A stretch of 64,000 nt of DNA from a virus. The stretch covers positions 20,079-84,078 of IMG/VR virus record IMGVR_UViG_3300017971_000026, one strand, 5' to 3'. Below the pieces are notes generated by a model. The model was not told the DNA's origin. It did not search any database and saw nothing but the letters and a program-made list of their open reading frames with translations. Shown here one piece after another: positions 1 through 64,000 of this stretch. Both the position numbers and the translations under genes were made by a program. The stretch's first letter is position 1. Each line of letters begins with the position of its first letter.

Positions 1-153
1 CCCCTTCTCGGTCTCCCCGACGATCAGGATCGTCCCCGTGCCGGCCCCGAACAGGAGCTGCGGCGGAGCACGGTCGATGATGTTGGTGCTGGCGACGTTG
101 AGAAACGTCGCGTTGCCGGGGTCATCGAGAAAGACGCGGCGGAAGGCGACCAT
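1..153 (-). CDS. Tail sheath-like protein, N-terminal part (runs off left edge)
   Basis: Partial gene: only the first 51 codons are inside the window. The ATG lies 6 nt after a TACCCT box that is itself preceded by TGA, the type B promoter form seen before other virion genes. The visible N-terminus ends in ILIVGETEKG, which resembles the N-terminal strand and turn of contractile-tail sheath subunits (VVGxAxKG). A sheath gene fits the gp25-like wedge and baseplate J genes at 60-63 kb. The assignment rests on this short motif and context; another virion protein remains possible. Confidence 0.45.
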   Translation of the reverse strand, partial: MVAFRRVFLDDPGNATFLNVASTNIIDRAPPQLLFGAGTGTILIVGETEKG

Positions 154-168
154 GCCGCGAGGGTATCA
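154..168 (-). promoter_or_regulatory. Type B promoter-like element of the sheath-like gene
   Basis: On the minus strand the order is TGA-TACCCT-CGCGGC-ATG. It is an extended -10 look-alike whose expected transcription start would coincide with the start codon. Confidence 0.45.
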
Positions 169-184
169 GCCTCTCGGGCTGGCG

Positions 185-490
185 TCACAGGGGCGACCTG
201 AGCAGACCCAGGGCAGCTGCGCGCTCCAGCCCGAGGCGCTCACCGATCGTGCCCTCGATCATCGCGTGGCCGAGATCCTCGCACGCGTCGGAGACGGCAT
301 CCGCAAGTGCCACCGATCCATCGTGGGCGGTAAGCCACGGGCTTACGCTAGCGACGCCGCGGCGCCATCCGCAAGACGCTACGACAGTGACGACGCCGTA
401 GATGGACGAGGCCGGTGTGCACGTGACGGTCGCCGGCAACTCGCCGAGCACGCTCCGGGCTACCCGGCTAACGATCTGCTGGTCGTTCAC
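185..490 (-). CDS. Hypothetical protein
   Basis: 101 residues with no recognised domain. The GTG start is fixed by a perfect type A element ending 6 nt upstream (GGTAGA-CCGGGC-GTG), so the mRNA is probably leaderless. The protein is Ala/Val-rich, without a signal peptide or convincing membrane segment. It lies between two type B virion genes on the same strand but carries the type A signal, which suggests an accessory rather than structural role. Confidence 0.65.
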   Translation of the reverse strand: MNDQQIVSRVARSVLGELPATVTCTPASSIYGVVTVVASCGWRRGVASVSPWLTAHDGSVALADAVSDACEDLGHAMIEGTIGERLGLERAAALGLLRSPL

Positions 491-524
491 GCCCGGTCTA
501 CCGCGCGCCCCCGCGTCAGCTTCC
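491..524 (-). promoter_or_regulatory. Type A promoter-like element
   Basis: Minus strand: GGAAGC, a 16-nt spacer, GGTAGA, six bases, then the GTG start of the gene at 490. Confidence 0.55.
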
Positions 525-1376
525 CGCGACCGTAGCCTCGACGTCGAACTGGAAGCCGTCGACCACGCCGGGGATCGTCACGAGCTCGACCACGGGCGCC
601 TCGGCGAGGATGCTGACCTCGAGCACCCACTCGTTCACGCGCGCGCCCTCAGCGTTGTCCGGCCGCGTCGTGTCCTGCAGCTGGTAGCGGATCGACCGCG
701 AGAAGTACTCCGGCACGACCACGTGCCGGGCGCCGATGTCCTGCCGCGGCTCGCCCGCGAGCGCGTTGATGATCCGCGAGGCGAACCCCCTGCGCTGGTC
801 CTTGTGCGCGAACCACACGACGACCGCGAGCGGGATCTCCTGGACGCCCATGTAGCGCAGCACCGTCCCCTCCATGAACCGGTCCTGGGTCTCCTCGAGC
901 AGCCGAGGCGTGAAGCCAGCGACGTCGAAAGGCGCGGGATCGGGTCCGGTGATCAGCGCCGTCTGAGCCGGCATCGACTCCTTCTGCTGGCCGTCGGGCC
1001 AGTCGAGGTGGATCTTCGTCAAGCGGTGCGGCTCGCGGCTCGTGCTGATCGTCTTCCCGAGCTCGGCGAGGATCTGTAGGTCGAAGCTGCGCCACCGCAT
1101 CGCGTCGAGGATCCGGTAGAGGCCGAGCATGGCCGCGTCCTTCGGGGCCATGGTGACGACCGCGGCGCCGTCGGGCGGGAACGACTTGGTCTGCTGAGCG
1201 GGGAGGATCTCGCCGTAGCCCGAGATCCCGACGAGTGACCGGGTCCCGTCGGGGTTCGCGATGATCTCGACCGTGTACGCCTCTTCGGGCGGGACCCCTG
1301 CCGGGCGCGGTGGGACGCCGATCGTCGGGACGTCTGGGCGGATCGAGTCGGGGTCGAAGGTGCGCTTGATCTGCAC
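516..1376 (-). CDS. Putative virion protein
   Basis: 286 residues; I do not recognise the family. The reading frame is open further upstream (to an ATG at 1448), but that would place the start inside the opposite-strand leader. GTG 1376 is preferred because TACGCT-TCCCGG-GTG forms a type B element. The sequence is rich in beta-type stretches and prolines with no cysteine cluster or signal peptide, as in tail or baseplate components. Position next to the sheath-like gene and the type B start support a structural role. Confidence 0.5.
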   Translation of the reverse strand: MQIKRTFDPDSIRPDVPTIGVPPRPAGVPPEEAYTVEIIANPDGTRSLVGISGYGEILPAQQTKSFPPDGAAVVTMAPKDAAMLGLYRILDAMRWRSFDLQILAELGKTISTSREPHRLTKIHLDWPDGQQKESMPAQTALITGPDPAPFDVAGFTPRLLEETQDRFMEGTVLRYMGVQEIPLAVVVWFAHKDQRRGFASRIINALAGEPRQDIGARHVVVPEYFSRSIRYQLQDTTRPDNAEGARVNEWVLEVSILAEAPVVELVTIPGVVDGFQFDVEATVAGS

Positions 1377-1407
1377 CCGGGAAGCGTACACGGGCGGCGG
1401 CGGTAGA
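1377..1407. promoter_or_regulatory. Back-to-back type B (minus) and type A (plus) elements
   Basis: Plus strand: GGAAGC at 1380-1385, 16-nt spacer, GGTAGA at 1402-1407. Minus strand: TACGCT at 1388-1383 overlaps the same GGAAGC and feeds the GTG at 1376. This plus-strand copy is unusual because no start codon follows immediately; a roughly 100-nt leader intervenes. Confidence 0.5.
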
Positions 1408-1412
1408 GTTGG

Positions 1413-1516
1413 GCGACACCAAGCAACACAGACCCGGAGGTGAGCCATGCGACCGTAGACATGAACCCGGAGCCCCGCACGCAGCCGTAAGGCCGAGCGC
1501 CGGGGCTTTCGGGGTG
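1413..1516 (+). promoter_or_regulatory. Structured leader with two minimal upstream ORFs
   Basis: Downstream of the type A element lies a CGGAGG ribosome site and an ATG at 1447 that opens only a 3-codon ORF (M-R-P-stop). A 9-codon ORF follows at 1461-1490. AGCCCCG (1471-1477) can pair with CGGGGCT (1501-1507), followed by TTTC. This looks like a translational or attenuation-type leader for the gene at 1517, in contrast to the leaderless starts elsewhere. Confidence 0.35.
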
Positions 1517-1966
1517 ATGGACCCCGAGACCAAGCGACTCCTCGAAGAAGCTCTACGGACGATGGTGGCGCCTCGTCCGGTGGCGCCCGTTGTCCGCGAG
1601 TTCACCGCGTTCGAGCGCGCCGTCGAAGAGGCCGGCCGGAAGTTCTACGAGCAAGCCAAGGACGGCCGGGGCTACCAGTTCGTGCGCGACGACGGCTCGA
1701 AGATCGGTCCGCCGTTCATCGTGTCGAAGCCCACCCCGCCGATCTGCGAGCGCAGCGGAAACCCGAGCGGGACGGACACCTGGAGCCTCGGCCACCCGTG
1801 CCCGTGCAAGCCATGCACGACCTACTGCGCGCTGCTCGACGACGGCGTGCCGTTCATCGTCAACGCGAGCGCGCTCCCGGGCACCTACCGCGAGCCGCTG
1901 ACCTACGTCGGCCCCGTGCGCTCGGGCAGCCTGCGCGAGTTCGAGGACGAGGAGTCAGGACGATGA
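1517..1966 (+). CDS. Hypothetical protein with Cys cluster
   Basis: 149 residues. The start ATG at 1517 follows the leader described at 1413-1516. The C-terminal half has a CPCKPCTTYC cluster plus an earlier Cys, so a bound zinc or other metal is plausible. No family recognised. It overlaps the next gene by 4 nt (ATGA), forming a three-gene operon 1517-2513 that lies opposite the surrounding virion genes. Confidence 0.6.
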   Translation: MDPETKRLLEEALRTMVAPRPVAPVVREFTAFERAVEEAGRKFYEQAKDGRGYQFVRDDGSKIGPPFIVSKPTPPICERSGNPSGTDTWSLGHPCPCKPCTTYCALLDDGVPFIVNASALPGTYREPLTYVGPVRSGSLREFEDEESGR

Positions 1967-2412
1967 GGCTCAAGGGCAAGTCCAAAGTGACGATCCTGCG
2001 CCCGGATGGCGTCGCCTGGACGCTGCCGGTCGAGGAGCTATCCATCTTCGAGTTGCCCGACTCGCGCGATCCCAACGGCCCTAGGCGCTTCGACAACATC
2101 TACGAGGGGGAATCCTTCTCGATGACGGTGCAACTCGAACCGACCGCGATGGACGTCCTGCGCGAGTTCATCGCGAAACAACAGCAGCGGCTAGACCCAA
2201 GGCCTGGGCTCGTGGTCTCGGTCCCTCGGTTCAGCCACTACGACGTAGCTCTCGCGCTGCGTATGCGGCAGCACGTGCCGGTCGGTGGCGACGTCGTGGA
2301 CATGTACTCCGGGCCCGGTTCGTTGATGTGGGTCGAGTCGCCCGAGGACGATGGCGACGGGCTCATCCGCTACACGCTGCGGCGTGGCCAGGACCTCGTG
2401 AGGTCGGCGTGA
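1963..2412 (+). CDS. Hypothetical protein
   Basis: 149 residues, acidic, no recognised domain. Translationally coupled to the preceding gene (ATGA overlap) and to the following membrane peptide (GTGA overlap). Probably soluble and intracellular; no signal peptide. Confidence 0.6.
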   Translation: MRLKGKSKVTILRPDGVAWTLPVEELSIFELPDSRDPNGPRRFDNIYEGESFSMTVQLEPTAMDVLREFIAKQQQRLDPRPGLVVSVPRFSHYDVALALRMRQHVPVGGDVVDMYSGPGSLMWVESPEDDGDGLIRYTLRRGQDLVRSA

Positions 2413-2513
2413 GCCACCGGGTCTGGTTCGTTCTGACACTGCTCGTGGCTTCCGCGGTCGCAGCCCTCGCGTGCGTGCTGACCCTCGAAGTGATCGCCTA
2501 CCTCACTTCTTGA
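2409..2513 (+). CDS. Small single-pass membrane protein
   Basis: 34 residues with GTG start in a GTGA overlap with the upstream stop. Residues about 5-30 are one continuous hydrophobic segment. Its stop overlaps the end of the convergent gp10-like gene by 11 nt. Function unknown; small phage membrane peptides include superinfection-exclusion and lysis-timing proteins, but nothing here identifies it. Confidence 0.5.
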   Translation: MSHRVWFVLTLLVASAVAALACVLTLEVIAYLTS

Positions 2514-3006
2514 CCCGCGCCGCCCGTTCAAACGCCCGCGACATCGCGGCGTCCATTTCGAAGGGGATCCGCTTCGCCATGAGCGGGACCGTTCGCCGGA
2601 GGATGAAGCGGCCCTTGAACCCGACGCGGCCGATCTTGCGCTGGACCGCGAGCGCGACCCGCTTGGCCTTCGAACCGCGAGCGATCTTCTTCAACTCGAC
2701 CCAGCGGATCAGCGGCGCGAGCGGTGGCCGCTTGCCGGGCTTGCGGCCGACCTCGACGAAGATCGCGTGCTTCGCCGAGTTGGTCACCGCGGCGCCGTCA
2801 GGGAGCTTGACCACCATCCACCCACGCGCGTAGGTGCCCGAGGCTCGAGGGCGGGGCCGCGTCTGCGCCGTCGTCTTGCGGACCATGGTCACGCCGTAGC
2901 GGGCGGTCCGGCGAAGGGCTGTCACCGTGGCCTTGTCCATCTCGCGGGAGAGCTTGCGCAGGGCGGGGCCGAGTTGCTTCGGGGAGGAGAGGCGGACGGT
3001 GGTCAT
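2503..3006 (-). CDS. HK97 gp10-like head-tail connector / tail completion protein
   Basis: 167 residues, strongly basic at both ends. The layout fits the HK97 gp10 / minor-tail-protein family: an N-terminal helix LRKLSREMDKATVTALRRTA, a central SGTYARGW and AKHAIFVEVG segment, and a C-terminal helix. These proteins act at the head-tail interface or tail terminus during assembly. The ATG follows TAGACT-TCCCGC, a type B element shared back to back with the type A element of the gene at 3044. Confidence 0.7.
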   Translation of the reverse strand: MTTVRLSSPKQLGPALRKLSREMDKATVTALRRTARYGVTMVRKTTAQTRPRPRASGTYARGWMVVKLPDGAAVTNSAKHAIFVEVGRKPGKRPPLAPLIRWVELKKIARGSKAKRVALAVQRKIGRVGFKGRFILRRTVPLMAKRIPFEMDAAMSRAFERAARVKK

Positions 3007-3043
3007 GCGGGAAGTCTACGCGGGTGCGGGCGGTAGAGCAGGC
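3007..3043. promoter_or_regulatory. Divergent type B / type A module
   Basis: Plus: GGAAGT 3010-3015, N16, GGTAGA 3032-3037, six bases, ATG 3044. Minus: TAGACT 3018-3013, six bases, ATG 3006. The two elements overlap and leave only 37 nt between the two start codons. Confidence 0.6.
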
Positions 3044-3376
3044 ATGTGGCTGCCCGAGTACATCGAGAACACCCGCGCCTCGATCGAGGCGATCCCCGAG
3101 CCCTTCATGAAGCAGGCGGCCGCCGCGAAGACGTGGGGAGCGACCTACGAACCCGTCGCAACACCCACGGGCGTGCGCATGTGGATGCGGCTTCTCGGGA
3201 CGTTCTCGTGCGACTACGGTCCGACGCACGACCGCTCGCTCGACGACTTGAGGTTGGAGATCGACGCCCTCGAAATCGTCGCCCACCCGCAGGCCGAGGC
3301 GCTTCAGCGCTGGATCTCCGACTACGGCAACAGCAGCGCGACGCCCTCGACCGAGTCCCCGTCGACCACAGTCTGA
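3044..3376 (+). CDS. Hypothetical protein
   Basis: 110 residues, no recognised domain. The leaderless-type ATG at 3044 is set by the type A element. It is a single-gene unit between two minus-strand virion genes; its 3' end overlaps the convergent gene by 55 nt. The C-terminus is Ser/Thr-rich. Probably an early accessory protein. Confidence 0.6.
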   Translation: MWLPEYIENTRASIEAIPEPFMKQAAAAKTWGATYEPVATPTGVRMWMRLLGTFSCDYGPTHDRSLDDLRLEIDALEIVAHPQAEALQRWISDYGNSSATPSTESPSTTV

Positions 3377-4002
3377 TCTTGCTGCGCCTCGCTGCGGTGG
3401 CCGAACTGCGAGACGAGCCGGACCTGCCACTCGTTCCGGTCCATCCGCAGCGTCGGCGCGCCCGCAAGCACGAAGCGGTAGGTCCTCGGCGCTCGGTCAC
3501 CCGGGCAGCTGGCGATCTGCTGGACCTCGTAGAAGAACTCGCGCGCGGGCGTGTCGTCGCCCCACGGCTCGCCGTTGCGGAAGCCTCGAAGCGTCCACTC
3601 GTCGAGCGTCGTCGAGACCTCGCGCAGGCTGATCACGCCGGCCGGTACCTGGCCGGGCGCCTCGACGACGAGGTCGACGTTGTCCATTCCGCGGACCTCG
3701 ACCGGCATTAGCTCGAGCGATCCGCCGGGCGCCTGCTCGGACCACAGGCCGGTGTCCTCGTCGCGAACCTGCCAGACCAGGCGAACGCGGTACGGCCGGT
3801 AGCCGAGCGCGTGCTGGACCTTCCGCGCCGTGTCGACGGCCGCCTGCTGGGCGTAGGCTGGCGTGCACGCGAGTAGGCCGATCGGTGGCGGCGTGTTCTG
3901 GGGCGCCGTCGGCTCGCCTGGTCCTCGCGGCCCGCAGCCCGGGAGGCCGGGGGCAGCGACGCAGGAGCACGGGGCGCGGGAGCAAGATCCGCATACGGCC
4001 AT
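3322..4002 (-). CDS. Putative virion protein with Cys-rich N-terminus
   Basis: 226 residues. The first 15 residues hold four cysteines (CGSCSRAPCSC), then a Pro/Gly linker, then a beta-rich body. ATG 4002 is preceded by TACGCT and seven bases (type B). No family recognised; the strand, promoter class and neighbours argue for a tail or connector component. The Cys-rich tip could bind metal or be part of an adaptor. Confidence 0.5.
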   Translation of the reverse strand: MAVCGSCSRAPCSCVAAPGLPGCGPRGPGEPTAPQNTPPPIGLLACTPAYAQQAAVDTARKVQHALGYRPYRVRLVWQVRDEDTGLWSEQAPGGSLELMPVEVRGMDNVDLVVEAPGQVPAGVISLREVSTTLDEWTLRGFRNGEPWGDDTPAREFFYEVQQIASCPGDRAPRTYRFVLAGAPTLRMDRNEWQVRLVSQFGHRSEAQQDQTVVDGDSVEGVALLLP

Positions 4003-4040
4003 GGCGGGAAGCGTACCGCGGGCGCGCGGGTAGAGTAGGC
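4003..4040. promoter_or_regulatory. Divergent type B / type A module
   Basis: Plus: GGAAGC 4007-4012, N16, GGTAGA 4029-4034, six bases, ATG 4041. Minus: TACGCT 4015-4010, seven bases, ATG 4002. Confidence 0.6.
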
Positions 4041-4598
4041 ATGGCCCTCTTCCGCCGCGTCTACGCCCGAGACATCGTCATCAACCGCCTGCTCATCCCC
4101 GCGATCCGAGCCGAGGTCGAGTCGTTGACCGAGGAGCCCCGGCGCGAGCTGGTCGAGTTCGCGTGGGGCACTTCGCCATGGCTCGCCGACGAGTACGGCT
4201 CCGAGTGGCTCGGCCGCGCCTGCTGGGACTGGCTCGACCAGGCCGTCGTGCTGGGCGTCGTTGAGTGCGAGGCCACGGCGTTGCGTGGCGGGACACCGGA
4301 CGACGACCTTCTCGCCCGCGCCGCGATCGCTACCCTCGACCCGCCCCACCCGGTGCTCAAGCTCAAGGACACCGTCGGCGCGATGGAGATCCTCGAAGCC
4401 CTGATGGATCTCAGCTGCTCGCCGAAGGTTCGCGCGGATCGGGCGGACTGCGTCGACGCGGTGCTCGATCAGATGGACGAGTCCGACGCAATCGAGGTAG
4501 CGGCGGCGATCGCCATGCGAGGCTTCCCGCTGCCTCGGTTCCGATTCGAGTGGCCAGAGATCGACCTCTCTACCCGCCTCGCCTGGGCCGCGGCCTGA
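4041..4598 (+). CDS. Hypothetical protein
   Basis: 185 residues, helical and acidic, rich in Trp/Leu in the first half. No recognised domain. Start fixed by a type A element. A monocistronic unit placed against the grain of the surrounding minus-strand virion genes; ends one nucleotide before the convergent gene at 4600. Confidence 0.6.
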   Translation: MALFRRVYARDIVINRLLIPAIRAEVESLTEEPRRELVEFAWGTSPWLADEYGSEWLGRACWDWLDQAVVLGVVECEATALRGGTPDDDLLARAAIATLDPPHPVLKLKDTVGAMEILEALMDLSCSPKVRADRADCVDAVLDQMDESDAIEVAAAIAMRGFPLPRFRFEWPEIDLSTRLAWAAA

Positions 4599-4599
4599 C

Positions 4600-4923
4600 C
4601 TACTTCGGCTTCTTGACCCGGCCGCCCTTGGACCAGAGCACCTTGTCCGCCCAGTATGCCGGGCTCGACTTGCCGCGGGCTATGTTCTTCGCGTGGCGCG
4701 CCTTGAAGCCCTTCCGCGCGCCGGGGCTGTAGTTGTGTGGGGCGCCCTGCTCGCCGAAGCGGATCGTCTTCGGCTTGCCGTCGACCATGGTCACGACGAC
4801 GCCCTTCTTCTTCGGGTGGCTTGGTGTCATCTTAGGCTTGTCGAGCCCAGCCACGCCGGCCTTTTTCACCGCGCGCTGGACGACCTCGCGCTTCTTCGTC
4901 GCGGCTGACTTCGGCTTCGCCAT
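4600..4923 (-). CDS. Small basic phage protein of the KARHAKNI type
   Basis: 107 residues, very Lys-rich. The series GVVVTMVDGKPKTIRFGEQG, then GFKARHAKNIARGK, then AYWADKVLW matches a small conserved phage protein found beside structural genes in many myo- and siphoviruses. Its role is not established. Last gene of a four-gene type B operon (5990 to 4600); its ATG overlaps the upstream stop by one base (TGATG). Confidence 0.6.
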   Translation of the reverse strand: MAKPKSAATKKREVVQRAVKKAGVAGLDKPKMTPSHPKKKGVVVTMVDGKPKTIRFGEQGAPHNYSPGARKGFKARHAKNIARGKSSPAYWADKVLWSKGGRVKKPK

Positions 4924-5327
4924 CAGCGCATGTCGCCTTCGATGACCGACCCGTACCGTTCCTGCTCACTCGCGCTCACCGGGTTGATCTGTCCGGCGAT
5001 CTGGTCCGCGAGCTTGAGTTGGTAGCGGCGGTACTCCTCCTGGAGCGTGAACAGGCCGGCCTCGAAGTCGAACTTGGTCGACCCCACCGAGGCTACCCAC
5101 GGAGCCGATCCCCGCAGCTGGTCGAGCTGCTTCTCGATGCAGTCGAGCCGGTCGATCGTCGCGATCACGTCCGGCTCGGAGATCGGAAGAATGTTGGCGA
5201 TGTTCTGGTCGATCCGGAACTTCGCCATCGTGACAGACGGATCGCCGAGCGACAGCGTCGTCGGGGTCGTCAGCTGCGTGTACTGCAGGTGGTAGTAGAT
5301 CCGCTGTTTCTGCCGCTCGGTGAGCAT
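4923..5327 (-). CDS. Putative structural/connector protein
   Basis: 134 residues. Begins MLTERQKQRIYYHL, a helical opening often seen in small head-tail adaptor proteins, followed by long helices. No specific family recognised. Same operon as the genes at 5345 and 5748. Confidence 0.5.
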   Translation of the reverse strand: MLTERQKQRIYYHLQYTQLTTPTTLSLGDPSVTMAKFRIDQNIANILPISEPDVIATIDRLDCIEKQLDQLRGSAPWVASVGSTKFDFEAGLFTLQEEYRRYQLKLADQIAGQINPVSASEQERYGSVIEGDMR

Positions 5328-5344
5328 CGATCACCCCGCTATGG

Positions 5345-5743
5345 TCAGGCCGCAACGACCTGGATCACGCCGCCCTCGACGTGCGAGACGAAGCGCTGGA
5401 CGGACGCGAACCGGGTCTGGGCCTCGATGACCTCTCCCGGCCGCATGCCGAGATGAGGCGCGGCCGCGATGACCCTGAACTTCGCCGCGCTGTTGTCGCG
5501 CATCATCAGCCGGACGTCGTCGGGCTTGAGCGGCTGCGGGGTCGAGAGCATGGCCGCGGGGATCACCTTGGCCAGGCCCCGGAGGGCCTCCTCGATCCGT
5601 CGCTGCCCGGCCTTGATCTCCTCGAGCATGGCGGACGCGTCGCCGCGAGCCGCCAGCTGCTCAATCATCTTGGCCTGCTCGGCGGCGCCCTTCTCGAGCA
5701 CCGCGACACGGTCACCGACCTTGGTGGTCTTGGTCGTGGCCAT
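5345..5743 (-). CDS. Putative structural protein with N-terminal coiled coil
   Basis: 132 residues. The first 60 form heptad-like helices (VGDRVAVLEKGAAEQAKMIEQ). The C-terminal half reads like a small beta domain (VIAAAPHLGMRPGEVIEAQT). No family recognised. Operon position suggests a virion component. Confidence 0.5.
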   Translation of the reverse strand: MATTKTTKVGDRVAVLEKGAAEQAKMIEQLAARGDASAMLEEIKAGQRRIEEALRGLAKVIPAAMLSTPQPLKPDDVRLMMRDNSAAKFRVIAAAPHLGMRPGEVIEAQTRFASVQRFVSHVEGGVIQVVAA

Positions 5744-5747
5744 TGGG

Positions 5748-5990
5748 TCACTCCCCGTCGACGTAGGTCAGCGGGACCATGGTGACGGCCTGGCCGCCCT
5801 GGACCGGATTGGCGAGCGGGGTCGTCGCCCCCTGGCTGTAGGTGACCTCGCTGGGGCCACCGGGGTAGCTGACCAGGCCGGGCGGGGTGAGTTCGCCGAG
5901 GCCGGGCTTGAGGTCCGGGAAGCTTCCCTCGACGCCACTGCCCTCGATCGAGCGGACGCCGGGCTTCATGTAGCTGGGCTTCTTCTGCAT
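5748..5990 (-). CDS. Small Pro/Gly-rich protein
   Basis: 80 residues, low complexity, rich in Pro and Gly, without a predicted fold. First gene of the 5990-4600 operon. ATG follows TAGGCT-CGGGGC, a type B element. Probably a minor virion or assembly factor. Confidence 0.5.
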   Translation of the reverse strand: MQKKPSYMKPGVRSIEGSGVEGSFPDLKPGLGELTPPGLVSYPGGPSEVTYSQGATTPLANPVQGGQAVTMVPLTYVDGE

Positions 5991-6002
5991 GCCCCGAGCC
6001 TA
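5991..6002 (-). promoter_or_regulatory. Type B promoter-like element
   Basis: TAGGCT, six bases, ATG at 5990 (minus strand). Confidence 0.45.
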
Positions 6003-6011
6003 CCAGACGAA

Positions 6012-6091
6012 AAGACGGCGGGCCCGCAGATCCACACAGACCGTCACTGGCCCCCGCGGTGACCACCACCGAAGGGCAGGCCCGCCGTCTT
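6012..6091. repeat. Long inverted repeat with nested stem
   Basis: Arms AAGACGGCGGGCC (6012-6024) and GGCCCGCCGTCTT (6079-6091) are perfect 13-bp complements. Between them GTCAC (6043-6047) and GTGAC (6059-6063) can form an inner stem. It lies in the 238-nt gap between a minus-strand virion operon and a plus-strand early operon. It could be a structured RNA or a transcription barrier. Confidence 0.5.
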
Positions 6092-6105
6092 GCGGAGGCT
6101 ACACG

Positions 6106-6131
6106 AAAAAGGGCGGGGTCAACCCCCGCCC
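6106..6131 (-). terminator. Intrinsic terminator, minus orientation
   Basis: Read on the minus strand: GGGCGGGG, short loop, CCCCGCCC, then TTTTT. No minus-strand gene ends here, so it would stop transcripts coming from the right before they enter the virion operon starting at 5990, or act as an attenuator. Confidence 0.6.
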
Positions 6132-6194
6132 GAGAAAGCGCGCACCCGTCCGAGACGAGGCGATCCTTCGCCGGGCGCGAGCGTAGCACGCACG

Positions 6195-6228
6195 GGAAGC
6201 GGATCGGCCCGTCGCGGGTAGGGCTTGC
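6195..6228 (+). promoter_or_regulatory. Type A promoter-like element
   Basis: GGAAGC, N16, GGTAGG, six bases, GTG 6229. Heads the operon 6229-7554. Confidence 0.6.
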
Positions 6229-6615
6229 GTGACCATCGAACCGAAACCCATGGACCCCGACCGGCTCGCGCGGCTGATCGCCGAGGTCGAGGACGAGATC
6301 TACGTCGAGCCTGCGCTCGTCTTCGAGTTGCTCGCTGACCGGGCCTGGCACCGCGCGCGCGTCGAGGTGACCGACGAGGACATCGCCAACTCCGATGTCG
6401 ACGAAGCGGACCCGCGGTTCTACGCGTGGATGACCCGCCAACATCAGCTGCCGGATCTCGCCGATGGGCGATGGTCGGGCGACCCTGGTCATCCAAGCTC
6501 GATCATCCTCGACTACCTCGACGCGGAGACAGCCAACGCGGCAGCTCGCGGTGTTGGAAAGCCGCCCCTCGACGTTCTTGACGAGATCGCCGCGACGGAG
6601 GTTCCCAATGGTTGA
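6229..6615 (+). CDS. Hypothetical acidic protein
   Basis: 128 residues, many Asp/Glu; no domain recognised. The GTG start is placed by the type A element rather than by a ribosome site. Overlaps the ASCH-like gene by 8 nt, so the two are likely co-translated. Confidence 0.6.
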   Translation: MTIEPKPMDPDRLARLIAEVEDEIYVEPALVFELLADRAWHRARVEVTDEDIANSDVDEADPRFYAWMTRQHQLPDLADGRWSGDPGHPSSIILDYLDAETANAAARGVGKPPLDVLDEIAATEVPNG

Positions 6616-7339
6616 GCGACCGATCCTGTTCAGCGGCCCTCTCGTGCGGGCGATCCTCGACGGTCGCAAGACCGAGACGCGGCGGCTCGTCACGAAGGGT
6701 ACGAGCCGCATGGTCAAGGCGACGCGCGACGCGTGGGGCGAACTCGACTGGTCGGCCGCGGCGATCAACTTCGCACCGGGGTCCTACGTGGGCCGGGATG
6801 GAGGCCGGATCGGGGCTCATCGTGGCCTGCTCGTGGCCCACGAAGACACGAGCGTCCACGGTGTCGCGTGCCGCATCGAGCCCGGCGACGTGCTCTGGGT
6901 CCGCGAGCGGATCTGGCAGTCGAGGCGCTGCGGCTACATGGCCGAGTGGGGGGAGTGGGAGGCCGGCGCGTGGACGCGCTCGGTGGTTCGCTACCACGCC
7001 ACCGAGGGCGCGCCCGAGTCCACCGATCTGCCCGGCCGCGAGTTCTTGTCGAGCCGCCCATCGATCCACATGCCGAAGTGGGTCAGCCGGATCCGCCTGC
7101 GGGTCACCGATGTCCGCGCCGAGGGGCTTCACGAGATCGACGAGGCCGGGGCGCGAGCCGAAGGGATCGCGGCCCCGATAGGGACGGCCGTGCTTTCGTC
7201 CGGTGATGAGGTTTCCGTACACGCGACCGCGCGCACCCACTTCGCCACGCTCTGGGACGAGATCAACGGCAAGCGCGAGGGCGCCCGCTGGGACGACAAC
7301 CCCTGGGTGTGGGTCTACAAGTTCGAGGTCGAGCGATGA
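6608..7339 (+). CDS. ASCH/PUA-like phage protein
   Basis: 243 residues. Opens LFSGPLVRAILDGRKTETRR, the signature of a phage protein family with an ASCH (PUA-like, RNA-binding) fold. It continues with RIEPGDVLWVRERIW and a C-terminal FATLWDEINGKREGARWDDN segment typical of that family. ASCH domains bind RNA or modified nucleotides; the phage function is not settled. ATG at 6608 overlaps the previous gene and its stop overlaps the next ATG. Confidence 0.75.
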   Translation: MVERPILFSGPLVRAILDGRKTETRRLVTKGTSRMVKATRDAWGELDWSAAAINFAPGSYVGRDGGRIGAHRGLLVAHEDTSVHGVACRIEPGDVLWVRERIWQSRRCGYMAEWGEWEAGAWTRSVVRYHATEGAPESTDLPGREFLSSRPSIHMPKWVSRIRLRVTDVRAEGLHEIDEAGARAEGIAAPIGTAVLSSGDEVSVHATARTHFATLWDEINGKREGARWDDNPWVWVYKFEVER

Positions 7340-7554
7340 CGGCCGCGAAGAAGAAGCCCGACAGCGTCCGCGTCCAGATCGCCAAGATCCAGGACCAGGT
7401 CCGGCGCGAGGCGAAGCCCACCGTGCCCACCGTCGCGGCGCTCAAGGAGCTTCGAGACCTCGGGTCGATCGAGGAACTGCGAGAGTCGGAGTTCCACTGC
7501 GAGAGCCTCGACGAGTACCTCAAGCTGGCGATCAAGCGGAGGCGACTCGCGTGA
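7336..7554 (+). CDS. Small hypothetical protein
   Basis: 72 residues, Lys-rich N-terminus, helical. ATGA overlap with the ASCH-like gene. Its stop lies beside the type A element of the next transcription unit. Confidence 0.55.
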   Translation: MTAAKKKPDSVRVQIAKIQDQVRREAKPTVPTVAALKELRDLGSIEELRESEFHCESLDEYLKLAIKRRRLA

Positions 7555-7557
7555 TCG

Positions 7558-7591
7558 GGAAGCGCCCGCCATCCCAGTAGGTACAGACGAC
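7558..7591 (+). promoter_or_regulatory. Type A promoter-like element
   Basis: GGAAGC, N16, GGTACA, six bases, ATG 7592. Confidence 0.55.
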
Positions 7592-7924
7592 ATGGAGTAC
7601 ACGTTGAAGAAGCCGTGTCCGAAGTGCCCGTTTCGCACCGATGTCCCGAGCTACCTCAAGCGCGGTCGGGCCGAGGGCATCGTCGACGAAATCACCCGCG
7701 ATCGTAGTGGCGGATTCATCTGCCACGAGACGGCCGAGTCGCTCGGGCATGACTGCGGCGAAAAACACTGCGCGGGAGCGTTGGTCGTCCTCGAACACGA
7801 AGGGCGACCGCACCAGATGATGCGGATCGCCGAGCGTCTGGGCATGTACGATCGCAACGCCCTCGACATGACTTCGCCCGTCTTCGAAACCCTCGAAGCC
7901 TTCGTCGAGCATCACGACGCATGA
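7592..7924 (+). CDS. DUF6283-like Cys/His protein
   Basis: 110 residues. KKPCPKCPFR near the N-terminus, a central FICHET and a GEKHCAGALV segment are the Cys/His signature of the DUF6283 family, found in phages and actinobacteria and probably metal binding. Function unknown. The last codons overlap the helicase start (ATGA), indicating a two-gene unit. Confidence 0.65.
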   Translation: MEYTLKKPCPKCPFRTDVPSYLKRGRAEGIVDEITRDRSGGFICHETAESLGHDCGEKHCAGALVVLEHEGRPHQMMRIAERLGMYDRNALDMTSPVFETLEAFVEHHDA

Positions 7925-9555
7925 AGCCGCGCGACTACCAGGCCGACGCGATCCGCGAGTGCTCGCGCGCGCTGAAGAGGCACCGGTCGGCGTTGGTCGC
8001 TATTCCGACAGGCGGGGGCAAAGGCGCCGTGATCGGCATGATCGTCGACATCGCCGCGCGCCAGGGTAGGCGCATCCTCGTGTTCGTTCACCGCCGCGAG
8101 ATCGTCGACCAGCTCGCGGACCACATCCGCCGGTGGGCTGGGACCGAGCCCGCGATCGAACAGGCTGAGCGCCAGCAAGCGACCGACGAGAGCCGAGTCG
8201 TCGTTGGATCGTTGCAGTCGTTGTTGCCACGACTCGACCGATTCGAACCGTCACGATTCGACCTCGTGATCTATGACGAATGTCATCACGCCTGCGCTGT
8301 CACACCACGTCAGCTACTCGCCCACTTCGCACCGGCCAAAGTACTTGGCTTCACCGCGACCCCCAACCGTGGCGACGAGAAGGCCCTCGGCCAGATCTTC
8401 GACACCGTCGCCTACGACATGACCCTCGCCGACGCGATCAAGCTCGGCTGGCTCGTGCCGATCAAGACGCGCGCGATCGAGTGCCCGAGCCTCGACCTAT
8501 CGAAGGTCCGCAAGCGCGGCGGAAAGCTCGTCGACGGGGACCTCGGCGCGGTGATGTCCGAGGTCGCGGTGCTGCGCGAGGCGATCGTCCCGGCTGTCGA
8601 GATCGCCGGCGAGCGACAGGCGATCGTGTTCTGCGTGACGATCGCCCACATGCACTGCGTCGCCGAGACGATCAACGAGGTCGCGGCGGAGCGGTCGCTC
8701 GAGCTGCCGATCGCCATGGTCGACGGCAAGACGCCGAAGACCGCGCGGCGCGAGATCATGCAGGGCTTCCGCGATGGCCGGATCCGCTGGCTGCTCAACG
8801 TCGGCGTTGCCACCGAGGGCTTCGACGCGCCGTCGGCTGAGGTCGTCCTGTTCTTGCGGCCGACGCTGTCGCGCGCGCTGTTCTTGCAGATGGGCGGCCG
8901 AGCCACTCGACCGCTCCCCGGCGTCGTCGACGGTCCCGAGACGCCAGAGGATCGCCGAGCTGCGATCGCGGCGTCTGCCAAGCCCTCGTGCCTGTGGCTG
9001 GACTTCACCGACAACTCGAAGAAGCACGACCTCGCGTCGCCGATCGACTTGCTCGGCGGCGACTACAGCCTGCCCGAGCAGAAGGAGGCCGAGCGCCTGC
9101 TGGCCACAGGGCAAGCCGACGACCTCCTCGCGGCGCTCGAGTCCGCCCGCGCAGCCCACGAAGCGAAGCTCGCTGCCGCCCGAGCTCGCGCTGGCGATCC
9201 CTTCGCCCTGTTCGGGATCGCGTCGAGCAAGGATCGGTGGAGCCGACCGGCGACGAAGAAGCAGACCGCGGCCCTCGGCCCCATGCCTCGGCGGCTCGAC
9301 TTCCGCGAGGCCAACGCCGTGCTCGAGGAGATGGCGCGGCGCAAGGTCTCGGGCCTGGCCATGTACGAGCAGCTCGCCCTGCTCGCGCGGCTGCATCACC
9401 CGGTCGAGCAGCTGCCGACGATGACGCGCGCGGTCGCGGCGAAGCTCGTGGCCGCCGTCGCCATGCGTGGCTGGTTCGCGGACTGCGGCTGGGTCAGGCT
9501 CTACGACCTGGCCGGCGTCGTGCATCCGGGAAGCGTCCTCGCGTCTCGGCGGTAG
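7921..9555 (+). CDS. DEAD/DEAH-type superfamily 2 helicase
   Basis: 544 residues. Motif I is PTGGGKGA near residue 29-36, with Gly where most homologues have Thr/Ser after GK. Motif II is DECH (about 118-121), motif III FTATP (about 142), and motif VI QMGGRATR (about 323-330). This is the ResIII/UvrB-like DNA helicase core that many phages carry for replication initiation or branch processing. A C-terminal helical extension of about 150 residues follows. Translationally coupled to the DUF6283-like gene. The unusual motif I may weaken ATPase activity or may be a tolerated variant. Confidence 0.8.
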   Translation: MKPRDYQADAIRECSRALKRHRSALVAIPTGGGKGAVIGMIVDIAARQGRRILVFVHRREIVDQLADHIRRWAGTEPAIEQAERQQATDESRVVVGSLQSLLPRLDRFEPSRFDLVIYDECHHACAVTPRQLLAHFAPAKVLGFTATPNRGDEKALGQIFDTVAYDMTLADAIKLGWLVPIKTRAIECPSLDLSKVRKRGGKLVDGDLGAVMSEVAVLREAIVPAVEIAGERQAIVFCVTIAHMHCVAETINEVAAERSLELPIAMVDGKTPKTARREIMQGFRDGRIRWLLNVGVATEGFDAPSAEVVLFLRPTLSRALFLQMGGRATRPLPGVVDGPETPEDRRAAIAASAKPSCLWLDFTDNSKKHDLASPIDLLGGDYSLPEQKEAERLLATGQADDLLAALESARAAHEAKLAAARARAGDPFALFGIASSKDRWSRPATKKQTAALGPMPRRLDFREANAVLEEMARRKVSGLAMYEQLALLARLHHPVEQLPTMTRAVAAKLVAAVAMRGWFADCGWVRLYDLAGVVHPGSVLASRR

Positions 9556-9562
9556 ACCGAGC
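9529..9562 (+). promoter_or_regulatory. Type A promoter-like element
   Basis: GGAAGC, N16, GGTAGA, six bases, ATG 9563. It lies inside the last codons of the helicase gene. Confidence 0.6.
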
Positions 9563-10213
9563 ATGAAGCACACGATCGGGATCACTGACCTCGTCGAGGT
9601 CGAGCTTACGCCATGGGGTCGATACGCTGTCGGTGCAACGCACGACAGGGCCAGCGCTCGGGCCACGGGTGAAGACCTCCCCGAGAGGATCACGCGGGCG
9701 GACGTGACCGTAACCATGCCTCTGTGGGAGGCAGTCCGCATGCTTGGACCATTCATCGAATCGAGCCTGAAGTTGCCCATGCGAGCGGTCACGGTCACCG
9801 TGGCCGAGTCCGAGCGCGCGAAGGGCCTCGTCGCTCAGCTGCACGAGGAGCGGGAGTGGCGAGTCGCCCAGGGCAAGCTCGCCGACGAGCGACTGATCCT
9901 GATCAAGCAGCTCGCCAAGGCTGTCGGGCTCGGGTCCACCGAGTACTGCGCGCCCGAGGAGTTGGCGCGGCGCGTGATCGAGTACATCGAGGCTGAGGTC
10001 CCGCGCGTGCCCAACGACGATGGCCTGTGGTTCTACGGCTCGCGCGTCGTCGAGGTCATCGGTGGACCGCACTCGATGCGGGTCAAGCACCGCAACGGCC
10101 GCGAGACTCCGGTCTGCAAAATGCGCGACGAATGGGGCGGACCTGCGCGCCGCGATCCGCGGGTCGAGGGGCCCATGTGCGCGGGCGTCGAGGACGAGGA
10201 CATGCCGTTCTGA
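9563..10213 (+). CDS. Hypothetical protein
   Basis: 216 residues: a beta-rich N-terminal third, a central helical segment (LVAQLHEEREWRVAQGKLAD) and an acidic C-terminal tail. No recognised family. Start set by a type A element. Overlaps the next ATG by one base. Confidence 0.6.
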   Translation: MKHTIGITDLVEVELTPWGRYAVGATHDRASARATGEDLPERITRADVTVTMPLWEAVRMLGPFIESSLKLPMRAVTVTVAESERAKGLVAQLHEEREWRVAQGKLADERLILIKQLAKAVGLGSTEYCAPEELARRVIEYIEAEVPRVPNDDGLWFYGSRVVEVIGGPHSMRVKHRNGRETPVCKMRDEWGGPARRDPRVEGPMCAGVEDEDMPF

Positions 10214-10806
10214 TGACCGCCACAGACCACCACCGCGACCTCGTCGCCCTGGCCATCAACGTGATCGAGTCGTCGACCGCTGATGCGTGGCGCCACCACG
10301 GATTCGGACTCCTATCGCTCTACGTGACACCCGCTCACCGGATCAACATGTGGTCCGAGGATCTACGGCAGATCCAGCCACACGAGGGCGCCTGGCACAC
10401 GCGCGGGTCGACCATTCACTCGACGGTGCTCGCGGGCTCTGTCTGCAACTCGCGGATCGTCCGGTCGCATCGCGGTACGATGCTCGACGCTTGGGTCGTC
10501 CACGACGGCGACCTGATCCCGAGCGATCGCTACCCTGTCATAGCCAACGTCCGCGAGCCGGCGTCGTTCGGACCGCGGTCTGGCTACCTCACCCAGCGAG
10601 GATGCGGACACTGTACCGAGCCCGGTGTTCGCGGCGCAGTCACCTCGGTCTTGATCATGGGGGTGGGCGAGAAGCCGGCGGAGATCTGGGTGCCGACAGG
10701 GACCGAGCCGAAGCGAGCATTCGACAATAGGTGCAGTGACGAAGTGATCAACCGAGTTCGCGCGAACTCGCTCGTTCTTCTGCGCGAGCAGTCTGATGCG
10801 GGCTGA
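10213..10806 (+). CDS. Hypothetical protein
   Basis: 197 residues, no recognised domain. TGATG junction with the upstream gene and an 11-nt overlap with the downstream one, so part of the 9563-11098 operon. Contains a HIST-like stretch TRGSTIHSTVLAGSVCN and a GCGHC pair, but no assignable motif set. Confidence 0.55.
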   Translation: MTATDHHRDLVALAINVIESSTADAWRHHGFGLLSLYVTPAHRINMWSEDLRQIQPHEGAWHTRGSTIHSTVLAGSVCNSRIVRSHRGTMLDAWVVHDGDLIPSDRYPVIANVREPASFGPRSGYLTQRGCGHCTEPGVRGAVTSVLIMGVGEKPAEIWVPTGTEPKRAFDNRCSDEVINRVRANSLVLLREQSDAG

Positions 10807-11098
10807 CCGGACCCTCTGCATCGCCGCCGCGTCCGACACGGTCACGGCGGCGCACTTCAAGGGCCGTCACCGCGAGGGCAAGCCGGTCGACCTGTTCGGC
10901 CGGCGCTGGACGATCACGAAGCTGCGCGAGGTCGAGGGCCTCGTGCTCGTCGAGTTGCAGGCGAGCGAGCGCGAGGGGCCGATCATGTGCTCGAAGTGCG
11001 GGTCGTTCGAGTGGGACACGCCCGGTGGCCCGGGGATCTACGAGTGCCAGGGCTGTCCGCACCGGGGCCCCGGGCTCGATGGCGGCGTGCTGTTCTAG
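10796..11098 (+). CDS. Zinc-ribbon-like small protein
   Basis: 100 residues. The C-terminal third has CSKCGSFEWDTP followed by YECQGCP, two CxxC knuckles that make a zinc ribbon. The N-terminal part is basic. Likely nucleic-acid or protein binding. The stop codon abuts the type A element of the next gene. Confidence 0.6.
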   Translation: MRADRTLCIAAASDTVTAAHFKGRHREGKPVDLFGRRWTITKLREVEGLVLVELQASEREGPIMCSKCGSFEWDTPGGPGIYECQGCPHRGPGLDGGVLF

Positions 11099-11134
11099 GG
11101 AAGCGATCGGCGCGGCCGTAGGTAGAGATCGCCG
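11099..11134 (+). promoter_or_regulatory. Type A promoter-like element
   Basis: GGAAGC, N16, GGTAGA, eight bases, ATG 11135. Confidence 0.55.
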
Positions 11135-11446
11135 ATGACCAAGAAGCCTGACCCCGCAACCGTCGCCTACGACTCGAAGAAGGGCGCCGAGCGCAGCGCT
11201 CGGATCGAAGCCCGGATCGAGACCCTCGGCACCTACAAGGGATGGGCCGCCAACGCCGAGGCGAGCGCGCTCCGATGGGCGCTCGCGCGGCTCGAGTTCG
11301 TCGAGGCGAAGCTCGCGTCCGAGCCTCGGATCTCGCAGGCGCGCGCGGCCGCGATCATCGAAGCGTGGCTGGTCGACGGTGCCCGCAATCACGACGGTCG
11401 GCCAGTCCTCGACGGGCTCGACCTCGACGGACTGGGGATCGGGTGA
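11135..11446 (+). CDS. Hypothetical helical protein
   Basis: 103 residues, almost all helix, Ala/Arg/Glu-rich. No family recognised. Led by a type A element; its stop overlaps the GTG of a 21-codon ORF. Confidence 0.6.
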   Translation: MTKKPDPATVAYDSKKGAERSARIEARIETLGTYKGWAANAEASALRWALARLEFVEAKLASEPRISQARAAAIIEAWLVDGARNHDGRPVLDGLDLDGLGIG

Positions 11447-11508
11447 TTGGCGCGACCCTCGTCTCGGCAATGGACCAGGCGAGGGCTCGGATCGCTCGGC
11501 GGGGATGA
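11443..11508 (+). CDS. Possible 21-residue peptide
   Basis: GTG start in a GTGA overlap with the upstream stop, encoding MIGATLVSAMDQARARIARR plus one Gly. The overlap style matches genuine genes in this genome, but the ORF is too short to judge by content. A second short frame begins ATGA at 11505. Confidence 0.3.
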   Translation: MIGATLVSAMDQARARIARRG

Positions 11509-11628
11509 CCGTCGGTGGACTAGATCTCCGCCACGCTCCTGGGGTAGAACGAGAAAAGCCAAGGCGGTGAGACGCCAAGGCTCGTGGGGTCAGCCGGCTC
11601 CATGGACTTCAAACAAGGAGGGCCCGAC

Positions 11629-11895
11629 GTGGCCGAAGATACCACGCCCGACGAGGGCGACAAGACCGAAGGCGAGCGTTGCGACGTCTGCCTGCGGATC
11701 CGCATCACGAGCGAGGAACTCAAGCCCCATGAGGGCAAGACGATCACGGAGATCGAGGCCGTGATCGGAAAACGCTGCTGGTCGCCCGGATCGGGCCCCT
11801 GCGTCAGTCTCGGCTGGGCGCGCGTCCGCAAGCTCGAGAACTTGATCCGCTCCGCGATTGACGACCGATCGAGGCCGGGGCCACACGATGGGTGA
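11629..11895 (+). CDS. Hypothetical Cys-containing protein
   Basis: 88 residues. GTG 11629 is preferred over the upstream ATG at 11602 because AAGGAGG lies 7 nt before it, one of the few clear Shine-Dalgarno sites here. A CDVC pair and a later GKRCW suggest metal binding. A GGTAGA-like box at about 11540 and about 80 nt of untranslated leader with the direct repeat GCCAAGGC precede it. Overlaps the initiator gene by 8 nt. Confidence 0.6.
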   Translation: MAEDTTPDEGDKTEGERCDVCLRIRITSEELKPHEGKTITEIEAVIGKRCWSPGSGPCVSLGWARVRKLENLIRSAIDDRSRPGPHDG

Positions 11896-13012
11896 GTGGT
11901 CAGCGCCAGTCGATCGCTGGGTCAGGAGGGCCAAGGGCGTCGACGGCAAGATGCTCGGCGCACCGGCGAGGCTCCTCCTCGACGACCTCTGGTCGAAGGC
12001 CGACGCCCCGAGCAAGCGCGACCCCGAGGCCCATGTCTTCGTCTACGGCGAGTGGATCACCGTCGGTGAGATCGCCCGTGACTTCGAGTGCGCCGATCGC
12101 ACGATCCGCACGCAGTTCGCGCAGATATTCAATGCTGGACTCGCCAAGAAGGGTCGCGGGGTCAACAACCACGGCCGCGAGGTCGACGGGATCTGGCTCG
12201 CCAACGTGCCCTCGGCCGGATGGTTTGATCCGCCGACCCGGATCAAATCGTCCGATCAAACCATCCACGATCGCGGATCAAACCATCCGGCTGCCCGGAT
12301 CAAATCGTCCGGGGACGCGGATCAAACCATCCACGAAAACGGATCATTTAATCCGCACGATCGGCAAAAAACGTCCGCCAACCCGGATCAAATGATCCGC
12401 GCCTATAAGGAAGACCCAATTAACCCAATTGGACCCGATCAGACCCGATCGCGCGAGGCCGGGCAGGCCGGCCTGTTCGGTGACGAGCCAGTGGTGGAGG
12501 AGACTGCACCTGGTGAGTCCGTCACCCCTGCGAAGATCCGGGCCTGGTGGGACGAGGTCTTCGTGCCGCTGCGCGCCGAGACACTCGACCGATACCGGAC
12601 GGGATCTGCGCAGCCGATCGCATGCTCGAAATCCAGGATGGCGGCGCTGCGCAAGCGCATCGCCGAGACCTGCCCTGGGGTGCCGTGGACAGATCCGACC
12701 CCCGGTGTCGACGGCGTCCGCGAGCAGCTGACCCACGTCGTGCGCAACGCAGCGGCTAGGGTCCACGAGCATCGTGGAGGAGAGACCTCGTGGGGGTGGA
12801 ACTCGCTCGACGCGATCCAGCCGAAGCACTGGACGGCCGAGAAGAACTTCACCCGGTACTACGAGGCACCACCTGCCGACGACAGCGACGGGAAGCCTCC
12901 GCCCGATGTCGAGGTAATCGGCGGCGTGGTCCAATACCCTCGAGCCGACGCGACGAACTACGGCACCGGCACCGCCTACGGCGACCCACGGAGGCGACGC
13001 CGCGATGACTGA
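11888..13012 (+). CDS. Lambda O-like replication initiator with internal origin
   Basis: 374 residues. Residues about 25-100 form a winged-helix DNA-binding domain (LLLDDLWSKAD, then ITVGEIARDFECADRTIRTQ). The middle (about 115-180) is a low-complexity linker encoded by the iteron array at 12218-12398. The C-terminal half (about 200-340) would be the helicase-loading part. Order and architecture match lambdoid O proteins: N-terminal origin binding, origin inside the gene, DnaB-type helicase next. It probably melts the origin and recruits the helicase encoded at 13005. Overlaps both neighbours. Confidence 0.7.
   Translation: MGEWSAPVDRWVRRAKGVDGKMLGAPARLLLDDLWSKADAPSKRDPEAHVFVYGEWITVGEIARDFECADRTIRTQFAQIFNAGLAKKGRGVNNHGREVDGIWLANVPSAGWFDPPTRIKSSDQTIHDRGSNHPAARIKSSGDADQTIHENGSFNPHDRQKTSANPDQMIRAYKEDPINPIGPDQTRSREAGQAGLFGDEPVVEETAPGESVTPAKIRAWWDEVFVPLRAETLDRYRTGSAQPIACSKSRMAALRKRIAETCPGVPWTDPTPGVDGVREQLTHVVRNAAARVHEHRGGETSWGWNSLDAIQPKHWTAEKNFTRYYEAPPADDSDGKPPPDVEVIGGVVQYPRADATNYGTGTAYGDPRRRRRDD
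12218..12398 (+). repeat. Iteron array (probable replication origin) inside the initiator gene
   Basis: Seven 14-bp units start every 22 bp at 12253, 12275, 12297, 12319, 12341, 12363 and 12385. The consensus is GGATCAAACCATCC, with GGATCAAATCGTCC as a common variant. The 12363 copy is degenerate. One extra direct copy sits at 12240 and one inverted copy (GGATGGTTTGATCC) at 12218. Because 22 is not a multiple of three, the repeats fall in different reading frames and the protein is not repeated, so selection is on the DNA. 22 bp is close to two helical turns. Confidence 0.85.
12399..12450 (+). other. AT-rich stretch next to the iterons (candidate unwinding element)
   Basis: Immediately after the last iteron the sequence contains CCTATAAGG and AATTAACCCAATT, markedly AT-richer than the surrounding genome. 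An AT-rich unwinding region beside iterons is the lambda origin layout. Still inside the coding sequence. Confidence 0.55.
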
Positions 13013-14516
13013 CCACGGCCTGCCCCACAACCCGGCGGCCGAGCTCGCCTGCGTCGCGGCGATCTACGCCCGAGGAGTCCCGGGCCTCGACCAGGTCGTC
13101 GCCGAGGTCCGAGACGCCGACGCGTTTCTCAACCCGAGGAACCAGGCGCTCTTCGCAGCGATGCTCGCCTGCGCTGACGCCGGCGAGCCGATCGCCGATG
13201 ACCAGATCGTGAGCGAGCTTCGTCGCCTCGGTGACTTCGACCGTCTCGGCGGGGCGTCGGTCTTCGAGTACCTGCGATCCGGGATCACCACGAGGACCAC
13301 CGACGCTGCGAAGGCCGTGCGCCGGGACTACATGCGCCGGCAGCTGTTCACCCAGCTGCGCGAGGTGAGCGAACGGCCGCTGCACGACGACGACGTCGCC
13401 GCCTCGATCAACGCAGCTCGACAGGTCCTCGACCGGCTCGAGCAGGACCAGGCCCGCAAGCGGGTTTCGATCCGCGACGCGGTGGCCGAGACGCGTGAGG
13501 AGCTCTACGCCGACCCCAGCGAGTTGACTGGCCACGTCCCGCTCGGCTTCGCGTCGATCGACGAGTACGCCGGAGCCCCCGAGCCCGGCGACCTGGTGAT
13601 ACTCGGCGCCGAGTCAGGCACCGGCAAGACGGCCGCGCTGCTCAGCTGGATCCGCAACGGCGTCCTGGACTGGCACGAGAACCTCGGCCGCTACCGACCG
13701 AGGGCCATGCCGATCCCGGCGCTCATGTTCAGCGGCGAGATGCTTCTGCCCAAGCTGGTCCGCCGCTGGCTCTCGGACATGGCTGGGATCGACGGACGGG
13801 ATCTTCGTGGCCGGCTCGACCCCGAGTGGCTGGAGGCGAAGCGCGGTCGGGTCACGCACCGGGAGATCGTCGACCGCGAGCTCGACATCCTCGCCGCCTG
13901 CGCGATCGAACTCGCGGACCCGCGGGCGTCGACGTCGATCGACGGGATCGCGGCAGAGGCTCGAGCTTGGCGCACCGCGATGGTCTCGAAGTACGGGGCC
14001 AAGTCGCCGGGGCTGATCGGCGTCGACTTCCTGCAGCTCGTCGACCCGCCGTCGGGCCTCGCTCGGAACATCCGCAGCGACGAGCGCGAGGAGGCGAAGG
14101 CGAAGGCACTCAAGCGCCTCGCCATGGGCACAGGAACCGTCGTCACCGCGCTCTCGCAGCTGACCGTTCCGAAGGGCGCCGAGGGTGAGCGTCCTCGGGT
14201 CTCGTGGATCCGCGGGTCGAAGGGGATCCGCAACGCGGCGGACCGGATCTACCTGCTCCATCGGCCGTGGATCCACGACCCCAACGTCAGCGACCGCGAG
14301 GCCGAGTACCAGCACCTGCGGGGACTCGCCAATGAGGGCCGGCTCGGCGATCAGGGCAAGCGCTTTCGCGGGCTCGAGCACGCTCGGCACTACGCCGAGG
14401 TCGGGATCGCCAAGGGTCGAGACGGCGCGGCGTTCCGCTGGCTGCCGCTGGACTTCGCGCCCGAGTACACGCGCTTCCTCGACTGGTCGGGAAGCGAACA
14501 CCAGGCCAACGGGTAG
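13005..14516 (+). CDS. DnaB-type replicative helicase
   Basis: 503 residues. The N-terminal DnaB_N helical domain (residues about 8-105) is followed by a linker and a RecA-like core. Walker A is GAESGTGKT at 201-209 and Walker B LIGVDFLQLV about 140 residues later. A conserved SQLT and RGSKGIRNAADRIYLL follow. As the ring helicase it would unwind the fork from the origin in the preceding gene. ATG 13005 overlaps the initiator by 8 nt. Confidence 0.88.
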   Translation: MTDHGLPHNPAAELACVAAIYARGVPGLDQVVAEVRDADAFLNPRNQALFAAMLACADAGEPIADDQIVSELRRLGDFDRLGGASVFEYLRSGITTRTTDAAKAVRRDYMRRQLFTQLREVSERPLHDDDVAASINAARQVLDRLEQDQARKRVSIRDAVAETREELYADPSELTGHVPLGFASIDEYAGAPEPGDLVILGAESGTGKTAALLSWIRNGVLDWHENLGRYRPRAMPIPALMFSGEMLLPKLVRRWLSDMAGIDGRDLRGRLDPEWLEAKRGRVTHREIVDRELDILAACAIELADPRASTSIDGIAAEARAWRTAMVSKYGAKSPGLIGVDFLQLVDPPSGLARNIRSDEREEAKAKALKRLAMGTGTVVTALSQLTVPKGAEGERPRVSWIRGSKGIRNAADRIYLLHRPWIHDPNVSDREAEYQHLRGLANEGRLGDQGKRFRGLEHARHYAEVGIAKGRDGAAFRWLPLDFAPEYTRFLDWSGSEHQANG

Positions 14517-14523
14517 GACCGAC
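14490..14523 (+). promoter_or_regulatory. Type A promoter-like element
   Basis: GGAAGC, N16, GGTAGG, six bases, ATG 14524; overlaps the end of the helicase gene. Confidence 0.6.
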
Positions 14524-14712
14524 ATGAGCGAGAAAATCAGCACCGTCACGATCGCGCGCCAGGCCGAGGGCATGGCCAAGGCTATGGGCCTTGACCCGAC
14601 CGAGGCGGCGGTCCGACTCACCGCCGAGAACATCCGGCGCGGCGTTTCCGTCGAGTCCACGACCCGGCCGGTCCCCGCGGGAAAGCTTCGCGATCCGGAG
14701 TTCGACCAGTGA
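14524..14712 (+). CDS. Small hypothetical protein
   Basis: 62 residues, helical N-terminus, no family. First gene of a run of five overlapping small genes (14524-16130). Confidence 0.55.
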   Translation: MSEKISTVTIARQAEGMAKAMGLDPTEAAVRLTAENIRRGVSVESTTRPVPAGKLRDPEFDQ

Positions 14713-15056
14713 CCGACCCGCCCGTCTCCGACGCCGACCTCGGGCCGAACCTCGAAGCCGAACTCGCCCGGCTGTCGCCGGCGCAGCGCCAACGCTACGA
14801 CGCGTGGATCTGCGCGTACAAAATCGAGTGGGACCGCGAGTGTCTGCGGCGAGCTGCTCAAGCCGATCGCATCCTGGCGCTCCGGTCGGACCTCGCAGCG
14901 TCTAAACAGGATTTTCGCGACAAACTCCGAGAGGGCGCCGAGGGCTTCGTAGTGCTGGCCCTCGTCGCGATCGGAATCGCCGGGACCGGCGGTGTCTGCA
15001 TCGGGATCCTACTCGCGCTTGTCCGCGCAGGCTGGCGCGCAGGGGCAACGTTGTGA
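14709..15056 (+). CDS. Membrane protein with N-terminal coiled-coil-like region
   Basis: 115 residues. Residues 1-75 are charged helix; residues about 78-105 are one hydrophobic Gly-rich segment (FVVLALVAIGIAGTGG). GTG start in a GTGA overlap. Probably inner membrane; function unknown. Confidence 0.6.
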   Translation: MTDPPVSDADLGPNLEAELARLSPAQRQRYDAWICAYKIEWDRECLRRAAQADRILALRSDLAASKQDFRDKLREGAEGFVVLALVAIGIAGTGGVCIGILLALVRAGWRAGATL

Positions 15057-15319
15057 GCGTCCACGAGCAGCAGACCCTCGGCCTGCCCGTCGTCCAGCGC
15101 GAGGCCCTCGCCGCGATCATGCGCGGCGGTCCGCTGACGAAGCGCGAGTCGACGCGGCTCCGCCACCGGACCGGCTACGCGCAGATCACATTCCGCGGCA
15201 AGCCGATCGCCAACGCGGTGATCCGCGAGTTGGCCGCGAGGGCTCGCGCCGCTGAGTTGCCGACGTTCACGCGCCGACCGGCCCCGCTCGCGGCGCTTTC
15301 GATCGGGGCAGCACGGTGA
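15053..15319 (+). CDS. Hypothetical basic protein
   Basis: 88 residues, Arg-rich, helix-turn-helix-like spacing (VQREALAAIMRGGPLTKRES). May bind DNA, but no family is recognised. GTG start in a GTGA overlap. Confidence 0.5.
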   Translation: MSVHEQQTLGLPVVQREALAAIMRGGPLTKRESTRLRHRTGYAQITFRGKPIANAVIRELAARARAAELPTFTRRPAPLAALSIGAAR

Positions 15320-15606
15320 GCGCCTCCGGCACGCCGGCGAAGTGTGAGTGCGGGACCGAGGGCCCGTCACGAGGACCGAAGGCGATCGCCCGCGGATGGA
15401 CATGCGACCGACGGAGCGCGGGCGGATCGACGTGGACCTGCTCGGCTTGCTCGACCGCGCGTCGTGCCGAGCGAGCACGGCTGCGCGCCGAGGAGCGGGC
15501 GCTCCGCGAACTCGACCGGCAGTCGGACGACGAGATCCGCGAAGCACTCCCGCCCGAGTTGCGCGCCTCGCTCGGACTCCTGCTCGGGTTTAGGTTGCGC
15601 CGATGA
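15316..15606 (+). CDS. Small Cys-containing protein
   Basis: 96 residues. Four cysteines as CECG, CD and CSAC in the first half make a probable zinc knuckle. The second half is a charged helix. GTGA overlap at the start, ATGA at the end. Confidence 0.5.
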   Translation: MSASGTPAKCECGTEGPSRGPKAIARGWTCDRRSAGGSTWTCSACSTARRAERARLRAEERALRELDRQSDDEIREALPPELRASLGLLLGFRLRR

Positions 15607-16130
15607 CGCGGTGTCGCCCAGAGACCCGAGCCCGCGCGGTGCTTGCGCTGCTCGATCCATGGCTTGATCGTGTCGATCGCGGGCTCGGGTTCGGCGACGT
15701 GGACCTCGCACGCACGAGGAGCCGCCTGGGTTCGCTCGTGCACCGAGTTCGGGCCGTCGCAGTGCGAGGGGAGCACCCCGATCTGGTCGGGCTCACAATC
15801 GATTCTCGTGCGTCGTCTCGACATGCCGCGATCGACGCGCTCTTGAGCTTCGCGCGAAGCTCGCACGCTCCTGGGATCTCGCCGGCTGAGGTCGAGGCGA
15901 AGACATCCGAGCTGACGTCCGCCGAGGACGCCGCGTTCGAGGACGGATCGCTGTTCGTTCAGCGGCTCCTCGAACAGATTCGACGCGCCCCGGCCCGGGC
16001 GGTCGCGGGCCGCTTCGACCTCGACGAGCCTGTCGACCTCGGGCCCAACCCCGCCAACGTCGTCAGGATGCCCGGCGTAACCTCCGACCAGGCGCGAGCG
16101 ATGACCGACCGCGTCATGGGGGCCTCGTGA
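15603..16130 (+). CDS. Hypothetical protein
   Basis: 175 residues, helical and Arg/Ala-rich, no recognised domain. Last gene of the 14524-16130 overlapping set. Confidence 0.55.
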   Translation: MTRCRPETRARAVLALLDPWLDRVDRGLGFGDVDLARTRSRLGSLVHRVRAVAVRGEHPDLVGLTIDSRASSRHAAIDALLSFARSSHAPGISPAEVEAKTSELTSAEDAAFEDGSLFVQRLLEQIRRAPARAVAGRFDLDEPVDLGPNPANVVRMPGVTSDQARAMTDRVMGAS

Positions 16131-16187
16131 CCCGCCGACGGCCCCGCTTGCAACGCGAGCGCTGGGGCGCAACCCTACGGGTGCGCG

Positions 16188-16448
16188 ATGCCGATCAGGA
16201 TCACAGTGCCGGAGGTTGCAACCGTGCGCGCGGGCTGGCGCCGCTGCGCAAGGCGAAGGGCAAAGGACGTCGCCGAGCTGGCCCGGCAGCTGGGGGTGAC
16301 TCGCCAGTACCTCAGCCGGATCCTCAACGGCCAGACGCAGACCATGCCGGCGTGGATCTATATGGCGCTCTGCGCAAAACTCGAGATCGATCCACTCAAA
16401 CACCTGACCACCAAGGAGCCACCATGGCTGCAACGATCACCCAACTGA
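16188..16448 (+). CDS. XRE-family helix-turn-helix regulator
   Basis: 86 residues. The core AKDVAELARQLGVTRQYLSR followed by ILNGQTQTMPAWIYMALCAK is a canonical Cro/C1-type helix-turn-helix. TACGGG lies six bases before the ATG, a weak type B match. It overlaps the following gene by 25 nt and sits between the small-gene run and the recombination genes, so it probably regulates one of them. Confidence 0.75.
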   Translation: MPIRITVPEVATVRAGWRRCARRRAKDVAELARQLGVTRQYLSRILNGQTQTMPAWIYMALCAKLEIDPLKHLTTKEPPWLQRSPN

Positions 16449-17092
16449 ACCCCAACAAGATGACCGCCTCCGAACAAACCCAGACCTACGCCCGCTGCTA
16501 TGTCGTGCTCTACACGATCGAGGACATGCGGGAGAAGCTCGTCGCCGAACGCGGCCGGCGACTCAACGACTTCAAGGAGCGGCTGTCCGCCGCGACCAAG
16601 GCGTACCGCGAGCCCCTGCGCGACGAGGACAACCGGACGGCCTCGCAGAAGGTGCGCGCTCAGCTGTTCCTCGACTGCATGGATGGCGTCGCTGAGCGCG
16701 ACGCCATCAACAGCGAGAAGAAAGAGGAACTCGGCGAGATCGACGGCAAGATCAAGAAGCTCGACGAGGTCAAGGCCGAGGCCCGGGCCGCGCGCAAGGG
16801 CGACGGGAACCAGACCAAGATGTTCGACGACGAGGCCGAAGGCGCGATCCCCCACATGTCGTGGGCGACGCCAGGGTCGCGGACGGTCCTCTACTCCGCG
16901 CTGCTGACGATCGAGAAGCTCGGCGACGCGCTGGACCCGAGCCAGGCCGACCTGCTCGCAGACCTGGCCTCGGCGCAGACGGGGGAGATGGACTTCGGCC
17001 TCGAGCCCTCCGAGGCGATCGAGCAGGACGTCGACGACGAGATCGATGAAGACGAAGACGACGAGGCCGAGGAGACCGACCCCGAGTTCTAG
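16424..17092 (+). CDS. Hypothetical acidic-tailed protein
   Basis: 222 residues. ATG 16424 is chosen because AAGGAG lies 6 nt upstream; the frame is open further but that region overlaps the regulator. Residues about 25-115 are helical and charged, and the last 25 are almost all Asp/Glu (a DNA-mimic-like or chaperone-like acidic tail). It precedes RecE/RecT-like genes, so a role with recombination or single-strand DNA is possible but unproven. A strong terminator follows. Confidence 0.6.
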   Translation: MAATITQLNPNKMTASEQTQTYARCYVVLYTIEDMREKLVAERGRRLNDFKERLSAATKAYREPLRDEDNRTASQKVRAQLFLDCMDGVAERDAINSEKKEELGEIDGKIKKLDEVKAEARAARKGDGNQTKMFDDEAEGAIPHMSWATPGSRTVLYSALLTIEKLGDALDPSQADLLADLASAQTGEMDFGLEPSEAIEQDVDDEIDEDEDDEAEETDPEF

Positions 17093-17112
17093 CGATCGGT
17101 GTGCTGCTCGCG

Positions 17113-17144
17113 GGCGTGGCGGCTTCGGTCGTCGCGCCTTTTTT
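17113..17144 (+). terminator. Intrinsic terminator
   Basis: An 11-bp stem (with G-T pairs) closed by a TTCG tetraloop (17113-17138) and followed by six T residues. It ends the 16188-17092 unit; the next type A element starts 3 nt later. Confidence 0.85.
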
Positions 17145-17146
17145 CG

Positions 17147-17180
17147 GGAAGCGGACACCGGGGTCGCGGGTAGTTCGATC
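17147..17180 (+). promoter_or_regulatory. Type A promoter-like element
   Basis: GGAAGC, N16, GGTAGT, six bases, ATG 17181. Heads the recombination operon. Confidence 0.6.
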
Positions 17181-17315
17181 ATGGACATCGACCTCGACGG
17201 GCTCTTTCTCGCACTACTGGCCATGGTGACCCTGATCGTGATGGTCGTGGTCGCAGGGACCGTCGCACATGGCCTCGGCTATCTGCCCGCTGATGGGTCA
17301 CACCGTGGTGACTGA
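17181..17315 (+). CDS. Small membrane protein
   Basis: 44 residues, one membrane segment (LFLALLAMVTLIVMVVVAG). Leaderless-type start. Overlaps the RecE-like gene. Confidence 0.55.
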   Translation: MDIDLDGLFLALLAMVTLIVMVVVAGTVAHGLGYLPADGSHRGD

Positions 17316-18237
17316 CCTCGAACCCGGCGAGGCCGGGTTCGTCGACTGGGGCGAGGCGCGCTACCACGCCGACCGCGACCACGTCTCGAACTCGTGGCTC
17401 TCGGTCCTGATCAAGGAGGGCCCGGCGATCTACCGGGCGAAGCGCGACGGACTGATCGACAGCGACGAGTCCGACTCGATGCGCTTCGGCACGCTCGTGC
17501 ACCTAGCCCTGATCGAACCCGACGAGTGGCGCCGGCGTCTGTTCGAACCCGAGCCCGTCCGACCGGCCAACGCCAACGGCCGTGGCAAGAAGGGCACGCC
17601 TGAGAAAGACTCCTACCTCCGATGGAAGCGCGACGTGGACGAGTGGGCGACCGAGCTCGAGCAGGCTCCGGGCGCGATCGTGCTGACCGAGCGCGAGCGC
17701 GAGCGCGTCGAGGCTTGCGCCGAGTCGGTGCGTCAGCACGCGGCAGACGAGCCGGGCGAGCTTGGCGCGAGCGACCTCCTCGCGGCCACGACCGCGACCG
17801 AGCAGACGATCCTGCGCCGCGACGAGGAGACCGGGATCCTGTTGCGCCACCGGCTCGACCTGCTCGCGGACATGGGTGTCCGCGTGATCGCGGATCTGAA
17901 GACGACGCAGGACCCGAGCCCCGACGCCTTCGCCCGGTCTGTGGCGCGCTTCGGCTACCACCGGCAGGCGGCCATGTACGTCGACGCGCTGCAGGCGGTC
18001 GAGCCCGACGCCGAGATCCACTTCGTGATCATCGCGGTGCGGTCGCGCTTCCCCTTCGAGGTGGCGACGCACGTGATCGAAGCAGACGAACTCAGGCAAG
18101 GCCGTCGCGAGTACCGGCGAGCCCTGCAAGACCTCGCGCGCAGGCGCGAGCAGAACGACTGGCGCGCGGCCTGGCAGCGCGGCCTCAACCGGCTCACGCT
18201 CCCGCGCTGGGCCTTCGACAAGGACGACGACCAATGA
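17308..18237 (+). CDS. RecE-like / PD-(D/E)XK exonuclease
   Basis: 309 residues. The arrangement fits the RecE C-terminal / PDDEXK exonuclease family: YHADRDHVSNSWLSVLI near the N-terminus, FGTLVHLALIEPDEW (motif with His), then GILLRHRLDLLADMGVRVIADLKTT supplying the catalytic D and DLK. These enzymes resect double-strand ends for annealing recombination. GTG 17308 (8-nt overlap) places the YHAD motif at the family's usual distance from the start; ATG 17269 is an alternative. The RecT-like gene follows with an ATGA overlap. Confidence 0.78.
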   Translation: MTDLEPGEAGFVDWGEARYHADRDHVSNSWLSVLIKEGPAIYRAKRDGLIDSDESDSMRFGTLVHLALIEPDEWRRRLFEPEPVRPANANGRGKKGTPEKDSYLRWKRDVDEWATELEQAPGAIVLTERERERVEACAESVRQHAADEPGELGASDLLAATTATEQTILRRDEETGILLRHRLDLLADMGVRVIADLKTTQDPSPDAFARSVARFGYHRQAAMYVDALQAVEPDAEIHFVIIAVRSRFPFEVATHVIEADELRQGRREYRRALQDLARRREQNDWRAAWQRGLNRLTLPRWAFDKDDDQ

Positions 18238-18986
18238 GCACCGAAATCGCACAACAGCAACCACAACTCACCAACGCCTTCGCCGCCGAGAGCAAGGCCA
18301 AGTTCGAACTCGCCCAACGGCAGGCCAAGGCGTTTGCCTCGAGCACGCTCGTCCCCGGCGAGTACCGGGGCAACCTCGCCAACGTCCTGATCGCCACCGA
18401 GCTCGCCGAGCGGATCGGCTGCTCGATCTTCGCGATCATGCAGAACGTCGACATCATCCACGGACGTCCGTCGATGCGGTCGAAGTTCCTGATCGCCACG
18501 GTAAACGCGTGCGGTCGCTTCACCCCGCTGCGCTTCCGCTGGGAGGGCGAGAAGGGAACTGAGTCCTTCGGGTGCCGCGCGGTGGCGACGGACCGCGAAT
18601 CCGGCGAGGAGTGCGTCGGCGCGCTGATCGACTGGCGCATGGTCAACGCCGAGGGCTGGTCGAAGAAGAAGGGGTCCAAGTGGATGACCATGCCCGAGCA
18701 GATGTTCATGTACCGCGCGGCGGCGTTCTGGCAGCGGATCTACGCGCCCGAGTTGAGCCTCGGCATGGGCACAGTCGACGAGGCGCAGGACATTACCGGC
18801 GGCTACATCGACGTCGAGCAACCGCGAGGGACCAGCCAACTCGCCGCCAGGGTCACGCAGCTGCAGGCCGAGCCGGAGCCCGAGGTCGAGCCGGACCACG
18901 ACGCGCCGCCTCCCCGCGAGCCTACGCCCGAGCCGATCCCGGTCGAGCACGATCCGGCGACCGGCGAGGTCTACGGCGGGAAGTGA
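18234..18986 (+). CDS. RecT-like single-strand annealing protein
   Basis: 250 residues. The block LVPGEYRGNLANVLIATELA, then GCSIFAIMQNVDIIHGRPSM and KWMTMPEQMFMYRAAAFW, is characteristic of RecT-family annealing proteins. The C-terminal 60 residues are Pro/Glu-rich. Pairs with the RecE-like exonuclease; together they would mediate recombination-dependent replication or end repair. Confidence 0.78.
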   Translation: MSTEIAQQQPQLTNAFAAESKAKFELAQRQAKAFASSTLVPGEYRGNLANVLIATELAERIGCSIFAIMQNVDIIHGRPSMRSKFLIATVNACGRFTPLRFRWEGEKGTESFGCRAVATDRESGEECVGALIDWRMVNAEGWSKKKGSKWMTMPEQMFMYRAAAFWQRIYAPELSLGMGTVDEAQDITGGYIDVEQPRGTSQLAARVTQLQAEPEPEVEPDHDAPPPREPTPEPIPVEHDPATGEVYGGK

Positions 18987-19012
18987 TCCTGGGCCCGGTG
19001 GGTAGACCGGGC
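18979..19012 (+). promoter_or_regulatory. Type A promoter-like element
   Basis: GGAAGT, N16, GGTAGA, six bases, ATG 19013; starts within the stop region of the RecT-like gene. Confidence 0.6.
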
Positions 19013-19342
19013 ATGCGAGACGCGATCATCACCTACGTCGCCGCGTTCGTCTCATCGAGCGCGGCGTTTCGCTTCGGCTACGCCGTCCCTGACGCTCAGG
19101 CCATGCTCGCCGGGGCGGCGTCTTCGTTGCTTGCTGTCGCCCTCATCGCGCTCGTCGCGTGGGCGTGGAGCCGGTCGAGGTCGACGCGAGCGGCATGGCA
19201 CGAGTCGCGCGCCCGAGCTCTGTCCGAACGACAGTCGACGATGTCCGGCCTGTGGCCGCTGAGCTTCGTCGTGTGGCTCGTGTTTGCGCTGGTCGAGTGG
19301 GGGCATGTCCTGCGCGCGGAGTCGATCGGAGGTGCGCTGTGA
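19013..19342 (+). CDS. Membrane protein, three hydrophobic segments
   Basis: 109 residues with hydrophobic stretches at about 5-28, 32-52 and 78-100 and a basic loop between the second and third. No family recognised. Overlaps the next GTG. Confidence 0.6.
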   Translation: MRDAIITYVAAFVSSSAAFRFGYAVPDAQAMLAGAASSLLAVALIALVAWAWSRSRSTRAAWHESRARALSERQSTMSGLWPLSFVVWLVFALVEWGHVLRAESIGGAL

Positions 19343-20442
19343 CCTTCGGGCCCGGCGTGGATGTGACCCAGTCCGGGGCGCTCGTTGTGCGCTTCTTCTA
19401 CCGCGGCGACGACAGCAGGCTCATGCGGGTCGTCGTGGCCGTCGACAACGACGTGGCTGTCGAGGAGCACATGGGCCTGGACGCTCTTGGCGGGATCCGA
19501 TGGCGGCCGGTCGATCTCGACGATGACGAGGACATGCCGAGCGCCTGGGTCGGCATGGTGGCGGCTGCGATCGCGTGGGCCTACCGGGAGCGGATCCCCT
19601 CGCGGCCGAGCGTCGAGCAGATCATGGACGCCGGCCGATCCGAGGGATTCCGCGAGTGCGCGCACCGCCTCGCAGCCGTACTCGACGACGAGCCTCGATG
19701 GCACATCGTGTTCGGCGAGGTCGTGAAGTTGCGGATCGGGCAACTCCATCGCCAGGGGATGAGCGACGAGGACATCGCCGCCGCCGTGGGCTGGCCTCTG
19801 AGCAACGTCGAAACCGTGCTCGCGGGGACGCGGTGCGAGACCGTGTCGAGCGTAGACGTCGAGACCCTTCGCGAACTCGCCGAGGACTGGGCTGGTCAAG
19901 GGCAGGCGTCGTGGGAGTCGGATTACGAGCGCGGCGAGACCGTGGCCTGGAGGCTCGCGGCTGAACGGATCACAGAGGTCCTCGACGCCAAGCCCAACAT
20001 GGCCGATCCGACCGCTGACATGGAGGCCAGCGCCGACGAGATGGGCGAGCCTCCGCAGGTGCCAGGCCGCCCAGGGTGGCCGGGAGACGTTGGGGGAGTA
20101 GTCGGGCCGAAGCCTGGCACCGATGACGTCGTGGTCGAGATTGCGACCGAAGACGACGGCTTCGTGTTCGTCACCGTGATGACTCCCGAGGACGACGAGT
20201 GGGGCAACGGGTCCGAGGACCCGGACGCCCGAGTGGCTATCGTCGCGCTCGATGACCTGCGCCATGTTCTCGGGGGACTCCGTACCCAAGCAACGGGGCT
20301 ACGCGGTCAGGTCGAGGCCGTTCGCAGGGCCATCGAGACCCGACTGATCAACGCCAACGAACACAAGAACACCGACCGCGCTGGGGCCTTCATCGAGATC
20401 GACGCGCTGCTCCGAACTGCGCTGGACGGTGACCCCACATGA
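19339..20442 (+). CDS. Hypothetical multi-part protein
   Basis: 367 residues. A helix-turn-helix-like segment (LHRQGMSDEDIAAAVGWPL) lies near residue 140. An acidic linker of about 60 residues follows, then a C-terminal helical region. No overall family recognised. GTG in a GTGA overlap; ATGA overlap with the resolvase gene. Confidence 0.5.
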   Translation: MTFGPGVDVTQSGALVVRFFYRGDDSRLMRVVVAVDNDVAVEEHMGLDALGGIRWRPVDLDDDEDMPSAWVGMVAAAIAWAYRERIPSRPSVEQIMDAGRSEGFRECAHRLAAVLDDEPRWHIVFGEVVKLRIGQLHRQGMSDEDIAAAVGWPLSNVETVLAGTRCETVSSVDVETLRELAEDWAGQGQASWESDYERGETVAWRLAAERITEVLDAKPNMADPTADMEASADEMGEPPQVPGRPGWPGDVGGVVGPKPGTDDVVVEIATEDDGFVFVTVMTPEDDEWGNGSEDPDARVAIVALDDLRHVLGGLRTQATGLRGQVEAVRRAIETRLINANEHKNTDRAGAFIEIDALLRTALDGDPT

Positions 20443-20975
20443 GCACGATCGCGATCGACCCCGGCAAGACGACGGGCATCGCCCTCTACCTCGGCGGACC
20501 CTCGAGCCCGATCGTCGCGTCGTGGGTCGACCCGACCTCGGTGGAGATCCTCGCGTTCCTACGCTGGGCGAAAGGCGCCGGGTTCACGACCGTCGTGATC
20601 GAAGATCAGCACCTACCGCGACCGAGGGTCGTGCGTGGCTCGATCAAGTGGCGGCTGAACTGGCCCAACCTCCAGACCCTGATCCGAGGCGCCGCGCGCT
20701 GGATGACCTGCGCAGAGATCGTCGGCATGCGCGTCGAGTTCATCAAGCCGGCCGAGTGGCAGGGGCCGATGCTCGGCAAGTCGAGCGACCTCTCGACGAA
20801 GCAGCTGTGCTCGAAGGTGGTCGCCGAGACCTGGGTGACCGTCCGGCGCTGGCACCCCGCGAAGGGCGAGGCCGTCGGGGACGCGCAACTCGTGAAGGTC
20901 GACCGGCTCAACGAGCACATCCGCGACGCGATCATGATGGGGCGCTGGTGGATGCTCTACGGGGGTGCACGATGA
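20439..20975 (+). CDS. RuvC-like Holliday junction resolvase
   Basis: 178 residues. Begins TIAIDPGKTTGIALY, the RNase H-fold first strand with the catalytic Asp and the GxTTG loop. VVIEDQHLP supplies the acidic second strand, and a late HIRDAIMMGRWW the terminal acidic residue. Phage RuvC-like enzymes resolve junctions before packaging. Follows recombination genes in the same operon. Confidence 0.72.
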   Translation: MSTIAIDPGKTTGIALYLGGPSSPIVASWVDPTSVEILAFLRWAKGAGFTTVVIEDQHLPRPRVVRGSIKWRLNWPNLQTLIRGAARWMTCAEIVGMRVEFIKPAEWQGPMLGKSSDLSTKQLCSKVVAETWVTVRRWHPAKGEAVGDAQLVKVDRLNEHIRDAIMMGRWWMLYGGAR

Positions 20976-21064
20976 GGCGCGCGATGGAGTTTGCCCGCGC
21001 AGCGCTCTGGGTAGCTCTCGTGTTCGTAGCGTGCGCCGTGCCGGACCTGGAGTCGAAACGATGA
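20972..21064 (+). CDS. Small hydrophobic peptide
   Basis: 30 residues with one hydrophobic stretch (ALWVALVFVACA). ATGA overlaps at both ends support translation. Too short to classify. Confidence 0.4.
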   Translation: MRRAMEFARAALWVALVFVACAVPDLESKR

Positions 21065-21273
21065 AGCTCAAGCCCGGGACCAAGCTCGTGCTCGAGATCA
21101 GCCCGTGCGACTACGGCCTCAAGCTCGAGCAGCTCCTCGCCGTCGGTCGTTCGACCCGCAAGCGCAAGGGCAAGCCGATCCTCGTGCGGTCCGAGGAGGA
21201 ACTTTGGATCGAGCTCGAACAGCTTGCGCAGCGCAAGCTCGCGCGCCTCGGACTGGAGAAGTCGAAGCCATGA
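21061..21273 (+). CDS. Small basic protein
   Basis: 70 residues, Lys/Leu-rich, no domain recognised. Overlaps the RelE-like gene by 4 nt. Confidence 0.5.
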   Translation: MKLKPGTKLVLEISPCDYGLKLEQLLAVGRSTRKRKGKPILVRSEEELWIELEQLAQRKLARLGLEKSKP

Positions 21274-21530
21274 AGTCATTCGAGAAGTCATTGAAGCGCA
21301 AGCCGCGGGACGTCGTGAACCGGGCGCGGAAGATCGTCGAGAGAATCCGCGACGGCGCCAAGGCCCACGAGGTCGGGGCGAAGCGGATGAACCACGCCCG
21401 GGATCGGCTCTCAGTCGCGATCGGACGCTCGTGGCGCCTGGTCCTGCGCGAGGTCGATGGCGTGCTCGAACCCCTCGCGCTCATGAGCCACGAGACCTAC
21501 AACGGGACCAAGCCGGCGTCGAAGCGATGA
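21270..21530 (+). CDS. RelE/ParE-like small protein (tentative)
   Basis: 86 residues. ARDRLSVAIGRSWRLVLREV followed by a turn and LMSHETYN resembles the strand-turn-strand core and terminal His of RelE/ParE-fold proteins. The N-terminal helix is basic. The small coupled gene upstream could be an antitoxin-like partner, but nothing proves this. Confidence 0.4.
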   Translation: MKSFEKSLKRKPRDVVNRARKIVERIRDGAKAHEVGAKRMNHARDRLSVAIGRSWRLVLREVDGVLEPLALMSHETYNGTKPASKR

Positions 21531-22228
21531 CGCCCGACCCACCGTCGGACTGACGCCCGCGCGAGACCCAGTGCCCACGCCCGCCGCTCCTCCGTCGACT
21601 GTCGACGGCCAAGATCCCGCTCGGTGACGGGGGCCCAGCAGCTGTGGCCGTAGCCGCTGAGCCGCTCGCAGAACCGGCGACGCTTCGCCGCGGGCAACGT
21701 GAAGGAGCAGTCGCCCGAGCGGCACTCGACGAACCCGCCGTAGACTGCCTGGACCTCGACGAGGTTGCGAGCGCCGTAGCGGGTCACCGCCCGCCACACG
21801 ATCTCGTGGGCGATCGCGGTCGAGACCTCGGGCGTGCACAAGGCGGGCTCGAGGTCGCTGCCGTCCCACTTGTTGCCGTGCCAGCGAAGCGAGAGGCCGT
21901 AGGCGCCCAGGCCATCCTCGACGCCGCGCACGTCCTCGCCGCGGGTGTGCCGGACGCTCGCCTCGCCGCAGAAGCTCTCGCGGCAGATCACGAGCCGATG
22001 GAAGGCGCGGATGATCGGCGCGACGCGCAGGTCGGACAGGGCGACGTCGACGCGCTCCTGGGTCCGGCGCTTCTGGTCCCGAGACCACGCCACGCGCTCG
22101 CTACGGTCGTTGCAGTAGTCTCCGGGGACCAAGCCGCCGATGACGCCGGCGGACGCTGGACGGGCCCACAGAAGCGCGAGGACAGTGAGGATGGCGAGGG
22201 TGATGCGGAGCATGATCCGGTCGTCCAT
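21497..22228 (-). CDS. Exported lysozyme / lytic transglycosylase-like endolysin
   Basis: 243 residues. A signal peptide or signal anchor spans 1-28 (MLRITLAILTVLALLWARPA, then SAG). Residues about 75-165 resemble a lytic transglycosylase: HRLVICRESFC with a candidate catalytic Glu, GLGAYGLSLRWHG and YGGFVEC. It would cut peptidoglycan after export. TACGCT lies nine bases before the ATG, a looser type B match consistent with a late gene. It overlaps the end of the convergent RelE-like gene. Confidence 0.6.
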   Translation of the reverse strand: MDDRIMLRITLAILTVLALLWARPASAGVIGGLVPGDYCNDRSERVAWSRDQKRRTQERVDVALSDLRVAPIIRAFHRLVICRESFCGEASVRHTRGEDVRGVEDGLGAYGLSLRWHGNKWDGSDLEPALCTPEVSTAIAHEIVWRAVTRYGARNLVEVQAVYGGFVECRSGDCSFTLPAAKRRRFCERLSGYGHSCWAPVTERDLGRRQSTEERRAWALGLARASVRRWVGRHRFDAGLVPL

Positions 22229-22249
22229 GGGTCGGGCAGCGTAGCACCG

Positions 22250-22284
22250 GGAAGCGGGCAGTTGCGTGCGGGGTAGGGACTGGC
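22250..22284 (+). promoter_or_regulatory. Type A promoter-like element
   Basis: GGAAGC, N16, GGTAGG, seven bases, ATG 22285; back to back with the lysin promoter region. Confidence 0.55.
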
Positions 22285-22530
22285 ATGCCCGAGCTGAAGC
22301 CCCACACCGTGTCGCTGACGATCGCGCGATGCAAAGACTGCCCGAACCTGCACGTAGGGCGGCTGTACTCCCTCGACGGCTTTGACCGGGGGTGCGACTG
22401 GACCTGCACCGCGGCGAACAACCGCGCGGTCGCGTCGTTCGTCGAGTGGCCGCGAGATGAACCCAAGACGATCCCGAGGTGGTGCCCGCTGCGCTCGAAG
22501 CCGAGCGAGGAGACCAGCGATGACCGATGA
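22285..22530 (+). CDS. Small Cys-rich protein
   Basis: 81 residues; CKDC, then CDWTC, then CPL make a likely zinc-binding fold. Unknown role. First gene of the 22285-23355 operon; its end overlaps the LuxR-type gene by 11 nt. Confidence 0.6.
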   Translation: MPELKPHTVSLTIARCKDCPNLHVGRLYSLDGFDRGCDWTCTAANNRAVASFVEWPRDEPKTIPRWCPLRSKPSEETSDDR

Positions 22531-22915
22531 CCTGCCCACGATCCGCCTCGCCTGTGAGGGCGATGAGCACGCCCACCGCGCCGCGTGCATCCTGGAGGCC
22601 GTCGGCTACACGGTCGTCCGCGACATCGCGGGCCTCGATACGATCGCCGACCGGGCGCGGGCCATCGGCGAGAAGTTCAAGCTGACCACGCGCGAGCAGG
22701 ACGTCTTCGACGGCGTGATCCGGGGCCGGTCCAACGAGCAGATCGCCCGCGAACTCGACATCAGCCGCGCGACGGTGAAGTGGCACATGCACAACGTGCT
22801 TTCCAAGACCAACACCGGGACGCGCGAGCAAATGCTACGGCTCGCCCTGTTGGGAACCGCCGGCGAGACGGTCGATCCCGATCCTGCCCAGGATTGGCCG
22901 TCGAAATGCTACTGA
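22520..22915 (+). CDS. LuxR-type helix-turn-helix regulator
   Basis: 131 residues. The C-terminal half carries a canonical GerE/LuxR helix-turn-helix: LTTREQDVFDGVIRGRSNEQ, then IARELDISRATVKWHMHN and VLSKTNTGTREQ. The N-terminal 50 residues are not a full receiver domain. Likely a phage transcription regulator; the target is unknown. Overlaps both neighbours by about 10 nt. Confidence 0.82.
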   Translation: MTDDLPTIRLACEGDEHAHRAACILEAVGYTVVRDIAGLDTIADRARAIGEKFKLTTREQDVFDGVIRGRSNEQIARELDISRATVKWHMHNVLSKTNTGTREQMLRLALLGTAGETVDPDPAQDWPSKCY

Positions 22916-23355
22916 TTGACCGAGCCCGAGCGCTCCTCGCACTGCGATCGATCGCCGACTCCGAGATGACCGACGAGCGTGGCGACATCGAGCACGCGCT
23001 ACACGAGGTCTGCCACGCGGTGGTGTTGGGGATCGCCGCGCCGGGCCCAGATGACCTGTCGTTCGTCGTCGGACGGAAAATCCAAGCGATGCAGACCCGC
23101 AGCCATGCTCGCGCGGACTGGCAGGAGATTATGGTAGTCGCCGCGGAGCTTCGCGCGACCGAGCTCCTCGGCGGCTTGCCGGGCGGAGGCCGGCACCTGA
23201 CGATCTCCGACGTGCTCGGTGGCAACACCAACTCGATCCCGCGAGAAGAGGCCGAGGCGCACGTCCAGCGGCTGCTCGGGTGCGAGACGACGTACCGACG
23301 AGCGCGGGCGGCGTTGTGTTGGGCGATAGCGAGCGCACCCGAGCAGGTGCGGTAG
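22906..23355 (+). CDS. HExxH-containing protein
   Basis: 149 residues. ALHEVCHAVVLG matches the zinc-metallopeptidase HExxH pattern. A third ligand is not obvious. Its place right behind a DNA-binding regulator makes a regulator-protease pair imaginable, but the motif may be fortuitous. Confidence 0.5.
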   Translation: MLLIDRARALLALRSIADSEMTDERGDIEHALHEVCHAVVLGIAAPGPDDLSFVVGRKIQAMQTRSHARADWQEIMVVAAELRATELLGGLPGGGRHLTISDVLGGNTNSIPREEAEAHVQRLLGCETTYRRARAALCWAIASAPEQVR

Positions 23356-23364
23356 ACTCGGAGC
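23353..23364 (+). promoter_or_regulatory. Type B promoter-like element
   Basis: TAGACT, six bases, GTG 23365; preceded by GCAGGTGCGG, also found before the TerS promoter. Confidence 0.45.
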
Positions 23365-23922
23365 GTGAAGGCCGAGACCACGCTCTTCCCCTACGGCGGC
23401 GCCGAGGGTCTCCCCGTGCTTCGCCTCGACGCTGAGGGTCAACCCTGGTCCGACGAGGCCGCCGCGCTGGCCCTCGCGCGAGCTCGGCCGCCGGGCCTGT
23501 TCGCCGCGTGGATCACGGGCGTCGCTGACTGGCACGCGCGCGACTTCATGACCTGGGTGACGCGCACGCCGGACCTCGGCCTGCCGCTGATCTCGCTGCG
23601 CGACCTCGACGCCCAGCGTTGGATCGGCGGCGTCGCCAACGTCCTCGACGCGAGCGCGGCGATGCAGTGCTCCGGGCCCGACGAGCTCGCCGACTTCCTC
23701 GCCGCGCGCGCTCACTCGGTGCCCGAGATCGAGGACCTGGTCGTGCGTGTCGGACCGGACACCCGAGCTCCGAGCGCGAGTGTGCTCGAGGTCCTCGCCG
23801 AGTTCTGTCAGCCGCAGGACCAGGGCTACGTCTACGCGCCGCGCGACCACAAGCACTGGGCGCTGCTCGAGCGCGTCGTCGCCATGACGTCGAGCATGTG
23901 GGCGCTGCGGGGGTCGGGCTAG
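23365..23922 (+). CDS. Hypothetical protein, late promoter class
   Basis: 185 residues, no family recognised; mixed alpha/beta composition, no membrane segment. The GTG start follows a type B element. Position just upstream of the terminase genes suggests a late or packaging-associated protein. Confidence 0.5.
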   Translation: MKAETTLFPYGGAEGLPVLRLDAEGQPWSDEAAALALARARPPGLFAAWITGVADWHARDFMTWVTRTPDLGLPLISLRDLDAQRWIGGVANVLDASAAMQCSGPDELADFLAARAHSVPEIEDLVVRVGPDTRAPSASVLEVLAEFCQPQDQGYVYAPRDHKHWALLERVVAMTSSMWALRGSG

Positions 23923-24293
23923 ACCATCCCGGAAGGTCGCACGCCGGTGATGCCCTCCCGGTAGTCCGCAGCCTCTCCCGCGACTTCGCCGAGGATGATC
24001 CCCGCGACCCCGTCGGCCGGGTTGTAGCTCGCTTGGATCGAAAACGCCGGCCAGTCGAGGCCGTAGCTCGTGACCCACTCCGCGAGACGATCGGCCTCGG
24101 CCGCGAGCTCCGAAGGGCGGCACCCGACGAAGACCATGCGAAATGGGACCGCGCACTCCATGCCGGCTGCATGGTTCGACCCGTCGCCGCTGTCCATCGT
24201 GTGAAAGCCCGCGGTGCGCATGGCGACCACAAGATCGCGGATTCCGGGTGAGAGGTCTTGGATTTGCTCGGGTGTGAGAGGTGGCGTCTGCAT
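23919..24293 (-). CDS. Hypothetical protein
   Basis: 124 residues. Segments FHTMDSGDGSNHAAG and a later WVTSYGLDWPAF are distinctive, but I cannot place them. TAGTGT-GCTCGC-ATG is the start context. It shares a 44-nt divergent promoter region with TerS. Confidence 0.55.
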   Translation of the reverse strand: MQTPPLTPEQIQDLSPGIRDLVVAMRTAGFHTMDSGDGSNHAAGMECAVPFRMVFVGCRPSELAAEADRLAEWVTSYGLDWPAFSIQASYNPADGVAGIILGEVAGEAADYREGITGVRPSGMV

Positions 24294-24337
24294 GCGAGCA
24301 CACTACCGCAACCGCGCAGGTGCGGTACGATCCAGCC
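24294..24337. promoter_or_regulatory. Divergent promoter module before TerS
   Basis: Plus: TACGAT 24326-24331, six bases, GTG 24338. Minus: TAGTGT 24305-24300, six bases, ATG 24293. Between them ACCGCA and TGCGGT form an imperfect dyad, so the two -10 boxes are related by symmetry. Confidence 0.5.
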
Positions 24338-25018
24338 GTGACCCGCAAGCCGCCGCGCCCGTCCGACGAGGACCACGCCCGCGCGCTGTCGCTCTACCGC
24401 GCCAACGCGAGCGTCGAGTCGATCGTCGAGCGGACCGGCCTCAGCGAGGAGCAGGTCGACCGAGCGATCTACGAGGGTTGGCCGCCGAGCCGAGGCAAGA
24501 ACCCCCGCGGACCGCTCCGAGCCTTCGAGCACGAGATCCAGGACCGGCTGCACCGGCTGGAGCTCGCGCGACTCGACTGGGCGCAGGCTGTCGTCGAAGC
24601 CGCAGCCGTCCACGCCAAGGACTGGGCGGCGGCCGTCAAGAAGGGCGCCGCGATCAAGCAGGCGATCCTCAGCGCGTGGGGGGCGAAGGTCCAGAACGCG
24701 ATGCAGGACGCGAGCGTCGCCGGCAAGATCGACGCGTCGAAGATCGACCTCGCCGACTTCGCGATCCCGATCGACCTGGTCCGAAGCCTTCGCGCGCTGT
24801 CCGTGGCCATGGACCCGGCGCAGCAGGCGAAGATCGCAGACGTCTACCGGTTCCTCCGCGGCGTCGATGACGACGAGGACGGCGTCGGCGAGTTGGAACG
24901 CGTCCAGGCGGCCCTCGGCGAGATGACCGACGAGCAGCTCGAGCACTACGTCGAGACCGGCGAGCGGCCGAGCCCCGAGCAGAAGGTCATCGACTTTCCG
25001 CAGCAGGGGTCAGGCTAG
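24338..25018 (+). CDS. Terminase small subunit (probable)
   Basis: 226 residues. The N-terminal helix-turn-helix-like region (HARALSLYRANASVESIVER, then TGLSEEQVDRAI) is followed by long helices and an acidic C-terminus, the layout of DNA-recognition terminase subunits. The next plus-strand gene is the large terminase 335 nt downstream. It would bind the packaging site and load the large subunit. Confidence 0.65.
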   Translation: MTRKPPRPSDEDHARALSLYRANASVESIVERTGLSEEQVDRAIYEGWPPSRGKNPRGPLRAFEHEIQDRLHRLELARLDWAQAVVEAAAVHAKDWAAAVKKGAAIKQAILSAWGAKVQNAMQDASVAGKIDASKIDLADFAIPIDLVRSLRALSVAMDPAQQAKIADVYRFLRGVDDDEDGVGELERVQAALGEMTDEQLEHYVETGERPSPEQKVIDFPQQGSG

Positions 25019-25284
25019 GTCTTCGGGTCGCGGACGTACTTCGTGACGGTGACCTGTTTGGCGATCACGGGATAGGCCGCGGTCGCGTAGCTGTGCATCT
25101 CGTTGGAGTTCCACTCCAGCGCCCAGAGCGACCCGTCATCGCGCCGGACGATCGCGCGCTCGCAGGCGTAGGACCTGCGGGTCCCTGTCGTCTCCTGATC
25201 GATGCACGCGTCGCCGTAGCTGAGTTGCTCCAACTCGGCGATCAACTCGTCAGGGTGCTCTGTATCGTTCTCGTCGAACTCCAT
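25015..25284 (-). CDS. Hypothetical acidic protein
   Basis: 89 residues. The frame is open to 25383, but ATG 25284 is fixed by the type A element ending 6 nt upstream (GGTATG-TCGGAC-ATG). No domain recognised. Wedged between the two terminase genes on the opposite strand. Confidence 0.6.
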   Translation of the reverse strand: MEFDENDTEHPDELIAELEQLSYGDACIDQETTGTRRSYACERAIVRRDDGSLWALEWNSNEMHSYATAAYPVIAKQVTVTKYVRDPKT

Positions 25285-25318
25285 GTCCGACATACCGCCC
25301 GCAACCCCGATCGCTTCC
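25285..25318 (-). promoter_or_regulatory. Type A promoter-like element
   Basis: GGAAGC, N16, GGTATG, six bases, ATG 25284 on the minus strand. Confidence 0.55.
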
Positions 25319-25340
25319 CGACGCACCCGCGCGGGTGCGC

Positions 25341-25352
25341 TACGATCGCGGC
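25341..25352 (+). promoter_or_regulatory. Type B promoter-like element of the large terminase
   Basis: TACGAT, six bases, ATG 25353; preceded by CGGGTGCGC as at other type B sites. This selects ATG 25353 over the upstream GTG 25335. Confidence 0.5.
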
Positions 25353-26903
25353 ATGTTCGCCCCGGCCAAGCGCAAGAAGGCAAAGCGCCGCCGACGGATC
25401 CCGGCGAAGGCGACGAGGCGCTGGCACGTCGAGTTGGAGGAGGCCCGGCGCGACCCGATCGTCTTCATCGAGTACGTGTTCGGGATCAAGCTCGATGACG
25501 TCCAGAAGTCCTGGGTCCGCTTCTGGATGCGCCACCGGAAGACGGTCCTGCACGGGTCGATCGGGCTGGGCAAGTCGCTGCTCATGCGCGGCATGGCGTT
25601 GTGGTTCATGGGCCGTGATCCCGGCGTCCAGATCATCTGGCTGTCGGCGACGCAGCGCCAGCCGAAGAAGCACCTGAGCCTGATCGCCACCCTGATCGAG
25701 TCCGACGGCGCCCGGTCTCGACTTCATCACGTGTTCCCGCGGCTCAAGCCCGGCAACACCTGGCGGTCGACCGAGCTCACCGTGGCGCGCGAGGTCGACC
25801 CGCTCGAGGCCGACTACACGGTCTCGGTCTACGGCGCCTACTCGGACTCGCTGCTCGGCTCGCGCGCCACGATCCTGATCGTCGACGACCTGTGCAACTT
25901 CTCGAACACGCTCACCGAGGACGGCCGATCGAAGATGATCGAGTGGCTGGCGACGGTCCTCTCGCGCCTGACCACGCCCGACTACCGGATGATGGTGATC
26001 GGGAACTTCTGGCACAAGCAGGACGCGACGATGGACCTGCATCGCGCGAAGGGGTTCGAGTACATGAAGACCCCGGCGTTCGTCCGCGACGAGGCCGGCG
26101 AGATGATCCCGACGGCGCCGGCGGCCATGCCGGTCCCGACGATCATCGAGAAGATCAAGGAGCTCGGACCGCGCCGCGCGAAGCAGATGCTCGAGTGCGA
26201 GGCGGCGGACACGAACCTCGGCCGGTTCAAGGACATCTACTTCGCGCGCGCCCTCGAGCTTGGCCGCAGGCTGCCCTTCAGGCCCAAGCGCGAGTACGAG
26301 CCCTGCTTCACCGGGATCGACCTCGGGTCGGGCAAGGCGCCCGGGTCGGACCGGACGGCGATGGTCACGGTCAAGCTCCGCGCCGACGGCAAGCGCCAGG
26401 TCGTCGACGTCCGGTCTGGGTGCTGGGGCAGCGACGAGATCAAGCGGAACCTCCGCGAGGTGAAGCGCCGCTACAACACGACGATCGCCGTCGAGAACAA
26501 CGGGATCCAGAAGCTCGTGATCGACTTCTTGCGCGAGGCTACGGTGATCCCGCTCAAGGACCACAACACCAACGCGGTCAACAAGCGGGACATGGCCTAC
26601 GGCGTCGAGGGCCTGGCCACTGAGATGTCCGAGGGCCTGTGGGTGTTCCCATGCGGCGACGCGGCCACCTTCGACCCTCGGTCCGGCATGACCGAAGACG
26701 AGGACAGCGAGCCCCACGAGGAGCTACAGGCGATGATCGGCGAGGCGCTGACCTTCGACCCGACCAAGCCCCGCGAGCATACGGGCGACCGGCTCATGGC
26801 CTGGTGGATCTGCGTCAGCGTCATGTGGAAGTCGGCGCTGTTCGAGCTCGACGAGATGGAACTCGACCTCGACGCGCCGACCCACAACATCTTTGACCGC
26901 TAG
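25353..26903 (+). CDS. Terminase large subunit
   Basis: 516 residues. The ATPase half has Walker A GSIGLGKS (about 72-79) and Walker B ILIVDDL (about 172). The nuclease half starts at FTGIDLGSGKAPGSDRTA, with the catalytic Asp, and has further acidic residues in IAVENNGIQKL. Together with the small subunit it cuts and translocates DNA into the prohead through the portal encoded at 28088. The Lys/Arg-rich first 20 residues are typical. Confidence 0.88.
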   Translation: MFAPAKRKKAKRRRRIPAKATRRWHVELEEARRDPIVFIEYVFGIKLDDVQKSWVRFWMRHRKTVLHGSIGLGKSLLMRGMALWFMGRDPGVQIIWLSATQRQPKKHLSLIATLIESDGARSRLHHVFPRLKPGNTWRSTELTVAREVDPLEADYTVSVYGAYSDSLLGSRATILIVDDLCNFSNTLTEDGRSKMIEWLATVLSRLTTPDYRMMVIGNFWHKQDATMDLHRAKGFEYMKTPAFVRDEAGEMIPTAPAAMPVPTIIEKIKELGPRRAKQMLECEAADTNLGRFKDIYFARALELGRRLPFRPKREYEPCFTGIDLGSGKAPGSDRTAMVTVKLRADGKRQVVDVRSGCWGSDEIKRNLREVKRRYNTTIAVENNGIQKLVIDFLREATVIPLKDHNTNAVNKRDMAYGVEGLATEMSEGLWVFPCGDAATFDPRSGMTEDEDSEPHEELQAMIGEALTFDPTKPREHTGDRLMAWWICVSVMWKSALFELDEMELDLDAPTHNIFDR

Positions 26904-27145
26904 GTGTTCGAGCTCGCGTACGGCAGGCTGGCGTGAGCACCGATCGCCCCGGCGCGAGTCGTCACGAGGAGCCATCGTCCGTCAGCCATGGACACGCCGC
27001 CCGCGTTGCGACCGTGACCGCAGCATGAGTCCCTGGTGCGGATCCCGGCGGCGTTCAGGGCGATCACGATGTCAGCGATGCACTCGTCGACCTCGACCGG
27101 CTTGCCGTCGATCTCAACCGTGCGTGTTGTCCCGTGCTCGCACAT
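26900..27145 (-). CDS. Hypothetical Cys/His protein
   Basis: 81 residues. ATG 27145 forms a TGATG junction with the upstream gene. RTRDSCCGHGRN is reminiscent of a short phage motif in which a Cys-Cys-Gly-His group occurs, but no function is known. Second gene of the 27972-26900 unit, antisense to the head genes. Confidence 0.55.
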   Translation of the reverse strand: MCEHGTTRTVEIDGKPVEVDECIADIVIALNAAGIRTRDSCCGHGRNAGGVSMADGRWLLVTTRAGAIGAHASLPYASSNT

Positions 27146-27972
27146 CAGGCGGAGCTGCCGATCGTCAAAGTCCGGTCCACGCGGATCCGGTGGTAGGCCG
27201 GGTCGCCGCCGCAACTTGGCGTCAGCCTGGTCACGATCACGTGCGACGGCTTCCTCGACAGGAGCTCAACGACCTCGTGCCACTCGAGGTCCCTGCGCGT
27301 GCGTTGGTTGTCGCCGCTCGCCCATGTCTTCTCGAAGAGAAGGCGCTGCTCGCCGTCGATCACGAAGCCCTCGATCAACTCGCCGTGGACAAGGCAGTCC
27401 TTGCCGATCAACGAGTCTGGGCACCACGACTCTGCGGGCTCGGCCTTCACGGACGCCCACTCGTCGGCGTGCTTGTCGAGCCCGAGGACCCAGCCAGATC
27501 GGTACTTCGACCTGGTCAGCGAGAGCAAGTCGCCGCGAGCGCCGTCGGGCCGAAGCGCGCGCGCTGGGAGTACGATCCGGCCGTCGTTGCACCACAGGAT
27601 CTCGCTCGCGCCGTTGTGGCAGTGGATCGCCTGCACGCTAGCCATGCCGTCCTCGTGGACGGTCTCGGTCCGGTGCTCGCCGAGCCAGCGGACCGTGGCC
27701 CGCCCGTCCTCGCGCTCCCAACCGTAGGCCACGAGGCCGGTCCCGCTGACGCCGGTCGGGTCCTCGTGGCGCCAGATGACGAAGCGCCGGCTCGGCGCGT
27801 CTGGCTCGAGGACTGCCCCGGTCACGGTGTCGCGCTGCGGGTAGAACTTTGTCTCGCCGCCGTCCTTGAAGTAGAGGATCCAGGCGCGGTCGCTCGGCTC
27901 GATCCAACCGGCCCAGCCGTCGACGTTCGCAGGGTTCTTGTATCGCTCGATCTTGATCTTCGTGGGGGCCAT
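27145..27972 (-). CDS. Hypothetical protein
   Basis: 275 residues, beta-rich with many Trp. No recognised family. ATG 27972 is preferred over 28011 because GAGGAGG lies 4 nt upstream. Co-oriented with the gene at 26900 and placed between the large terminase and portal genes, on the opposite strand. Confidence 0.55.
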   Translation of the reverse strand: MAPTKIKIERYKNPANVDGWAGWIEPSDRAWILYFKDGGETKFYPQRDTVTGAVLEPDAPSRRFVIWRHEDPTGVSGTGLVAYGWEREDGRATVRWLGEHRTETVHEDGMASVQAIHCHNGASEILWCNDGRIVLPARALRPDGARGDLLSLTRSKYRSGWVLGLDKHADEWASVKAEPAESWCPDSLIGKDCLVHGELIEGFVIDGEQRLLFEKTWASGDNQRTRRDLEWHEVVELLSRKPSHVIVTRLTPSCGGDPAYHRIRVDRTLTIGSSA

Positions 27973-28071
27973 CTGCCTCCTCGCTTTCCGCGGCCATCCG
28001 CCGCACTTCAATGGTGACCTGCTCGGGCGAAACGATCACCTGCCAGACCGTGACGACGGTCACGACCTCCC

Positions 28072-28087
28072 GTGATAGCCTCGCCCC
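28072..28087 (+). promoter_or_regulatory. Type B promoter-like element of the portal gene
   Basis: TGA-TAGCCT (28076-28081), six bases, GTG 28088. The same TGATAGCCTCGCC string precedes the virion gene at 58118 on the other strand. Confidence 0.5.
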
Positions 28088-30142
28088 GTGCCCGAGGAGC
28101 AGACGAACACCAGCCTGAACCGGCTGCGCGTGCTTCACCTCGAAGACACGCCCCGCGCGAAGCTCCTCAAGCAGCGGTGGCTCTACTACACCTGCCAGCA
28201 AAACGACGGCATGGCCGTCGACTTCGACGGGTACGAGCACACGCCGGGCTTGAGCTACCTCGGCCAGCGCATGCGCGGGGTCGGATTCGTCCCGGCCAAC
28301 AACGCGTCGATCCCCTTCGGCCAGAAGCGGCCGATCTGCCACAGCCTCAGCGTCGGGCATATCGTCGACACCTACACGGCGCTGCTGCTCGGCGAGGGCC
28401 GCCAGCCGGCTGTCCGCGTCGTCGGTGACCCGGCCTCGACCGAGTTGCTCGGCGCCCTGCTCAAGTACTGCGGGGCCTGGTCCGCCTTCGCCGAGGCTCG
28501 CAAGATCGGCGGAGCGACGGGGGCGTCCGCGGTCCTCCCGGAGATCTGCAAAGGCAAGATGTCCCTGCGTGCGCTCCGGCCGGAGAACCTCTACGTCGAG
28601 TGGTCCGACGAGGCCGACTGGATCCCGACGCTCGTGATCGAGCAGAAGCGGGTCCGGGTCGAGAAGCTCGACGAGGCCACCGGCCGCGTCGCCACCGTCG
28701 AGGTCTGGCGCACTCGAGCATGGGACGAGACCTATGCCTACGCCATCCACGACAAGGTCATTCAGTCCGACGACGGCAAGGCCGAGACCGAGGGCGTCGA
28801 GACCCCAGACGACCGGATCGAGCTCAGCGAGCAACCCACGCCCCACGGCGCGGGCCGCTGCCCGGTCGTCTGGATCCAGAACACGACCGACAGCGACAAC
28901 CCGGTCGGCGAGCCCGACTGCGAGGCCGTCTTCGAGGCCGTCGACCAACTCGACCGGTCCCAGTCGATGCTCGTCCGAGGGTCGCGCGCCAACACGGACC
29001 CGACGCTGCTGGTGAAGGACAAGCCGATGATGCTTCGGCGCTGGCCGAACAACCGCAAGGGCTACGGGGCGAAGCTCGAGGTCAGCGAGGTCGGCGACGC
29101 GAAGCTCCTCGAGATCTCGGGCAACTCGATCAAGACGGCGTGGGAGACCGTCGTCGCGATCGGTCGGCAGATCGAGCGACGCACCGGCGTGATCCAGCCA
29201 GACCCCGAGAACTCGGGTGCCTACCAGTCCGGCGTCGCGCTGCAGCTGCTGTGGAACACGCAGCACTCGCGCGCGGCGGAGCGACGCACCCCGCTCGGGG
29301 TCGGCCTCAAGCAGGCGTTCGCGGTCATGCTCACCCAGCTTCGCCTGTTCGGCCTGCGCGAGATCGGGTCCAACGGCGAGGGCGTCGAGGTGCCGCCGCG
29401 CGAGGTCCGGGCCGAGGAGAGCGACGACATGACGCTCGAGCCTCACGAGATCGGGCCCGGTGGCGCGCTCGTCCTCGACTGGCCGGGCTTCCACCAGGCG
29501 ACGCCACAGGACCTCCAGACGACCGCGACAGCCCTGAGCACCGCGACGGGCGGCCTGCCGTCGATGAGCCAGGAGACCGCGGTCGCCCACATGACCAAGC
29601 TCGCCCAGACCGACACGGACGTCGCCGAGGAGATGGACCGGATCAGCGGCGAGCGCGACGCCAAGGAGGCCGGCTTCTTCGAGGCCATGCGGCCGGACGT
29701 CGACACGGATGCGGAGCTCGCGGATCTCGAAGGCCAGGCAGGCGAGGCCCCTCAGACCGAAGGCACGGAACAAGTGCAGCACGAAGCCATGAACGGGATC
29801 CAGGTGAAGACCTTCGGCGATGTCCTCGCCCGAGTCGGCAAGGATCTGACTCCCGAGGCCGCCCGCCTCACGATCAACGAGGGATTCCCGAACACGCGCG
29901 AGCCCGCGCGAGCCGCCGAACTCGAGCGCGCGATCGATGCCCAACTCGAAGAGGCTGCGCAAGACGAAAAGAAGGGCGAGACGATCTCCAGCGGTCAGCG
30001 GTTCGACGCCCTGGGCCGACCGATCACGCGCGGAAGCTCGAAGTCAAAGGACGTGCCCGAGTCACGCGAGCGCGAGGAGACCGGCGAGCAAGGCGAGGGC
30101 GAGCCCGAGCAGGACCTCGACGACGAGCAGCTGGATCCGTAG
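28088..30142 (+). CDS. Portal protein
   Basis: 684 residues. Early NLYVEWSDEAD, a central IRRTGVIQPD-like region (QIERRTGVIQPDPENSGAYQ, then SGVALQLLWN) and long helices fit SPP1 gp6-like / phage portal proteins. About 150 residues at the C-terminus form an acidic, low-complexity tail. Twelve copies would form the head vertex channel docking the terminase. GTG start set by a type B element. Confidence 0.8.
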   Translation: MPEEQTNTSLNRLRVLHLEDTPRAKLLKQRWLYYTCQQNDGMAVDFDGYEHTPGLSYLGQRMRGVGFVPANNASIPFGQKRPICHSLSVGHIVDTYTALLLGEGRQPAVRVVGDPASTELLGALLKYCGAWSAFAEARKIGGATGASAVLPEICKGKMSLRALRPENLYVEWSDEADWIPTLVIEQKRVRVEKLDEATGRVATVEVWRTRAWDETYAYAIHDKVIQSDDGKAETEGVETPDDRIELSEQPTPHGAGRCPVVWIQNTTDSDNPVGEPDCEAVFEAVDQLDRSQSMLVRGSRANTDPTLLVKDKPMMLRRWPNNRKGYGAKLEVSEVGDAKLLEISGNSIKTAWETVVAIGRQIERRTGVIQPDPENSGAYQSGVALQLLWNTQHSRAAERRTPLGVGLKQAFAVMLTQLRLFGLREIGSNGEGVEVPPREVRAEESDDMTLEPHEIGPGGALVLDWPGFHQATPQDLQTTATALSTATGGLPSMSQETAVAHMTKLAQTDTDVAEEMDRISGERDAKEAGFFEAMRPDVDTDAELADLEGQAGEAPQTEGTEQVQHEAMNGIQVKTFGDVLARVGKDLTPEAARLTINEGFPNTREPARAAELERAIDAQLEEAAQDEKKGETISSGQRFDALGRPITRGSSKSKDVPESREREETGEQGEGEPEQDLDDEQLDP

Positions 30143-30214
30143 GCTGCGCGTCCGCGACTCGGTGACCGCGAGAGCGGCGATGACGGACGCTTCGATCATG
30201 CCGCGTGAGCTCAT
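30062..30214 (-). CDS. Small membrane protein antisense to the portal 3' end
   Basis: 50 residues; residues about 28-50 are strongly hydrophobic (LLVVEVLLGLALALLAGLLA). ATGA overlap with the upstream 27-codon ORF. Overlaps the portal gene by 81 nt on the opposite strand. Holin-like in size but unproven. Confidence 0.4.
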   Translation of the reverse strand: MSSRGMIEASVIAALAVTESRTRSLRIQLLVVEVLLGLALALLAGLLALA

Positions 30215-30294
30215 GACGCCTCGCAGTCCTCGCGGAAGTTGTCGAGCGACTGCGCGAGCGACTTGATCGCCACGATCCACTCCCGGGGCCCCAT
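30211..30294 (-). CDS. Possible 27-residue peptide
   Basis: Encodes a short amphipathic helix (REWIVAIKSLAQSLDNFRED). Coupled by an ATGA overlap to the membrane peptide gene. No promoter or ribosome site is clear. Confidence 0.3.
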   Translation of the reverse strand: MGPREWIVAIKSLAQSLDNFREDCEAS

Positions 30295-30305
30295 GGGCTT
30301 GTTGG

Positions 30306-30431
30306 CCGTGGTCGATCTGGCAGTGGTCCGGCGGGGGCGAGTACGCCTACGCGTGGCCGGGGCTGCCGTCGCCGATCGACCGCAACCGCTACCGCGGGTC
30401 GGTGGCCGAGTTCGCCGGGCTGCTGGGCTAG
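30306..30431 (+). pseudogene. Remnant of a GH25-type lysozyme C-terminus
   Basis: A 41-codon open stretch reads PWSIWQWSGGGEYAYAW, then LPSPIDRNRYRGS, ending FAGLLG and a stop. The WSIWQWS strand and the IDRNRYRG ending are the last two motifs of glycoside hydrolase family 25 muramidases. There is no start and nothing upstream in frame resembles the rest of the enzyme: the frame closes at 30266. It looks like a decayed or deleted endolysin gene left between the portal and DHH genes. Confidence 0.55.
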
Positions 30432-31243
30432 ACCGGGACGATGTCGCAGCGAAAGCCGGCCGCGTGCTCGTGTCCGCCACCGCCAAACTCGCGGGCGATC
30501 TCAGAGACGTCGGGCCCATCGTCGCGAGACCGGAGCGAGCAGTAGAAGTCACCGGCCTCGCCATCCCACGACCATCCAAGGACCGGCAGGTGTGGCTCGC
30601 GCTTCTTCAGAACCTCAGCAGTCTCACTGACGAACTCGACCGGGACGTTGACTGCCCACACGCGATGGCCGCCCAGGCTGACGACCTTGGCGCGGGTGGC
30701 AAACTTACTCGCGCAAAGCTGCGTGAACCGAAGGACGGCCTGACCCTCGGCGGCAAGTTCGAGGACTGGTCGAGACGCCAAGTACTGCCAGCACTCAAAC
30801 ATCATCGGCATCGCGGTCATGGCCGCGTGCACCGCCTTCGTGTGCTCCAGCTTGAACCGCCACAGATCGCGGTCCTCGACGTGGCTGACGATCGGCGGCC
30901 GGGGCTGCCCAGGGTAGATCGTGTCCCACGTGAGGCCCGCGCCCGATCGATCCATGTCGAATACGGCGAAGTCTAGGCCAGCAAGATCTTCCGCAGCGGT
31001 CTTGTGATGGTCGAGTACGAGCAGCGAAGCCGCCGACTCGTTCATGGCGATGAGCACGTCTCGCGGGTAGCTGAAGTCGCAGATCAGAACGCGCGCTCCG
31101 TCCACGTCGGGCGGCACGTCTCCGTACTTCGCGGGGACAAACCGCGCGTCCGGGCTGTCCATCTTGGCTACCCACGCGGCCGTGAACCCGTCGTAGCAGT
31201 TGGCGTGATAGATGACGACGTCGAAGGCGCGCGGGATCTCCAT
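30428..31243 (-). CDS. DHH-family phosphoesterase
   Basis: 271 residues. Motifs: YHANCYDGFTAAW (motif I), LICDFSY (motif II), LVLDHHKTA (DHH), VSHVEDRDLW (motif IV) and C-terminal FGGGGHEHAAGF (DHHA1). These metal-dependent enzymes cleave short oligonucleotides or cyclic dinucleotides (NrnA/NrnB, GdpP group). Nucleotide salvage or removal of host or defence signalling nucleotides are both conceivable. ATG 31243 is fixed by a type A element, so it belongs to the early class. Confidence 0.78.
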   Translation of the reverse strand: MEIPRAFDVVIYHANCYDGFTAAWVAKMDSPDARFVPAKYGDVPPDVDGARVLICDFSYPRDVLIAMNESAASLLVLDHHKTAAEDLAGLDFAVFDMDRSGAGLTWDTIYPGQPRPPIVSHVEDRDLWRFKLEHTKAVHAAMTAMPMMFECWQYLASRPVLELAAEGQAVLRFTQLCASKFATRAKVVSLGGHRVWAVNVPVEFVSETAEVLKKREPHLPVLGWSWDGEAGDFYCSLRSRDDGPDVSEIAREFGGGGHEHAAGFRCDIVPV

Positions 31244-31281
31244 GCCCACGACTACCGCCGAGCCCCGCGTACACTTCCCGG
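31244..31281. promoter_or_regulatory. Divergent type A (minus) / type B (plus) module
   Basis: Minus: GGAAGT 31278-31273, N16, GGTAGT, seven bases, ATG 31243. Plus: TACACT 31270-31275, six bases, GTG 31282. The same overlapping design as at 3007 and 4003 but with strands exchanged. Confidence 0.6.
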
Positions 31282-32166
31282 GTGACCGCCGACCTCGCCG
31301 CCGACTTGGCGATCGCCCAGCGAGCCCGCTACGACAAGCTGTGGGCGACACTCGAGCGACGCGAGCGAAAGCTCGTCGACGAGGCGCTCGCGGAGATCGA
31401 GCAGAATCTCAAGCGCGCGCGGCCGGGCAGCTGGTCAGCGGCCTCATCTGCGTCGACCCTGGTCCAGCTCGCGCAGGCGGTGCGTGGGCTGTCGAGCGCC
31501 CAGCTGACCCTGCTTCGGCGCGCCCTCCCGGGCGTCGCCAAGAAGGCGCAGGCCGACGCAGCTGCGTGGCTCCGCGAGCTCGACGCGAGCTTCCTCGGTG
31601 CAGCCCGGCCGCTTCGCTTCGACTCGCTCGAGTGGCTGCGGGGCTACAGCCGTCCGCTGCTCCGGTCTCGCCTCCGCGTCTATGAGCAGTCCTTCGCCCG
31701 CTACGGGGCCAAGACGGTGAGCGCGATCGAGGACGCGATCGCCAAGAACATGATCATCGGCACGCCGTGGGCCGAGGCGCGCGAGGAGGTCTACGACCTC
31801 GTGCGCGAGCAGGTCGGCGGCAAGCAGTGGATGGTGGACCGGATCGTCAGGACCGAGGTCAGCGCGGTGCACAACGCCACGACGATGGCCGCGCTACTCG
31901 AAGAAGACGCGGCCGACGACCCGATGCTGAAGAAGCTCGTCGCGACCTTCGACCCGGTGACCGGCCAGGACTCGCGGCTTCTTCACGGCCAGACCCGGCG
32001 GCTCGACGAGTTGTTCACCGACGTCACGACCGGCCGCAAGTTCGACGCGCCGCCCAACCGGCCCAACGACCGCGAGATCGTCGTCGGCTGGCGGCGCAGC
32101 TGGGGCGATGACCGGGGGTTCGACCGGGACACGGCCGAGGAGCACGAAGCCGCGTCGAGTGGCTAG
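31282..32166 (+). CDS. Mu F-like minor head protein
   Basis: 294 residues. The C-terminal domain IVRTEVSAVHNATTMAAL, then FDPVTGQDSRLLHGQTRRLD and APPNRPNDREIVVGWR, is the Mu gpF / SPP1 gp7 head-morphogenesis signature. The N-terminal 100 residues are helical. A few copies join the procapsid near the portal. The start follows a type B element; the end overlaps the convergent gene by 4 nt. Confidence 0.78.
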   Translation: MTADLAADLAIAQRARYDKLWATLERRERKLVDEALAEIEQNLKRARPGSWSAASSASTLVQLAQAVRGLSSAQLTLLRRALPGVAKKAQADAAAWLRELDASFLGAARPLRFDSLEWLRGYSRPLLRSRLRVYEQSFARYGAKTVSAIEDAIAKNMIIGTPWAEAREEVYDLVREQVGGKQWMVDRIVRTEVSAVHNATTMAALLEEDAADDPMLKKLVATFDPVTGQDSRLLHGQTRRLDELFTDVTTGRKFDAPPNRPNDREIVVGWRRSWGDDRGFDRDTAEEHEAASSG

Positions 32167-32330
32167 GGCTCGCAGTCGCAGACGGTGACCGCGTCGCGCG
32201 CAAAGCAAAGCGGGCGATCGGCGATGACCACGTACGCTGCCACGAGCGCGGCGACCAGCGCGATCCCGAGGCATGCACCCGTGGCGATATGTACGCGCCT
32301 CGCCATCCTGAGCATCTCGTCGGAGATCAT
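32163..32330 (-). CDS. Small membrane protein
   Basis: 55 residues, one membrane segment (IALVAALVAAYVVIA) and a Cys-containing C-terminus (CFARDAVTVCDCEP). ATGA overlap with the gene upstream. Last gene of a four-gene type A operon that includes a methyltransferase. Confidence 0.55.
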   Translation of the reverse strand: MISDEMLRMARRVHIATGACLGIALVAALVAAYVVIADRPLCFARDAVTVCDCEP

Positions 32331-32539
32331 TCGCCCGCTCCAAGCTCGCGGATCGAGTCCCCGTCCGCGCACCAGCACGCGCCCTCGTCGAGGTAGCAGT
32401 CGCGCTCGAACTCGGCGGCCGCGGCCTGGCAGACGTCGTTGGCGCGCGCGTTGATGTTGAACACGGCGAAGAACGCCGCCAGCGCGAAGCCCAAGCCGAA
32501 GCCGACACCAAACACGAGCCAGCCCTCTCCGTTGCTCAC
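32327..32539 (-). CDS. Small membrane protein with Cys-rich C-terminus
   Basis: 70 residues. GTG in a GTGA overlap. Hydrophobic segment at residues 5-30 (WLVFGVGFGLGFALAAFFAV), then four cysteines. Together with the next gene it may form a pair of membrane peptides. Unknown role. Confidence 0.55.
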   Translation of the reverse strand: MSNGEGWLVFGVGFGLGFALAAFFAVFNINARANDVCQAAAAEFERDCYLDEGACWCADGDSIRELGAGE

Positions 32540-33498
32540 GACGACCGCTTCCGATAGACGCCCGCGTAGGGCCCTCGAGCCACGACGATCGTCCCGAGGT
32601 GACCAAAGTGGCGCACGAACTCGCGCACGGTGATCGGGTGATCGGCCGGCTTCCTCGGCGGCGTCCCGAACTCCTTGATCCACGAGTGGGCGAAGCGCTC
32701 CGAGACCTCGCGCTCGTCCTGCTCGTCGCCGAGGTCGCTGAGCACCCACCGGCCGTCGGCGGTCTGGTCGAGGAACGACTGGCCGAGGGCAACCGGGAGC
32801 ACGGGCCCGCCGTAGTCGCGCGGGTCAGCCCAGAAGGCGATCATGGTGTCGAAGGGCGCGCCCTGCCACGGCGTAACGTCGTCCTCGTGGCAGCTCGCCA
32901 GCGACTTGAGCTCGGGGCCGACGGCCCAGTTCTCGCCGATGCAGCGAAACGGAGGAGGCAACTCCTCCTCGTCGGCCGCGTAGAACCACGCTCGGAGGTA
33001 GCGCTCGCGCGCCGCCTCGCGCTTGCCTTCGGGCAGGTCGAGGAACTCGGACTCAGGCAGTTGGCGGATCGGGATCGGCCGCCAAAAGACGAAGCGCTTG
33101 TCCGCGATCAGCCACGCGTCGGCGCTGCCGAAGATGTACTCGTGCGCCCAGGAACTCCCGCGGAAGGGCGTGACCGAGATCCCCGGCATGCCCCGGCCGC
33201 GACCGAGTTCGTGCGCCCGACGAGTGAACGCCTTGATCTTCGTGCCGTAGGGGTGATTCGAGAACCAGCAGTCGGCGACTGAGGCGTCGACTGTGAGGCC
33301 GTCACCGCCGTCGGGCGTGCCGTCGCAGGTGAAGTCCGCGCGCACGAGGCCAGCGTTGATCGCCGCGGCGTTGGTGGCGAGGTCGATCAGGGTCCGGCCG
33401 GACCCCTTCGGCACGAGCAGGCGCCGCATGGGTCGCGTGATCTCGGTCGGGGTCAGGTAGTGCTCGTTGTTCGAGCTGAGGCAGGCTTGGATCTTCAT
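32536..33498 (-). CDS. DNA adenine methyltransferase-like protein
   Basis: 320 residues. The N-terminal EHYLTPTEITRPM, then a TLIDLATNAAAINAGL segment (SAM-binding region) and WFSNHPYG in the position of the NPPY catalytic loop, resemble phage Dam-like N6-adenine methyltransferases. HP replaces PP in the tetrapeptide, so activity is uncertain. ATGA overlap with the upstream gene. Confidence 0.55.
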   Translation of the reverse strand: MKIQACLSSNNEHYLTPTEITRPMRRLLVPKGSGRTLIDLATNAAAINAGLVRADFTCDGTPDGGDGLTVDASVADCWFSNHPYGTKIKAFTRRAHELGRGRGMPGISVTPFRGSSWAHEYIFGSADAWLIADKRFVFWRPIPIRQLPESEFLDLPEGKREAARERYLRAWFYAADEEELPPPFRCIGENWAVGPELKSLASCHEDDVTPWQGAPFDTMIAFWADPRDYGGPVLPVALGQSFLDQTADGRWVLSDLGDEQDEREVSERFAHSWIKEFGTPPRKPADHPITVREFVRHFGHLGTIVVARGPYAGVYRKRSS

Positions 33499-33935
33499 GG
33501 CGCCTTGGCCTCCAACGCGAGCACGTGAAGCAGTCCGACGTCCTCGATCGGCCAGTGCTCGCTCAGGTCCTCGCGCTCCCAGGGGTCGAACCCGTTGGCG
33601 TATGACCAGCCCCATCCGAGCTCGTGGTCGTATGTCACTCCGTCGGGGGCCTCGCGCCCCCACGCCTTCCGCACCAGTCCGAGCAGCGAGCCGTTGGCCT
33701 CGTCGCTGCCCCAGCCGAAGACGGTGAGCGCGAGTTCGAGGCGCGAGCCGTCGAGGCCGAGCCGGTCGATCGCTGCGCGGGCGCGTGCGTGCAGCGGGTC
33801 GACATCCTCGGGTGGCTTCAAGAGGTCGATGGCCGCCTGTAGTGCGTCGGCGACGTCCGGATCTGGATGCGGGCCGAACATCGCGTCAGCGTGCGCGCAT
33901 CGCAAGGCGGTTAGGTCGGGTGGCCTGATGGTCAT
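33495..33935 (-). CDS. Hypothetical protein
   Basis: 146 residues. The N-terminal region is helical. A C-terminal VTYDHELGWGWSYANGFDPW segment is distinctive but unassigned. First gene of the 33935-32163 operon; ATG set by a type A element. Confidence 0.55.
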   Translation of the reverse strand: MTIRPPDLTALRCAHADAMFGPHPDPDVADALQAAIDLLKPPEDVDPLHARARAAIDRLGLDGSRLELALTVFGWGSDEANGSLLGLVRKAWGREAPDGVTYDHELGWGWSYANGFDPWEREDLSEHWPIEDVGLLHVLALEAKAP

Positions 33936-34005
33936 GCCCGGACTACCGCGCACCCGTCCGGGTGCTTCCCGGGAAGCGATCCCGCCCGCGGCGGGTAGGT
34001 CGAGC
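33936..34005. promoter_or_regulatory. Divergent pair of type A elements
   Basis: Minus: GGAAGC 33969-33964, N16, GGTAGT, six bases, ATG 33935. Plus: GGAAGC 33972-33977, N16, GGTAGG, six bases, ATG 34006. The two GGAAGC boxes stand back to back as GGTGCTTCCCGGGAAGCGAT. Confidence 0.65.
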
Positions 34006-34287
34006 ATGGCGAAGAAACAGTCCCGAAGGTCGATCAGTGTGAGGGGGTCGACGTACGCTCGACTCAAGGCGCTCGCCGAGAAGCGCAACGCCCTGATCGA
34101 GAACCAGCCCGACGACGCACCGCGTCCCGAGAACTACGACAGGTGGTCGTGCTCGAACATCGTCGAGCAGCTGATCGTCGAGGCGTGCGAGGTAGGTGGT
34201 GTGGTCGCGGTCGAGGCGCCACAGAAGGTCTACCCGCGGCGCTCGGTCGAGGAGTGCGCGGGGCACGGCGGGCACTTCACCTTTTGA
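34006..34287 (+). CDS. Ribbon-helix-helix-like DNA-binding protein
   Basis: 93 residues. RRSISVRGSTYARLKALAEK, then CSNIVEQLIVEAC, has the strand-helix-helix spacing of small RHH regulators. Very basic N-terminus. Start set by a type A element. Confidence 0.55.
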   Translation: MAKKQSRRSISVRGSTYARLKALAEKRNALIENQPDDAPRPENYDRWSCSNIVEQLIVEACEVGGVVAVEAPQKVYPRRSVEECAGHGGHFTF

Positions 34288-34294
34288 GGTCGAC

Positions 34295-34591
34295 ATGGCG
34301 AAGCGAAAGCGACCGATCACATACAAGCACGCCGATCTGATCGACGCCGACCTCGACGGGTGCCTCAGGCTCGCGCGGATGGCTTGGGGGCAGCTGTCCG
34401 TGGCGATGAGGCGAGCGCTCAGCGAGGCAAGGTGCACGACGCCGACTGACGCACGGGTGTCGTCGATGACGCGCTCGGGCACCGTTCGGGCTCTCCAGCG
34501 ACGAGGCCTGCTCGAGCACGAGGGGCTCCATCTGACCCGGCTCGGCCTGCTCGTCAGCGAAGCAGGTCTGGCTCCGAGGGTCGAGGCATGA
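34295..34591 (+). CDS. Hypothetical basic protein
   Basis: 98 residues. The second half (TRSGTVRALQRRGLLEHEGL followed by LTRLGLL) has the form of a small winged helix. It follows the RHH-like gene by 7 nt and overlaps the next by 4. Confidence 0.5.
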   Translation: MAKRKRPITYKHADLIDADLDGCLRLARMAWGQLSVAMRRALSEARCTTPTDARVSSMTRSGTVRALQRRGLLEHEGLHLTRLGLLVSEAGLAPRVEA

Positions 34592-34842
34592 AGCGCCGAA
34601 ACCGAGCCGCATCGAGGGAGCGCAGGCGTGATCGGATCGCTCAGGAGCAGGCCGACGCCGAGGTCCGCGAGGAGTGGCTCAACTCGGTCGTCGGCAGCCC
34701 CGACCTGCTGGCGATCGTCGCCGGCGACACGATCGAGGGGAAGGCCTACCGCCAGCGGATCCTGCTCGACGACCAGGTGCCAGACGGCGTCACGCACACG
34801 ATGCTCAAGGCCGCCGCGAAGCGGGCGCTGGGGCGGTCGTGA
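34588..34842 (+). CDS. Hypothetical basic helical protein
   Basis: 84 residues, Arg-rich N-terminus, no recognised domain. ATGA overlap with the upstream gene. Confidence 0.5.
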   Translation: MKRRNRAASRERRRDRIAQEQADAEVREEWLNSVVGSPDLLAIVAGDTIEGKAYRQRILLDDQVPDGVTHTMLKAAAKRALGRS

Positions 34843-34867
34843 GCTTTTCGAAGTGGTCGAGGCCGAC

Positions 34868-34882
34868 TGATACCCTGACCGC
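34868..34882 (+). promoter_or_regulatory. Type B promoter-like element
   Basis: TGA-TACCCT (34871-34876), six bases, GTG 34883. Confidence 0.5.
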
Positions 34883-36784
34883 GTGGCCGAGCAGTCCCCG
34901 ACCCTCGATGACCTCCTGCGCGAGATCCAGCTGACGACGCCGGACGAGTACTGGCGGAAGTTCTTCGAGGATCCCGAAGGCGGGATCGCCACCTACCGCG
35001 GCGCCGCGCGGGCGCTGCTCGAGTACGCCAAGGTCGCAGGGCGAAGTGCGTCGCGGCAGTTCTTCTTGCGGCCGCCGGGATTCGAGCCGGCCGGGCCGGG
35101 AGTCCGGGCGTCGCAGCTCGTGACCTTCGGCAGGGCTTCCGGCGAGGACTCTGGCCTGTTCCTCGAAGCCGGAACCGTCTTCACCGAGGGGCCTCGCCAG
35201 CGCTTCTACAAGACCGTCGAGGACATCCAGTGGGTGCCCTTCGATCCCAACCCGACGCGCACGGTCGAGCTGCAGTCCACCGTGATCGGCGAGCCAGGCA
35301 ACCTGGACTACCTTGCCGACGACGACGGCAACCTGACGCTGCCCGAAGATCCGACGCTGCCCGGGATCGACGTGGTCGACCTGCAAGATCGGTCGCAAGG
35401 CCGTAGCGACATCAAAGCCGTGCTGACCCTCGGGCCCGCGACGCTCACCGACAACGGCCTCGCTCCGACCTTCTCGCCGAGCGACCCCGGCCTCTACCTG
35501 CGGATCAACCAGGCTGGCGACGCCGCGAACATCGGCCGCGTCCTGCGGATCATCGGGTACGGCGTGAGCACGGTCGAGGATCCGCCTGGGTCCGGCCGGT
35601 TTACGCGCTTCGTGATCCTCGACGACGGTCCGCAGCCGAACCTGGTCGAGTCCGCCCAGGCCGATGACGGCGGCGTCTTCACCGACTACACCGCGACGGC
35701 TCGCGCCGCTTCGCCTTCGGGGATCGCCTTGCTTCCGGTCGCCCCGGTGGTCAACGACGCGTTCTACTTCGGCGGACCGGAGCCGTTCTCGCAGATCGAC
35801 ATCGACGTCCAGCAAAAGCGGGTGGGTGACCTGGACCTGACCTGGGAGTACTGGGACGGGGTCGCGTGGGTGGCCTTCTTGGCGGTCGAGCTCGTCGACG
35901 GGACCGAGGCCTTCTCGATCGAAGGCGTGCGTCCGGTGACGATCACGCCGCCCGCGGGCTGGGCATCGACCACAGTCAACGGGGTCCCGGCGTTCTACGT
36001 CCGCGCGCGCGTCTCCGCCTTCGTCTCGCAGTCGCAGCAGCCCCTCGCCGGCCGTCTGCTGATCTACTACGGGGATCCGCTGCAGCCCGACCCGCTGGAC
36101 CCAAACGGCGACGGCCAGATCAGCTGGACGATCCTCGACGCCAAAGACCTCGGGGTCGTGATCGAGTCGATGACCGCACCGGCTGGAGGCCGCGACGACG
36201 ACCTCGGCCTGAAGCTGCGCGAGCGCGGGATCCAGCGGATGCCCGGAGAGTCCGAGGACCAGCTGCGCCGGCGCGCGTCGAGGTTCGACGACGTGGTCTC
36301 GCCCGAGCTGCTCGAGCGTAAGATCCTGCGGATCCTCGAGCCCTACGGCCTGACCGCCGAGATCTGCGACGTCGGCTACGACGGGCCTGGCGCGCCGAAC
36401 TTCTCCGGCCTGTTCTGGGACGTCGACCCACAGTTCGCGCCTGGTGTTGTCGGGGCGTGGGACCTCTACGGGCCTGGCGACGCGTTCCCGGTCAATGACA
36501 GCTTCCTTCCGTTGTCGATCAACGAGGCTCGGTGGCACTTCTTCGTGTGCGTCCCGCCGCCAACCCTCGGCGAGTTCGGGGCCGCATGGGACGATGGGCC
36601 GCCGGCCTACTTCGAGGCGAGCTTCGGGACGTTCCTCGGCAGCGCGTGGGACTTCGCGTTCGTCGACGGCTACGCGGCGCTGTCCTCGGCGCTGTACATG
36701 GAGGTCTACGACTGCCTCAAGTCCGCCAAGGGCGGCGGGATCGGCTACACGCTGATCCAGAAGGACCTCGTGGGCTGCCCTTAG
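34883..36784 (+). CDS. Large baseplate/tail protein
   Basis: 633 residues. Long beta-rich middle with Asp/Gly/Pro loops. A C-terminal region LRRRASRFDDVVSPELLERK, then ILRILEPYGLTAEI, recalls baseplate proteins of the gpI / tail-I type. The type B start places it in the late class. It stands alone on the plus strand far from the other baseplate genes at 60-63 kb. Specific role not resolved. Confidence 0.55.
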   Translation: MAEQSPTLDDLLREIQLTTPDEYWRKFFEDPEGGIATYRGAARALLEYAKVAGRSASRQFFLRPPGFEPAGPGVRASQLVTFGRASGEDSGLFLEAGTVFTEGPRQRFYKTVEDIQWVPFDPNPTRTVELQSTVIGEPGNLDYLADDDGNLTLPEDPTLPGIDVVDLQDRSQGRSDIKAVLTLGPATLTDNGLAPTFSPSDPGLYLRINQAGDAANIGRVLRIIGYGVSTVEDPPGSGRFTRFVILDDGPQPNLVESAQADDGGVFTDYTATARAASPSGIALLPVAPVVNDAFYFGGPEPFSQIDIDVQQKRVGDLDLTWEYWDGVAWVAFLAVELVDGTEAFSIEGVRPVTITPPAGWASTTVNGVPAFYVRARVSAFVSQSQQPLAGRLLIYYGDPLQPDPLDPNGDGQISWTILDAKDLGVVIESMTAPAGGRDDDLGLKLRERGIQRMPGESEDQLRRRASRFDDVVSPELLERKILRILEPYGLTAEICDVGYDGPGAPNFSGLFWDVDPQFAPGVVGAWDLYGPGDAFPVNDSFLPLSINEARWHFFVCVPPPTLGEFGAAWDDGPPAYFEASFGTFLGSAWDFAFVDGYAALSSALYMEVYDCLKSAKGGGIGYTLIQKDLVGCP

Positions 36785-37560
36785 AACAGCGGCAGCGTCC
36801 CGGTTGAGTTCGCGCGCGTCGGCGTCGCCGATATCCGGTCGAGCGCATCCTCGAAGGTCGCACGGTCCGCCTCCGACCCGAGCCCGTCGAGGCCGAGCTC
36901 GCGCGCGGCCATGAGCGTCGTCGCGCTCCCGGCGTAGGGGTCGACGACACGCGGCCGAGGAGGCCAACCCGGGACGCGCGAGGAGTCCTTCGGGATCGCG
37001 TAGTCTCGGACGATCTCCCGCATGATCCCGAGCGGCTTGCCGCCCGTCCTCGGCGACCGCGGATCGTTGGGGCTGCGGATGTAGGCTCCCGAAAGCGTCC
37101 CCCACCTCTGGAACTGAGCCGTTCGCGGGCGCGCGACCACGAGCCACCACGACCACGACGAAGGGCCGTCCCCCGACAGGCGGCAGCGCGACCCGACGTC
37201 GACGATCGGGATCGGCGGGAACACGAGGCGCCCCGCGTCGCTCAGGTGGTCGGACCAGACCGGCGCGAGGTTGTGGTCGGTGATCGACGCGACCCAGCCG
37301 AGCGTGCGCTCAGACCAGCTGGCGACGAACGCCTCGACGTCTGCCTCGTCAAGGAACTCGTAGCTGATCTGATCGGTGTAGCCCGGCCGATGTCGGTAGC
37401 GAGGGTCTCGGGGCTTGTCGCCGCGCGAGCGAGCTGCGCGGCCGTCGTTGCCGTAGCCGTCGTGCGTCTCCTTGCCGAAGGGCCCGTCGAAGATCAGCGC
37501 GTCGGCGGTCTCTCCGTCGAGGGTCTCCTGCCACCTTCCGTGGCGTAGCTCAATGCTCAC
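36781..37560 (-). CDS. DNA methyltransferase (N4/N6 class)
   Basis: 259 residues. The catalytic-type loop ALIFDGPFG (DxPF) comes first and the SAM-binding DPYAGSATTLMAARELG comes near the C-terminus: the motif order of beta-class amino-methyltransferases. GTG overlaps the sigma-factor stop, so it is co-translated with the sigma gene. Confidence 0.7.
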   Translation of the reverse strand: MSIELRHGRWQETLDGETADALIFDGPFGKETHDGYGNDGRAARSRGDKPRDPRYRHRPGYTDQISYEFLDEADVEAFVASWSERTLGWVASITDHNLAPVWSDHLSDAGRLVFPPIPIVDVGSRCRLSGDGPSSWSWWLVVARPRTAQFQRWGTLSGAYIRSPNDPRSPRTGGKPLGIMREIVRDYAIPKDSSRVPGWPPRPRVVDPYAGSATTLMAARELGLDGLGSEADRATFEDALDRISATPTRANSTGTLPLF

Positions 37561-38093
37561 GCGACCGCTTCGAGCAAGGGGCGAGCGTGGGCGAGCTTCT
37601 TGCGCAGGGCGATCCGTGACCTCGACGTGCGGCCGTGGATCGTGTTGCGGGTCGTGCCCTGGACCTCGGCGATGTCGGCGTGGCGCTGGCCCTTCATCGC
37701 GCGGAGGGTCGCGTCGCGCCAGGTCTCCGGGAGATCGTCGATCGCCTCGCGCACGGTCGAGTCGATCAACTCGCGGGCGCGCGCGTCGTCGATACGGCCC
37801 TCGAGCTTCTCGAAGTCGGTGACCTCGGACTTGGCCCAGCGATGCTCGACGGCGACGCGACGCGACCGACGCCCAACGTCGTTGAGGTGAGCGTTGCGCA
37901 TGATCGTGAAGGCCCAAGCCGACGGTGTCGCGCGCTCGGGGTCGTAACGGTCGATCGCCTTCCAGATCCGCAGCTGCGTGTCGGCGACGAGGTCCTCGGC
38001 GTCGGCGACGTTGCCGGTGAGCTTGATCGCGATGCGCCGCATCGATGGCGCGAGAGGGGCGAAGTACTTGGTGAAGATCTGCGTGGTGGTCAT
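37557..38093 (-). CDS. ECF-like sigma-70 family RNA polymerase sigma factor
   Basis: 178 residues. The sigma-2 region is LVADTQLRIWKAIDRYDPER followed by SAWAFTIMRNAHLNDVGR. A linker follows, then the sigma-4 region EAIDDLPETWRDATLRAMKG with AEVQGTTRNTIHGRTSRSR as recognition helix. No sigma-1 or -3 domain: ECF size and layout. It would direct RNA polymerase to phage promoters; the type A or C elements are natural candidates. ATG 38093 is chosen because TAGGAT lies seven bases upstream; ATG 38102 would overlap that box. Confidence 0.78.
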   Translation of the reverse strand: MTTTQIFTKYFAPLAPSMRRIAIKLTGNVADAEDLVADTQLRIWKAIDRYDPERATPSAWAFTIMRNAHLNDVGRRSRRVAVEHRWAKSEVTDFEKLEGRIDDARARELIDSTVREAIDDLPETWRDATLRAMKGQRHADIAEVQGTTRNTIHGRTSRSRIALRKKLAHARPLLEAVA

Positions 38094-38106
38094 GTCGGTC
38101 ATCCTA
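38094..38106 (-). promoter_or_regulatory. Type B-like element of the sigma-factor gene
   Basis: TAGGAT, seven bases, ATG 38093 on the minus strand. Confidence 0.4.
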
Positions 38107-38136
38107 CGGGTTTGGTGTGGTCTTGGGGAGATCTCT

Positions 38137-40311
38137 TCAGGCGGTCAGCGAGGCGATCCGCAGCTTCACGTGGCCGACGATCGAGGCGATCTTTCCGACG
38201 CGATGCACGCGCTTGGTCTTGCCGATCCCGCGCTCGTCGACGGTGTCCGCGTCGCGAACCAGCGAGACCTTGATCGAGTCCTTGCCGACGCCGCGGACCT
38301 GGCCGCCCTCGATCGTGCTGGCGACCTTGCAGGTCACGCGACCGCGCTTGCGGGTGTAGATGACCTCCCAGTAGCCGCGAGCGGGCTTGCTCGGGGTGAA
38401 GCCCAGGCCGCGCAGCTCGGCGTCGAGGCGGCGCGCCAGGGCCACGCGAGCGGCGGCGGCGTGCGGGTCGTAGGTGTCCGGGGCGTCGGCGGCGACGGGC
38501 GGGAGCGGGGCGGGCTGATCGTTCTCGGGCTTGGCGTCGCGGTCTAGATACCCTGGGTCGTGCTTGCGCCCGGGGTGCGCGCAGTCGACATGCGCGTGAT
38601 GGCCGGGCCCCTTGAGGCTCTGGACGACACTCATGACCGGCAGGCCATCGACGGGCGCCCCACACTTGTGGCAAGGCCCAGCGATCCCCGCGACGATCGG
38701 GTCGTCGTCCTCGTCGTCATCGCCACCCACGTCAATCACGCCGTCGAGCATCACCAGCTCCTCCTGCGCGCGCGTCACCGCGACGTCGAGCAGGTTCCGC
38801 TCCTGCTCGACCATCCACGGGCGCGAGTTCGGCCACGCTTGACCGAGCCGCTCGGGCTTGGCGATGAACACCCGCGGAGCTTCGAGCCCCTTCGCCCGGT
38901 GCACCGAGCTGAGCACGACCTTGGGGTCCTGGTCTTCGAACAGCTTGGCGATCGCGGCCTTCAGCTCGTTGGCCGACTTCGCGCCCGACGAGATCCAGAT
39001 CACCCGGATGCACTCGGCCTGGTCGGAGATCGCTTCGAGCCGCGCGGCCAGGGCGTCCTCGCTGCGCTTGCCGTAGCGCTTGCGGGCCTGGTCCTTCTCG
39101 CGGTCCTCCCAGTCGTCGAGACCGAGGCCGAAGTCCGCGAAGCTGCGACCCTTGGCCGCGACGGTGATCACCTTGGCCAGCCCCTTGCCGAGGTCGCGAC
39201 CGCGGACCGCCGCGCTCACGCCGTTTCCGATCAGCTTGAACGCGAGGCTGAGGAGCGGCGCGTTCAGGCGACAGAGGACCATGTCGCCGCGCCGGGCCTC
39301 GTCGAGGAACGCGTCGGTGGTCGAACTGCGGACGACGCCCTCTGGAGCGCCGGGGCGAGCCTCGATCTGCGGGACGATCTCGCGGGCGAGGTCGAGGACG
39401 CTGGTCGGGCAGCGGTAGCAGACGCTGAGGGGTAGGACCTTCGCGTCGAACTCGGTGATGATCGCCTGGAACGACGCGCTGTCTGCTCCCGCGAAGCCGT
39501 AGATCGCTTGATTCCTGTCGCCGATCGCAAGCAGTCGGCCGTTCTTCGTCAGTGACCGGCCGATCAGGACCCGGTGCGCCTTCGAGATGTCCTGGCACTC
39601 ATCGACGAAGATCGACGAGTAGGTCGCGGGCTGCAGTCCGAGTTGGCAGGGGAGCCAGACCATGTCGGTGAAGTCGACGATCCTCGGGTTGTCGGCGCCC
39701 CACTGCATGGCGAGGCGGGCGACGTCGACAATCAGCTGCTCGACGGCGCCGGGGAAGTCGATGTTGTGATGGTCCGCGAGGGCGAGGAGATCGGCAGCGA
39801 AGCCAGGGCCCGCCTCAGGCGCGACTAGGCTCAGCCGCGCGAGGTCGATCAACTTGAGGGTCGAGCTGCGCGGGAAGCCGTCGTCGATGACCGACTTGAT
39901 CTCGGCGGGCGTGAGCGCGTCGCCGCGGAGGGTCTGCGCGGCGTCGACCTCGGCGATGCAGCCGTCGACGAAGTCGCGGTACTTGCCGGCGTCGACCTTG
40001 ACCCGGCCGAAGGCCCGGCGGACCGCGCCGAAGCCATGCGAGTGTACCGTCGAGGCGACCATCCCGGTCCCCTTCAGCTCGGTGTTCAGCATCGTGGCGA
40101 TCGACCTGTTGAAGGCCAGGAACAAGCCCGATTCGACCAGCTTCGCGCAGCTGACGATGGTCGTTGTCTTGCCAGATCCTGCGCAGGCCTCGACCACGCC
40201 GTTGCCCTCGCCGTCCGCGACAAAGTCGAAGATCGCGGCTTGATAGGCGCTCGGGACGTAGGTCAGCTCGAGGCGGTCGCGCCAGGCTTCGGGGGTCATG
40301 CTCGTCGTCAT
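38137..40311 (-). CDS. UvrD/Rep-like superfamily 1 helicase
   Basis: 724 residues. Motif I ACAGSGKTTT (about 43), motif II IFVDECQDIS, motif III AIGDRNQAIYGFAGAD, motif V SSVHRAKGLEA and motif VI NLLDVAVTRAQEEL are all present. The C-terminal 200 residues hold a CHKCG...HVDC zinc site and a possible OB-like tail. Likely a 3'-5' helicase for replication or repair. ATG 40311 (MTTSMTPEAW) is preferred over 40341 because a type C element ends at 40312. Confidence 0.85.
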   Translation of the reverse strand: MTTSMTPEAWRDRLELTYVPSAYQAAIFDFVADGEGNGVVEACAGSGKTTTIVSCAKLVESGLFLAFNRSIATMLNTELKGTGMVASTVHSHGFGAVRRAFGRVKVDAGKYRDFVDGCIAEVDAAQTLRGDALTPAEIKSVIDDGFPRSSTLKLIDLARLSLVAPEAGPGFAADLLALADHHNIDFPGAVEQLIVDVARLAMQWGADNPRIVDFTDMVWLPCQLGLQPATYSSIFVDECQDISKAHRVLIGRSLTKNGRLLAIGDRNQAIYGFAGADSASFQAIITEFDAKVLPLSVCYRCPTSVLDLAREIVPQIEARPGAPEGVVRSSTTDAFLDEARRGDMVLCRLNAPLLSLAFKLIGNGVSAAVRGRDLGKGLAKVITVAAKGRSFADFGLGLDDWEDREKDQARKRYGKRSEDALAARLEAISDQAECIRVIWISSGAKSANELKAAIAKLFEDQDPKVVLSSVHRAKGLEAPRVFIAKPERLGQAWPNSRPWMVEQERNLLDVAVTRAQEELVMLDGVIDVGGDDDEDDDPIVAGIAGPCHKCGAPVDGLPVMSVVQSLKGPGHHAHVDCAHPGRKHDPGYLDRDAKPENDQPAPLPPVAADAPDTYDPHAAAARVALARRLDAELRGLGFTPSKPARGYWEVIYTRKRGRVTCKVASTIEGGQVRGVGKDSIKVSLVRDADTVDERGIGKTKRVHRVGKIASIVGHVKLRIASLTA

Positions 40312-40346
40312 CGCGCGGTCCAACCGGGCCCAACGCGCCATATTCC
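40312..40346 (-). promoter_or_regulatory. Type C promoter-like element
   Basis: GGAATA, N14, CGGTTGG, eight bases, ATG 40311. Further upstream lies AAAAAAGATCGAGAAAGT, shared with the site at 48722. Confidence 0.6.
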
Positions 40347-40420
40347 GCCACTTCCCAACTTTCTCGATCTTTTTTCTGATCTACCCACGACCTGCCGCCA
40401 CTACCACTGTGAGCATCGCG

Positions 40421-40454
40421 GGAAGCGCCCGGCCGCCCGGCGGGTAGACCGGGC
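40421..40454 (+). promoter_or_regulatory. Type A promoter-like element
   Basis: GGAAGC, N16, GGTAGA, six bases, ATG 40455. Divergent from the type C element of the helicase. Confidence 0.6.
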
Positions 40455-41009
40455 ATGAGCGAGAACCAGCCGGTCTACCTGACCACCCGCGAGCACCGTG
40501 CGCTGCGCGACCTGCTCACCGCGCAGATCGCCTTCGAGGACGGCGCGCCGCCCGAGCCCACCGCCGAGGAGCGGGACCACGAGATGCACGGCGTCCGCCA
40601 TCCGATCCAGGACGGCGACGAGGTCCTCTACCCGATCGCCTGCCGCAAGAACGTGATGCACCGTCGCCACGACGAGGACCTCGTGGCCTGTCGCTGGCGC
40701 GCGGACGACAAGGCGATCCAGGGCGCGGTGTCGTGCACGCTGTGTGGCAAGTGCGAGGGACCGGGGATGGTCCGACACGAGAAGCTTCGGTCGATGGTCG
40801 ACGGGACCTACCTGCCGAGCACGGCCGAGGGCGAACCATCGATTTTCGACGAGGCTGGGGCTCCGGAGCGGGCGGTGGAGATCACGACCATCCCGAAGAT
40901 CACGATCTCGCACGGCGGCGGATGGGACCCAAGGAGCGACCCGCGGGCGCATGACCCGACGCTCAACGAGTGCGTCGGGATGGTCGAGACGCTGGCCGAG
41001 AACGACTGA
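40455..41009 (+). CDS. Hypothetical Cys-containing protein
   Basis: 184 residues. A CTLCGKCEGPG cluster in the middle may bind zinc. No family recognised. Single-gene type A unit ending at a bidirectional hairpin. Confidence 0.6.
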   Translation: MSENQPVYLTTREHRALRDLLTAQIAFEDGAPPEPTAEERDHEMHGVRHPIQDGDEVLYPIACRKNVMHRRHDEDLVACRWRADDKAIQGAVSCTLCGKCEGPGMVRHEKLRSMVDGTYLPSTAEGEPSIFDEAGAPERAVEITTIPKITISHGGGWDPRSDPRAHDPTLNECVGMVETLAEND

Positions 41010-41018
41010 CCACGCAGA

Positions 41019-41048
41019 AGCGCCCGACCCCTCGCGGGACCGGGCGCT
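41019..41048. terminator. Hairpin between convergent genes
   Basis: AGCGCCCG (41019-41026) and CGGGCGCT (41041-41048) form an 8-bp stem with a 14-nt loop between the ends of the plus gene at 41009 and the minus gene at 41067. No strong T-run, so the terminator call is by position and stem. Confidence 0.5.
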
Positions 41049-41066
41049 CGTTCGAAGCTCGAAGGC

Positions 41067-41504
41067 TCAGGCGCTGCCGGGAGCGGCGAGGGCCTCGGCG
41101 AGCTCGAGCGGCATGATCGCCTTCTCGACGCGGTAGCCGGTGACGGCCGCCTGGAAGGTCAGCGTCGGCACGCCGGTCGCCGAGTAGATGACCTGAACTT
41201 CGCCGACCGCGGGCGCGGTAGTCCCGTAGACGATCGGGAAGTTGGTGACGCCGTCCTCGGACGTGACCGCGAAGATCCGGCCGGGTTCGGGGACGACGGC
41301 GCCCGACGAGTCGAGCGGGCCGTCGACGTGGGTGACCTGCGACGGCAGTCCGGTGCGGGTGGTCAGGCCCGGCACGAAGCTGGCGATGATGTCACCGAAG
41401 CCCCGGACGGGGTCGGAGTCGTCGCGCAACTGGGCGAGCGCGGTCTGCATGCGGGTGGGCTCGGTGGCCTCGTTGAGGAGGGTCTTGACGGTACGTCCTG
41501 CCAT
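41067..41504 (-). CDS. Probable head-associated structural protein
   Basis: 145 residues, beta-rich, no specific family. It follows the coat gene with a 34-nt gap and has its own ribosome site (AAAGGA about 10 nt before the ATG). Such genes often encode a decoration, stabilisation or head-closure protein. Confidence 0.5.
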   Translation of the reverse strand: MAGRTVKTLLNEATEPTRMQTALAQLRDDSDPVRGFGDIIASFVPGLTTRTGLPSQVTHVDGPLDSSGAVVPEPGRIFAVTSEDGVTNFPIVYGTTAPAVGEVQVIYSATGVPTLTFQAAVTGYRVEKAIMPLELAEALAAPGSA

Positions 41505-41538
41505 GATCTCTGGTCCTTTCTCTGCTCGAGGGTCGAGG

Positions 41539-42969
41539 CTAGTTGAGCGCCGTCTGGATCAGGCGCGCGCGCTTGTAGGCGACGCCGACCCGATCGCCGG
41601 CGGCGTTGCGGCCACCCGAGCTCGTGCCGGTGAGGCGGTTGGTCGGACAGACGTGGTCGCCGGCCCACGACCACGCGAGGGTCACGTTCTCGTTGAAGGC
41701 GTCGGTGGGCGCCTTGAGGATGAAGCGGATCCCGTCGAGGTCGATCTCGACGCCGCCGTTGGTCGCCCGCATGCCACCAACGCGACCGGCGACGCCGGCC
41801 TCGGACATGAAGGCGTTCTCGTTGAGGTGCTTCTCGCAGAGGGCGCTTTGGCCGATCACGATCGTGTTCATCAACTCGATCCCACCGGCGTTGGTGGTCT
41901 CGAGCCCGACGTCGCCGGACCCGAAGGCCAGTGGGGCCGAGGCGGGACGCGTCTGGACGAAGCTGTCCGGGTCGACGGTGTTGTCGCGCGGGACCTCGTT
42001 GTTCGCGAAGAAGGTGCAGCCAGCGGTGCGGCCAACCGCGAACTTGAGGTAGGGCGCGACGTCGAGACCCATGCCCTCGATCTGGCGCTGGAAGCTGTTG
42101 TCCAGCTGCAGTTGCTCCTCGCCGAGTGGGTCGAAGTGCACGTGGTAGTAGCCGTCAGCGCAGGGGCCGACGTTGTCGCGGCGGAGGCTCGAGATCGCCT
42201 TGCGGATCAGGTCCATCGTCAGGACCTTGCCCGCGGTGATCCCGTCCACCGTCGGTGCGCCGTTCGGCCGAATGACAACCGAGGCGTCGAGGGCGTCGAT
42301 CCGGTTGCCGGCCGCGAGGCCACCGACGGCGACGTCGAGCACGAGACGTCCGGGCCCGAGCGGGAAGTCGGTGTCATCCGGGATCGTCCCGATGATCTGC
42401 GAGCCGGCGAGCACGCCGTTGACGTTGAACTCGCGCGGGTTGGCGGACGACACCGGGACGAGCGACCCGCTCAGCGGATCCGGGGTCTCGGTGAAGCCGT
42501 TGAGGGCCGAGACTTGGACCTCGAGACCAGCGGCCAGGATCGCGTCGACGATCGCGTGGCCGGCGGAGTAGTTCTGGTAGAGCCGGTTGCGGGGCAGCCG
42601 GTTGAGCACCTGAGCGGCCGCGAGCGAGAACTTGTGCTGCTTCTCGAGGTACGGGCTGATCGCGGTGACGTAGTTCGACGGCATGTGAACCTGCGTCTTG
42701 TCGCCGTACAGGTTCATCGTCGCCTTGTACTTCTCGTAGTCGAGCTGCGCGAAGCCGGGCTCGACGGCGGGATTCCGAGGCTTGGTCCGTGCCCGGAACA
42801 GGCCCGGGTTGAGGAACTCCATGGTCTGACCCGCTCGGGCCTCCCAACGTTCGCGGTGCGCCGCGGCACGAAAGAGAAGCCCGGGGAACAGGGCCTCACC
42901 GATCGAACGCGCGATCGTGCGGTCCTGGATGATCTTGTCGAGGTTGGCGTTGCCGATGAGGATGTTCAT
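41539..42969 (-). CDS. Major capsid protein
   Basis: 476 residues, the size of a coat protein, with scaffold gene directly upstream. RERWEARAGQTMEFLNPGLF in the N-arm, a long helical spine region (YLEKQHKFSLAAAQVLNRLP), GKVLTMDLIRKAISSLRRDN and many beta loops fit an HK97/P22-like coat. It starts at ATG 42969 behind AGGAGACCTCGA, a clear ribosome site that lies in a hairpin. Confidence 0.7.
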   Translation of the reverse strand: MNILIGNANLDKIIQDRTIARSIGEALFPGLLFRAAAHRERWEARAGQTMEFLNPGLFRARTKPRNPAVEPGFAQLDYEKYKATMNLYGDKTQVHMPSNYVTAISPYLEKQHKFSLAAAQVLNRLPRNRLYQNYSAGHAIVDAILAAGLEVQVSALNGFTETPDPLSGSLVPVSSANPREFNVNGVLAGSQIIGTIPDDTDFPLGPGRLVLDVAVGGLAAGNRIDALDASVVIRPNGAPTVDGITAGKVLTMDLIRKAISSLRRDNVGPCADGYYHVHFDPLGEEQLQLDNSFQRQIEGMGLDVAPYLKFAVGRTAGCTFFANNEVPRDNTVDPDSFVQTRPASAPLAFGSGDVGLETTNAGGIELMNTIVIGQSALCEKHLNENAFMSEAGVAGRVGGMRATNGGVEIDLDGIRFILKAPTDAFNENVTLAWSWAGDHVCPTNRLTGTSSGGRNAAGDRVGVAYKRARLIQTALN

Positions 42970-42974
42970 TCGAG

Positions 42975-43009
42975 GTCTCCTGGTCGAGTGGCGAAGGTGG
43001 CCAGGAGAC
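42975..43009 (-). promoter_or_regulatory. Hairpin containing the capsid ribosome-binding site
   Basis: In the minus-strand RNA GTCTCCTGG (43009-43001) pairs perfectly with CCAGGAGAC (42983-42975), loop 17 nt. The 3' arm holds the AGGAG of the major capsid gene, whose ATG follows 5 nt later, so folding would mask it. Confidence 0.6.
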
Positions 43010-43026
43010 GGGGGCGCGCGTGTAGG

Positions 43027-43743
43027 TCAGTGGAAGATCCCGAGGCTTCGCTTGTGGGCTGCCCACTCGGCGGTGGACATGGCCATCGCGTCCTTGCCGG
43101 GTGGCGCGGACGGAGGAGCGGGGGCGACGGTCGCACCGCGAGGCGCCGACGATCCCGAGGTCGTTGTGGTCGCGGACGCAGACGGAGCCGCTTGGCGGAA
43201 CAGGGCCGGGTGAGCGGCTGCGAGGTCCGGGATCACCGTGGCGAACTTGCCGTCGGGAGCCATCCGCTTCGCGCGCTCGTAGGCAAGCTTCTCGAAGTCG
43301 GGATCGTCGGCCAGCTGGTGGGCCGACGATCCGAGGGCTCGGAGGAAATCGATCCGAGCGTCGGCGTCCTTCTTGTCCGCCTCGGCGCGGGCCTTCTCGG
43401 CGGCGAGCCTCGTCTTGTGAGCGCGCTCGTCCTCGAGCATCCGCTGCAGACGCTGCTGCTCGGTCATCGCTGCGAGCTCGGCCTCCTTCTTCGCGGCGGC
43501 CTCCAACTCGGAGATCGCCTCCGCCTTCGCGGCTTGGCGATCCTGCTCGGCCTGCGCCGCCATGGCTTCGCGCTCCTGGGCCAGCTTGGCCTCGAGCGCC
43601 GCGCGGAACACCGGGTCCTGCATGGGGTCGGGATCCGGGGCCGGCGGCTGAGCGGCCTCAACGACCGGTGGCTCCGGGGCGGGCTCGGCCGTTGGCGCGG
43701 GCTCCGGGGCGGGCGTGTCGGGGATCTGATCGTCGACGTCCAT
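43027..43743 (-). CDS. Capsid scaffold protein
   Basis: 238 residues. A Pro/Ala/Glu-rich N-terminus (about 1-40) is followed by a long charged coiled coil (about 45-135, for example LEAAAKKEAELAAMTEQQRL), then a flexible Ala/Ser/Pro stretch and a basic end. This is the classic scaffold layout, immediately before the coat gene. ATG follows TAGGCT and seven bases (type B). Confidence 0.75.
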   Translation of the reverse strand: MDVDDQIPDTPAPEPAPTAEPAPEPPVVEAAQPPAPDPDPMQDPVFRAALEAKLAQEREAMAAQAEQDRQAAKAEAISELEAAAKKEAELAAMTEQQRLQRMLEDERAHKTRLAAEKARAEADKKDADARIDFLRALGSSAHQLADDPDFEKLAYERAKRMAPDGKFATVIPDLAAAHPALFRQAAPSASATTTTSGSSAPRGATVAPAPPSAPPGKDAMAMSTAEWAAHKRSLGIFH

Positions 43744-43756
43744 CGCGCCAAGCCTA
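43744..43756 (-). promoter_or_regulatory. Type B promoter-like element of the head operon
   Basis: TAGGCT, seven bases, ATG 43743. Confidence 0.45.
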
Positions 43757-43764
43757 CACCACGA

Positions 43765-44178
43765 TCAAACCGTGTCGCCAGCCGCGTACCACTCGATCGT
43801 CCCCTGGCCCTGGACCTCGATGGTCGTCAGGCGGTCATCCGCGGCGAACTCGAACAGGATCGACCCGCTCAGCGATGGAAGCGTGGTGACGCCGGCGAGC
43901 TCGGTCGTCAGGCGGACGACGAACGGCGAGAGCGTCTGAACGCGCAGGTAGAACACCCGCGCGGCCATCGACGCCGGGATCCCCAGGTCCTCGAAGGCGG
44001 GTGCGACCGAGTCGATCGGCCTGACCATCGAGGACTCCTCCTGGGCAGCCGCGGCGTTGCTCGACTTGAGCGCGAGCTGGAACGTCGGGCCGCTGGACGT
44101 GCTGCCGACGCCGTTGCAGCTCGCGGGGGCGGACTTGAGTGATCCCTTGAGCGTGATCGAGATGTCGCCGGCGGCCAT
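43765..44178 (-). CDS. Putative virion protein
   Basis: 137 residues, beta-strand-rich with short charged helices, no Cys. TAGACT and seven bases precede its ATG (type B). Located at the head operon; family not recognised. Confidence 0.5.
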   Translation of the reverse strand: MAAGDISITLKGSLKSAPASCNGVGSTSSGPTFQLALKSSNAAAAQEESSMVRPIDSVAPAFEDLGIPASMAARVFYLRVQTLSPFVVRLTTELAGVTTLPSLSGSILFEFAADDRLTTIEVQGQGTIEWYAAGDTV

Positions 44179-44188
44179 GCCCGCGAGT

Positions 44189-44248
44189 CTACCGCCTCGA
44201 GCGTCGGGCCTCGACCCAGGCGATCAGGTAGACGATCCAGCGGGTCAC
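44189..44248 (-). CDS. Possible 19-residue membrane peptide
   Basis: GTG in a GTGA overlap with the regulator stop; encodes a hydrophobic N-half and an Arg-rich end. Its stop overlaps the TAGACT box of the next gene. Supported only by the overlap pattern. Confidence 0.3.
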   Translation of the reverse strand: MTRWIVYLIAWVEARRSRR

Positions 44249-44511
44249 GCCGTCGGCCCCATGACCGCGCGCAGCTCGTCGCCCGTCGGGAGCAGGTCAC
44301 CCGGGTCGCAGTCGAGCGCGATCGCCAGGGCGCACAGCGAGTTGAGGCTCGGGCACGTGTCGCCCTTCTCGTAGACGCAGATCGACGGACCGCTGATGAA
44401 GCAGCGCTCGGCGAGGGCGACCTGGGACATGCGCGCCTCGACCCGCCGGCGCTTGACCTCGCGACCGATCAACTCGGCGAGCGGGTAGTTCAGGACGTTC
44501 GAGCTAGCCAC
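44245..44511 (-). CDS. XRE-family helix-turn-helix regulator
   Basis: 88 residues. VKRRRVEARMSQVALAERCF followed by ISGPSICVYEKGDTCPSLNS and LCALAIALDCDPGDLLP is a canonical Cro/C1-type domain. GTG 44511 overlaps the DUF5131 stop. Second-last gene of the 46778-44189 operon and adjacent to the head operon, so it may time late expression. Confidence 0.75.
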   Translation of the reverse strand: MASSNVLNYPLAELIGREVKRRRVEARMSQVALAERCFISGPSICVYEKGDTCPSLNSLCALAIALDCDPGDLLPTGDELRAVMGPTA

Positions 44512-46108
44512 GGTCGGGCATCTCCCGCACGCGGAGATCCTCGGGCCATTCCGCAGGGTCTGCGCCCTTGCTCGAGCGAAGCTTCGGGATCCAGCCCTCG
44601 GCCGGGAACGGGTGGCCGCCGGTCTGCGCGTCCCAGTCGTGTGCCGCCTCGTTGCCGAGGTCGTCATCGGTCCGCGCGAGAGGCTTCGATCCGAGTTGCT
44701 TGACAAAACATGGAACCGACGCGGCCGCGCACTGCTCGACGATCGACCGGATCCACGCGACCTCGCACGGTCGCGCCTTGGGGCCGCCCTCTCCCCCGCA
44801 AATTATCCAAGATGGCCCCACCGATCGCCGCGCAGAATCTTCGATACCGTCTGGTGTGCGCAGCCCACAATCTCGCCGATCTTCGCCTGGGTCAGGCCTG
44901 TCTCCCGCAGCGCCCGGATCTTCCGAATATCGGCGTCGGTCAGGCGCGACGCGTTGTTCTTCGAGCCCTTCTGGCACATCTTGCCGAGCACTGATCGAGC
45001 ATGGATCAGCTGCTCGCTGTAGGTCGCGGTCTCCAGGTTCTCGGGGCGGTTGTCGTCCTTGACCCCGTTGATGTGATTGATCGTAAGGCCGGCTGGGATC
45101 GGGCCGCGGAAGTGAAGATAGACGAGCCTGTGCGCGAGGGCGTGGTGCCTGACCCGATCGAGCATCACCCTCACCTGCAAGTAGCCAGCTCCGGTCGGGT
45201 TCTCGGCTCGCCTCGGGTCGCACGGCCGGATGGTCGGAGTCGTGCCCCATCGGCTTCCCCTCCGGATAGCTATTTTCCACACTGACCCGTCGTCGCGTAT
45301 CTCCAAAAGCCCCATTCGGACCGCGTCGTAGGCCAGCTCCTCGCGATTCATCGATGCGACCATGGACTGGACTATGCCCGAGCCATTCTCCCAAGTCCAG
45401 CGGACCGAGTAGCGGCTCGCAGCTCAAGAACCGCAGCGCCGCGGGTACGCGCAGCAGCTCGGGGATCCGCTCGTCGGCGCGAGGCTGGTCCTCGACGCTC
45501 GTCCCGACCCAGATGTTTCGGCGAGGCCAATGGCCGTCGACGAGACGTTCGCCGAAATCCACGCCGTGTTCCTCGGCACAGCCAACACAGAACTCGACCT
45601 GGCCGCCGACGGGAGCGACGCTGTCCAGCCAGTCAAACCACGCGCGCGCCTTCGCCGGCCGCTTCGTCAGGCATTGAAATGTGTGCTGCGGCGTCGCGGC
45701 CATGACCCCGAAGATCGCGGCGATGAATCGGCGCCCCTCCTCGCAGTCGACGAGGCTCTCGTGGAAGATGTCGCTCAGCGAGTTGACGAACCACGTTGTC
45801 GACTTCTTGCGCTTGAGCGGGACGTCGAGTTGCCACGGGAGCAAGCGAAGCTCGCCGGTCCACTGGGCCCCCTTGCCGAGCGACTTGCCGTCGGGCGAGC
45901 GCGGCACGAAGGTCATGCCTGGTCGCTTCGCCTTGCCTCGGATCACGACGACGCCATCGCGCTCGTACACCGACTTGAAGCGGTGCGGGCTGTCGCCCTG
46001 GGCATAGCAAAAATCGCACCCGGGGCTGACCTTCGAGCATCCGACGATCGGGTTCCAGGTCTTGCCGGGCGTGCCGTCGGCGTTCTGAGTCCACTGGATC
46101 TTAGTCAT
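44504..46108 (-). CDS. DUF5131 (phage Gp37/Gp68) family protein with an in-frame insertion
   Basis: 534 codons, but only about 345 belong to the family. The N-terminal part has TWNPIVGCSKVSPGCDFCYA, a CxxC-type radical-SAM-like opening, FVNSLSDIFHE and FLSCEPLLGPLDL. The C-terminal part resumes at SWIICGGEGGPKARP and FVKQLGSK. Roughly 185 codons between them (about 45360-44813) are the shadow of the HNH gene in another frame and make no family sense. The frame stays open throughout, so either a protein with a foreign insert is made or the gene is inactive unless the insert is removed. Confidence 0.7.
   Translation of the reverse strand: MTKIQWTQNADGTPGKTWNPIVGCSKVSPGCDFCYAQGDSPHRFKSVYERDGVVVIRGKAKRPGMTFVPRSPDGKSLGKGAQWTGELRLLPWQLDVPLKRKKSTTWFVNSLSDIFHESLVDCEEGRRFIAAIFGVMAATPQHTFQCLTKRPAKARAWFDWLDSVAPVGGQVEFCVGCAEEHGVDFGERLVDGHWPRRNIWVGTSVEDQPRADERIPELLRVPAALRFLSCEPLLGPLDLGEWLGHSPVHGRIDESRGAGLRRGPNGAFGDTRRRVSVENSYPEGKPMGHDSDHPAVRPEASREPDRSWLLAGEGDARSGQAPRPRAQARLSSLPRPDPSRPYDQSHQRGQGRQPPREPGDRDLQRAADPCSISARQDVPEGLEEQRVAPDRRRYSEDPGAAGDRPDPGEDRRDCGLRTPDGIEDSARRSVGPSWIICGGEGGPKARPCEVAWIRSIVEQCAAASVPCFVKQLGSKPLARTDDDLGNEAAHDWDAQTGGHPFPAEGWIPKLRSSKGADPAEWPEDLRVREMPDRG
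44803..45363 (-). CDS. HNH homing endonuclease nested in the DUF5131 gene
   Basis: 186 residues. YLQVRVMLDRVRHHALAHRL and LTINHINGVKDDNRPENLE are the HNH_3 core. The C-terminal TDADIRKIRALRETGLTQAK, then IGEIVGCAHQTVSKIL, is a helix-turn-helix for target binding. ATG and stop coincide with the two breakpoints in the DUF5131 gene; the stop overlaps the first resumed codons. At 561 nt the gene fills the insertion, leaving no room for a group I ribozyme. Confidence 0.8.
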   Translation of the reverse strand: MVASMNREELAYDAVRMGLLEIRDDGSVWKIAIRRGSRWGTTPTIRPCDPRRAENPTGAGYLQVRVMLDRVRHHALAHRLVYLHFRGPIPAGLTINHINGVKDDNRPENLETATYSEQLIHARSVLGKMCQKGSKNNASRLTDADIRKIRALRETGLTQAKIGEIVGCAHQTVSKILRGDRWGHLG

Positions 46109-46560
46109 CGTCGTTCCTCCACCGCGTCGCGGATCTCCGCGAGCTTCGCCATCTGCTCCTCGTGCTGAGGGTCCGGCCGGCTCACGAACTCGGCCATCGC
46201 AAGCGCGAGACCTTCGAGGGTGTAGCGGCCGTCGCCCGCCAGCTTGGCGATCGAGAACAGCGCGTCGACGACATCGTCGGGCGTCTCGTTCGGGAGCTCA
46301 AGCGTGATCCCGTCGCGCTCGAGGCCGATCGTGCCGACCTCGTCATCGATGTAGTCGACGAATCCGTCGGGCAGCGCCGCGAGTAGTGCCGCCTCGGCAA
46401 GCTCGCTGATCTCGTCGTGGAGACCGAGGGCGACGGAATGCTCGTCGGACTTCTCCTCGTAGTAGAGCGCGACGGCGCATCGGTCGAGCACCGGACGGAC
46501 GCGCACGAGGCAGTCGGCGAGGCGGCGGATCACCGCGCGCCGTCGTTCAGCGATCTTCAC
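46105..46560 (-). CDS. Hypothetical acidic protein
   Basis: 151 residues, mostly helical and acidic, no recognised domain. GTG in a GTGA overlap with the upstream stop and ATGA overlap with the DUF5131 start. Confidence 0.55.
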   Translation of the reverse strand: MKIAERRRAVIRRLADCLVRVRPVLDRCAVALYYEEKSDEHSVALGLHDEISELAEAALLAALPDGFVDYIDDEVGTIGLERDGITLELPNETPDDVVDALFSIAKLAGDGRYTLEGLALAMAEFVSRPDPQHEEQMAKLAEIRDAVEERR

Positions 46561-46778
46561 GCCGACACCGCCGGAAGCCGACGGGCCTCGCGCTCGCACA
46601 GCGCCTGGATGATCACGTCCTGCGCCTTCGCGTCGACGAGCTCCTCAGTCAGCGTCTCGACCGAGACCGCGAGCACCTTGACCTTGGTCAGTAGCCAGGC
46701 CTCCTCTTCATCGAAGGCGTCGAGGTCGATCGGGTCCGCGCGGAGGGCCGCGGCGAGAGATTGCTTGAAGCGGTTCAT
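46557..46778 (-). CDS. Small helical protein
   Basis: 73 residues, all helix, acidic. ATG 46778 is set by a type A element. First gene of the operon 46778-44189. Confidence 0.55.
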   Translation of the reverse strand: MNRFKQSLAAALRADPIDLDAFDEEEAWLLTKVKVLAVSVETLTEELVDAKAQDVIIQALCEREARRLPAVSA

Positions 46779-46812
46779 GCTCGGGGTACCCGCGAGCCGG
46801 TCTACCGCTTCC
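46779..46812 (-). promoter_or_regulatory. Type A promoter-like element
   Basis: GGAAGC, N16, GGTACC, six bases, ATG 46778; overlaps the end of the HD-domain gene. Confidence 0.55.
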
Positions 46813-47470
46813 CGAGCAGCGCCTCGACCTCGGTCCGCCAGCACTCGCCTGGGCGAGGGGCGATCAACGGCATGAAGCGCGGGATCACGTCCGAGTGACG
46901 CACCGAGATCGGCGCGGCCGCGTCCGACCCCCACGGGAAGACGTCGGGCGCCCAGTCGATCGCGCCCGGCTGCCACAGCAGCGCCTCGAAGTAGAGCGCG
47001 ATCGCATCGGCGGTCTTGACGATTTCGAACGTCCGCTCGTCCGGTAGTGACACGCCCAGCGCGAGACGGATCGCGGAGTCGACCTGATCCTCCGCCTCGC
47101 GCATCTCCGGCGTCTTGCCCGGCCGCAGGCAGTCGCCCCACGGGACGAGTGCCTCGTGGGCGTCGTGCAGAAGCGCCCAAATCGGCACCCCGTCGAGCAG
47201 GGCCGCGTGCCGTTCGAGCACGTCCACGGCCTGGCCCTCCTCGAACATGCTCGGAGTTGGCCCGATCAACTCGACCGCGATCCGGCGCACCCGCAGCGAG
47301 TGCTCGGCGATCGTGATCGGCCGTAGCGTCTGGCCGTTGAACCGCGGCGCCTGCAGGCCGTGCTCGAGCACGTCGAGGTTGATGACGCTCGGGTCCGGCG
47401 CGAGGTGGTCGAAGTACTCGCCCGTGACGAGCATGACGGGGGTAGGGGTATTCGGGGTCGTCGGGTCCAT
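46802..47470 (-). CDS. HD-domain phosphohydrolase (YfbR-like)
   Basis: 222 residues. TIAEHSLRVRRIAVELIG supplies the first His, ALLHDAHEALVPWGD the HD pair, and IVKTADAIALYFEALLW the late Asp, matching the HD hydrolase fold of 5'-nucleotidases. It may adjust nucleotide pools. ATG 47470 is set by a type A element. Confidence 0.72.
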   Translation of the reverse strand: MDPTTPNTPTPVMLVTGEYFDHLAPDPSVINLDVLEHGLQAPRFNGQTLRPITIAEHSLRVRRIAVELIGPTPSMFEEGQAVDVLERHAALLDGVPIWALLHDAHEALVPWGDCLRPGKTPEMREAEDQVDSAIRLALGVSLPDERTFEIVKTADAIALYFEALLWQPGAIDWAPDVFPWGSDAAAPISVRHSDVIPRFMPLIAPRPGECWRTEVEALLGKR

Positions 47471-47505
47471 GCCTGAGCCTACCCGCGGGGCGGGCGGTCG
47501 CTTCC
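47471..47505 (-). promoter_or_regulatory. Type A promoter-like element
   Basis: GGAAGC, N16, GGTAGG, seven bases, ATG 47470; the end of the methyltransferase frame lies inside it. Confidence 0.55.
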
Positions 47506-48327
47506 CGCGAGTAGCAGGTCGAGCAGCGAGCGGATCGCTACCGCGGCTTGCTGGGGCACGCATCCGTTGCCGGTGGCCCGGAGTCGACTTCGCCGCGAGG
47601 CCCTGGCCAGGTCCACCCCAGCGGCCAGCCCATCAACCACTCGACCCACGTCGGGTTCAGCTTCCCAGACCGCCCAGGGCCCGTCGGGTCCCCATTGTCC
47701 CCCGTGACCGCGTCGGTCAGGCTCGTCCCCGCGTGGGCGTTGCTCGTGCTGTAGTTCCGCGAGCCCGACGCCTTCGCGTCGCCCGCTGTCGGCGTCGGCC
47801 ACATGGCCACGGCGGTCCGAAGGCTTGGTCCACCTTGCCGATCCCCGTCGCCTGCACCATTCGCGTCCGATGTCGTCGGCGTCGGGAGCAACGGCAACGA
47901 CGAACACGCGGTCGCGTCGGTGGGGAGCTCCGACGTCGGCAGCTCGCAGGCACCGCCAGGCCCCCACATACCCGCGGTCGGCCAGGTCGGCGAGCACTTG
48001 CCCAAACGCGAGCGCGCGAGACGACGTGAGTAGGCCGCGGACGTTCTCCAACACCACGAGTCGGGGTCCCACCTCGCCGATGATCCGGTCGATGTCGGTC
48101 CAAAGCCAGCGAGCGTCAGTTGTCCCCCTGCGCTTACCCGCCTGGCTGAACGGCTGGCAGGGGAAGCCGGCAGAGACGAGATCCACTCGGCCACGCCACG
48201 GGCGGCCGTCGAAGGTGGCAACGTCATCCCAGACAGGAGCCGGGGCCAGGTCGCCGTCCTGCATGCGTGCCGCCAGGACCCCCGCGACAAAGGCTTCGCG
48301 TTCGACGTAACAGACAGTCGATGCTCC
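47479..48327 (-). pseudogene. 5-cytosine DNA methyltransferase lacking its N-terminus
   Basis: The open stretch begins at GASTVCYVEREAFVAGVLAA and has the catalytic GFPCQPFSQAG, LVVLENVRGLL, RRDRVFVVA and terminal RATGNGCVPQQAA motifs. The first 30-40 residues of the family, with the SAM-binding DLFxGxGG motif, are missing. Upstream of 48327 the DNA is the coding sequence of the gene at 48721 in another frame, so a deletion or recombination has joined the two. No good start codon precedes the homology (ATG 48429 is in foreign sequence, ATG 48264 is internal). Probably inactive unless joined by frameshifting. Confidence 0.6.
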
Positions 48328-48721
48328 GGTCGAGGTCGTCGTCGTCGAGGATCTCCGCGCCGTCGGCGTAGTAGTCGTAGGGGAACCGCTCGCGGTAGAG
48401 GGCGTCGAGGTCTCGGTCGAGCGCCGCATCGCCGTCGTGGTCGATGTAGAGCGTGGGAGTCGCCCGCGAGGTCGATCGGTAGGTGATCGACCGAGTATCG
48501 GACTGGACCGATCCGGCCTCGCGGATGTCGCGGACAAAGCGCTCGCGGCCACCCTTCCCCGCGTAGCACGCGGGGATCTCGCGCAGTTGGTGCGCGAACA
48601 TGCCCTCGGGCCAGGTCTGGCGGCTGTCGTCCTGGCGAAGCGTGAGCTGCGCGAGGAGATCGCCGAGGCGAGCGAGGGCGGGGTCGGAGACGGGGTTCCG
48701 GGTGGTGATGGTCTTCGTCAT
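48224..48721 (-). CDS. Hypothetical protein, fused or truncated at its C-terminus
   Basis: 165 codons, of which about 131 look genuine (to LDDDDLDRSI near 48330). The remaining Arg/Gly-rich residues are the shadow of the methyltransferase. No family recognised. ATG set by a type C element. The original end of this gene has been lost in the same event that truncated the methyltransferase. Confidence 0.5.
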   Translation of the reverse strand: MTKTITTRNPVSDPALARLGDLLAQLTLRQDDSRQTWPEGMFAHQLREIPACYAGKGGRERFVRDIREAGSVQSDTRSITYRSTSRATPTLYIDHDGDAALDRDLDALYRERFPYDYYADGAEILDDDDLDRSIDCLLRRTRSLCRGGPGGTHAGRRPGPGSCLG

Positions 48722-48756
48722 CGCGTGGCCTAACCGGGCTCTCCCGATCTTCTTCC
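48722..48756 (-). promoter_or_regulatory. Type C promoter-like element
   Basis: GGAAGA, N14, CGGTTAG, eight bases, ATG 48721; preceded by AAAAAAGATCGAGAAAGT as at 40312. Confidence 0.55.
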
Positions 48757-48781
48757 CGACTTTCTCGATCTTTTTTCGCGC

Positions 48782-49579
48782 CTATCCCGCGGCCGCATAC
48801 TGCGCCGCGAACGCCGCCGCCATCTCCGCGAGCCGGTCCTCGGCATCCTGGGCGACCTGCCTGACCTTCATCAGGCCCGGCGCGAAGTCGCGCAGCAGTC
48901 GGCCGCGCAGCTCGTCAAAAGTCTCGGCGAGGCGACCGAAGACGATGAAGCCGCGCCAGCGGTCCCCGGGCTTGCCGAGCACGCCGACGTCCGCGAGGAG
49001 CTGCAGGTGGGCGTTGAAGCTCCCGCCGCGCTTGATCCCGAGCAGCCGCGCGAGCTCGCCCACCGAGGCGTCGATCTTCCGCACGCGGCCGAGCTTGCGG
49101 TGCTGGGTCTTGACGACGACGTGCGCCGCGAGGGCGATCCCGAGGGCGGTCACCGGACGGCTCGACAGCCGGCGAACGCGCTTCCAGATCTCCGCGACCT
49201 CGGCCTCGCTGGGCAGCTCGACGATCGGCGCTGGCCCGTCGATCTGCATGTTCAGGACCCTGCCGTAGCGGCGGGCTCGACCCCTTCCGCGGACCCCATA
49301 GGACCGCGCGAGCTTGCCGACGCGGACCAGGTAGGCGATCCCGCGCTCGACGGCGCGCATGGCCAGGCCGGTCTCGCGGGCGATCGTCTGGTCGTTGACG
49401 TGCACGCGGCCGCTTGAGCGGCCCCAGCGAAGGTGCGAGGCCAGGCACAGCCAGACGATCCGGGCGGGAGCTCGGCCTCGACCGGGCGGGCAGCCTTCGA
49501 GGTAGAGGGTCTCGAGCGCTGTCAGCGACCGGAGGCGGTCGAGGTTGCGGGGCGTCCGGCGCCAGCGGAGGCGCTTCAC
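48782..49579 (-). CDS. Protein with two winged-helix domains
   Basis: 265 residues. The first domain has VNDQTIARETGLAMRAVERG followed by IAYLVRVGKLARSY. The second has ASVGELARLLGIKRGGSFNA, then HLQLLADVGVLGKPG. This twin winged-helix form occurs in replication initiators and transcription regulators. The end is a helical tail. GTG in a GTGA overlap. Last gene of the 51060-48782 run; it could bind the repeats at 51118-51201, but that is conjecture. Confidence 0.55.
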   Translation of the reverse strand: MKRLRWRRTPRNLDRLRSLTALETLYLEGCPPGRGRAPARIVWLCLASHLRWGRSSGRVHVNDQTIARETGLAMRAVERGIAYLVRVGKLARSYGVRGRGRARRYGRVLNMQIDGPAPIVELPSEAEVAEIWKRVRRLSSRPVTALGIALAAHVVVKTQHRKLGRVRKIDASVGELARLLGIKRGGSFNAHLQLLADVGVLGKPGDRWRGFIVFGRLAETFDELRGRLLRDFAPGLMKVRQVAQDAEDRLAEMAAAFAAQYAAAG

Positions 49580-49827
49580 GCGTCGGTCTCCAGCACGCGC
49601 ACGGTCTTCGCGCCCATCTCGTCGAGTCGCCGGCGCAGGTCGCCGGCGCGGCCCTTCCCGGCGTAGACGACGACGGGGTTCAGGACGCCCGCGGCGAGGA
49701 GCTTGTCGGCGCAGACGGCCGCGTGCTCGAGCATCGCCTGGGTCTTGCCGCAGCGTCGAGATCGCAACTCGGCGGGTTCGGTTTGGTCTGGACCGGCGTT
49801 GGCCAGTCGGGTAGGTTTCTGAGGCAC
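49576..49827 (-). CDS. Small protein with GKT motif
   Basis: 83 residues. GTG 49827 has AGAGGAGG five nt upstream. RSRRCGKTQAML resembles a P-loop, but no second ATPase motif follows, so this may be a truncated P-loop protein. Confidence 0.5.
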   Translation of the reverse strand: MPQKPTRLANAGPDQTEPAELRSRRCGKTQAMLEHAAVCADKLLAAGVLNPVVVYAGKGRAGDLRRRLDEMGAKTVRVLETDA

Positions 49828-49878
49828 GTCGGCCTCCTCTCGGGTGAGGGGCTGTCGAGCCCGCCGACGTGGCGGACC

Positions 49879-49915
49879 GAGCGCTTGGGACGACTGCACG
49901 AAGTCCCAGGCGCTC
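49879..49915 (-). repeat. Hairpin in the leader of the gene at 49827
   Basis: GAGCGC-T-TGGGAC and GTCCCA-G-GCGCTC pair over 12 positions with one mismatch and an 11-nt loop. On the plus strand a short T-run follows (CCTTTT), so it could also stop antisense transcription. It occupies most of the 123-nt gap between genes. Confidence 0.5.
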
Positions 49916-49950
49916 TCCTTTTACCCCGAGGAGCGCGGGGAGATCCAGGT

Positions 49951-50229
49951 TCATCCGCCACTGCCATGCAGACGCTCCCACGCCTCGCGCTCGTCGGCGG
50001 TCGCCATACGCCCGTCCACCTGGATCCCGCGCCCTCGCAGGCCCAGGGTGATGATCTCGACAGCCTCGGGCGAGTAGGCCCGGCCGCTGGCGCCGTCGCG
50101 GACGTGCTCGGGGTCGAGCGGGACGTGGGAGATCGCGTGGTCGAGGGCGCGCTTGCGGGTGCGCAGCGGGATCTTGCCCCACGAGCAGCGGGCGGAGATC
50201 TCGACTAGGGTCTGCCAGGGGTCGGTCAC
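49951..50229 (-). CDS. Hypothetical protein
   Basis: 92 residues; GTG in a GTGA overlap. ARCSWGKIPLRTRKRALDHA then an SPEAVEIITLGLRGRG segment; no family recognised. Confidence 0.5.
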   Translation of the reverse strand: MTDPWQTLVEISARCSWGKIPLRTRKRALDHAISHVPLDPEHVRDGASGRAYSPEAVEIITLGLRGRGIQVDGRMATADEREAWERLHGSGG

Positions 50230-50480
50230 AGGCAGCCCTGGATCACGAGCGCCTCCACGAAGGCCGCGGCCTCGTCGGGCGAGTCGAAGGCCCGCGCGAT
50301 CCAACTCAGCCTCACCTCGCTCGGCTTGATCGGTGGCGCCTTCGTGTCCGGCCAGTAGAGCACCCCGCGCGTACCTCCGGCCTCCCAGCGGTCGCGGTCG
50401 ACGACGTAGTGAGGCACGCGACCGGAGCGATCTCCGATGTCGCGCTCGATCCTTGGGTCCTTGACGTAGATCAGGGCCAT
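50226..50480 (-). CDS. Hypothetical protein
   Basis: 84 residues. ATG 50480 forms TGATG with the upstream stop (a GTG three bases earlier is possible). No recognised domain. Confidence 0.5.
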   Translation of the reverse strand: MALIYVKDPRIERDIGDRSGRVPHYVVDRDRWEAGGTRGVLYWPDTKAPPIKPSEVRLSWIARAFDSPDEAAAFVEALVIQGCL

Positions 50481-50767
50481 CACGCGAGCCCTCCTGGCGT
50501 CGAGATCTTCAGGACGACCTCGCGCAGGAACGTCCAGTCAGCTGAACAGGCCGGGAGGCCGAGGTCGCGGACATTCATCGCGGTCACCGGATCGGCATAG
50601 AGCCGAGCCTCGTTCGCCCAGCACTCGCGCACCTTCTGTTCGGCTGCATCTACTCCCGCGATCCCCTCATTCATGTCTTGGGTCGTCTCGGCGGCTTCGG
50701 CGGCCTGCCATGCGCGGTCGTAGTCGGCGACGGCTCGCGCGGTGTTCGTATACTTGGATGTGCTCAC
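50480..50767 (-). CDS. Hypothetical helical protein
   Basis: 95 residues, mostly helix; GTG in a GTGA overlap. No domain recognised. Confidence 0.5.
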   Translation of the reverse strand: MSTSKYTNTARAVADYDRAWQAAEAAETTQDMNEGIAGVDAAEQKVRECWANEARLYADPVTAMNVRDLGLPACSADWTFLREVVLKISTPGGLA

Positions 50768-51060
50768 GCGTCACCTCGCAGCCAGCGCACGAGCGCGTCG
50801 AGGTCGTCGTCGAGAGTGTCGAGCCGCTTCCGATGCGTCTTGCGCGCTGCGAACGGCCCACCGTTGCGCGTGTGCAGCCAGCTTCGGTTGTCCGGGTCGG
50901 CGACGATCCAGGCCACGCGCCCGGTCGCGGTGCGGTCTTCGCGGTAGCCGATCGCCAGCACCGTCGCCTCGTCGACAACGAGCAGCTGCACGCGGTCCGC
51001 GCTGTAGGAGTAGGCGCCGGCGATGTCGCGGGCGGTGAAGTTGGAGATCGGGGTGCTCAT
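50764..51060 (-). CDS. Hypothetical protein
   Basis: 98 residues. A basic central part with Trp-rich strands (VAWIVADPDNRSWLHTRNGG) and an acidic end. First gene of the run 51060-48782, led by a type C element. Confidence 0.55.
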   Translation of the reverse strand: MSTPISNFTARDIAGAYSYSADRVQLLVVDEATVLAIGYREDRTATGRVAWIVADPDNRSWLHTRNGGPFAARKTHRKRLDTLDDDLDALVRWLRGDA

Positions 51061-51095
51061 CGGTCGCGCTAACCGCGTGATCGCTGGGCTATTCC
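51061..51095 (-). promoter_or_regulatory. Type C promoter-like element
   Basis: GGAATA, N14, CGGTTAG, eight bases, ATG 51060. Confidence 0.6.
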
Positions 51096-51607
51096 CGGCC
51101 ATTTTACGCGCTGATCGCGAACGTGCCCCGGGGGCGGTTGCGCGTGTGCGCCGCGATCTGGCTCCCCGAAGACGCCGTTTCGAATGTGCCCCGGGGGCGG
51201 TCATAACGGTTCAAACCACAGTGGTCGCCCACAGCGTGCTGTTTGCAGCCTGGGGTCGGTCTCCGTCGCGATCGGTGTGCGGCCCGCTCGAGCTCGGTTA
51301 TCGCGCGCCAGCGGCCGCGATCGTGACGCGGTCGGCGCGATCGGTCGGCGCGATCGGTCGGCGGTCGCGATCGCGCTTGGACGACGGCGGCGCAGCTCGG
51401 AGATCTCCCCCGGCCTTCAGGTGGTCGCCCTCCGCGCACCCGCGTGCTCAGCGGTCACCCCGTGGCGCGATGGTCGCAGGCCGAGATGGTGGCGACCGAC
51501 GCCCTGCTCCAGGCCGATGACGGCCTCCGGAGATCTCACCGTTGGCGAAGCTCCGCGATCTCCGCAGACGACGCAGGACGATCCCGATCGATCGCGAGAA
51601 GGCGACG
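51096..51607. other. Non-coding repeat-rich region between divergent operons
   Basis: About 510 nt with no convincing gene on either strand. It has two copies of a 21-bp element (51118-51138 and 51181-51201, core GTGCCCCGGGGGCGGT) exactly 63 bp apart. It also has a tandem run of GGTCGGCGCGATC units (about 51330-51375) and many GATC sites. The second 21-bp copy differs at one base. Candidates are operator sites, a second origin, or a packaging/terminus region. Confidence 0.6.
51118..51201. repeat. Paired 21-bp direct repeats
   Basis: CGAACGTGCCCCGGGGGCGGT at 51118-51138 is repeated with one change at 51181-51201. The 63-bp spacing equals six helical turns, as expected for two binding sites on the same DNA face. 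Confidence 0.7.
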
Positions 51608-51643
51608 GGAAGCGCTCGTGGGCGCCGCCGGTACCTCGACCAC
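51608..51643 (+). promoter_or_regulatory. Type A promoter-like element
   Basis: GGAAGC, N16, GGTACC, eight bases, ATG 51644. Confidence 0.55.
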
Positions 51644-52300
51644 ATGAGCAAGCCGAAGCGACCACCCCTCACGCACGCGGTCCGCCCTTCGACCGGGACG
51701 CCGCCGATGCAGGCGCCAGCGGTCTCGGTCTACGCGGCTCCTCCGCCGCAGCACCAGTTCACGCAGCCCGTGCAGCCGATCGATCTGCCACCGTCGATCA
51801 ACATCGAAGTCGACACCGAGCCCATGAGTCGAGAGCAGCGCATGTCGATGATCAAGACGCTGGTCGCCGAGCTCGACCGGTCGGAGCGCGCGCGCGTGCG
51901 GAAGCTGCTCGCCGCGCACGACTCCTTCGACGAGGTAGGGGTCGAGGTGACGGTCAACATGGGGGAGGCCCATGATCGCGTCGCCGCGGACTTTGCCAGG
52001 CGGTTCGTGGCCAACGCCAAGAAGCAGCTCGTCGCCCTGACCCTCGACGTCGAACTGCTGGACGACTCGATCCAGGTCCGATGCGAGCAGTCGACGCCCG
52101 CGGGCGCGGCGATCTACGCGGCGATGTCGGACGACCTCAAGATGCTGATGGCCGACGGCGCGGTCAAGGTCGACAACATCTGCAGGATCCTCGACCGTCA
52201 CCGAGCGACGATCCGAGGCCAGGACGTGGTCGAGATCTCGATCTGGTCTGGCCCCGCGTCGGACAGTTACCTGTTGCGCGTTTGGCGGCCGGGGGAATAG
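51644..52300 (+). CDS. Hypothetical protein
   Basis: 218 residues. Pro/Gln-rich N-terminal 45 residues, then a helical region (SREQRMSMIKTLVAELDRSE) and an alpha/beta C-terminal domain. No recognised family. First plus-strand gene after the repeat region. Confidence 0.55.
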   Translation: MSKPKRPPLTHAVRPSTGTPPMQAPAVSVYAAPPPQHQFTQPVQPIDLPPSINIEVDTEPMSREQRMSMIKTLVAELDRSERARVRKLLAAHDSFDEVGVEVTVNMGEAHDRVAADFARRFVANAKKQLVALTLDVELLDDSIQVRCEQSTPAGAAIYAAMSDDLKMLMADGAVKVDNICRILDRHRATIRGQDVVEISIWSGPASDSYLLRVWRPGE

Positions 52301-52327
52301 GCCCGCGGGCTCGAGGTTGGGTCGACC
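52294..52327 (+). promoter_or_regulatory. Type C promoter-like element (variant)
   Basis: GGAATA, N14, AGGTTGG, seven bases, ATG 52328. One base shorter than the other type C sites. Confidence 0.45.
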
Positions 52328-52501
52328 ATGGACCAAAACGAGACCAAGACCACCATCGAGATCAGGCGAGGAGAGCAAGGATTCAGCGTGTGCCTGCTCC
52401 GTGAAGACGGAAGCTCGACGCTGTTCACCCGCGACCACAGCAGGGCTTCGCTGTTGGCCAAGATCGAGGAGCTACTCCTGCGTGAGGGCGCCCTCCGATG
52501 A
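52328..52501 (+). CDS. Small hypothetical protein
   Basis: 57 residues, alternating strand and helix, no family. ATGA overlap with the next gene. Confidence 0.5.
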   Translation: MDQNETKTTIEIRRGEQGFSVCLLREDGSSTLFTRDHSRASLLAKIEELLLREGALR

Positions 52502-52695
52502 ACCAGAACGAGATGCTGAGGATCTGGCTCGCGCAGGCGTGCGGGGTCGGGTCGATGCAGGTCACCGACGAGCACCTGCGCGAGTGGCACGCGCTGCGGA
52601 TGAAGATCCGGGCGTACCAGCCCACCGAGGCGGGCGCTCGCAAGGCCAGGTCCAACGCGCGCGCTCTCGGGGTGCATGTGGAAGGTGACCGATGA
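52498..52695 (+). CDS. Small helical protein
   Basis: 65 residues, helical, basic C-terminus, unknown. ATGA overlaps at both ends. Confidence 0.5.
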   Translation: MNQNEMLRIWLAQACGVGSMQVTDEHLREWHALRMKIRAYQPTEAGARKARSNARALGVHVEGDR

Positions 52696-52736
52696 CCTCG
52701 GGGCACGCACTGTTGATCATGGAGGGCTGGTCGTGA
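52692..52736 (+). CDS. Possible 14-residue peptide
   Basis: Encodes MTSGHALLIMEGWS. ATGA overlap upstream and GTGA overlap downstream keep the coupling chain unbroken, which is the main reason to record it. Confidence 0.3.
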   Translation: MTSGHALLIMEGWS

Positions 52737-52987
52737 GGACGAAGATCAGCTCGGCCCGCAAGCGTGAGATCATCCTCGCTGGCCTGACCCCTCACTGGCG
52801 CGTGAGGGTCAGGGGCTTCGTGTCCCTCGCCTCCCGGCAGCTGAAGGCTTCCGGGCTGTCATCATCCTCGATCAATGCCTTCGGCCGTAGCGCCTACCGC
52901 GAAGGCAAAATCGAGGAGATCGACGGTGAGCGCGTATTGATCACCTACGCTCGCGGTGGGTGGTCGGTGCTCCCGGCGCCCTACTGA
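52733..52987 (+). CDS. Hypothetical basic protein
   Basis: 84 residues; basic, beta-rich end (GERVLITYARGGWSVLPAPY). GTG in a GTGA overlap. End overlaps the convergent lipoprotein gene by 7 nt. Confidence 0.5.
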   Translation: MRTKISSARKREIILAGLTPHWRVRVRGFVSLASRQLKASGLSSSSINAFGRSAYREGKIEEIDGERVLITYARGGWSVLPAPY

Positions 52988-53193
52988 GGCAGGCTCGCCC
53001 GACACTCAGCGAGATCGGCCTCGAGCTTCTCGGACCGGGCTTTTTCGGCCGCCAGTTCCTCGGAGCACGAGCCACCGTCCCCGCTACCGTCGTCGGCGGG
53101 CTGGGCCGTGTCGTCGCGCGTCGGGTGGTTGGCCTCGCTCAGCGGGCAAGCGGTGAGGGCCAGGGCGAAGACGATCGCGGGTCGAGAACGCAT
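52981..53193 (-). CDS. Small lipoprotein (candidate outer-membrane spanin)
   Basis: 70 residues. MRSRPAIVFALALTAC ends in a lipobox with Cys at 16. An Asp/Gly-rich linker and a short coiled coil (EELAAEKARSEKLEADLAEC) follow. TAGGTC and six bases precede the ATG (type B-like). Divergent from the membrane/coiled-coil gene at 53271, which would make an inner-membrane spanin partner. Spanins fuse the two membranes at the end of lysis. Confidence 0.5.
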   Translation of the reverse strand: MRSRPAIVFALALTACPLSEANHPTRDDTAQPADDGSGDGGSCSEELAAEKARSEKLEADLAECRASLPQ

Positions 53194-53270
53194 CCCGCTG
53201 ACCTACCCCGACCCGTCGTCACGGGCAAGCCGTTTGCGCTGGCCGACGACGCAGGTGTAGCGTCGGGGTC
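53194..53270. promoter_or_regulatory. Divergent type B promoter region of the candidate spanin pair
   Basis: Minus: TAGGTC, six bases, ATG 53193. Plus: TAGCGT 53258-53263, seven bases, GTG 53271. Confidence 0.4.
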
Positions 53271-53774
53271 GTGGACGAGCACACCGCCCTGATCATCAGC
53301 ACGCTCGTCGGCGGAGGCGTGGCGTCGTTCGGGGCCGTCTGCGTGATCGGTTGGAAGGTCTGGCAGGCGGTGGCGAAGCTCTTGCCGTCGGTGGGACGGG
53401 TCGCTTCGACCGTCGACGAGGCGCTCGGGAGCGAAGACAACCTCGACGTGAGCGGGCTCGACACGCCGGAGCCTCGGCGCCGGCGTAGGACCGGAGCCTT
53501 CCAGCAGATGATCCGCGAGGAGCTCGAGGAGCACGACCGCAGGCTCGACCGCCGCTTCGACCGGCTCGAGGCGACCGTCGACGGACTCGCCGAGGGCTTC
53601 GAGGGCATGCGCCGGGGTCAGAAGAAGCACGCGGACCTGCTCGCAGGCCTCGCCTCGGCCACCGAGACCGTCCAGGCCAGGACTGCCGAGCACTCGGCCG
53701 AGCTCGCACTCGCGCGCGCCGACGGGTCCATGACCGCGGGCCGAGTCACGCAGCTCGACAGGGGCCCGATGTGA
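53271..53774 (+). CDS. Membrane-anchored coiled-coil protein (candidate inner spanin or tail-associated)
   Basis: 167 residues. A membrane segment at about 8-30 (ISTLVGGGVASFGAVCVIGW) is followed by a long charged coiled coil (about 75-150). This is the i-spanin layout; a holin-associated role is an alternative. It is coupled by a GTGA overlap to a 38-residue membrane peptide. Confidence 0.5.
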   Translation: MDEHTALIISTLVGGGVASFGAVCVIGWKVWQAVAKLLPSVGRVASTVDEALGSEDNLDVSGLDTPEPRRRRRTGAFQQMIREELEEHDRRLDRRFDRLEATVDGLAEGFEGMRRGQKKHADLLAGLASATETVQARTAEHSAELALARADGSMTAGRVTQLDRGPM

Positions 53775-53887
53775 AGCTCCCGCGCTGGCAGCTGCTCGCG
53801 GTCGTGCTGATCGCCGCGATCTGCGGGGCGGCGACGGCGAGCGCGCTCATGCGGCACGCTGACGCATCGCAGTCGGTGAAAACCTAG
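53771..53887 (+). CDS. Small membrane protein
   Basis: 38 residues, one membrane segment (LLAVVLIAAICGAATASALM). GTG in a GTGA overlap. Could be a holin-like peptide next to the candidate spanins. Confidence 0.45.
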   Translation: MKLPRWQLLAVVLIAAICGAATASALMRHADASQSVKT

Positions 53888-53923
53888 CGATCTCGCTGGG
53901 TTGCGAAAAAGTTGGTTGATCGC

Positions 53924-53958
53924 GGAATAGGTGATGGCGGGGCCGGTTGGACCGCGCG
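53924..53958 (+). promoter_or_regulatory. Type C promoter-like element
   Basis: GGAATA, N14, CGGTTGG, eight bases, ATG 53959. The last 18 bases (CGGTTGGACCGCGCGATG) are identical to those of the helicase promoter at 40312. Confidence 0.65.
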
Positions 53959-54111
53959 ATGCCGACGAAAGACCTGCCCCGCCGCGAGGCCCAGATCCAA
54001 CGCGCCCTCGCCGGCACCCTGAGCCGCGCTCGACGCTCCGATCTGATGGCCGAGTTGTTCGAGATCTCCGAGGTCCTCGACCGCCGCATGCGCTCGCGGG
54101 GTGCGCGATGA
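53959..54111 (+). CDS. Small basic helical protein
   Basis: 50 residues, Arg-rich helices, unknown. Followed by an ATGA overlap. Confidence 0.5.
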   Translation: MPTKDLPRREAQIQRALAGTLSRARRSDLMAELFEISEVLDRRMRSRGAR

Positions 54112-54434
54112 GCACTGCATTCCCCGTCGCCTCCGTCCGCCGCATGTACGCGACTCTGTCCGTGCGAGGTCCCGCGCGCACTCGCGCCGCCTTCTGCACG
54201 GTCGTCGACATGATCGATATGGGCACGCTGACGCCCGAGGTCGTGGCCGACGTCATCCTCGGAAAGACCACGATCGCTCAGGCGGTGCGCGACGTCGCCG
54301 AGGTCATGGCCGACGGTGCCGCAGACTGCGACGACGCGGAGATCGCCGCCGACATGGAGCGCGTCGCGGCCGACTGTCGGGCGGCATCGGACGCGCTCAA
54401 CCCGATGGGCGCGGTCAGCCCTCGCGCGGCCTGA
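54108..54434 (+). CDS. Hypothetical helical protein
   Basis: 108 residues. A PEVVADVILGKTTIAQAVRD segment resembles a small helix-turn-helix but is not conclusive. End overlaps the convergent methyltransferase gene by 20 nt. Confidence 0.5.
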   Translation: MSTAFPVASVRRMYATLSVRGPARTRAAFCTVVDMIDMGTLTPEVVADVILGKTTIAQAVRDVAEVMADGAADCDDAEIAADMERVAADCRAASDALNPMGAVSPRAA

Positions 54435-55707
54435 CCAGCTGCGCCTTGCGGCCGGTCTCGCGCTCCCACCTGGCCACGGTGACGTCGCACATCGCCCGCT
54501 CCATCTCCATCGCTCGAACCCGTCGCCCGGTCCGCTCACCCGCGATGATCACAGAGCCCGATCCGTTGAAGAGGTCGAGCACGATCTCGCCCTCGTCGCT
54601 GCTGTTCTCGATCAGCTCCGCGAGCATGGCGACGGGCTTGGCCGCGTTGTGCAGGCGCTCGTCTCCGGTGGGGCGGTTGTGCCCGCGCACGACGTTGGGC
54701 TTGAACACCTGGCGATGCCCAGCGATCCGGCTGCTGGTCATCTTGTGCTTCGGCGGCTCCCGCACGAAGAACGCGATCATCTCGTAGCAATGGGCGTACA
54801 TGCTCCCAAGGCCTCCGCCCCCCTTGTCCCAGATCAGCGCGTTCTTCGGGCTCATCTTCGCGCCCTTCAGACCATCCCAGATCGTCGCCCAGCTGCGCCA
54901 GTCGCAGCACACGTAGACGTGGGCGAACTCGCGGACGCTGCCGACGATCACGAACCCGAGCCGCGCGAAGAAGGGCCGGATCATCTTGTCGTCGGCGATG
55001 TCCGCTCCGATCCCGGTCGAGCTTCCGTAGATCGCGAACGGAGGATCCATGAGCGCCATGTCTGCGATCTCGCCGTCGAGGAGAAGCGCCCGAGCGCCCT
55101 CGTCGAAGCTGTCGCCACAGACGAGGCGATGGTCGCCGAGGATCCACAGGTCGCCCGTCTGCGTGACAGGTTCCTTCGGCGGCTCGGGTAGCGGCGGCTC
55201 CTCGCCCCCCCCTTCGCCCCGCTCATGCTCGCCGACGGTCGAGACCTCCTCGAGCGGCCACTCGACGTCGAAGCCCTCAAAGTCCGCCGCCTCAAAGCCG
55301 ACGTCGCCCCAGTCGAAGTCCGGCTGCTCGCCGATCGTCTCCGCGAGCTGCTCGGGGTGCCACTCCGCGAGCTCGGCGCTGCGGTTGTCGACGATCGCCA
55401 ACTCAGCGGCCTCCTCGGGCGTCATCGGTCGAAGCTCGCCCGTCTCGGGGTCGCGGACCTTGTCGACGAAGACGGCGACGATCTGCTCGGCGCCCATGTC
55501 GATCGCTCGAGTCACGGTGCCGTTGCCGGCGATGATCACCCCGGTCGGCTCGTAGACGACGATCGGCTTGACCTGCTGGAACTTGCCGAGGCTGTGCTCG
55601 ATCACCGCGAGGTTGCGGTCGTTGTGGCGGCGTGCGTTGTGCGGGTCGAGGGTCAGGCTCGCGATGTCGACGAGCTTCGGTCGGAGGGCTGGGGCGTCAG
55701 CGTCCAC
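54415..55707 (-). CDS. ParB-like domain fused to a DNA methyltransferase
   Basis: 430 residues. Residues about 10-115 are a ParB/Srx-type domain (LTLDPHNARRHNDRNLAVIE, then VIIAGNGTVTRA). A Pro/Glu-rich linker follows, then an amino-methyltransferase domain with GDSFD, MALMDPPFAIYG (DPPF), and VLDLFNGSGSVIIAGE. Such fusions are common in phages and probably modify specific DNA sites. GTG 55707 is chosen because TATCCT lies six bases upstream; the frame is open 6 codons further. Confidence 0.78.
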   Translation of the reverse strand: MDADAPALRPKLVDIASLTLDPHNARRHNDRNLAVIEHSLGKFQQVKPIVVYEPTGVIIAGNGTVTRAIDMGAEQIVAVFVDKVRDPETGELRPMTPEEAAELAIVDNRSAELAEWHPEQLAETIGEQPDFDWGDVGFEAADFEGFDVEWPLEEVSTVGEHERGEGGGEEPPLPEPPKEPVTQTGDLWILGDHRLVCGDSFDEGARALLLDGEIADMALMDPPFAIYGSSTGIGADIADDKMIRPFFARLGFVIVGSVREFAHVYVCCDWRSWATIWDGLKGAKMSPKNALIWDKGGGGLGSMYAHCYEMIAFFVREPPKHKMTSSRIAGHRQVFKPNVVRGHNRPTGDERLHNAAKPVAMLAELIENSSDEGEIVLDLFNGSGSVIIAGERTGRRVRAMEMERAMCDVTVARWERETGRKAQLVRPREG

Positions 55708-55769
55708 GCTGTGAGGATAGCGCACCCGTCCGGTTGCACGGGGAAGCGGTCTGGGTCTTCGCGGGTATC
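55708..55769. promoter_or_regulatory. Divergent type B / type A module
   Basis: Minus: TATCCT 55719-55714, six bases, GTG 55707. Plus: GGAAGC 55742-55747, N16, GGTATC 55764-55769; here the ATG (55795) is 25 nt away rather than 6, leaving a short leader with AAGG. Confidence 0.5.
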
Positions 55770-55794
55770 ATCGCCAGCAAGGTAGACCACGATC

Positions 55795-56388
55795 ATGCGC
55801 ACCCACCTTCTCGCCGCCGCCCTGTTCCTCTCCGCCTGCTCGGCCCCCGTCGGCTCCGACGATGACGCCGGGGAGACGGGCGACGCTGAGATCCAGGCAT
55901 GGGCGGAGATCCGATGCACCGACACGACCTTCGGCGCGGTGGCAATGGTTCGACCGCCTGGCGAGGGCGACGCGTGGGCCTATGCGATCCACGCTGACGA
56001 GCTCGAGCGCCGGACGGATCACCTCGAGCCCGTCGACTCGTGGCCGCAGGACAGCTGCGCCGCTGGCCAAGTCCCGGAGACGTTCATGCCCGAGGTTCGC
56101 TGCTATGAATCTGATCTCAACGGACGCGTGGGCTGCTACGTCGGCGACGGGACGTGGTTCGCGGCTGCGGTGCCCGAGTGCGACCCAGACTTCGCCGGCC
56201 TGGAGTTCCGGTCACACTGGCCGGAGGATGGCTGCGCGGATCAGCACGGATCTGCGGACCCGTTCGACTCGATCTCGTGCGCGGATGGCCTCGCGTGCAT
56301 TGGCTGGTCCGGCAACGCGGCGATGCTCGTGCTACCCACCTGCGAGGTCGAGGCGAGGCCCCACCTGCCCGGCGACAGGTGCAACTAG
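55795..56388 (+). CDS. Lipoprotein
   Basis: 197 residues. Signal peptide and lipobox MRTHLLAAALFLSAC, then an Asp/Gly/Thr-rich spacer and an extracytoplasmic domain with 8 further cysteines, so probably disulfide-bonded. No family recognised. Possible roles are superinfection exclusion or lysogenic conversion. Its 3' end overlaps the convergent virion gene by 4 nt. Confidence 0.6.
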   Translation: MRTHLLAAALFLSACSAPVGSDDDAGETGDAEIQAWAEIRCTDTTFGAVAMVRPPGEGDAWAYAIHADELERRTDHLEPVDSWPQDSCAAGQVPETFMPEVRCYESDLNGRVGCYVGDGTWFAAAVPECDPDFAGLEFRSHWPEDGCADQHGSADPFDSISCADGLACIGWSGNAAMLVLPTCEVEARPHLPGDRCN

Positions 56389-58118
56389 CGGGTCGCCAGG
56401 AAGGCGTCCTTGTAGCCCTGCAGAAACAGGATCGATGTCGCTCCGCCGGCCGCTACAGTCGCCGCGAGTTGAGCCTGACCGGACGCGTCGAGGCCTACTT
56501 CGAACGTGTCGTCTGCCGCGAAGGCTGGCTGGCTGGTGTTGTCGAGTCGCACCCTGTACTCGGCGACAAGCGTCTGGTCCGCCGCTCCGGATCCAAAGTT
56601 GGCGCCGACGATCAAGGCAACGACGGCGTTGAGGTTGCCGCCCTCGAAGACCGTGCCGACCTTCGCCCACAAGGCAGCGGTCGGGAGGATCGTCGGCTCA
56701 ACGCCGGCCTGGTCCATCGACGGGAACCCGCCGGGCTTGAAGGTCGTGAGCGCCACGTCGGCCACGTCTCGGCGGATCGGCTTGGCGCCAGTGCCGGCGA
56801 CGACGTCGACCTCGTCGATCATCCAGACCTCGCCGGCTCCGCGATAGGCTTGGGCGATGAACTGGCCCCCAGTCGCAGACACGGCGCCGATGTAGACGCT
56901 CTCGGTCACGACCTGCGTGTTGCCCCACGACGGGTCCTGGGTCGCGTCGAGGGTCAGGGAGCCGCTCGTGTTGCCTCGAGCATCAACGATCCTGATCGGC
57001 GCGGTGCTGAGCGGGCCGCGGTCGATCCCGTTTGGCCCCTGGTCGTCCCAGATCGGGATGCAGTTCACGAAGGTCGGCCCCGCCTCCAGGGGCGCGAACC
57101 CGAGGCCGAGGGACGTGAAGGTCGACCCGTCGCCGAAGACGATCGAGTCCGGCGTCGCTAGGAGGTCCAGCTGGTTGGGGTTGGTGGCCTTGGCCTCGCG
57201 CGGCGCTAGAGGGCCGTAGTCTGACGCCCACGGTGGCGGTACGAGGTAGCAGTAGACCGGCCCCGTCGAGGCGAGCAGCGCCGCCGGGCTCGTCGTGTCC
57301 GGCGTGCGCGCGGTGACGGTGCCCGAGAAGCTGACGTTGCCGCGAGCTCGCGCAGGGATCCCCAGCAACTCGACCCGGGCGTCGTGGATCTCAGGCAGCT
57401 GCAGCGCGCCGAAGGTGCCGCCGGCCTCCTCGCCCACGCTGATCCCACCGCCCTCGATCGTCCGGTCCGCGATCAAGGTCTTGCCCGACGCGGCGAGCAG
57501 CGGTCGGCAGCACATGACCGGAAGGCGGTCGTCCGAGAACGCCGCCAGGCCCGTCGAGAGCTTGACGATCGCCAGCGGGATGAAGCCCGAGACGCCGGGA
57601 CCCGCCGCGACCTGTGGCGAAGCTCCGGCCGCTCCGGCGCGGACGTTGAAGACCGGATCGCTCCCGACGACGACGTCCTGGTTGACCGCCGCGAAGGTGC
57701 CTGTCCCCGGATCAAATACGTCGACCAGCGTATTCACCTTCGCGACCTGGTTGGCCTGGACTTCGATCGTCACGAGGCGCGGGTTGCCGCCGTCGACGAA
57801 GCTCGACAGGTCGATGACTTCCGGGTTGCGCTGCTCGATGTAGTCGATCGGTGGATCGTAGAGCGTGTCCGCCGGCGTCTCGGGGACGAACGCGATCCCC
57901 GGGCTGACCTCGACGGTCAGGGTGCCGGCGACGGCGCGGACGTCGAAGCCGCCGAGGACGCCACCGAGCCCAGCCGCGACGGACTTATAGGCGTCCTGCA
58001 GCTGGGCGGCCGACAGGCCTTCGAGGAGCGCCCGGTCACGCAAGCGCTCCCCGTTGTTGAAGTCGTCGCTGACCAGCCTGCGCCGCGTCCCGATCACGAC
58101 CTTGTCGATGTCCGGCAT
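56385..58118 (-). CDS. Large virion protein (tail fibre-proximal or baseplate)
   Basis: 577 residues. An N-terminal helical part (LLEGLSAAQLQDAYKSVAAG) leads into repeated beta structure with an early LTVEVSPGIAF strand, as in baseplate/fibre-attachment proteins. Many Gly/Asn turns, no Cys cluster. TAGCCT and six bases precede the ATG, the same TGATAGCCTCGCC context as the portal gene. Exact role unknown. Confidence 0.55.
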   Translation of the reverse strand: MPDIDKVVIGTRRRLVSDDFNNGERLRDRALLEGLSAAQLQDAYKSVAAGLGGVLGGFDVRAVAGTLTVEVSPGIAFVPETPADTLYDPPIDYIEQRNPEVIDLSSFVDGGNPRLVTIEVQANQVAKVNTLVDVFDPGTGTFAAVNQDVVVGSDPVFNVRAGAAGASPQVAAGPGVSGFIPLAIVKLSTGLAAFSDDRLPVMCCRPLLAASGKTLIADRTIEGGGISVGEEAGGTFGALQLPEIHDARVELLGIPARARGNVSFSGTVTARTPDTTSPAALLASTGPVYCYLVPPPWASDYGPLAPREAKATNPNQLDLLATPDSIVFGDGSTFTSLGLGFAPLEAGPTFVNCIPIWDDQGPNGIDRGPLSTAPIRIVDARGNTSGSLTLDATQDPSWGNTQVVTESVYIGAVSATGGQFIAQAYRGAGEVWMIDEVDVVAGTGAKPIRRDVADVALTTFKPGGFPSMDQAGVEPTILPTAALWAKVGTVFEGGNLNAVVALIVGANFGSGAADQTLVAEYRVRLDNTSQPAFAADDTFEVGLDASGQAQLAATVAAGGATSILFLQGYKDAFLATR

Positions 58119-58133
58119 GCGGCGAGGCTATCA
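58119..58133 (-). promoter_or_regulatory. Type B promoter-like element
   Basis: TGA-TAGCCT, six bases, ATG 58118 (minus). Confidence 0.45.
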
Positions 58134-58144
58134 CGCGAGATCAG

Positions 58145-58873
58145 CTACTCGGGCCAGCCAGCGGCCGGCTCGATGTCGTCGACCTCGACTTCACGCCCGA
58201 GTCCGTCGAGCCACGGGCCCTTGCTCTGCGGGCGCCACAGTCCCCGGCTCATGATGATCTGCGCATGGGCCTGCTCGCAGCCGCTGCCGATCAGCGTCGC
58301 GTCTAGACCACGCACCGACTCGCATCCGGCCCAGGAGATGATCCCGGGTCCCGCGCCGAAGCTCGTGCCATGTCGCTCGACGTAGCGCCAAGCCGCCTCG
58401 ACGGCCGCCGAGTGCATGTGCTGCGCCTCCGCGCGGCGGACCACGTAGGTGTGGAGGCCCCGAGCTGCGCGCGCGACCGCCTCGACGTCGAGGTCGCCGG
58501 ACTGCTGCATCGCCTTGCGGTCCTCGAGCGTCCAGTCGAGTTGGACCTCGGTCACGCTCGCGGCCTTCGAGCTGAGGTGATGCGGGAGCACGCCGATCAC
58601 GTGCTTGCCGCGGACGTTGGCGGCGTTGTGTCCGTCGGCGAGTGCTTGCGCTTCGAGCACGTCTAGATCGCGGGCGATCGTGCCGCCGCAGATCACATCG
58701 TAGACGTCACGGCGTAGGCTGATCTTGGCGGTCCGAGCATGGGCATGGGCGTGCTCGACCACGGGCGTCGAGTCGTCGATGTAGCCCTCGCGGATCAGGT
58801 ACTCGACGAGGGGAGCGTGGCGCGTGACGACGAGGTCGAAGCGCGCGGGGACGTAGGTGTTCTTGGTCTTCAT
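58145..58873 (-). CDS. Csx16-like protein (candidate cyclic-oligoadenylate ring nuclease)
   Basis: 242 residues. The N-terminal FDLVVTRHAPLVEYLIREGY and the later HVIGVLPHHLSSKAASVTEV, then QLDWTLEDR, mirror the two most conserved parts of Csx16 (VTRHxGAxxW and VIGTLPVHLAAxV...LSL). Csx16 and related small proteins degrade the cyclic tetra-adenylate signal of type III CRISPR systems. About 45 extra residues lie between the two blocks and about 80 after them. If correct, it could be a phage anti-CRISPR enzyme. The similarity was judged by eye. The context CCAGAACACGAA before the ATG is shared with the gene at 59223. Confidence 0.45.
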   Translation of the reverse strand: MKTKNTYVPARFDLVVTRHAPLVEYLIREGYIDDSTPVVEHAHAHARTAKISLRRDVYDVICGGTIARDLDVLEAQALADGHNAANVRGKHVIGVLPHHLSSKAASVTEVQLDWTLEDRKAMQQSGDLDVEAVARAARGLHTYVVRRAEAQHMHSAAVEAAWRYVERHGTSFGAGPGIISWAGCESVRGLDATLIGSGCEQAHAQIIMSRGLWRPQSKGPWLDGLGREVEVDDIEPAAGWPE

Positions 58874-58989
58874 TTTTTCGTGTTCTGGACGGCTCATCAG
58901 CGCCGGCATGTCCAAGCCGGCGGACGCCCGCAAGTGACAATGCCCTGGTCGCAGGACCATGTCTCCCAGACGGGGGCGTTTCGCCGAGG

Positions 58990-59223
58990 TCAGCGGCGGT
59001 GCACAAGTTCGACCACGGGCCCGGGATCCCGGGCGAGCCTACGGCGCACGCGTCGACACTCACGGCGAAAAGCCCTCTCGCTGCGGAGCAGCGCGAGCCG
59101 AGGAAATCGCGGGTGACCCATGGCCACCATGGTGCCAGACAGCGTGAGGCGGTAACCGCGGCGCCACAAACGGCGGCGGACGAAGTGAGCGACAGTTTTG
59201 ACGCGAGTTGAGATGTTGTTCAT
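58990..59223 (-). CDS. Small Arg-rich protein
   Basis: 77 residues with about 22 Arg (FVRRRLWRRGYRLTLSG). Likely nucleic-acid binding or membrane-active. Starts at ATG 59223 behind CCAGAACACGAA. Unknown function; sits just before the Csx16-like gene. Confidence 0.5.
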   Translation of the reverse strand: MNNISTRVKTVAHFVRRRLWRRGYRLTLSGTMVAMGHPRFPRLALLRSERAFRRECRRVRRRLARDPGPVVELVHRR

Positions 59224-59297
59224 TGTTCGTGTTCTGGCCTGGTTGGTCAGGAGCGCAGGGCGGCCAGCTCCGCGCTCGGTTGTAGTGGTAGTTCAGC

Positions 59298-59311
59298 GGG
59301 GATCGATCCCC
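59298..59311. repeat. Perfect 14-bp palindrome
   Basis: GGGGATCGATCCCC lies 8 nt after the stop of the gene at 59319. It could form a small hairpin at the operon end or be a protein-binding site; no T-run follows. Confidence 0.4.
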
Positions 59312-59318
59312 AGAAAGA

Positions 59319-59477
59319 TCAGGTCGTTGGGTACATCGACTCGGATCGGAGCCGATGGCGGACGTCTGCGACCTCGTCGCTCGGAAACACGCGCACGGCC
59401 ACTCCGTCGAGGGTCAGTCGCACGTGGTCACCGACGCGGCGCGCCCGTGCGATCGCGTCGTCGATCGACTCGCTCAC
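59319..59477 (-). CDS. Small hypothetical protein
   Basis: 52 residues (begins SESIDDAIARARRVGDHVRL). GTG in a GTGA overlap with the upstream stop. No family recognised. Confidence 0.45.
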   Translation of the reverse strand: MSESIDDAIARARRVGDHVRLTLDGVAVRVFPSDEVADVRHRLRSESMYPTT

Positions 59478-59617
59478 AGCGGGCCCTCGCAGTCGTCCGC
59501 CCAGGGGCAGCGCTCAACCGCGACCGGCAGGATCATCGTGACGAAGACGCGCCACGACCAGGCCGCGGTCGCGATCAGGCCGGAGTCGACGAGGACGTGG
59601 GCGAGCCAGTCGATCAT
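59474..59617 (-). CDS. Small membrane protein
   Basis: 47 residues with hydrophobic stretches at 4-20 and 22-34 and a short Cys-containing tail. GGGAGG lies 8 nt before the ATG, and the ATG overlaps the end of the gene at 59614. Confidence 0.45.
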   Translation of the reverse strand: MIDWLAHVLVDSGLIATAAWSWRVFVTMILPVAVERCPWADDCEGPL

Positions 59618-59886
59618 CGCCGGTCCTCCCATCGAAAGGTCGCGTGCGAATGGTCGCCGCGGCCTTCGACGATCTCGCCGGACATTGATGCTGATCCATG
59701 CAGCCCGAAGCCGCCGGGACCAGCAAGCAGAGGGTTCGGGTCAAACCCATCTCCGATGCACTCACGTCCCAGCCAATCCTCGTCCCAGCCAAGCGTCGAT
59801 TTGAGCCGCATGTCCTCCAGCTCGCGGTCGAGTCGCCCTTGGGCGATGACCTCGATCAACAGTCGCCGATCAATCTTCGTCGTCAT
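59614..59886 (-). CDS. Hypothetical protein
   Basis: 90 residues. Basic helical N-half, Gly-rich C-half (GFDPNPLLAGPGGFGLHG). Led by a type C element; first gene of the run 59886-59319. Confidence 0.5.
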   Translation of the reverse strand: MTTKIDRRLLIEVIAQGRLDRELEDMRLKSTLGWDEDWLGRECIGDGFDPNPLLAGPGGFGLHGSASMSGEIVEGRGDHSHATFRWEDRR

Positions 59887-59921
59887 CGGTCCACCCAACC
59901 GCACCCCGCCGATCTTATTTC
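59887..59921 (-). promoter_or_regulatory. Type C promoter-like element
   Basis: GAAATA, N14, CGGTTGG, eight bases, ATG 59886; an AT-rich tract with TTTTTTCGAGAT lies upstream. Confidence 0.55.
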
Positions 59922-59957
59922 GAGAAATCTCGAAAAAATCGCAACCAACCGTAATCG

Positions 59958-60407
59958 CTAGGCTTTTCGCCCTCGACGCATTGGATCCGGCCGGTTGAGC
60001 AGCGAAGCGCGAATCGCGGGGTCATCGCTCGAGAGTCCCTGCCGGAGCCGCTCGTAGGCCTTGGTGAACTCGCTGGCCACGCCGTAGGTCTGCCGCATCT
60101 GCTCGGCGACCTCGGCCTGCAGCGCCGCCTTTCCCGCGAGGAGCTGCTCGCGCGTGATCACCGGCTGGACCTCGGCGCGCTCCTCGACCTGGCCGTTGGC
60201 TTCGCCGATCTCCTCCACTCCGAGGTCCACGACGACGTGCCGGATCGTGTAGCCGCCCTCGGCCCACCCTTCGCCGTCCTCGCAGCCTCCATGGTGCCGG
60301 TGGCACTCGACGCAGACGGCGGCGTAGTCGTCCCACGGCGGCTCCCAGAGCACGAAGAGCTTCGTCTCGAAGCAGTGCTCGCAGAAGTAGTAGCCGACGC
60401 GCCTCAC
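59958..60407 (-). CDS. Zinc-binding protein with helical tail
   Basis: 149 residues. CEHC near residue 9 and CVECHRHHGGC near 32-42 form a likely zinc site; the C-terminal half is helix. GTG follows TAGCGT and six bases (type B). Located 17 nt after the baseplate J gene, so possibly a tail or late protein. Confidence 0.55.
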   Translation of the reverse strand: MRRVGYYFCEHCFETKLFVLWEPPWDDYAAVCVECHRHHGGCEDGEGWAEGGYTIRHVVVDLGVEEIGEANGQVEERAEVQPVITREQLLAGKAALQAEVAEQMRQTYGVASEFTKAYERLRQGLSSDDPAIRASLLNRPDPMRRGRKA

Positions 60408-60424
60408 GGATCGACGCTAGCACG

Positions 60425-61570
60425 CTACGGGGCCGGGTCGGTCGAGACCTGCACGACGTCTGCGCTCGTCACGAGGTAGCTCGACGCGGAGGGCACGACG
60501 TCGCCGGCCGGCACGACGATCGCACCCTGCGGCACCGAGAGCCCGTCGATGTCCTGCCAGGCTCCGGTGATCTGGGCGAGGTAGAGCGTGGCGCCGACCT
60601 CGACCTCGCCGGTGATCCCAGCCGTCGGGTCGCCGATCACAGCGACCGCGGTCGACCGCGCCTGCTCGAGCACGGTGGCCTCGTCGAAGTCCGGGTCGAC
60701 CACGAGGTTGTAGGCCTCGATGAAGACCGTCTGCGGGTTGAGGGCTTCGACGATCACGGGGATCCCGGCGCACCTGTACTCGCGGAGTACCTTTCGCACC
60801 TTGTTCGCGAGCGAGCTGTTCGTCGTGCCACCTCCCCCGAGGACCCGGACCCGGACCCGGCCGGTCTGCGCGTCGCCGTCGAGGAGCTCCTCGGCCTGGG
60901 CGGAGATGATCCCGGGCACAGCGGCGGCCGCCGCCTCGATCGCTCCGAGGGTCCCGCGTCGAGCTCGCTGGTACGCGGTCTCGAGCTGCGCCTGGTAGTC
61001 CTCGGGCGACTGCTCGACGAGACCACCGCTTGCGGGCTCGTTGTTGTTGACCGCCAACGTCGTGTCTGGGACCTGCCCGAGGATCGTCGAGATCGTCAAC
61101 GCCGGGACGTTGCCGCCCGGACCAGCGGTCGTGGCGATCGCGTCCACGGTGTCGCCCGTCACGCCGAAGCCCAGCGGCAAGTCGACGGCGGTCTCGAAGG
61201 TCACGCCGCCGTTGGTCGAGACGAGGGTCCCCGCCGCGATCACGATCGACGATCCGCCCGGATCGCGCTTGAAAGTCAGCGGGACGATCGACGAGGTGGC
61301 TCCCTGTCGGATCTCGCCGCCGAGTTCGCTGGCGCCGTAGCGCTCGAGGGCCTCGATGCTGACCGACAGCGCCGTGCGCAGCCGGGTCTCGTTCAGCTCC
61401 CGCTGGGCATAGGTCGACGCTCGCTCGGACATCGCACCGACGGCCGCGAAGGCGATGTTCACCTGGCTACCAGGCGTCTCCATGATCTCGCGGGTCAGGC
61501 GAGTAGGCCGCGCGAGCCCCTCGCGTTTGGCGGCCTGGATGTAGTCCTCGGCGGTGGGCAGCGTGGCCAC
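60425..61570 (-). CDS. Baseplate J-family protein
   Basis: 381 residues. IVPLTFKRDPGGSSIVIAAG followed by TLVSTNGGVTFETAVD and GDTVDAIATTAGPGGNVPAL is the core of the Baseplate_J family. A helical linker and a C-terminal beta domain follow (TVFIEAYNLVVDPDF). It forms part of the baseplate wedge of contractile tails. GTG follows TGA-TACCCT and six bases (type B). Confidence 0.8.
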   Translation of the reverse strand: MATLPTAEDYIQAAKREGLARPTRLTREIMETPGSQVNIAFAAVGAMSERASTYAQRELNETRLRTALSVSIEALERYGASELGGEIRQGATSSIVPLTFKRDPGGSSIVIAAGTLVSTNGGVTFETAVDLPLGFGVTGDTVDAIATTAGPGGNVPALTISTILGQVPDTTLAVNNNEPASGGLVEQSPEDYQAQLETAYQRARRGTLGAIEAAAAAVPGIISAQAEELLDGDAQTGRVRVRVLGGGGTTNSSLANKVRKVLREYRCAGIPVIVEALNPQTVFIEAYNLVVDPDFDEATVLEQARSTAVAVIGDPTAGITGEVEVGATLYLAQITGAWQDIDGLSVPQGAIVVPAGDVVPSASSYLVTSADVVQVSTDPAP

Positions 61571-61585
61571 GCGCCGAGGGTATCA
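61571..61585 (-). promoter_or_regulatory. Type B promoter-like element
   Basis: TGA-TACCCT, six bases, GTG 61570 (minus). Confidence 0.5.
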
Positions 61586-61861
61586 CCGGAGCCTTGCGAG
61601 CCTTCGCTCGATCCGTTTGGCTGCGCGCGAGTGGTTGCGCGCGAGCGCGTAGTGGCCGTCGCTCGTGCACCTGACCCACTGAGCGCGCGCGGCACCCAGG
61701 CCAGCTTCCAGCGCTGCGATCTCCGCATGGTCTCCGCGCTTGAGCGCCCTCGCTCGACGGTACGCCCGAAGCCTCCGCCTGACCGCCAGACGCTTGTCGG
61801 GGTCGAGCACCGCGTCGGCGACCAGCGCAGCGGCGACCGAGCCGAGGACGAGCGCGATCAT
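61583..61861 (-). CDS. Basic helical membrane-anchored protein
   Basis: 92 residues. The first 18 are hydrophobic (IALVLGSVAAALVADAVL), then a long Arg-rich helix. ATGA overlap with the upstream 38-codon gene. Unknown function. Confidence 0.5.
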   Translation of the reverse strand: MIALVLGSVAAALVADAVLDPDKRLAVRRRLRAYRRARALKRGDHAEIAALEAGLGAARAQWVRCTSDGHYALARNHSRAAKRIERRLARLR

Positions 61862-61974
61862 GAGCCGAGAGCGTCCATGTACTCGCGCACCAGACCATCG
61901 ATTCGACCCGCGCGATCGAGGTGCGGTCCTCGGCGAAGCTCGCGGCCGTTGAACTCGATCATGATGCGGATCAT
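61858..61974 (-). CDS. Small hypothetical protein
   Basis: 38 residues (MIRIMIEFNGRELRRGPHLD at the start). ATG is set by a type A element, making this a two-gene early unit wedged between baseplate genes. Confidence 0.5.
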   Translation of the reverse strand: MIRIMIEFNGRELRRGPHLDRAGRIDGLVREYMDALGS

Positions 61975-62008
61975 GCCCGGTCTACCGCGAGCCCCACCGA
62001 TCGCTTCC
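61975..62008 (-). promoter_or_regulatory. Type A promoter-like element
   Basis: GGAAGC, N16, GGTAGA, six bases, ATG 61974. Confidence 0.6.
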
Positions 62009-62011
62009 CGC

Positions 62012-62902
62012 TCACCGCGCCGGCAGGTCGAAGAGGAACGTTTGCAGACCCTCGGTCCGCGGCTGCACGCTGATCACGAACCGGACCACGCCGCCGCCAT
62101 TGGCCTCGACCTCGACGCGGGCTTCGACGGCCGCCTCGCGTACGTCGGGCTCGAACTGGATCTGCTCGCGCACGCGCACGGCGATCTGCTGGACGTCGTA
62201 TGGCCGCGCGACGCGCTTGGCGAAGCTGGTCAGGCCGTAGTTGGGTAGGTGCGAGAAGGCCCCGACCTCGGTCTGGATCCGCTGGAGGATTCGCGTCTTC
62301 AGTGACTCGGCGTTGTCCGCGAGGACGAGCTCGCCGGCCTCGTCGTAGCGCCAGATCCGCTCTCGCGCGACGGGCAGACCGGTGACCGGGTCGATCTCGA
62401 AGAAGGGGTTCGACCAGTCGCCGTAGGTGTCGACGGCCGCGATCCCGGTCCGGTTGCGCAGCGGACGGTCGCGCGCGGTCACGATGAAGATCGTCTGGCC
62501 GCCGAACTTCTGGCAGTTCGCGCCGAGGATCGGTCCGACGAGCTGGACCGCGTACTCGATCCCGGGCTCGAGGGTCGGCGCCGTCCAGACATGTAGCTGC
62601 GTAGGATCGTCCTCGTCTTGGAGGATGTCGTTGATCACCACGCCGCGGGTGGGCCTGCGCTTGCCGGGCTCGACGTAGATCCCACCGTCGAGGGTAGGCA
62701 CCGCTGGATCGATCGGGTCGACGCGCCAGTTCAGCGCGTTGCGGCTGTCGCGGTAGCCGATCGGGTCGCGCCACTTCGGCGGGTCGGTGAAGAAGACCGT
62801 GATCTTGTTCTCTCCGACGCACAGGGCCGTGATGATCGAGAGCAGGCCCGGTCCGCCCCAGGGCGCGACGGTGCCGAAGGGCAGGATCCCGAAGCCGCTC
62901 AC
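62012..62902 (-). CDS. Baseplate wedge protein with gp25/GPW-like domain
   Basis: 296 residues. The C-terminal part holds LKTRILQRIQTEVGAFSHLP followed by NYG, the core of the gp25 / GpW baseplate family, and a helix-strand ending. The N-terminal 170 residues form a separate beta-rich domain with TVFFTDPPKW and repeated Pro turns. Works with the J protein. GTG follows TACCCT and six bases (type B). Confidence 0.72.
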   Translation of the reverse strand: MSGFGILPFGTVAPWGGPGLLSIITALCVGENKITVFFTDPPKWRDPIGYRDSRNALNWRVDPIDPAVPTLDGGIYVEPGKRRPTRGVVINDILQDEDDPTQLHVWTAPTLEPGIEYAVQLVGPILGANCQKFGGQTIFIVTARDRPLRNRTGIAAVDTYGDWSNPFFEIDPVTGLPVARERIWRYDEAGELVLADNAESLKTRILQRIQTEVGAFSHLPNYGLTSFAKRVARPYDVQQIAVRVREQIQFEPDVREAAVEARVEVEANGGGVVRFVISVQPRTEGLQTFLFDLPAR

Positions 62903-62955
62903 GCGTCGAGGGTACTACGCGGGAAGCGATCGGGTGGCGGTGGGTACTTGTGGCG
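62903..62955. promoter_or_regulatory. Divergent type B / type A module
   Basis: Minus: TACCCT 62914-62909, six bases, GTG 62902. Plus: GGAAGC 62922-62927, a 15-nt spacer, GGTACT 62943-62948, seven bases, ATG 62956. This is the only type A copy with a 15-nt spacer. Confidence 0.55.
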
Positions 62956-63375
62956 ATGAGTGAAGATCTCAGCGACAGGCTCCGCGCCGAGGTCGAGCGG
63001 CTCACCGCGGAGGCCGCCCGCCTACGGGAGCGGGTCGCCGAACTCGGGCGCATGCTGTGCATCAATGCGGCCGAGGATGCGCCCGCCGCGGAGCGCTCTT
63101 GTGCATTCATCGCTCGAGCGCGAGAGTTGGTCTGCTTGGAGTTGATCGGGCGACGCCCGTGTGTGCGGTGCGAGGAGATGTGTGACAGTCAAATGGAGCA
63201 CATCGAGAGCAACGACTACAGGCCCTGGCCCATGTGCGCAGGCTGTGCTGAAGAGGTCGAAGGGTGGAACGACGGCACCCCTACAGGGGCCAAGCCCGCG
63301 GAGCATCACGCTGACTGCACGCCCACGTCTCACTGCGGCGGCGAGGGCTGCCCTGGGAAGGCGTCTGACTGGTGA
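62956..63375 (+). CDS. Coiled-coil, Cys-rich hypothetical protein
   Basis: 139 residues. A short coiled coil at 5-35 (LRAEVERLTAEAARLRERVA), then a zinc-type CVRCEEMC and CAGCAEE region. Unknown role. ATG 62956 fits the type A element; a GTG 6 nt earlier is possible. Confidence 0.55.
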   Translation: MSEDLSDRLRAEVERLTAEAARLRERVAELGRMLCINAAEDAPAAERSCAFIARARELVCLELIGRRPCVRCEEMCDSQMEHIESNDYRPWPMCAGCAEEVEGWNDGTPTGAKPAEHHADCTPTSHCGGEGCPGKASDW

Positions 63376-63710
63376 TCGCGTCCAAGCTGATCCGGCTCGC
63401 CAAGACGAGGGTTCGCCGAGGCCTGACCATCGACTCACCGAGCTTCGTCAGCGAGTCCGCCCTCTATCTCGTGGGCGAGCCGGACGCCGTCGAGGGCCAC
63501 GCTCGACTTCGCTCCGAGACCCGGTCCTATGCGGACGGCCTCCTGGTGGAGGTTGCCCAGGCCTTCGCCCTCCGGCGCGACCGAGCTCGACGAGAAGACG
63601 GCGAGGTCGAGTTGCGAGCGGCGTTGGTCGAGGCCAGGGCCGTGATCGACGCCTGGGTCGACGCGATCGATCATCGGGCGGATCAGGGCACGCGGTCGAC
63701 GAACTCGTAG
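63372..63710 (+). CDS. Hypothetical helical protein
   Basis: 112 residues, helical, mixed charge, no recognised domain. GTG in a GTGA overlap. Its end overlaps the convergent partial gene by 28 nt. Confidence 0.5.
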   Translation: MIASKLIRLAKTRVRRGLTIDSPSFVSESALYLVGEPDAVEGHARLRSETRSYADGLLVEVAQAFALRRDRARREDGEVELRAALVEARAVIDAWVDAIDHRADQGTRSTNS

Positions 63711-64000
63711 CTGAACCAGACGTGGGTCGCCGCGGTCGTGTTGTTGATCGCGATGACCTGCAGCCACGCCTCGAAGCCCTGCGGGAGGTCCTGGTCGATC
63801 GCCGCGAAACCGCCGGGCCAAGGGTTGCCGGCGTTGGCGACGCTGATCGCCTGCAGCCCGACGTACTCGAGCGCCGCCCCACCAAGCCCTGGTGCAGCGT
63901 AGACGAGCCGCGCGTCGAAGGTCAGGCCCGCGGTCATGTCGACCGGGTTCGAGCTCTCGGTGCCGCCGTCGTAGCCGATCCCGTACCACTGGACGAAACC
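63683..64000 (-). CDS. Putative virion protein, C-terminal part (runs off right edge)
   Basis: Partial: the last 105 codons; the start lies beyond the window. Beta-rich sequence (GLTFDARLVYAAPGLGG, then FEAWLQVIAINNTTAATHVW) typical of tail or fibre components. Co-oriented with the baseplate genes. No specific family. Confidence 0.45.
   Translation of the reverse strand, partial: GFVQWYGIGYDGGTESSNPVDMTAGLTFDARLVYAAPGLGGAALEYVGLQAISVANAGNPWPGGFAAIDQDLPQGFEAWLQVIAINNTTAATHVWFSYEFVDRVP

What the first reader, a model, noticed from the sequence alone, without database searches (positions are those of the whole stretch)
44504..46108. HNH endonuclease nested in another frame inside an otherwise intact DUF5131 gene
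A 561-nt HNH gene fills an insertion whose edges coincide with its own start and stop codons. There is no space for an intron ribozyme, and the host-gene frame stays open through the insert. The HNH stop codon overlaps the codons where DUF5131 similarity resumes (WII). Either a chimeric protein is made, or two genes are read in different frames from the same DNA, or a very small unknown element removes itself.
Basis: partly seen in the sequence, partly recalled or inferred. Interest (0 to 1): 0.7.

Follow-up and report, generated by a model that had tools for sequence, protein, structure and literature searches.

The report
Homing nuclease hidden inside phage gene
A selfish DNA-cutting-enzyme gene of the homing type sits inside another phage gene in a different reading frame, and codon choice shows that the outer gene has been kept readable straight through it in ten divergent cases, so one stretch of DNA appears to encode two proteins at once.

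Summary
DUF5131 (PF07505) runs 46108..44504 (-). An HNH_3 + helix-turn-helix endonuclease lies inside it in the +1 frame (45363..44803), and the DUF5131 frame stays open throughout.

It is not a one-off. I found nine more divergent copies of this HNH family nested in DUF5131 genes. Eight are at the same loop and one (L073) is in a different loop. All ten are in the +1 phase and none has a host-frame stop.

This is selection, not chance. Synonymous codon shuffles predict about 57 host-frame stops across the ten; none is seen. HNH codons ending in T never precede AA/AG/GA (0 of 358, against 232 of 1046 elsewhere; P = 1.5e-33). Free-standing relatives show no such avoidance.

Best explanation: a homing endonuclease gene carried inside the DUF5131 frame. 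The host protein is translated through it and carries a 138-190 aa extra loop. The HNH is translated separately from its own internal start. I found no intron, intein or self-removing element.

The kind is known: the 'ShiLan' hidden HNH in phage DNA methylases (PMC11855218, 2025). New here are the host gene, the HNH family, the phase, the second site, the quantitative evidence for selection, and a copy whose HNH is broken while the host frame stays open.

The parts
44504..46108 (-). DUF5131 (PF07505, Gp37/Gp68-type phage protein) ORF, 534 codons, open through the insert
   Evidence: Pfam E=2.6e-61 in two stretches; PHROG 2045; Cys triplet C24/C31/C34 and C-terminal G438/E440/G442/R446/K470 invariant in a 39-row alignment that includes all ten interrupted copies
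44803..45363 (-). HNH_3 + helix-turn-helix homing-type endonuclease, 186 aa, in the +1 frame relative to DUF5131 (an alternative ATG lies at 45351)
   Evidence: HNH_3 E=2.3e-15, HTH_38 1e-5; PHROG 59 HNH endonuclease 1e-27; 43-58% identical to nine other nested copies
45382..46108 (-). N-terminal DUF5131 part, ending near '..EPLLGPLDLGEWLG'
   Evidence: alignment with uninterrupted and interrupted homologues
44504..44809 (-). C-terminal DUF5131 part, resuming at 'WIICGGEGGPKARP'
   Evidence: alignment
44803..44809 (-). Host codons TGG-ATA-ATT (W-I-I) that supply the HNH's last codon (GGA, Gly) and its stop (TAA)
   Evidence: sequence; the same arrangement in L053, L072, L085 and, shifted by a codon, in L006
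45364..45376 (-). CATAGTCCA-like stretch just upstream of the HNH ATG, similar to TATAATCCA/TATACTCCA in L080, L084, L091; possible leaderless start signal or part of the element (function not tested)

Best explanation
This is a frame-preserving, out-of-frame nested homing endonuclease gene, i.e. a ShiLan-type hidden HNH. An HNH_3+HTH endonuclease gene sits in a variable surface-type loop of DUF5131. It lies in the +1 phase, so the host ribosome can read through it. The host protein is made unspliced, with a disordered-looking 138-190 aa insert (shown: the frame is kept open by selection; inferred: the protein is made and works). The HNH is translated separately from an internal ATG and terminates on the host's own conserved W-V/I-I codons. 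Its core is conserved as in active endonucleases. It presumably spreads by cutting DUF5131 alleles without the insert and being copied in by repair (inferred, not shown). The +1 phase fits because host-frame stops then arise only where an HNH codon ending in T precedes AA, AG or GA, which synonymous changes can avoid.
For: (1) Ten divergent nested copies: window, L006, L053, L072, L080 (same sequence in four assemblies), L084, L085, L086, L091 at one site and L073 at another. All are +1 and all have 0 host-frame stops, against 7-22 stops in the third frame. (2) Synonymous shuffles: P(0 stops) between <5e-5 and 0.017 for each copy, about 57 stops expected and 0 seen. T-ending codons occur at 0/358 risky positions against 232/1046 elsewhere, P=1.5e-33; free-standing relatives 49/183 against 155/507, P=0.35. 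(3) Both flanking parts of DUF5131 stay conserved. (4) L086 has a nonsense codon in the HNH but an intact host frame. (5) Shine-Dalgarno-like sequence before the HNH ATG in L053 (AGGAGG), L085 (GGAGG) and L006, weaker in L072 and L086. (6) Same HNH family free-standing elsewhere: L074 between terminase and portal genes, L092. (7) The uninterrupted loop varies from 21 to 126 residues between EP and GGE. (8) Precedent: ShiLan hidden HNH, re-checked here on its sequence.
Against: No expression data of any kind. The window, L080, L084, L091 and L073 lack a clear ribosome-binding site before the HNH. The HNH tree is poorly resolved, so horizontal homing is not shown. No close uninterrupted relative was found that fixes the junction to the base.
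Confidence: 0.85

Rival explanations
1. The open host frame is chance in GC-rich DNA: the HNH simply interrupted and killed DUF5131, or split it.
For: The window HNH has GC3 0.81, and chance open frames are common in this window.
Against: Ten of ten copies open, with GC down to 0.45 (L091); expected about 57 stops, seen 0; free-standing relatives carry 6-15 stops in the same frame. The C-terminal half stays conserved in every copy.
Confidence: 0.02
2. An RNA-level intron (group I or an unknown small self-splicing element) carries the HNH and removes itself.
For: HNH genes commonly ride in group I introns (established knowledge).
Against: No Rfam match at E<=1 in the window gene, or in L006, L053, L072, L073 near the insert. 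The ORF fills the insert. A spliced RNA does not need the host frame open, yet it is kept open.
Confidence: 0.03
3. An unknown protein-level excision (intein-like) removes the host-frame insert after translation; this would also need the frame kept open.
For: Consistent with the selection on the host frame.
Against: Only DUF5131 is found in the host frame. The host-frame insert is Arg/Ser/Pro/Gly/Glu-rich off-frame sequence. The junctions show no shared Cys/Ser/Thr and no terminal His-Asn. The loop is naturally long and variable.
Confidence: 0.05
4. The HNH is reached by programmed frameshifting from DUF5131 (N-terminal DUF5131-HNH fusion) rather than by internal initiation.
For: All copies share the +1 phase; five copies lack a clear ribosome-binding site.
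Against: HNH-family proteins start with a conserved short N-terminus at an ATG; several copies have a Shine-Dalgarno-like sequence; no shared slippery site was seen at the 5' edge.
Confidence: 0.05

Closest known systems
[quoted passage not shown] also PMC9957025)
   Same: Insert inside a phage gene, host frame open, HNH in another frame with start near the 5' edge and stop at the 3' edge, no intron or intein signature, sporadic distribution.
   Different: Host is DUF5131, not a methylase. The HNH is HNH_3+HTH in the second (+1) frame; ShiLan's is a zinc-finger-flanked HNH in the third frame. BLASTP between the two HNHs matches 16 residues of the HNH core only. Many copies across viruses and one bacterial bin, plus a second site. 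Selection on the host frame is measured here; I saw no such test in the sections of the paper that I read.
Pacc40 gp60 hidden HNH insertion (same paper)
   Same: Out-of-frame endonuclease-like ORF inside a methylase; free-standing relatives exist.
   Different: Different host gene; by the authors' account its HNH identity is less certain.
Genes-in-pieces NrdA split by mobE in Aeromonas phage Aeh1 (from own knowledge)
   Same: Homing endonuclease gene inserted in a phage gene whose function is thought to be kept.
   Different: There the host is split into two polypeptides; here the host frame is unbroken.
Group I intron-encoded HNH endonucleases (e.g. I-HmuI; own knowledge)
   Same: HNH endonuclease in the middle of a phage gene.
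   Different: No ribozyme found, no spare non-coding sequence, host frame kept open.

Membership tests
ShiLan-type hidden (out-of-frame) homing endonuclease insertion | Insert in a host ORF with no stop codon in the host frame | tested here: met
   0 stops in 10 of 10 copies; P=1.5e-33 for T3 avoidance
ShiLan-type hidden (out-of-frame) homing endonuclease insertion | Endonuclease encoded in a different frame, filling the insert | tested here: met
   HNH_3 in +1 frame, 45363..44803
ShiLan-type hidden (out-of-frame) homing endonuclease insertion | No intron or intein signature | tested here: met
   Rfam negative; only DUF5131 in host frame
ShiLan-type hidden (out-of-frame) homing endonuclease insertion | Sporadic distribution among homologous host genes | tested here: met
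   1 of about 30 distinct DUF5131 loci from a search with the host gene is nested (L006)
ShiLan-type hidden (out-of-frame) homing endonuclease insertion | Evidence of homing / horizontal spread | tested here: inconclusive
   HNH tree unresolved; HNH data do not reject the host grouping L072+L086 (p-AU 0.44); pairwise distances uncorrelated
HNH homing endonuclease | HNH catalytic motif plus DNA-binding domain | tested here: met
   HNH_3 in all nine intact nested copies; HTH seen in the window and L085, absent from the shortened L053
HNH homing endonuclease | Cleaves an insert-less allele at the insertion site | not testable with these tools
   needs biochemistry
Group I intron | Catalytic RNA core | tested here: not met
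   no Rfam match at E<=1
Intein | Hint/splicing domain in the host frame | tested here: not met
   Pfam scan of the full host protein finds only DUF5131
DUF5131 (PF07505) | Profile match above gathering score with conserved Cys triplet | tested here: met
   207.7 bits against cut-off 28.9; C24, C31, C34 invariant

The most novel reading that the evidence does not exclude
Out-of-frame nesting is a general third way of life for homing endonucleases, beside splicing elements (introns, inteins) and free-standing genes. The element spares its host gene not by removing itself but by settling in a tolerant loop in a phase whose host-frame stops can be erased by synonymous changes. It has arisen repeatedly, in different host genes (DUF5131, DNA methylases), at different sites in one host gene, and with different endonuclease types: HNH_3+HTH, zinc-finger HNH, and perhaps LAGLIDADG in mycobacteriophage DotProduct.
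Probability: 0.55. Interest if true: 0.75.

Novelty: new member of a known kind. Interest (0 to 1): 0.62.

Why it matters
The only published description of this arrangement found here (ShiLan, 2025) left open whether the unbroken host frame is meaningful and how the hidden endonuclease is made. The DUF5131 set, ten divergent copies at two sites in hosts of different GC content, gives a clear answer to the first: the host frame is actively kept open, so a selfish gene and its host gene coexist by overlapping coding rather than by splicing. It also gives testable leads on the second, namely Shine-Dalgarno-like starts in some copies and a TATAATCCA-like stretch in others. Gene callers may report only the outer frame or only the HNH, so such elements are probably under-counted.

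Tried and rejected
Chance open frame: rejected by the synonymous shuffle and the free-standing controls. Intron: rejected. Intein: nothing but DUF5131 in the host frame. Tree incongruence as proof of homing: inconclusive, the HNH tree is unresolved. Close nucleotide relatives with and without the insert to fix the junction: none in the phage collection. A search of 398 genomes of the phylum of the L053 bin for more copies found one distant match at E 2.5e-20, not followed. Plasmid collection: no match. PDB sequence relatives of DUF5131: none. My first family query used a wrong accession (PF18602) and is uninformative apart from identifying the record. In one search the L085 start was set five codons too early; corrected with no change in outcome.

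Full report
WHAT IS THERE. The window is part of an IMG/VR virus record of 84,078 bases. On its minus strand, DUF5131 (PF07505, E=2.6e-61) spans 46108..44504 as one open frame of 534 codons. Inside it, 45363..44803 in the +1 frame encodes a 186-residue protein with an HNH_3 domain (E=2.3e-15) and a C-terminal helix-turn-helix, matching PHROG 59 'HNH endonuclease' (E=1e-27). DUF5131 similarity stops at about 'CEPLLGPLDLGEWLG' and resumes at 'WIICGGEGGPKARP'. The HNH's last codon and stop (GGA TAA) are read from the host's conserved codons TGG ATA ATT, one base out of step. The host gene overlaps its neighbours at both ends: ATGA at its start (46108-46105), and a GTG of a helix-turn-helix regulator at 44511 just before its TAG. 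This fits an intact, translated operon gene.

MORE COPIES. A search with the N-terminal DUF5131 part returned 34 loci, about 30 of them distinct. One of these, L006, carries a homologous HNH (48% identical) at the same place in the same phase, with the DUF5131 frame open. Searches with the HNH added L053 (a 3.3-kb contig of a bacterial bin labelled 'uncultured Bacillus sp.'), L072, L073, L080 (also L081-L083 from three more assemblies, identical but for one base), L084, L085, L086 and L091. Nine copies share one site. L073 has the HNH in a different DUF5131 loop, between 'LLSKRPQNFFTRLGLVIHWLY' and 'NIWIGTSVEDQ'. In every case the HNH is in the +1 phase. None of these searches selected for an open host frame. 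Pairwise HNH identities are 38-63% and host identities 36-61%, so the copies are old and divergent.

IS THE OPEN HOST FRAME MORE THAN CHANCE? In the +1 arrangement a host-frame stop arises only where an HNH codon ending in T is followed by a codon beginning AA, AG or GA. I shuffled synonymous codons within each HNH gene, keeping its protein and codon usage. Expected host-frame stops per gene were 3.3 to 9.3, about 57 in total; observed, none. Per-gene P(0) ranged from 0.0165 to below 5e-5 (L085 with corrected start). Pooled, T-ending codons occur at 0 of 358 risky positions and 232 of 1046 others (Fisher P=1.5e-33). Five free-standing relatives show 49 of 183 against 155 of 507 (P=0.35) and carry 6-15 stops in the same frame. 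The third frame of the nested copies carries 7-22 stops. So the host frame is kept open by selection on HNH codon choice. The copies share ancestry, so the pooled P is not a count of independent events, but at this divergence synonymous sites should be saturated. L086 shows which frame matters more: its HNH has a nonsense codon after residue 71 while the host frame is still intact. L053 has lost the HNH's C-terminal DNA-binding part and also keeps the host frame.

HOW IT PROBABLY WORKS. Shown by sequence: the host frame is constrained to be readable from end to end; both flanking parts keep the invariant DUF5131 residues, including the Cys triplet and G-E-G..R of the C-terminal part; the HNH protein is conserved. 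Inferred: one mRNA gives a DUF5131 protein with a 138-190 residue off-frame loop, and a separate HNH protein. The loop between the EP motif and GGES naturally varies from 21 to 126 residues in uninterrupted relatives, so a long loop is tolerable. For the HNH start, L053, L085 and L006 have a plausible Shine-Dalgarno sequence (duplex energies -10.2, -9.3, -7.4; background median -3.4, best 5% at -8.5); L072 and L086 are weaker (-6.4). The window, L080, L084 and L091 instead share a CATAGTCCA / TATAATCCA / TATACTCCA stretch just before the ATG. It resembles an extended -10 box for a leaderless mRNA, but this is untested and could equally be part of the element's own edge. Homing itself is inferred: the family occurs at two DUF5131 sites and free-standing (L074 between terminase and portal genes; L092), but the HNH tree is too poorly resolved to prove horizontal movement.

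ALTERNATIVES. No RNA family matches the window gene at all, and none matches the inserts of L006, L053, L072 or L073 (one sub-threshold RsmY hit in L072 lies outside the gene). The host frame shows only DUF5131. RNA splicing would not need an open frame. Protein-level excision would, and remains the main formal rival, but there is no splicing domain or conserved junction chemistry. Frameshifting into the HNH is possible but not needed.

WHAT IS KNOWN. The arrangement was described in 2025 as the 'ShiLan domain', a hidden out-of-frame HNH in mycobacteriophage DNA methylases, with a second example in Pacc40 (PMC11855218). I re-checked ShiLan itself (JN020143): its HNH lies in the third frame and its host frame has no stop, P=0.017 by the same shuffle. 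The DUF5131 elements are of this kind but differ in host gene, HNH family (BLASTP matches only 16 residues of the HNH core), phase and number. No paper in the searched library mentions DUF5131, and only two mention the ShiLan domain. I therefore class the finding as a new member of a known, very recently described kind, with new quantitative support for it.

LIMITS. All evidence is from sequence. The exact insertion junction was not resolved to the base because no close uninterrupted relative was found.

Noticed in passing
L111:686-1141 (NC_042336.1, Mycobacterium phage DotProduct gp64, DNA methyltransferase at L111:301-2292): Another out-of-frame (+1) endonuclease ORF inside a methyltransferase whose own frame stays open: 151 aa with a LAGLIDADG motif (YVAGLIDGEGCI), Pfam LAGLIDADG_1 E=0.002 (below cut-off), PHROG 5046 E=6e-40. 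The shuffle test is only suggestive (P=0.066).
   Followed up: partly
window 45376-45368 (-) and the matching place in L080, L084, L091: CATAGTCCA / TATAATCCA / TATACTCCA stretch just before the HNH ATG in the four copies without a Shine-Dalgarno sequence; all host third-codon positions in it are conserved. Possible leaderless promoter, or part of the mobile element.
   Followed up: partly
L086:2342-2842: HNH copy with one in-frame nonsense codon (after residue 71), otherwise full length; host DUF5131 frame intact. Looks like an endonuclease decaying while the host gene is kept.
   Followed up: yes
L015:2501-3877: Uninterrupted DUF5131 with a loop about 100 residues longer than usual at the same site, in frame and without an HNH gene.
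   Followed up: partly
L074:2501-3007: Free-standing member of the same HNH family between large terminase and portal genes, its ATG overlapping the terminase stop codon.
   Followed up: partly
window 48552-47479 (-): ORF containing cytosine-5 DNA methyltransferase motifs (PCQPFSQAG, ENVRGLL), close to the DUF5131 gene.
   Followed up: no
L078 (G230:C2:181133-181555): Distant relative of the HNH family in a genome of the same phylum as the L053 bin (E=2.5e-20); context not examined.
   Followed up: no
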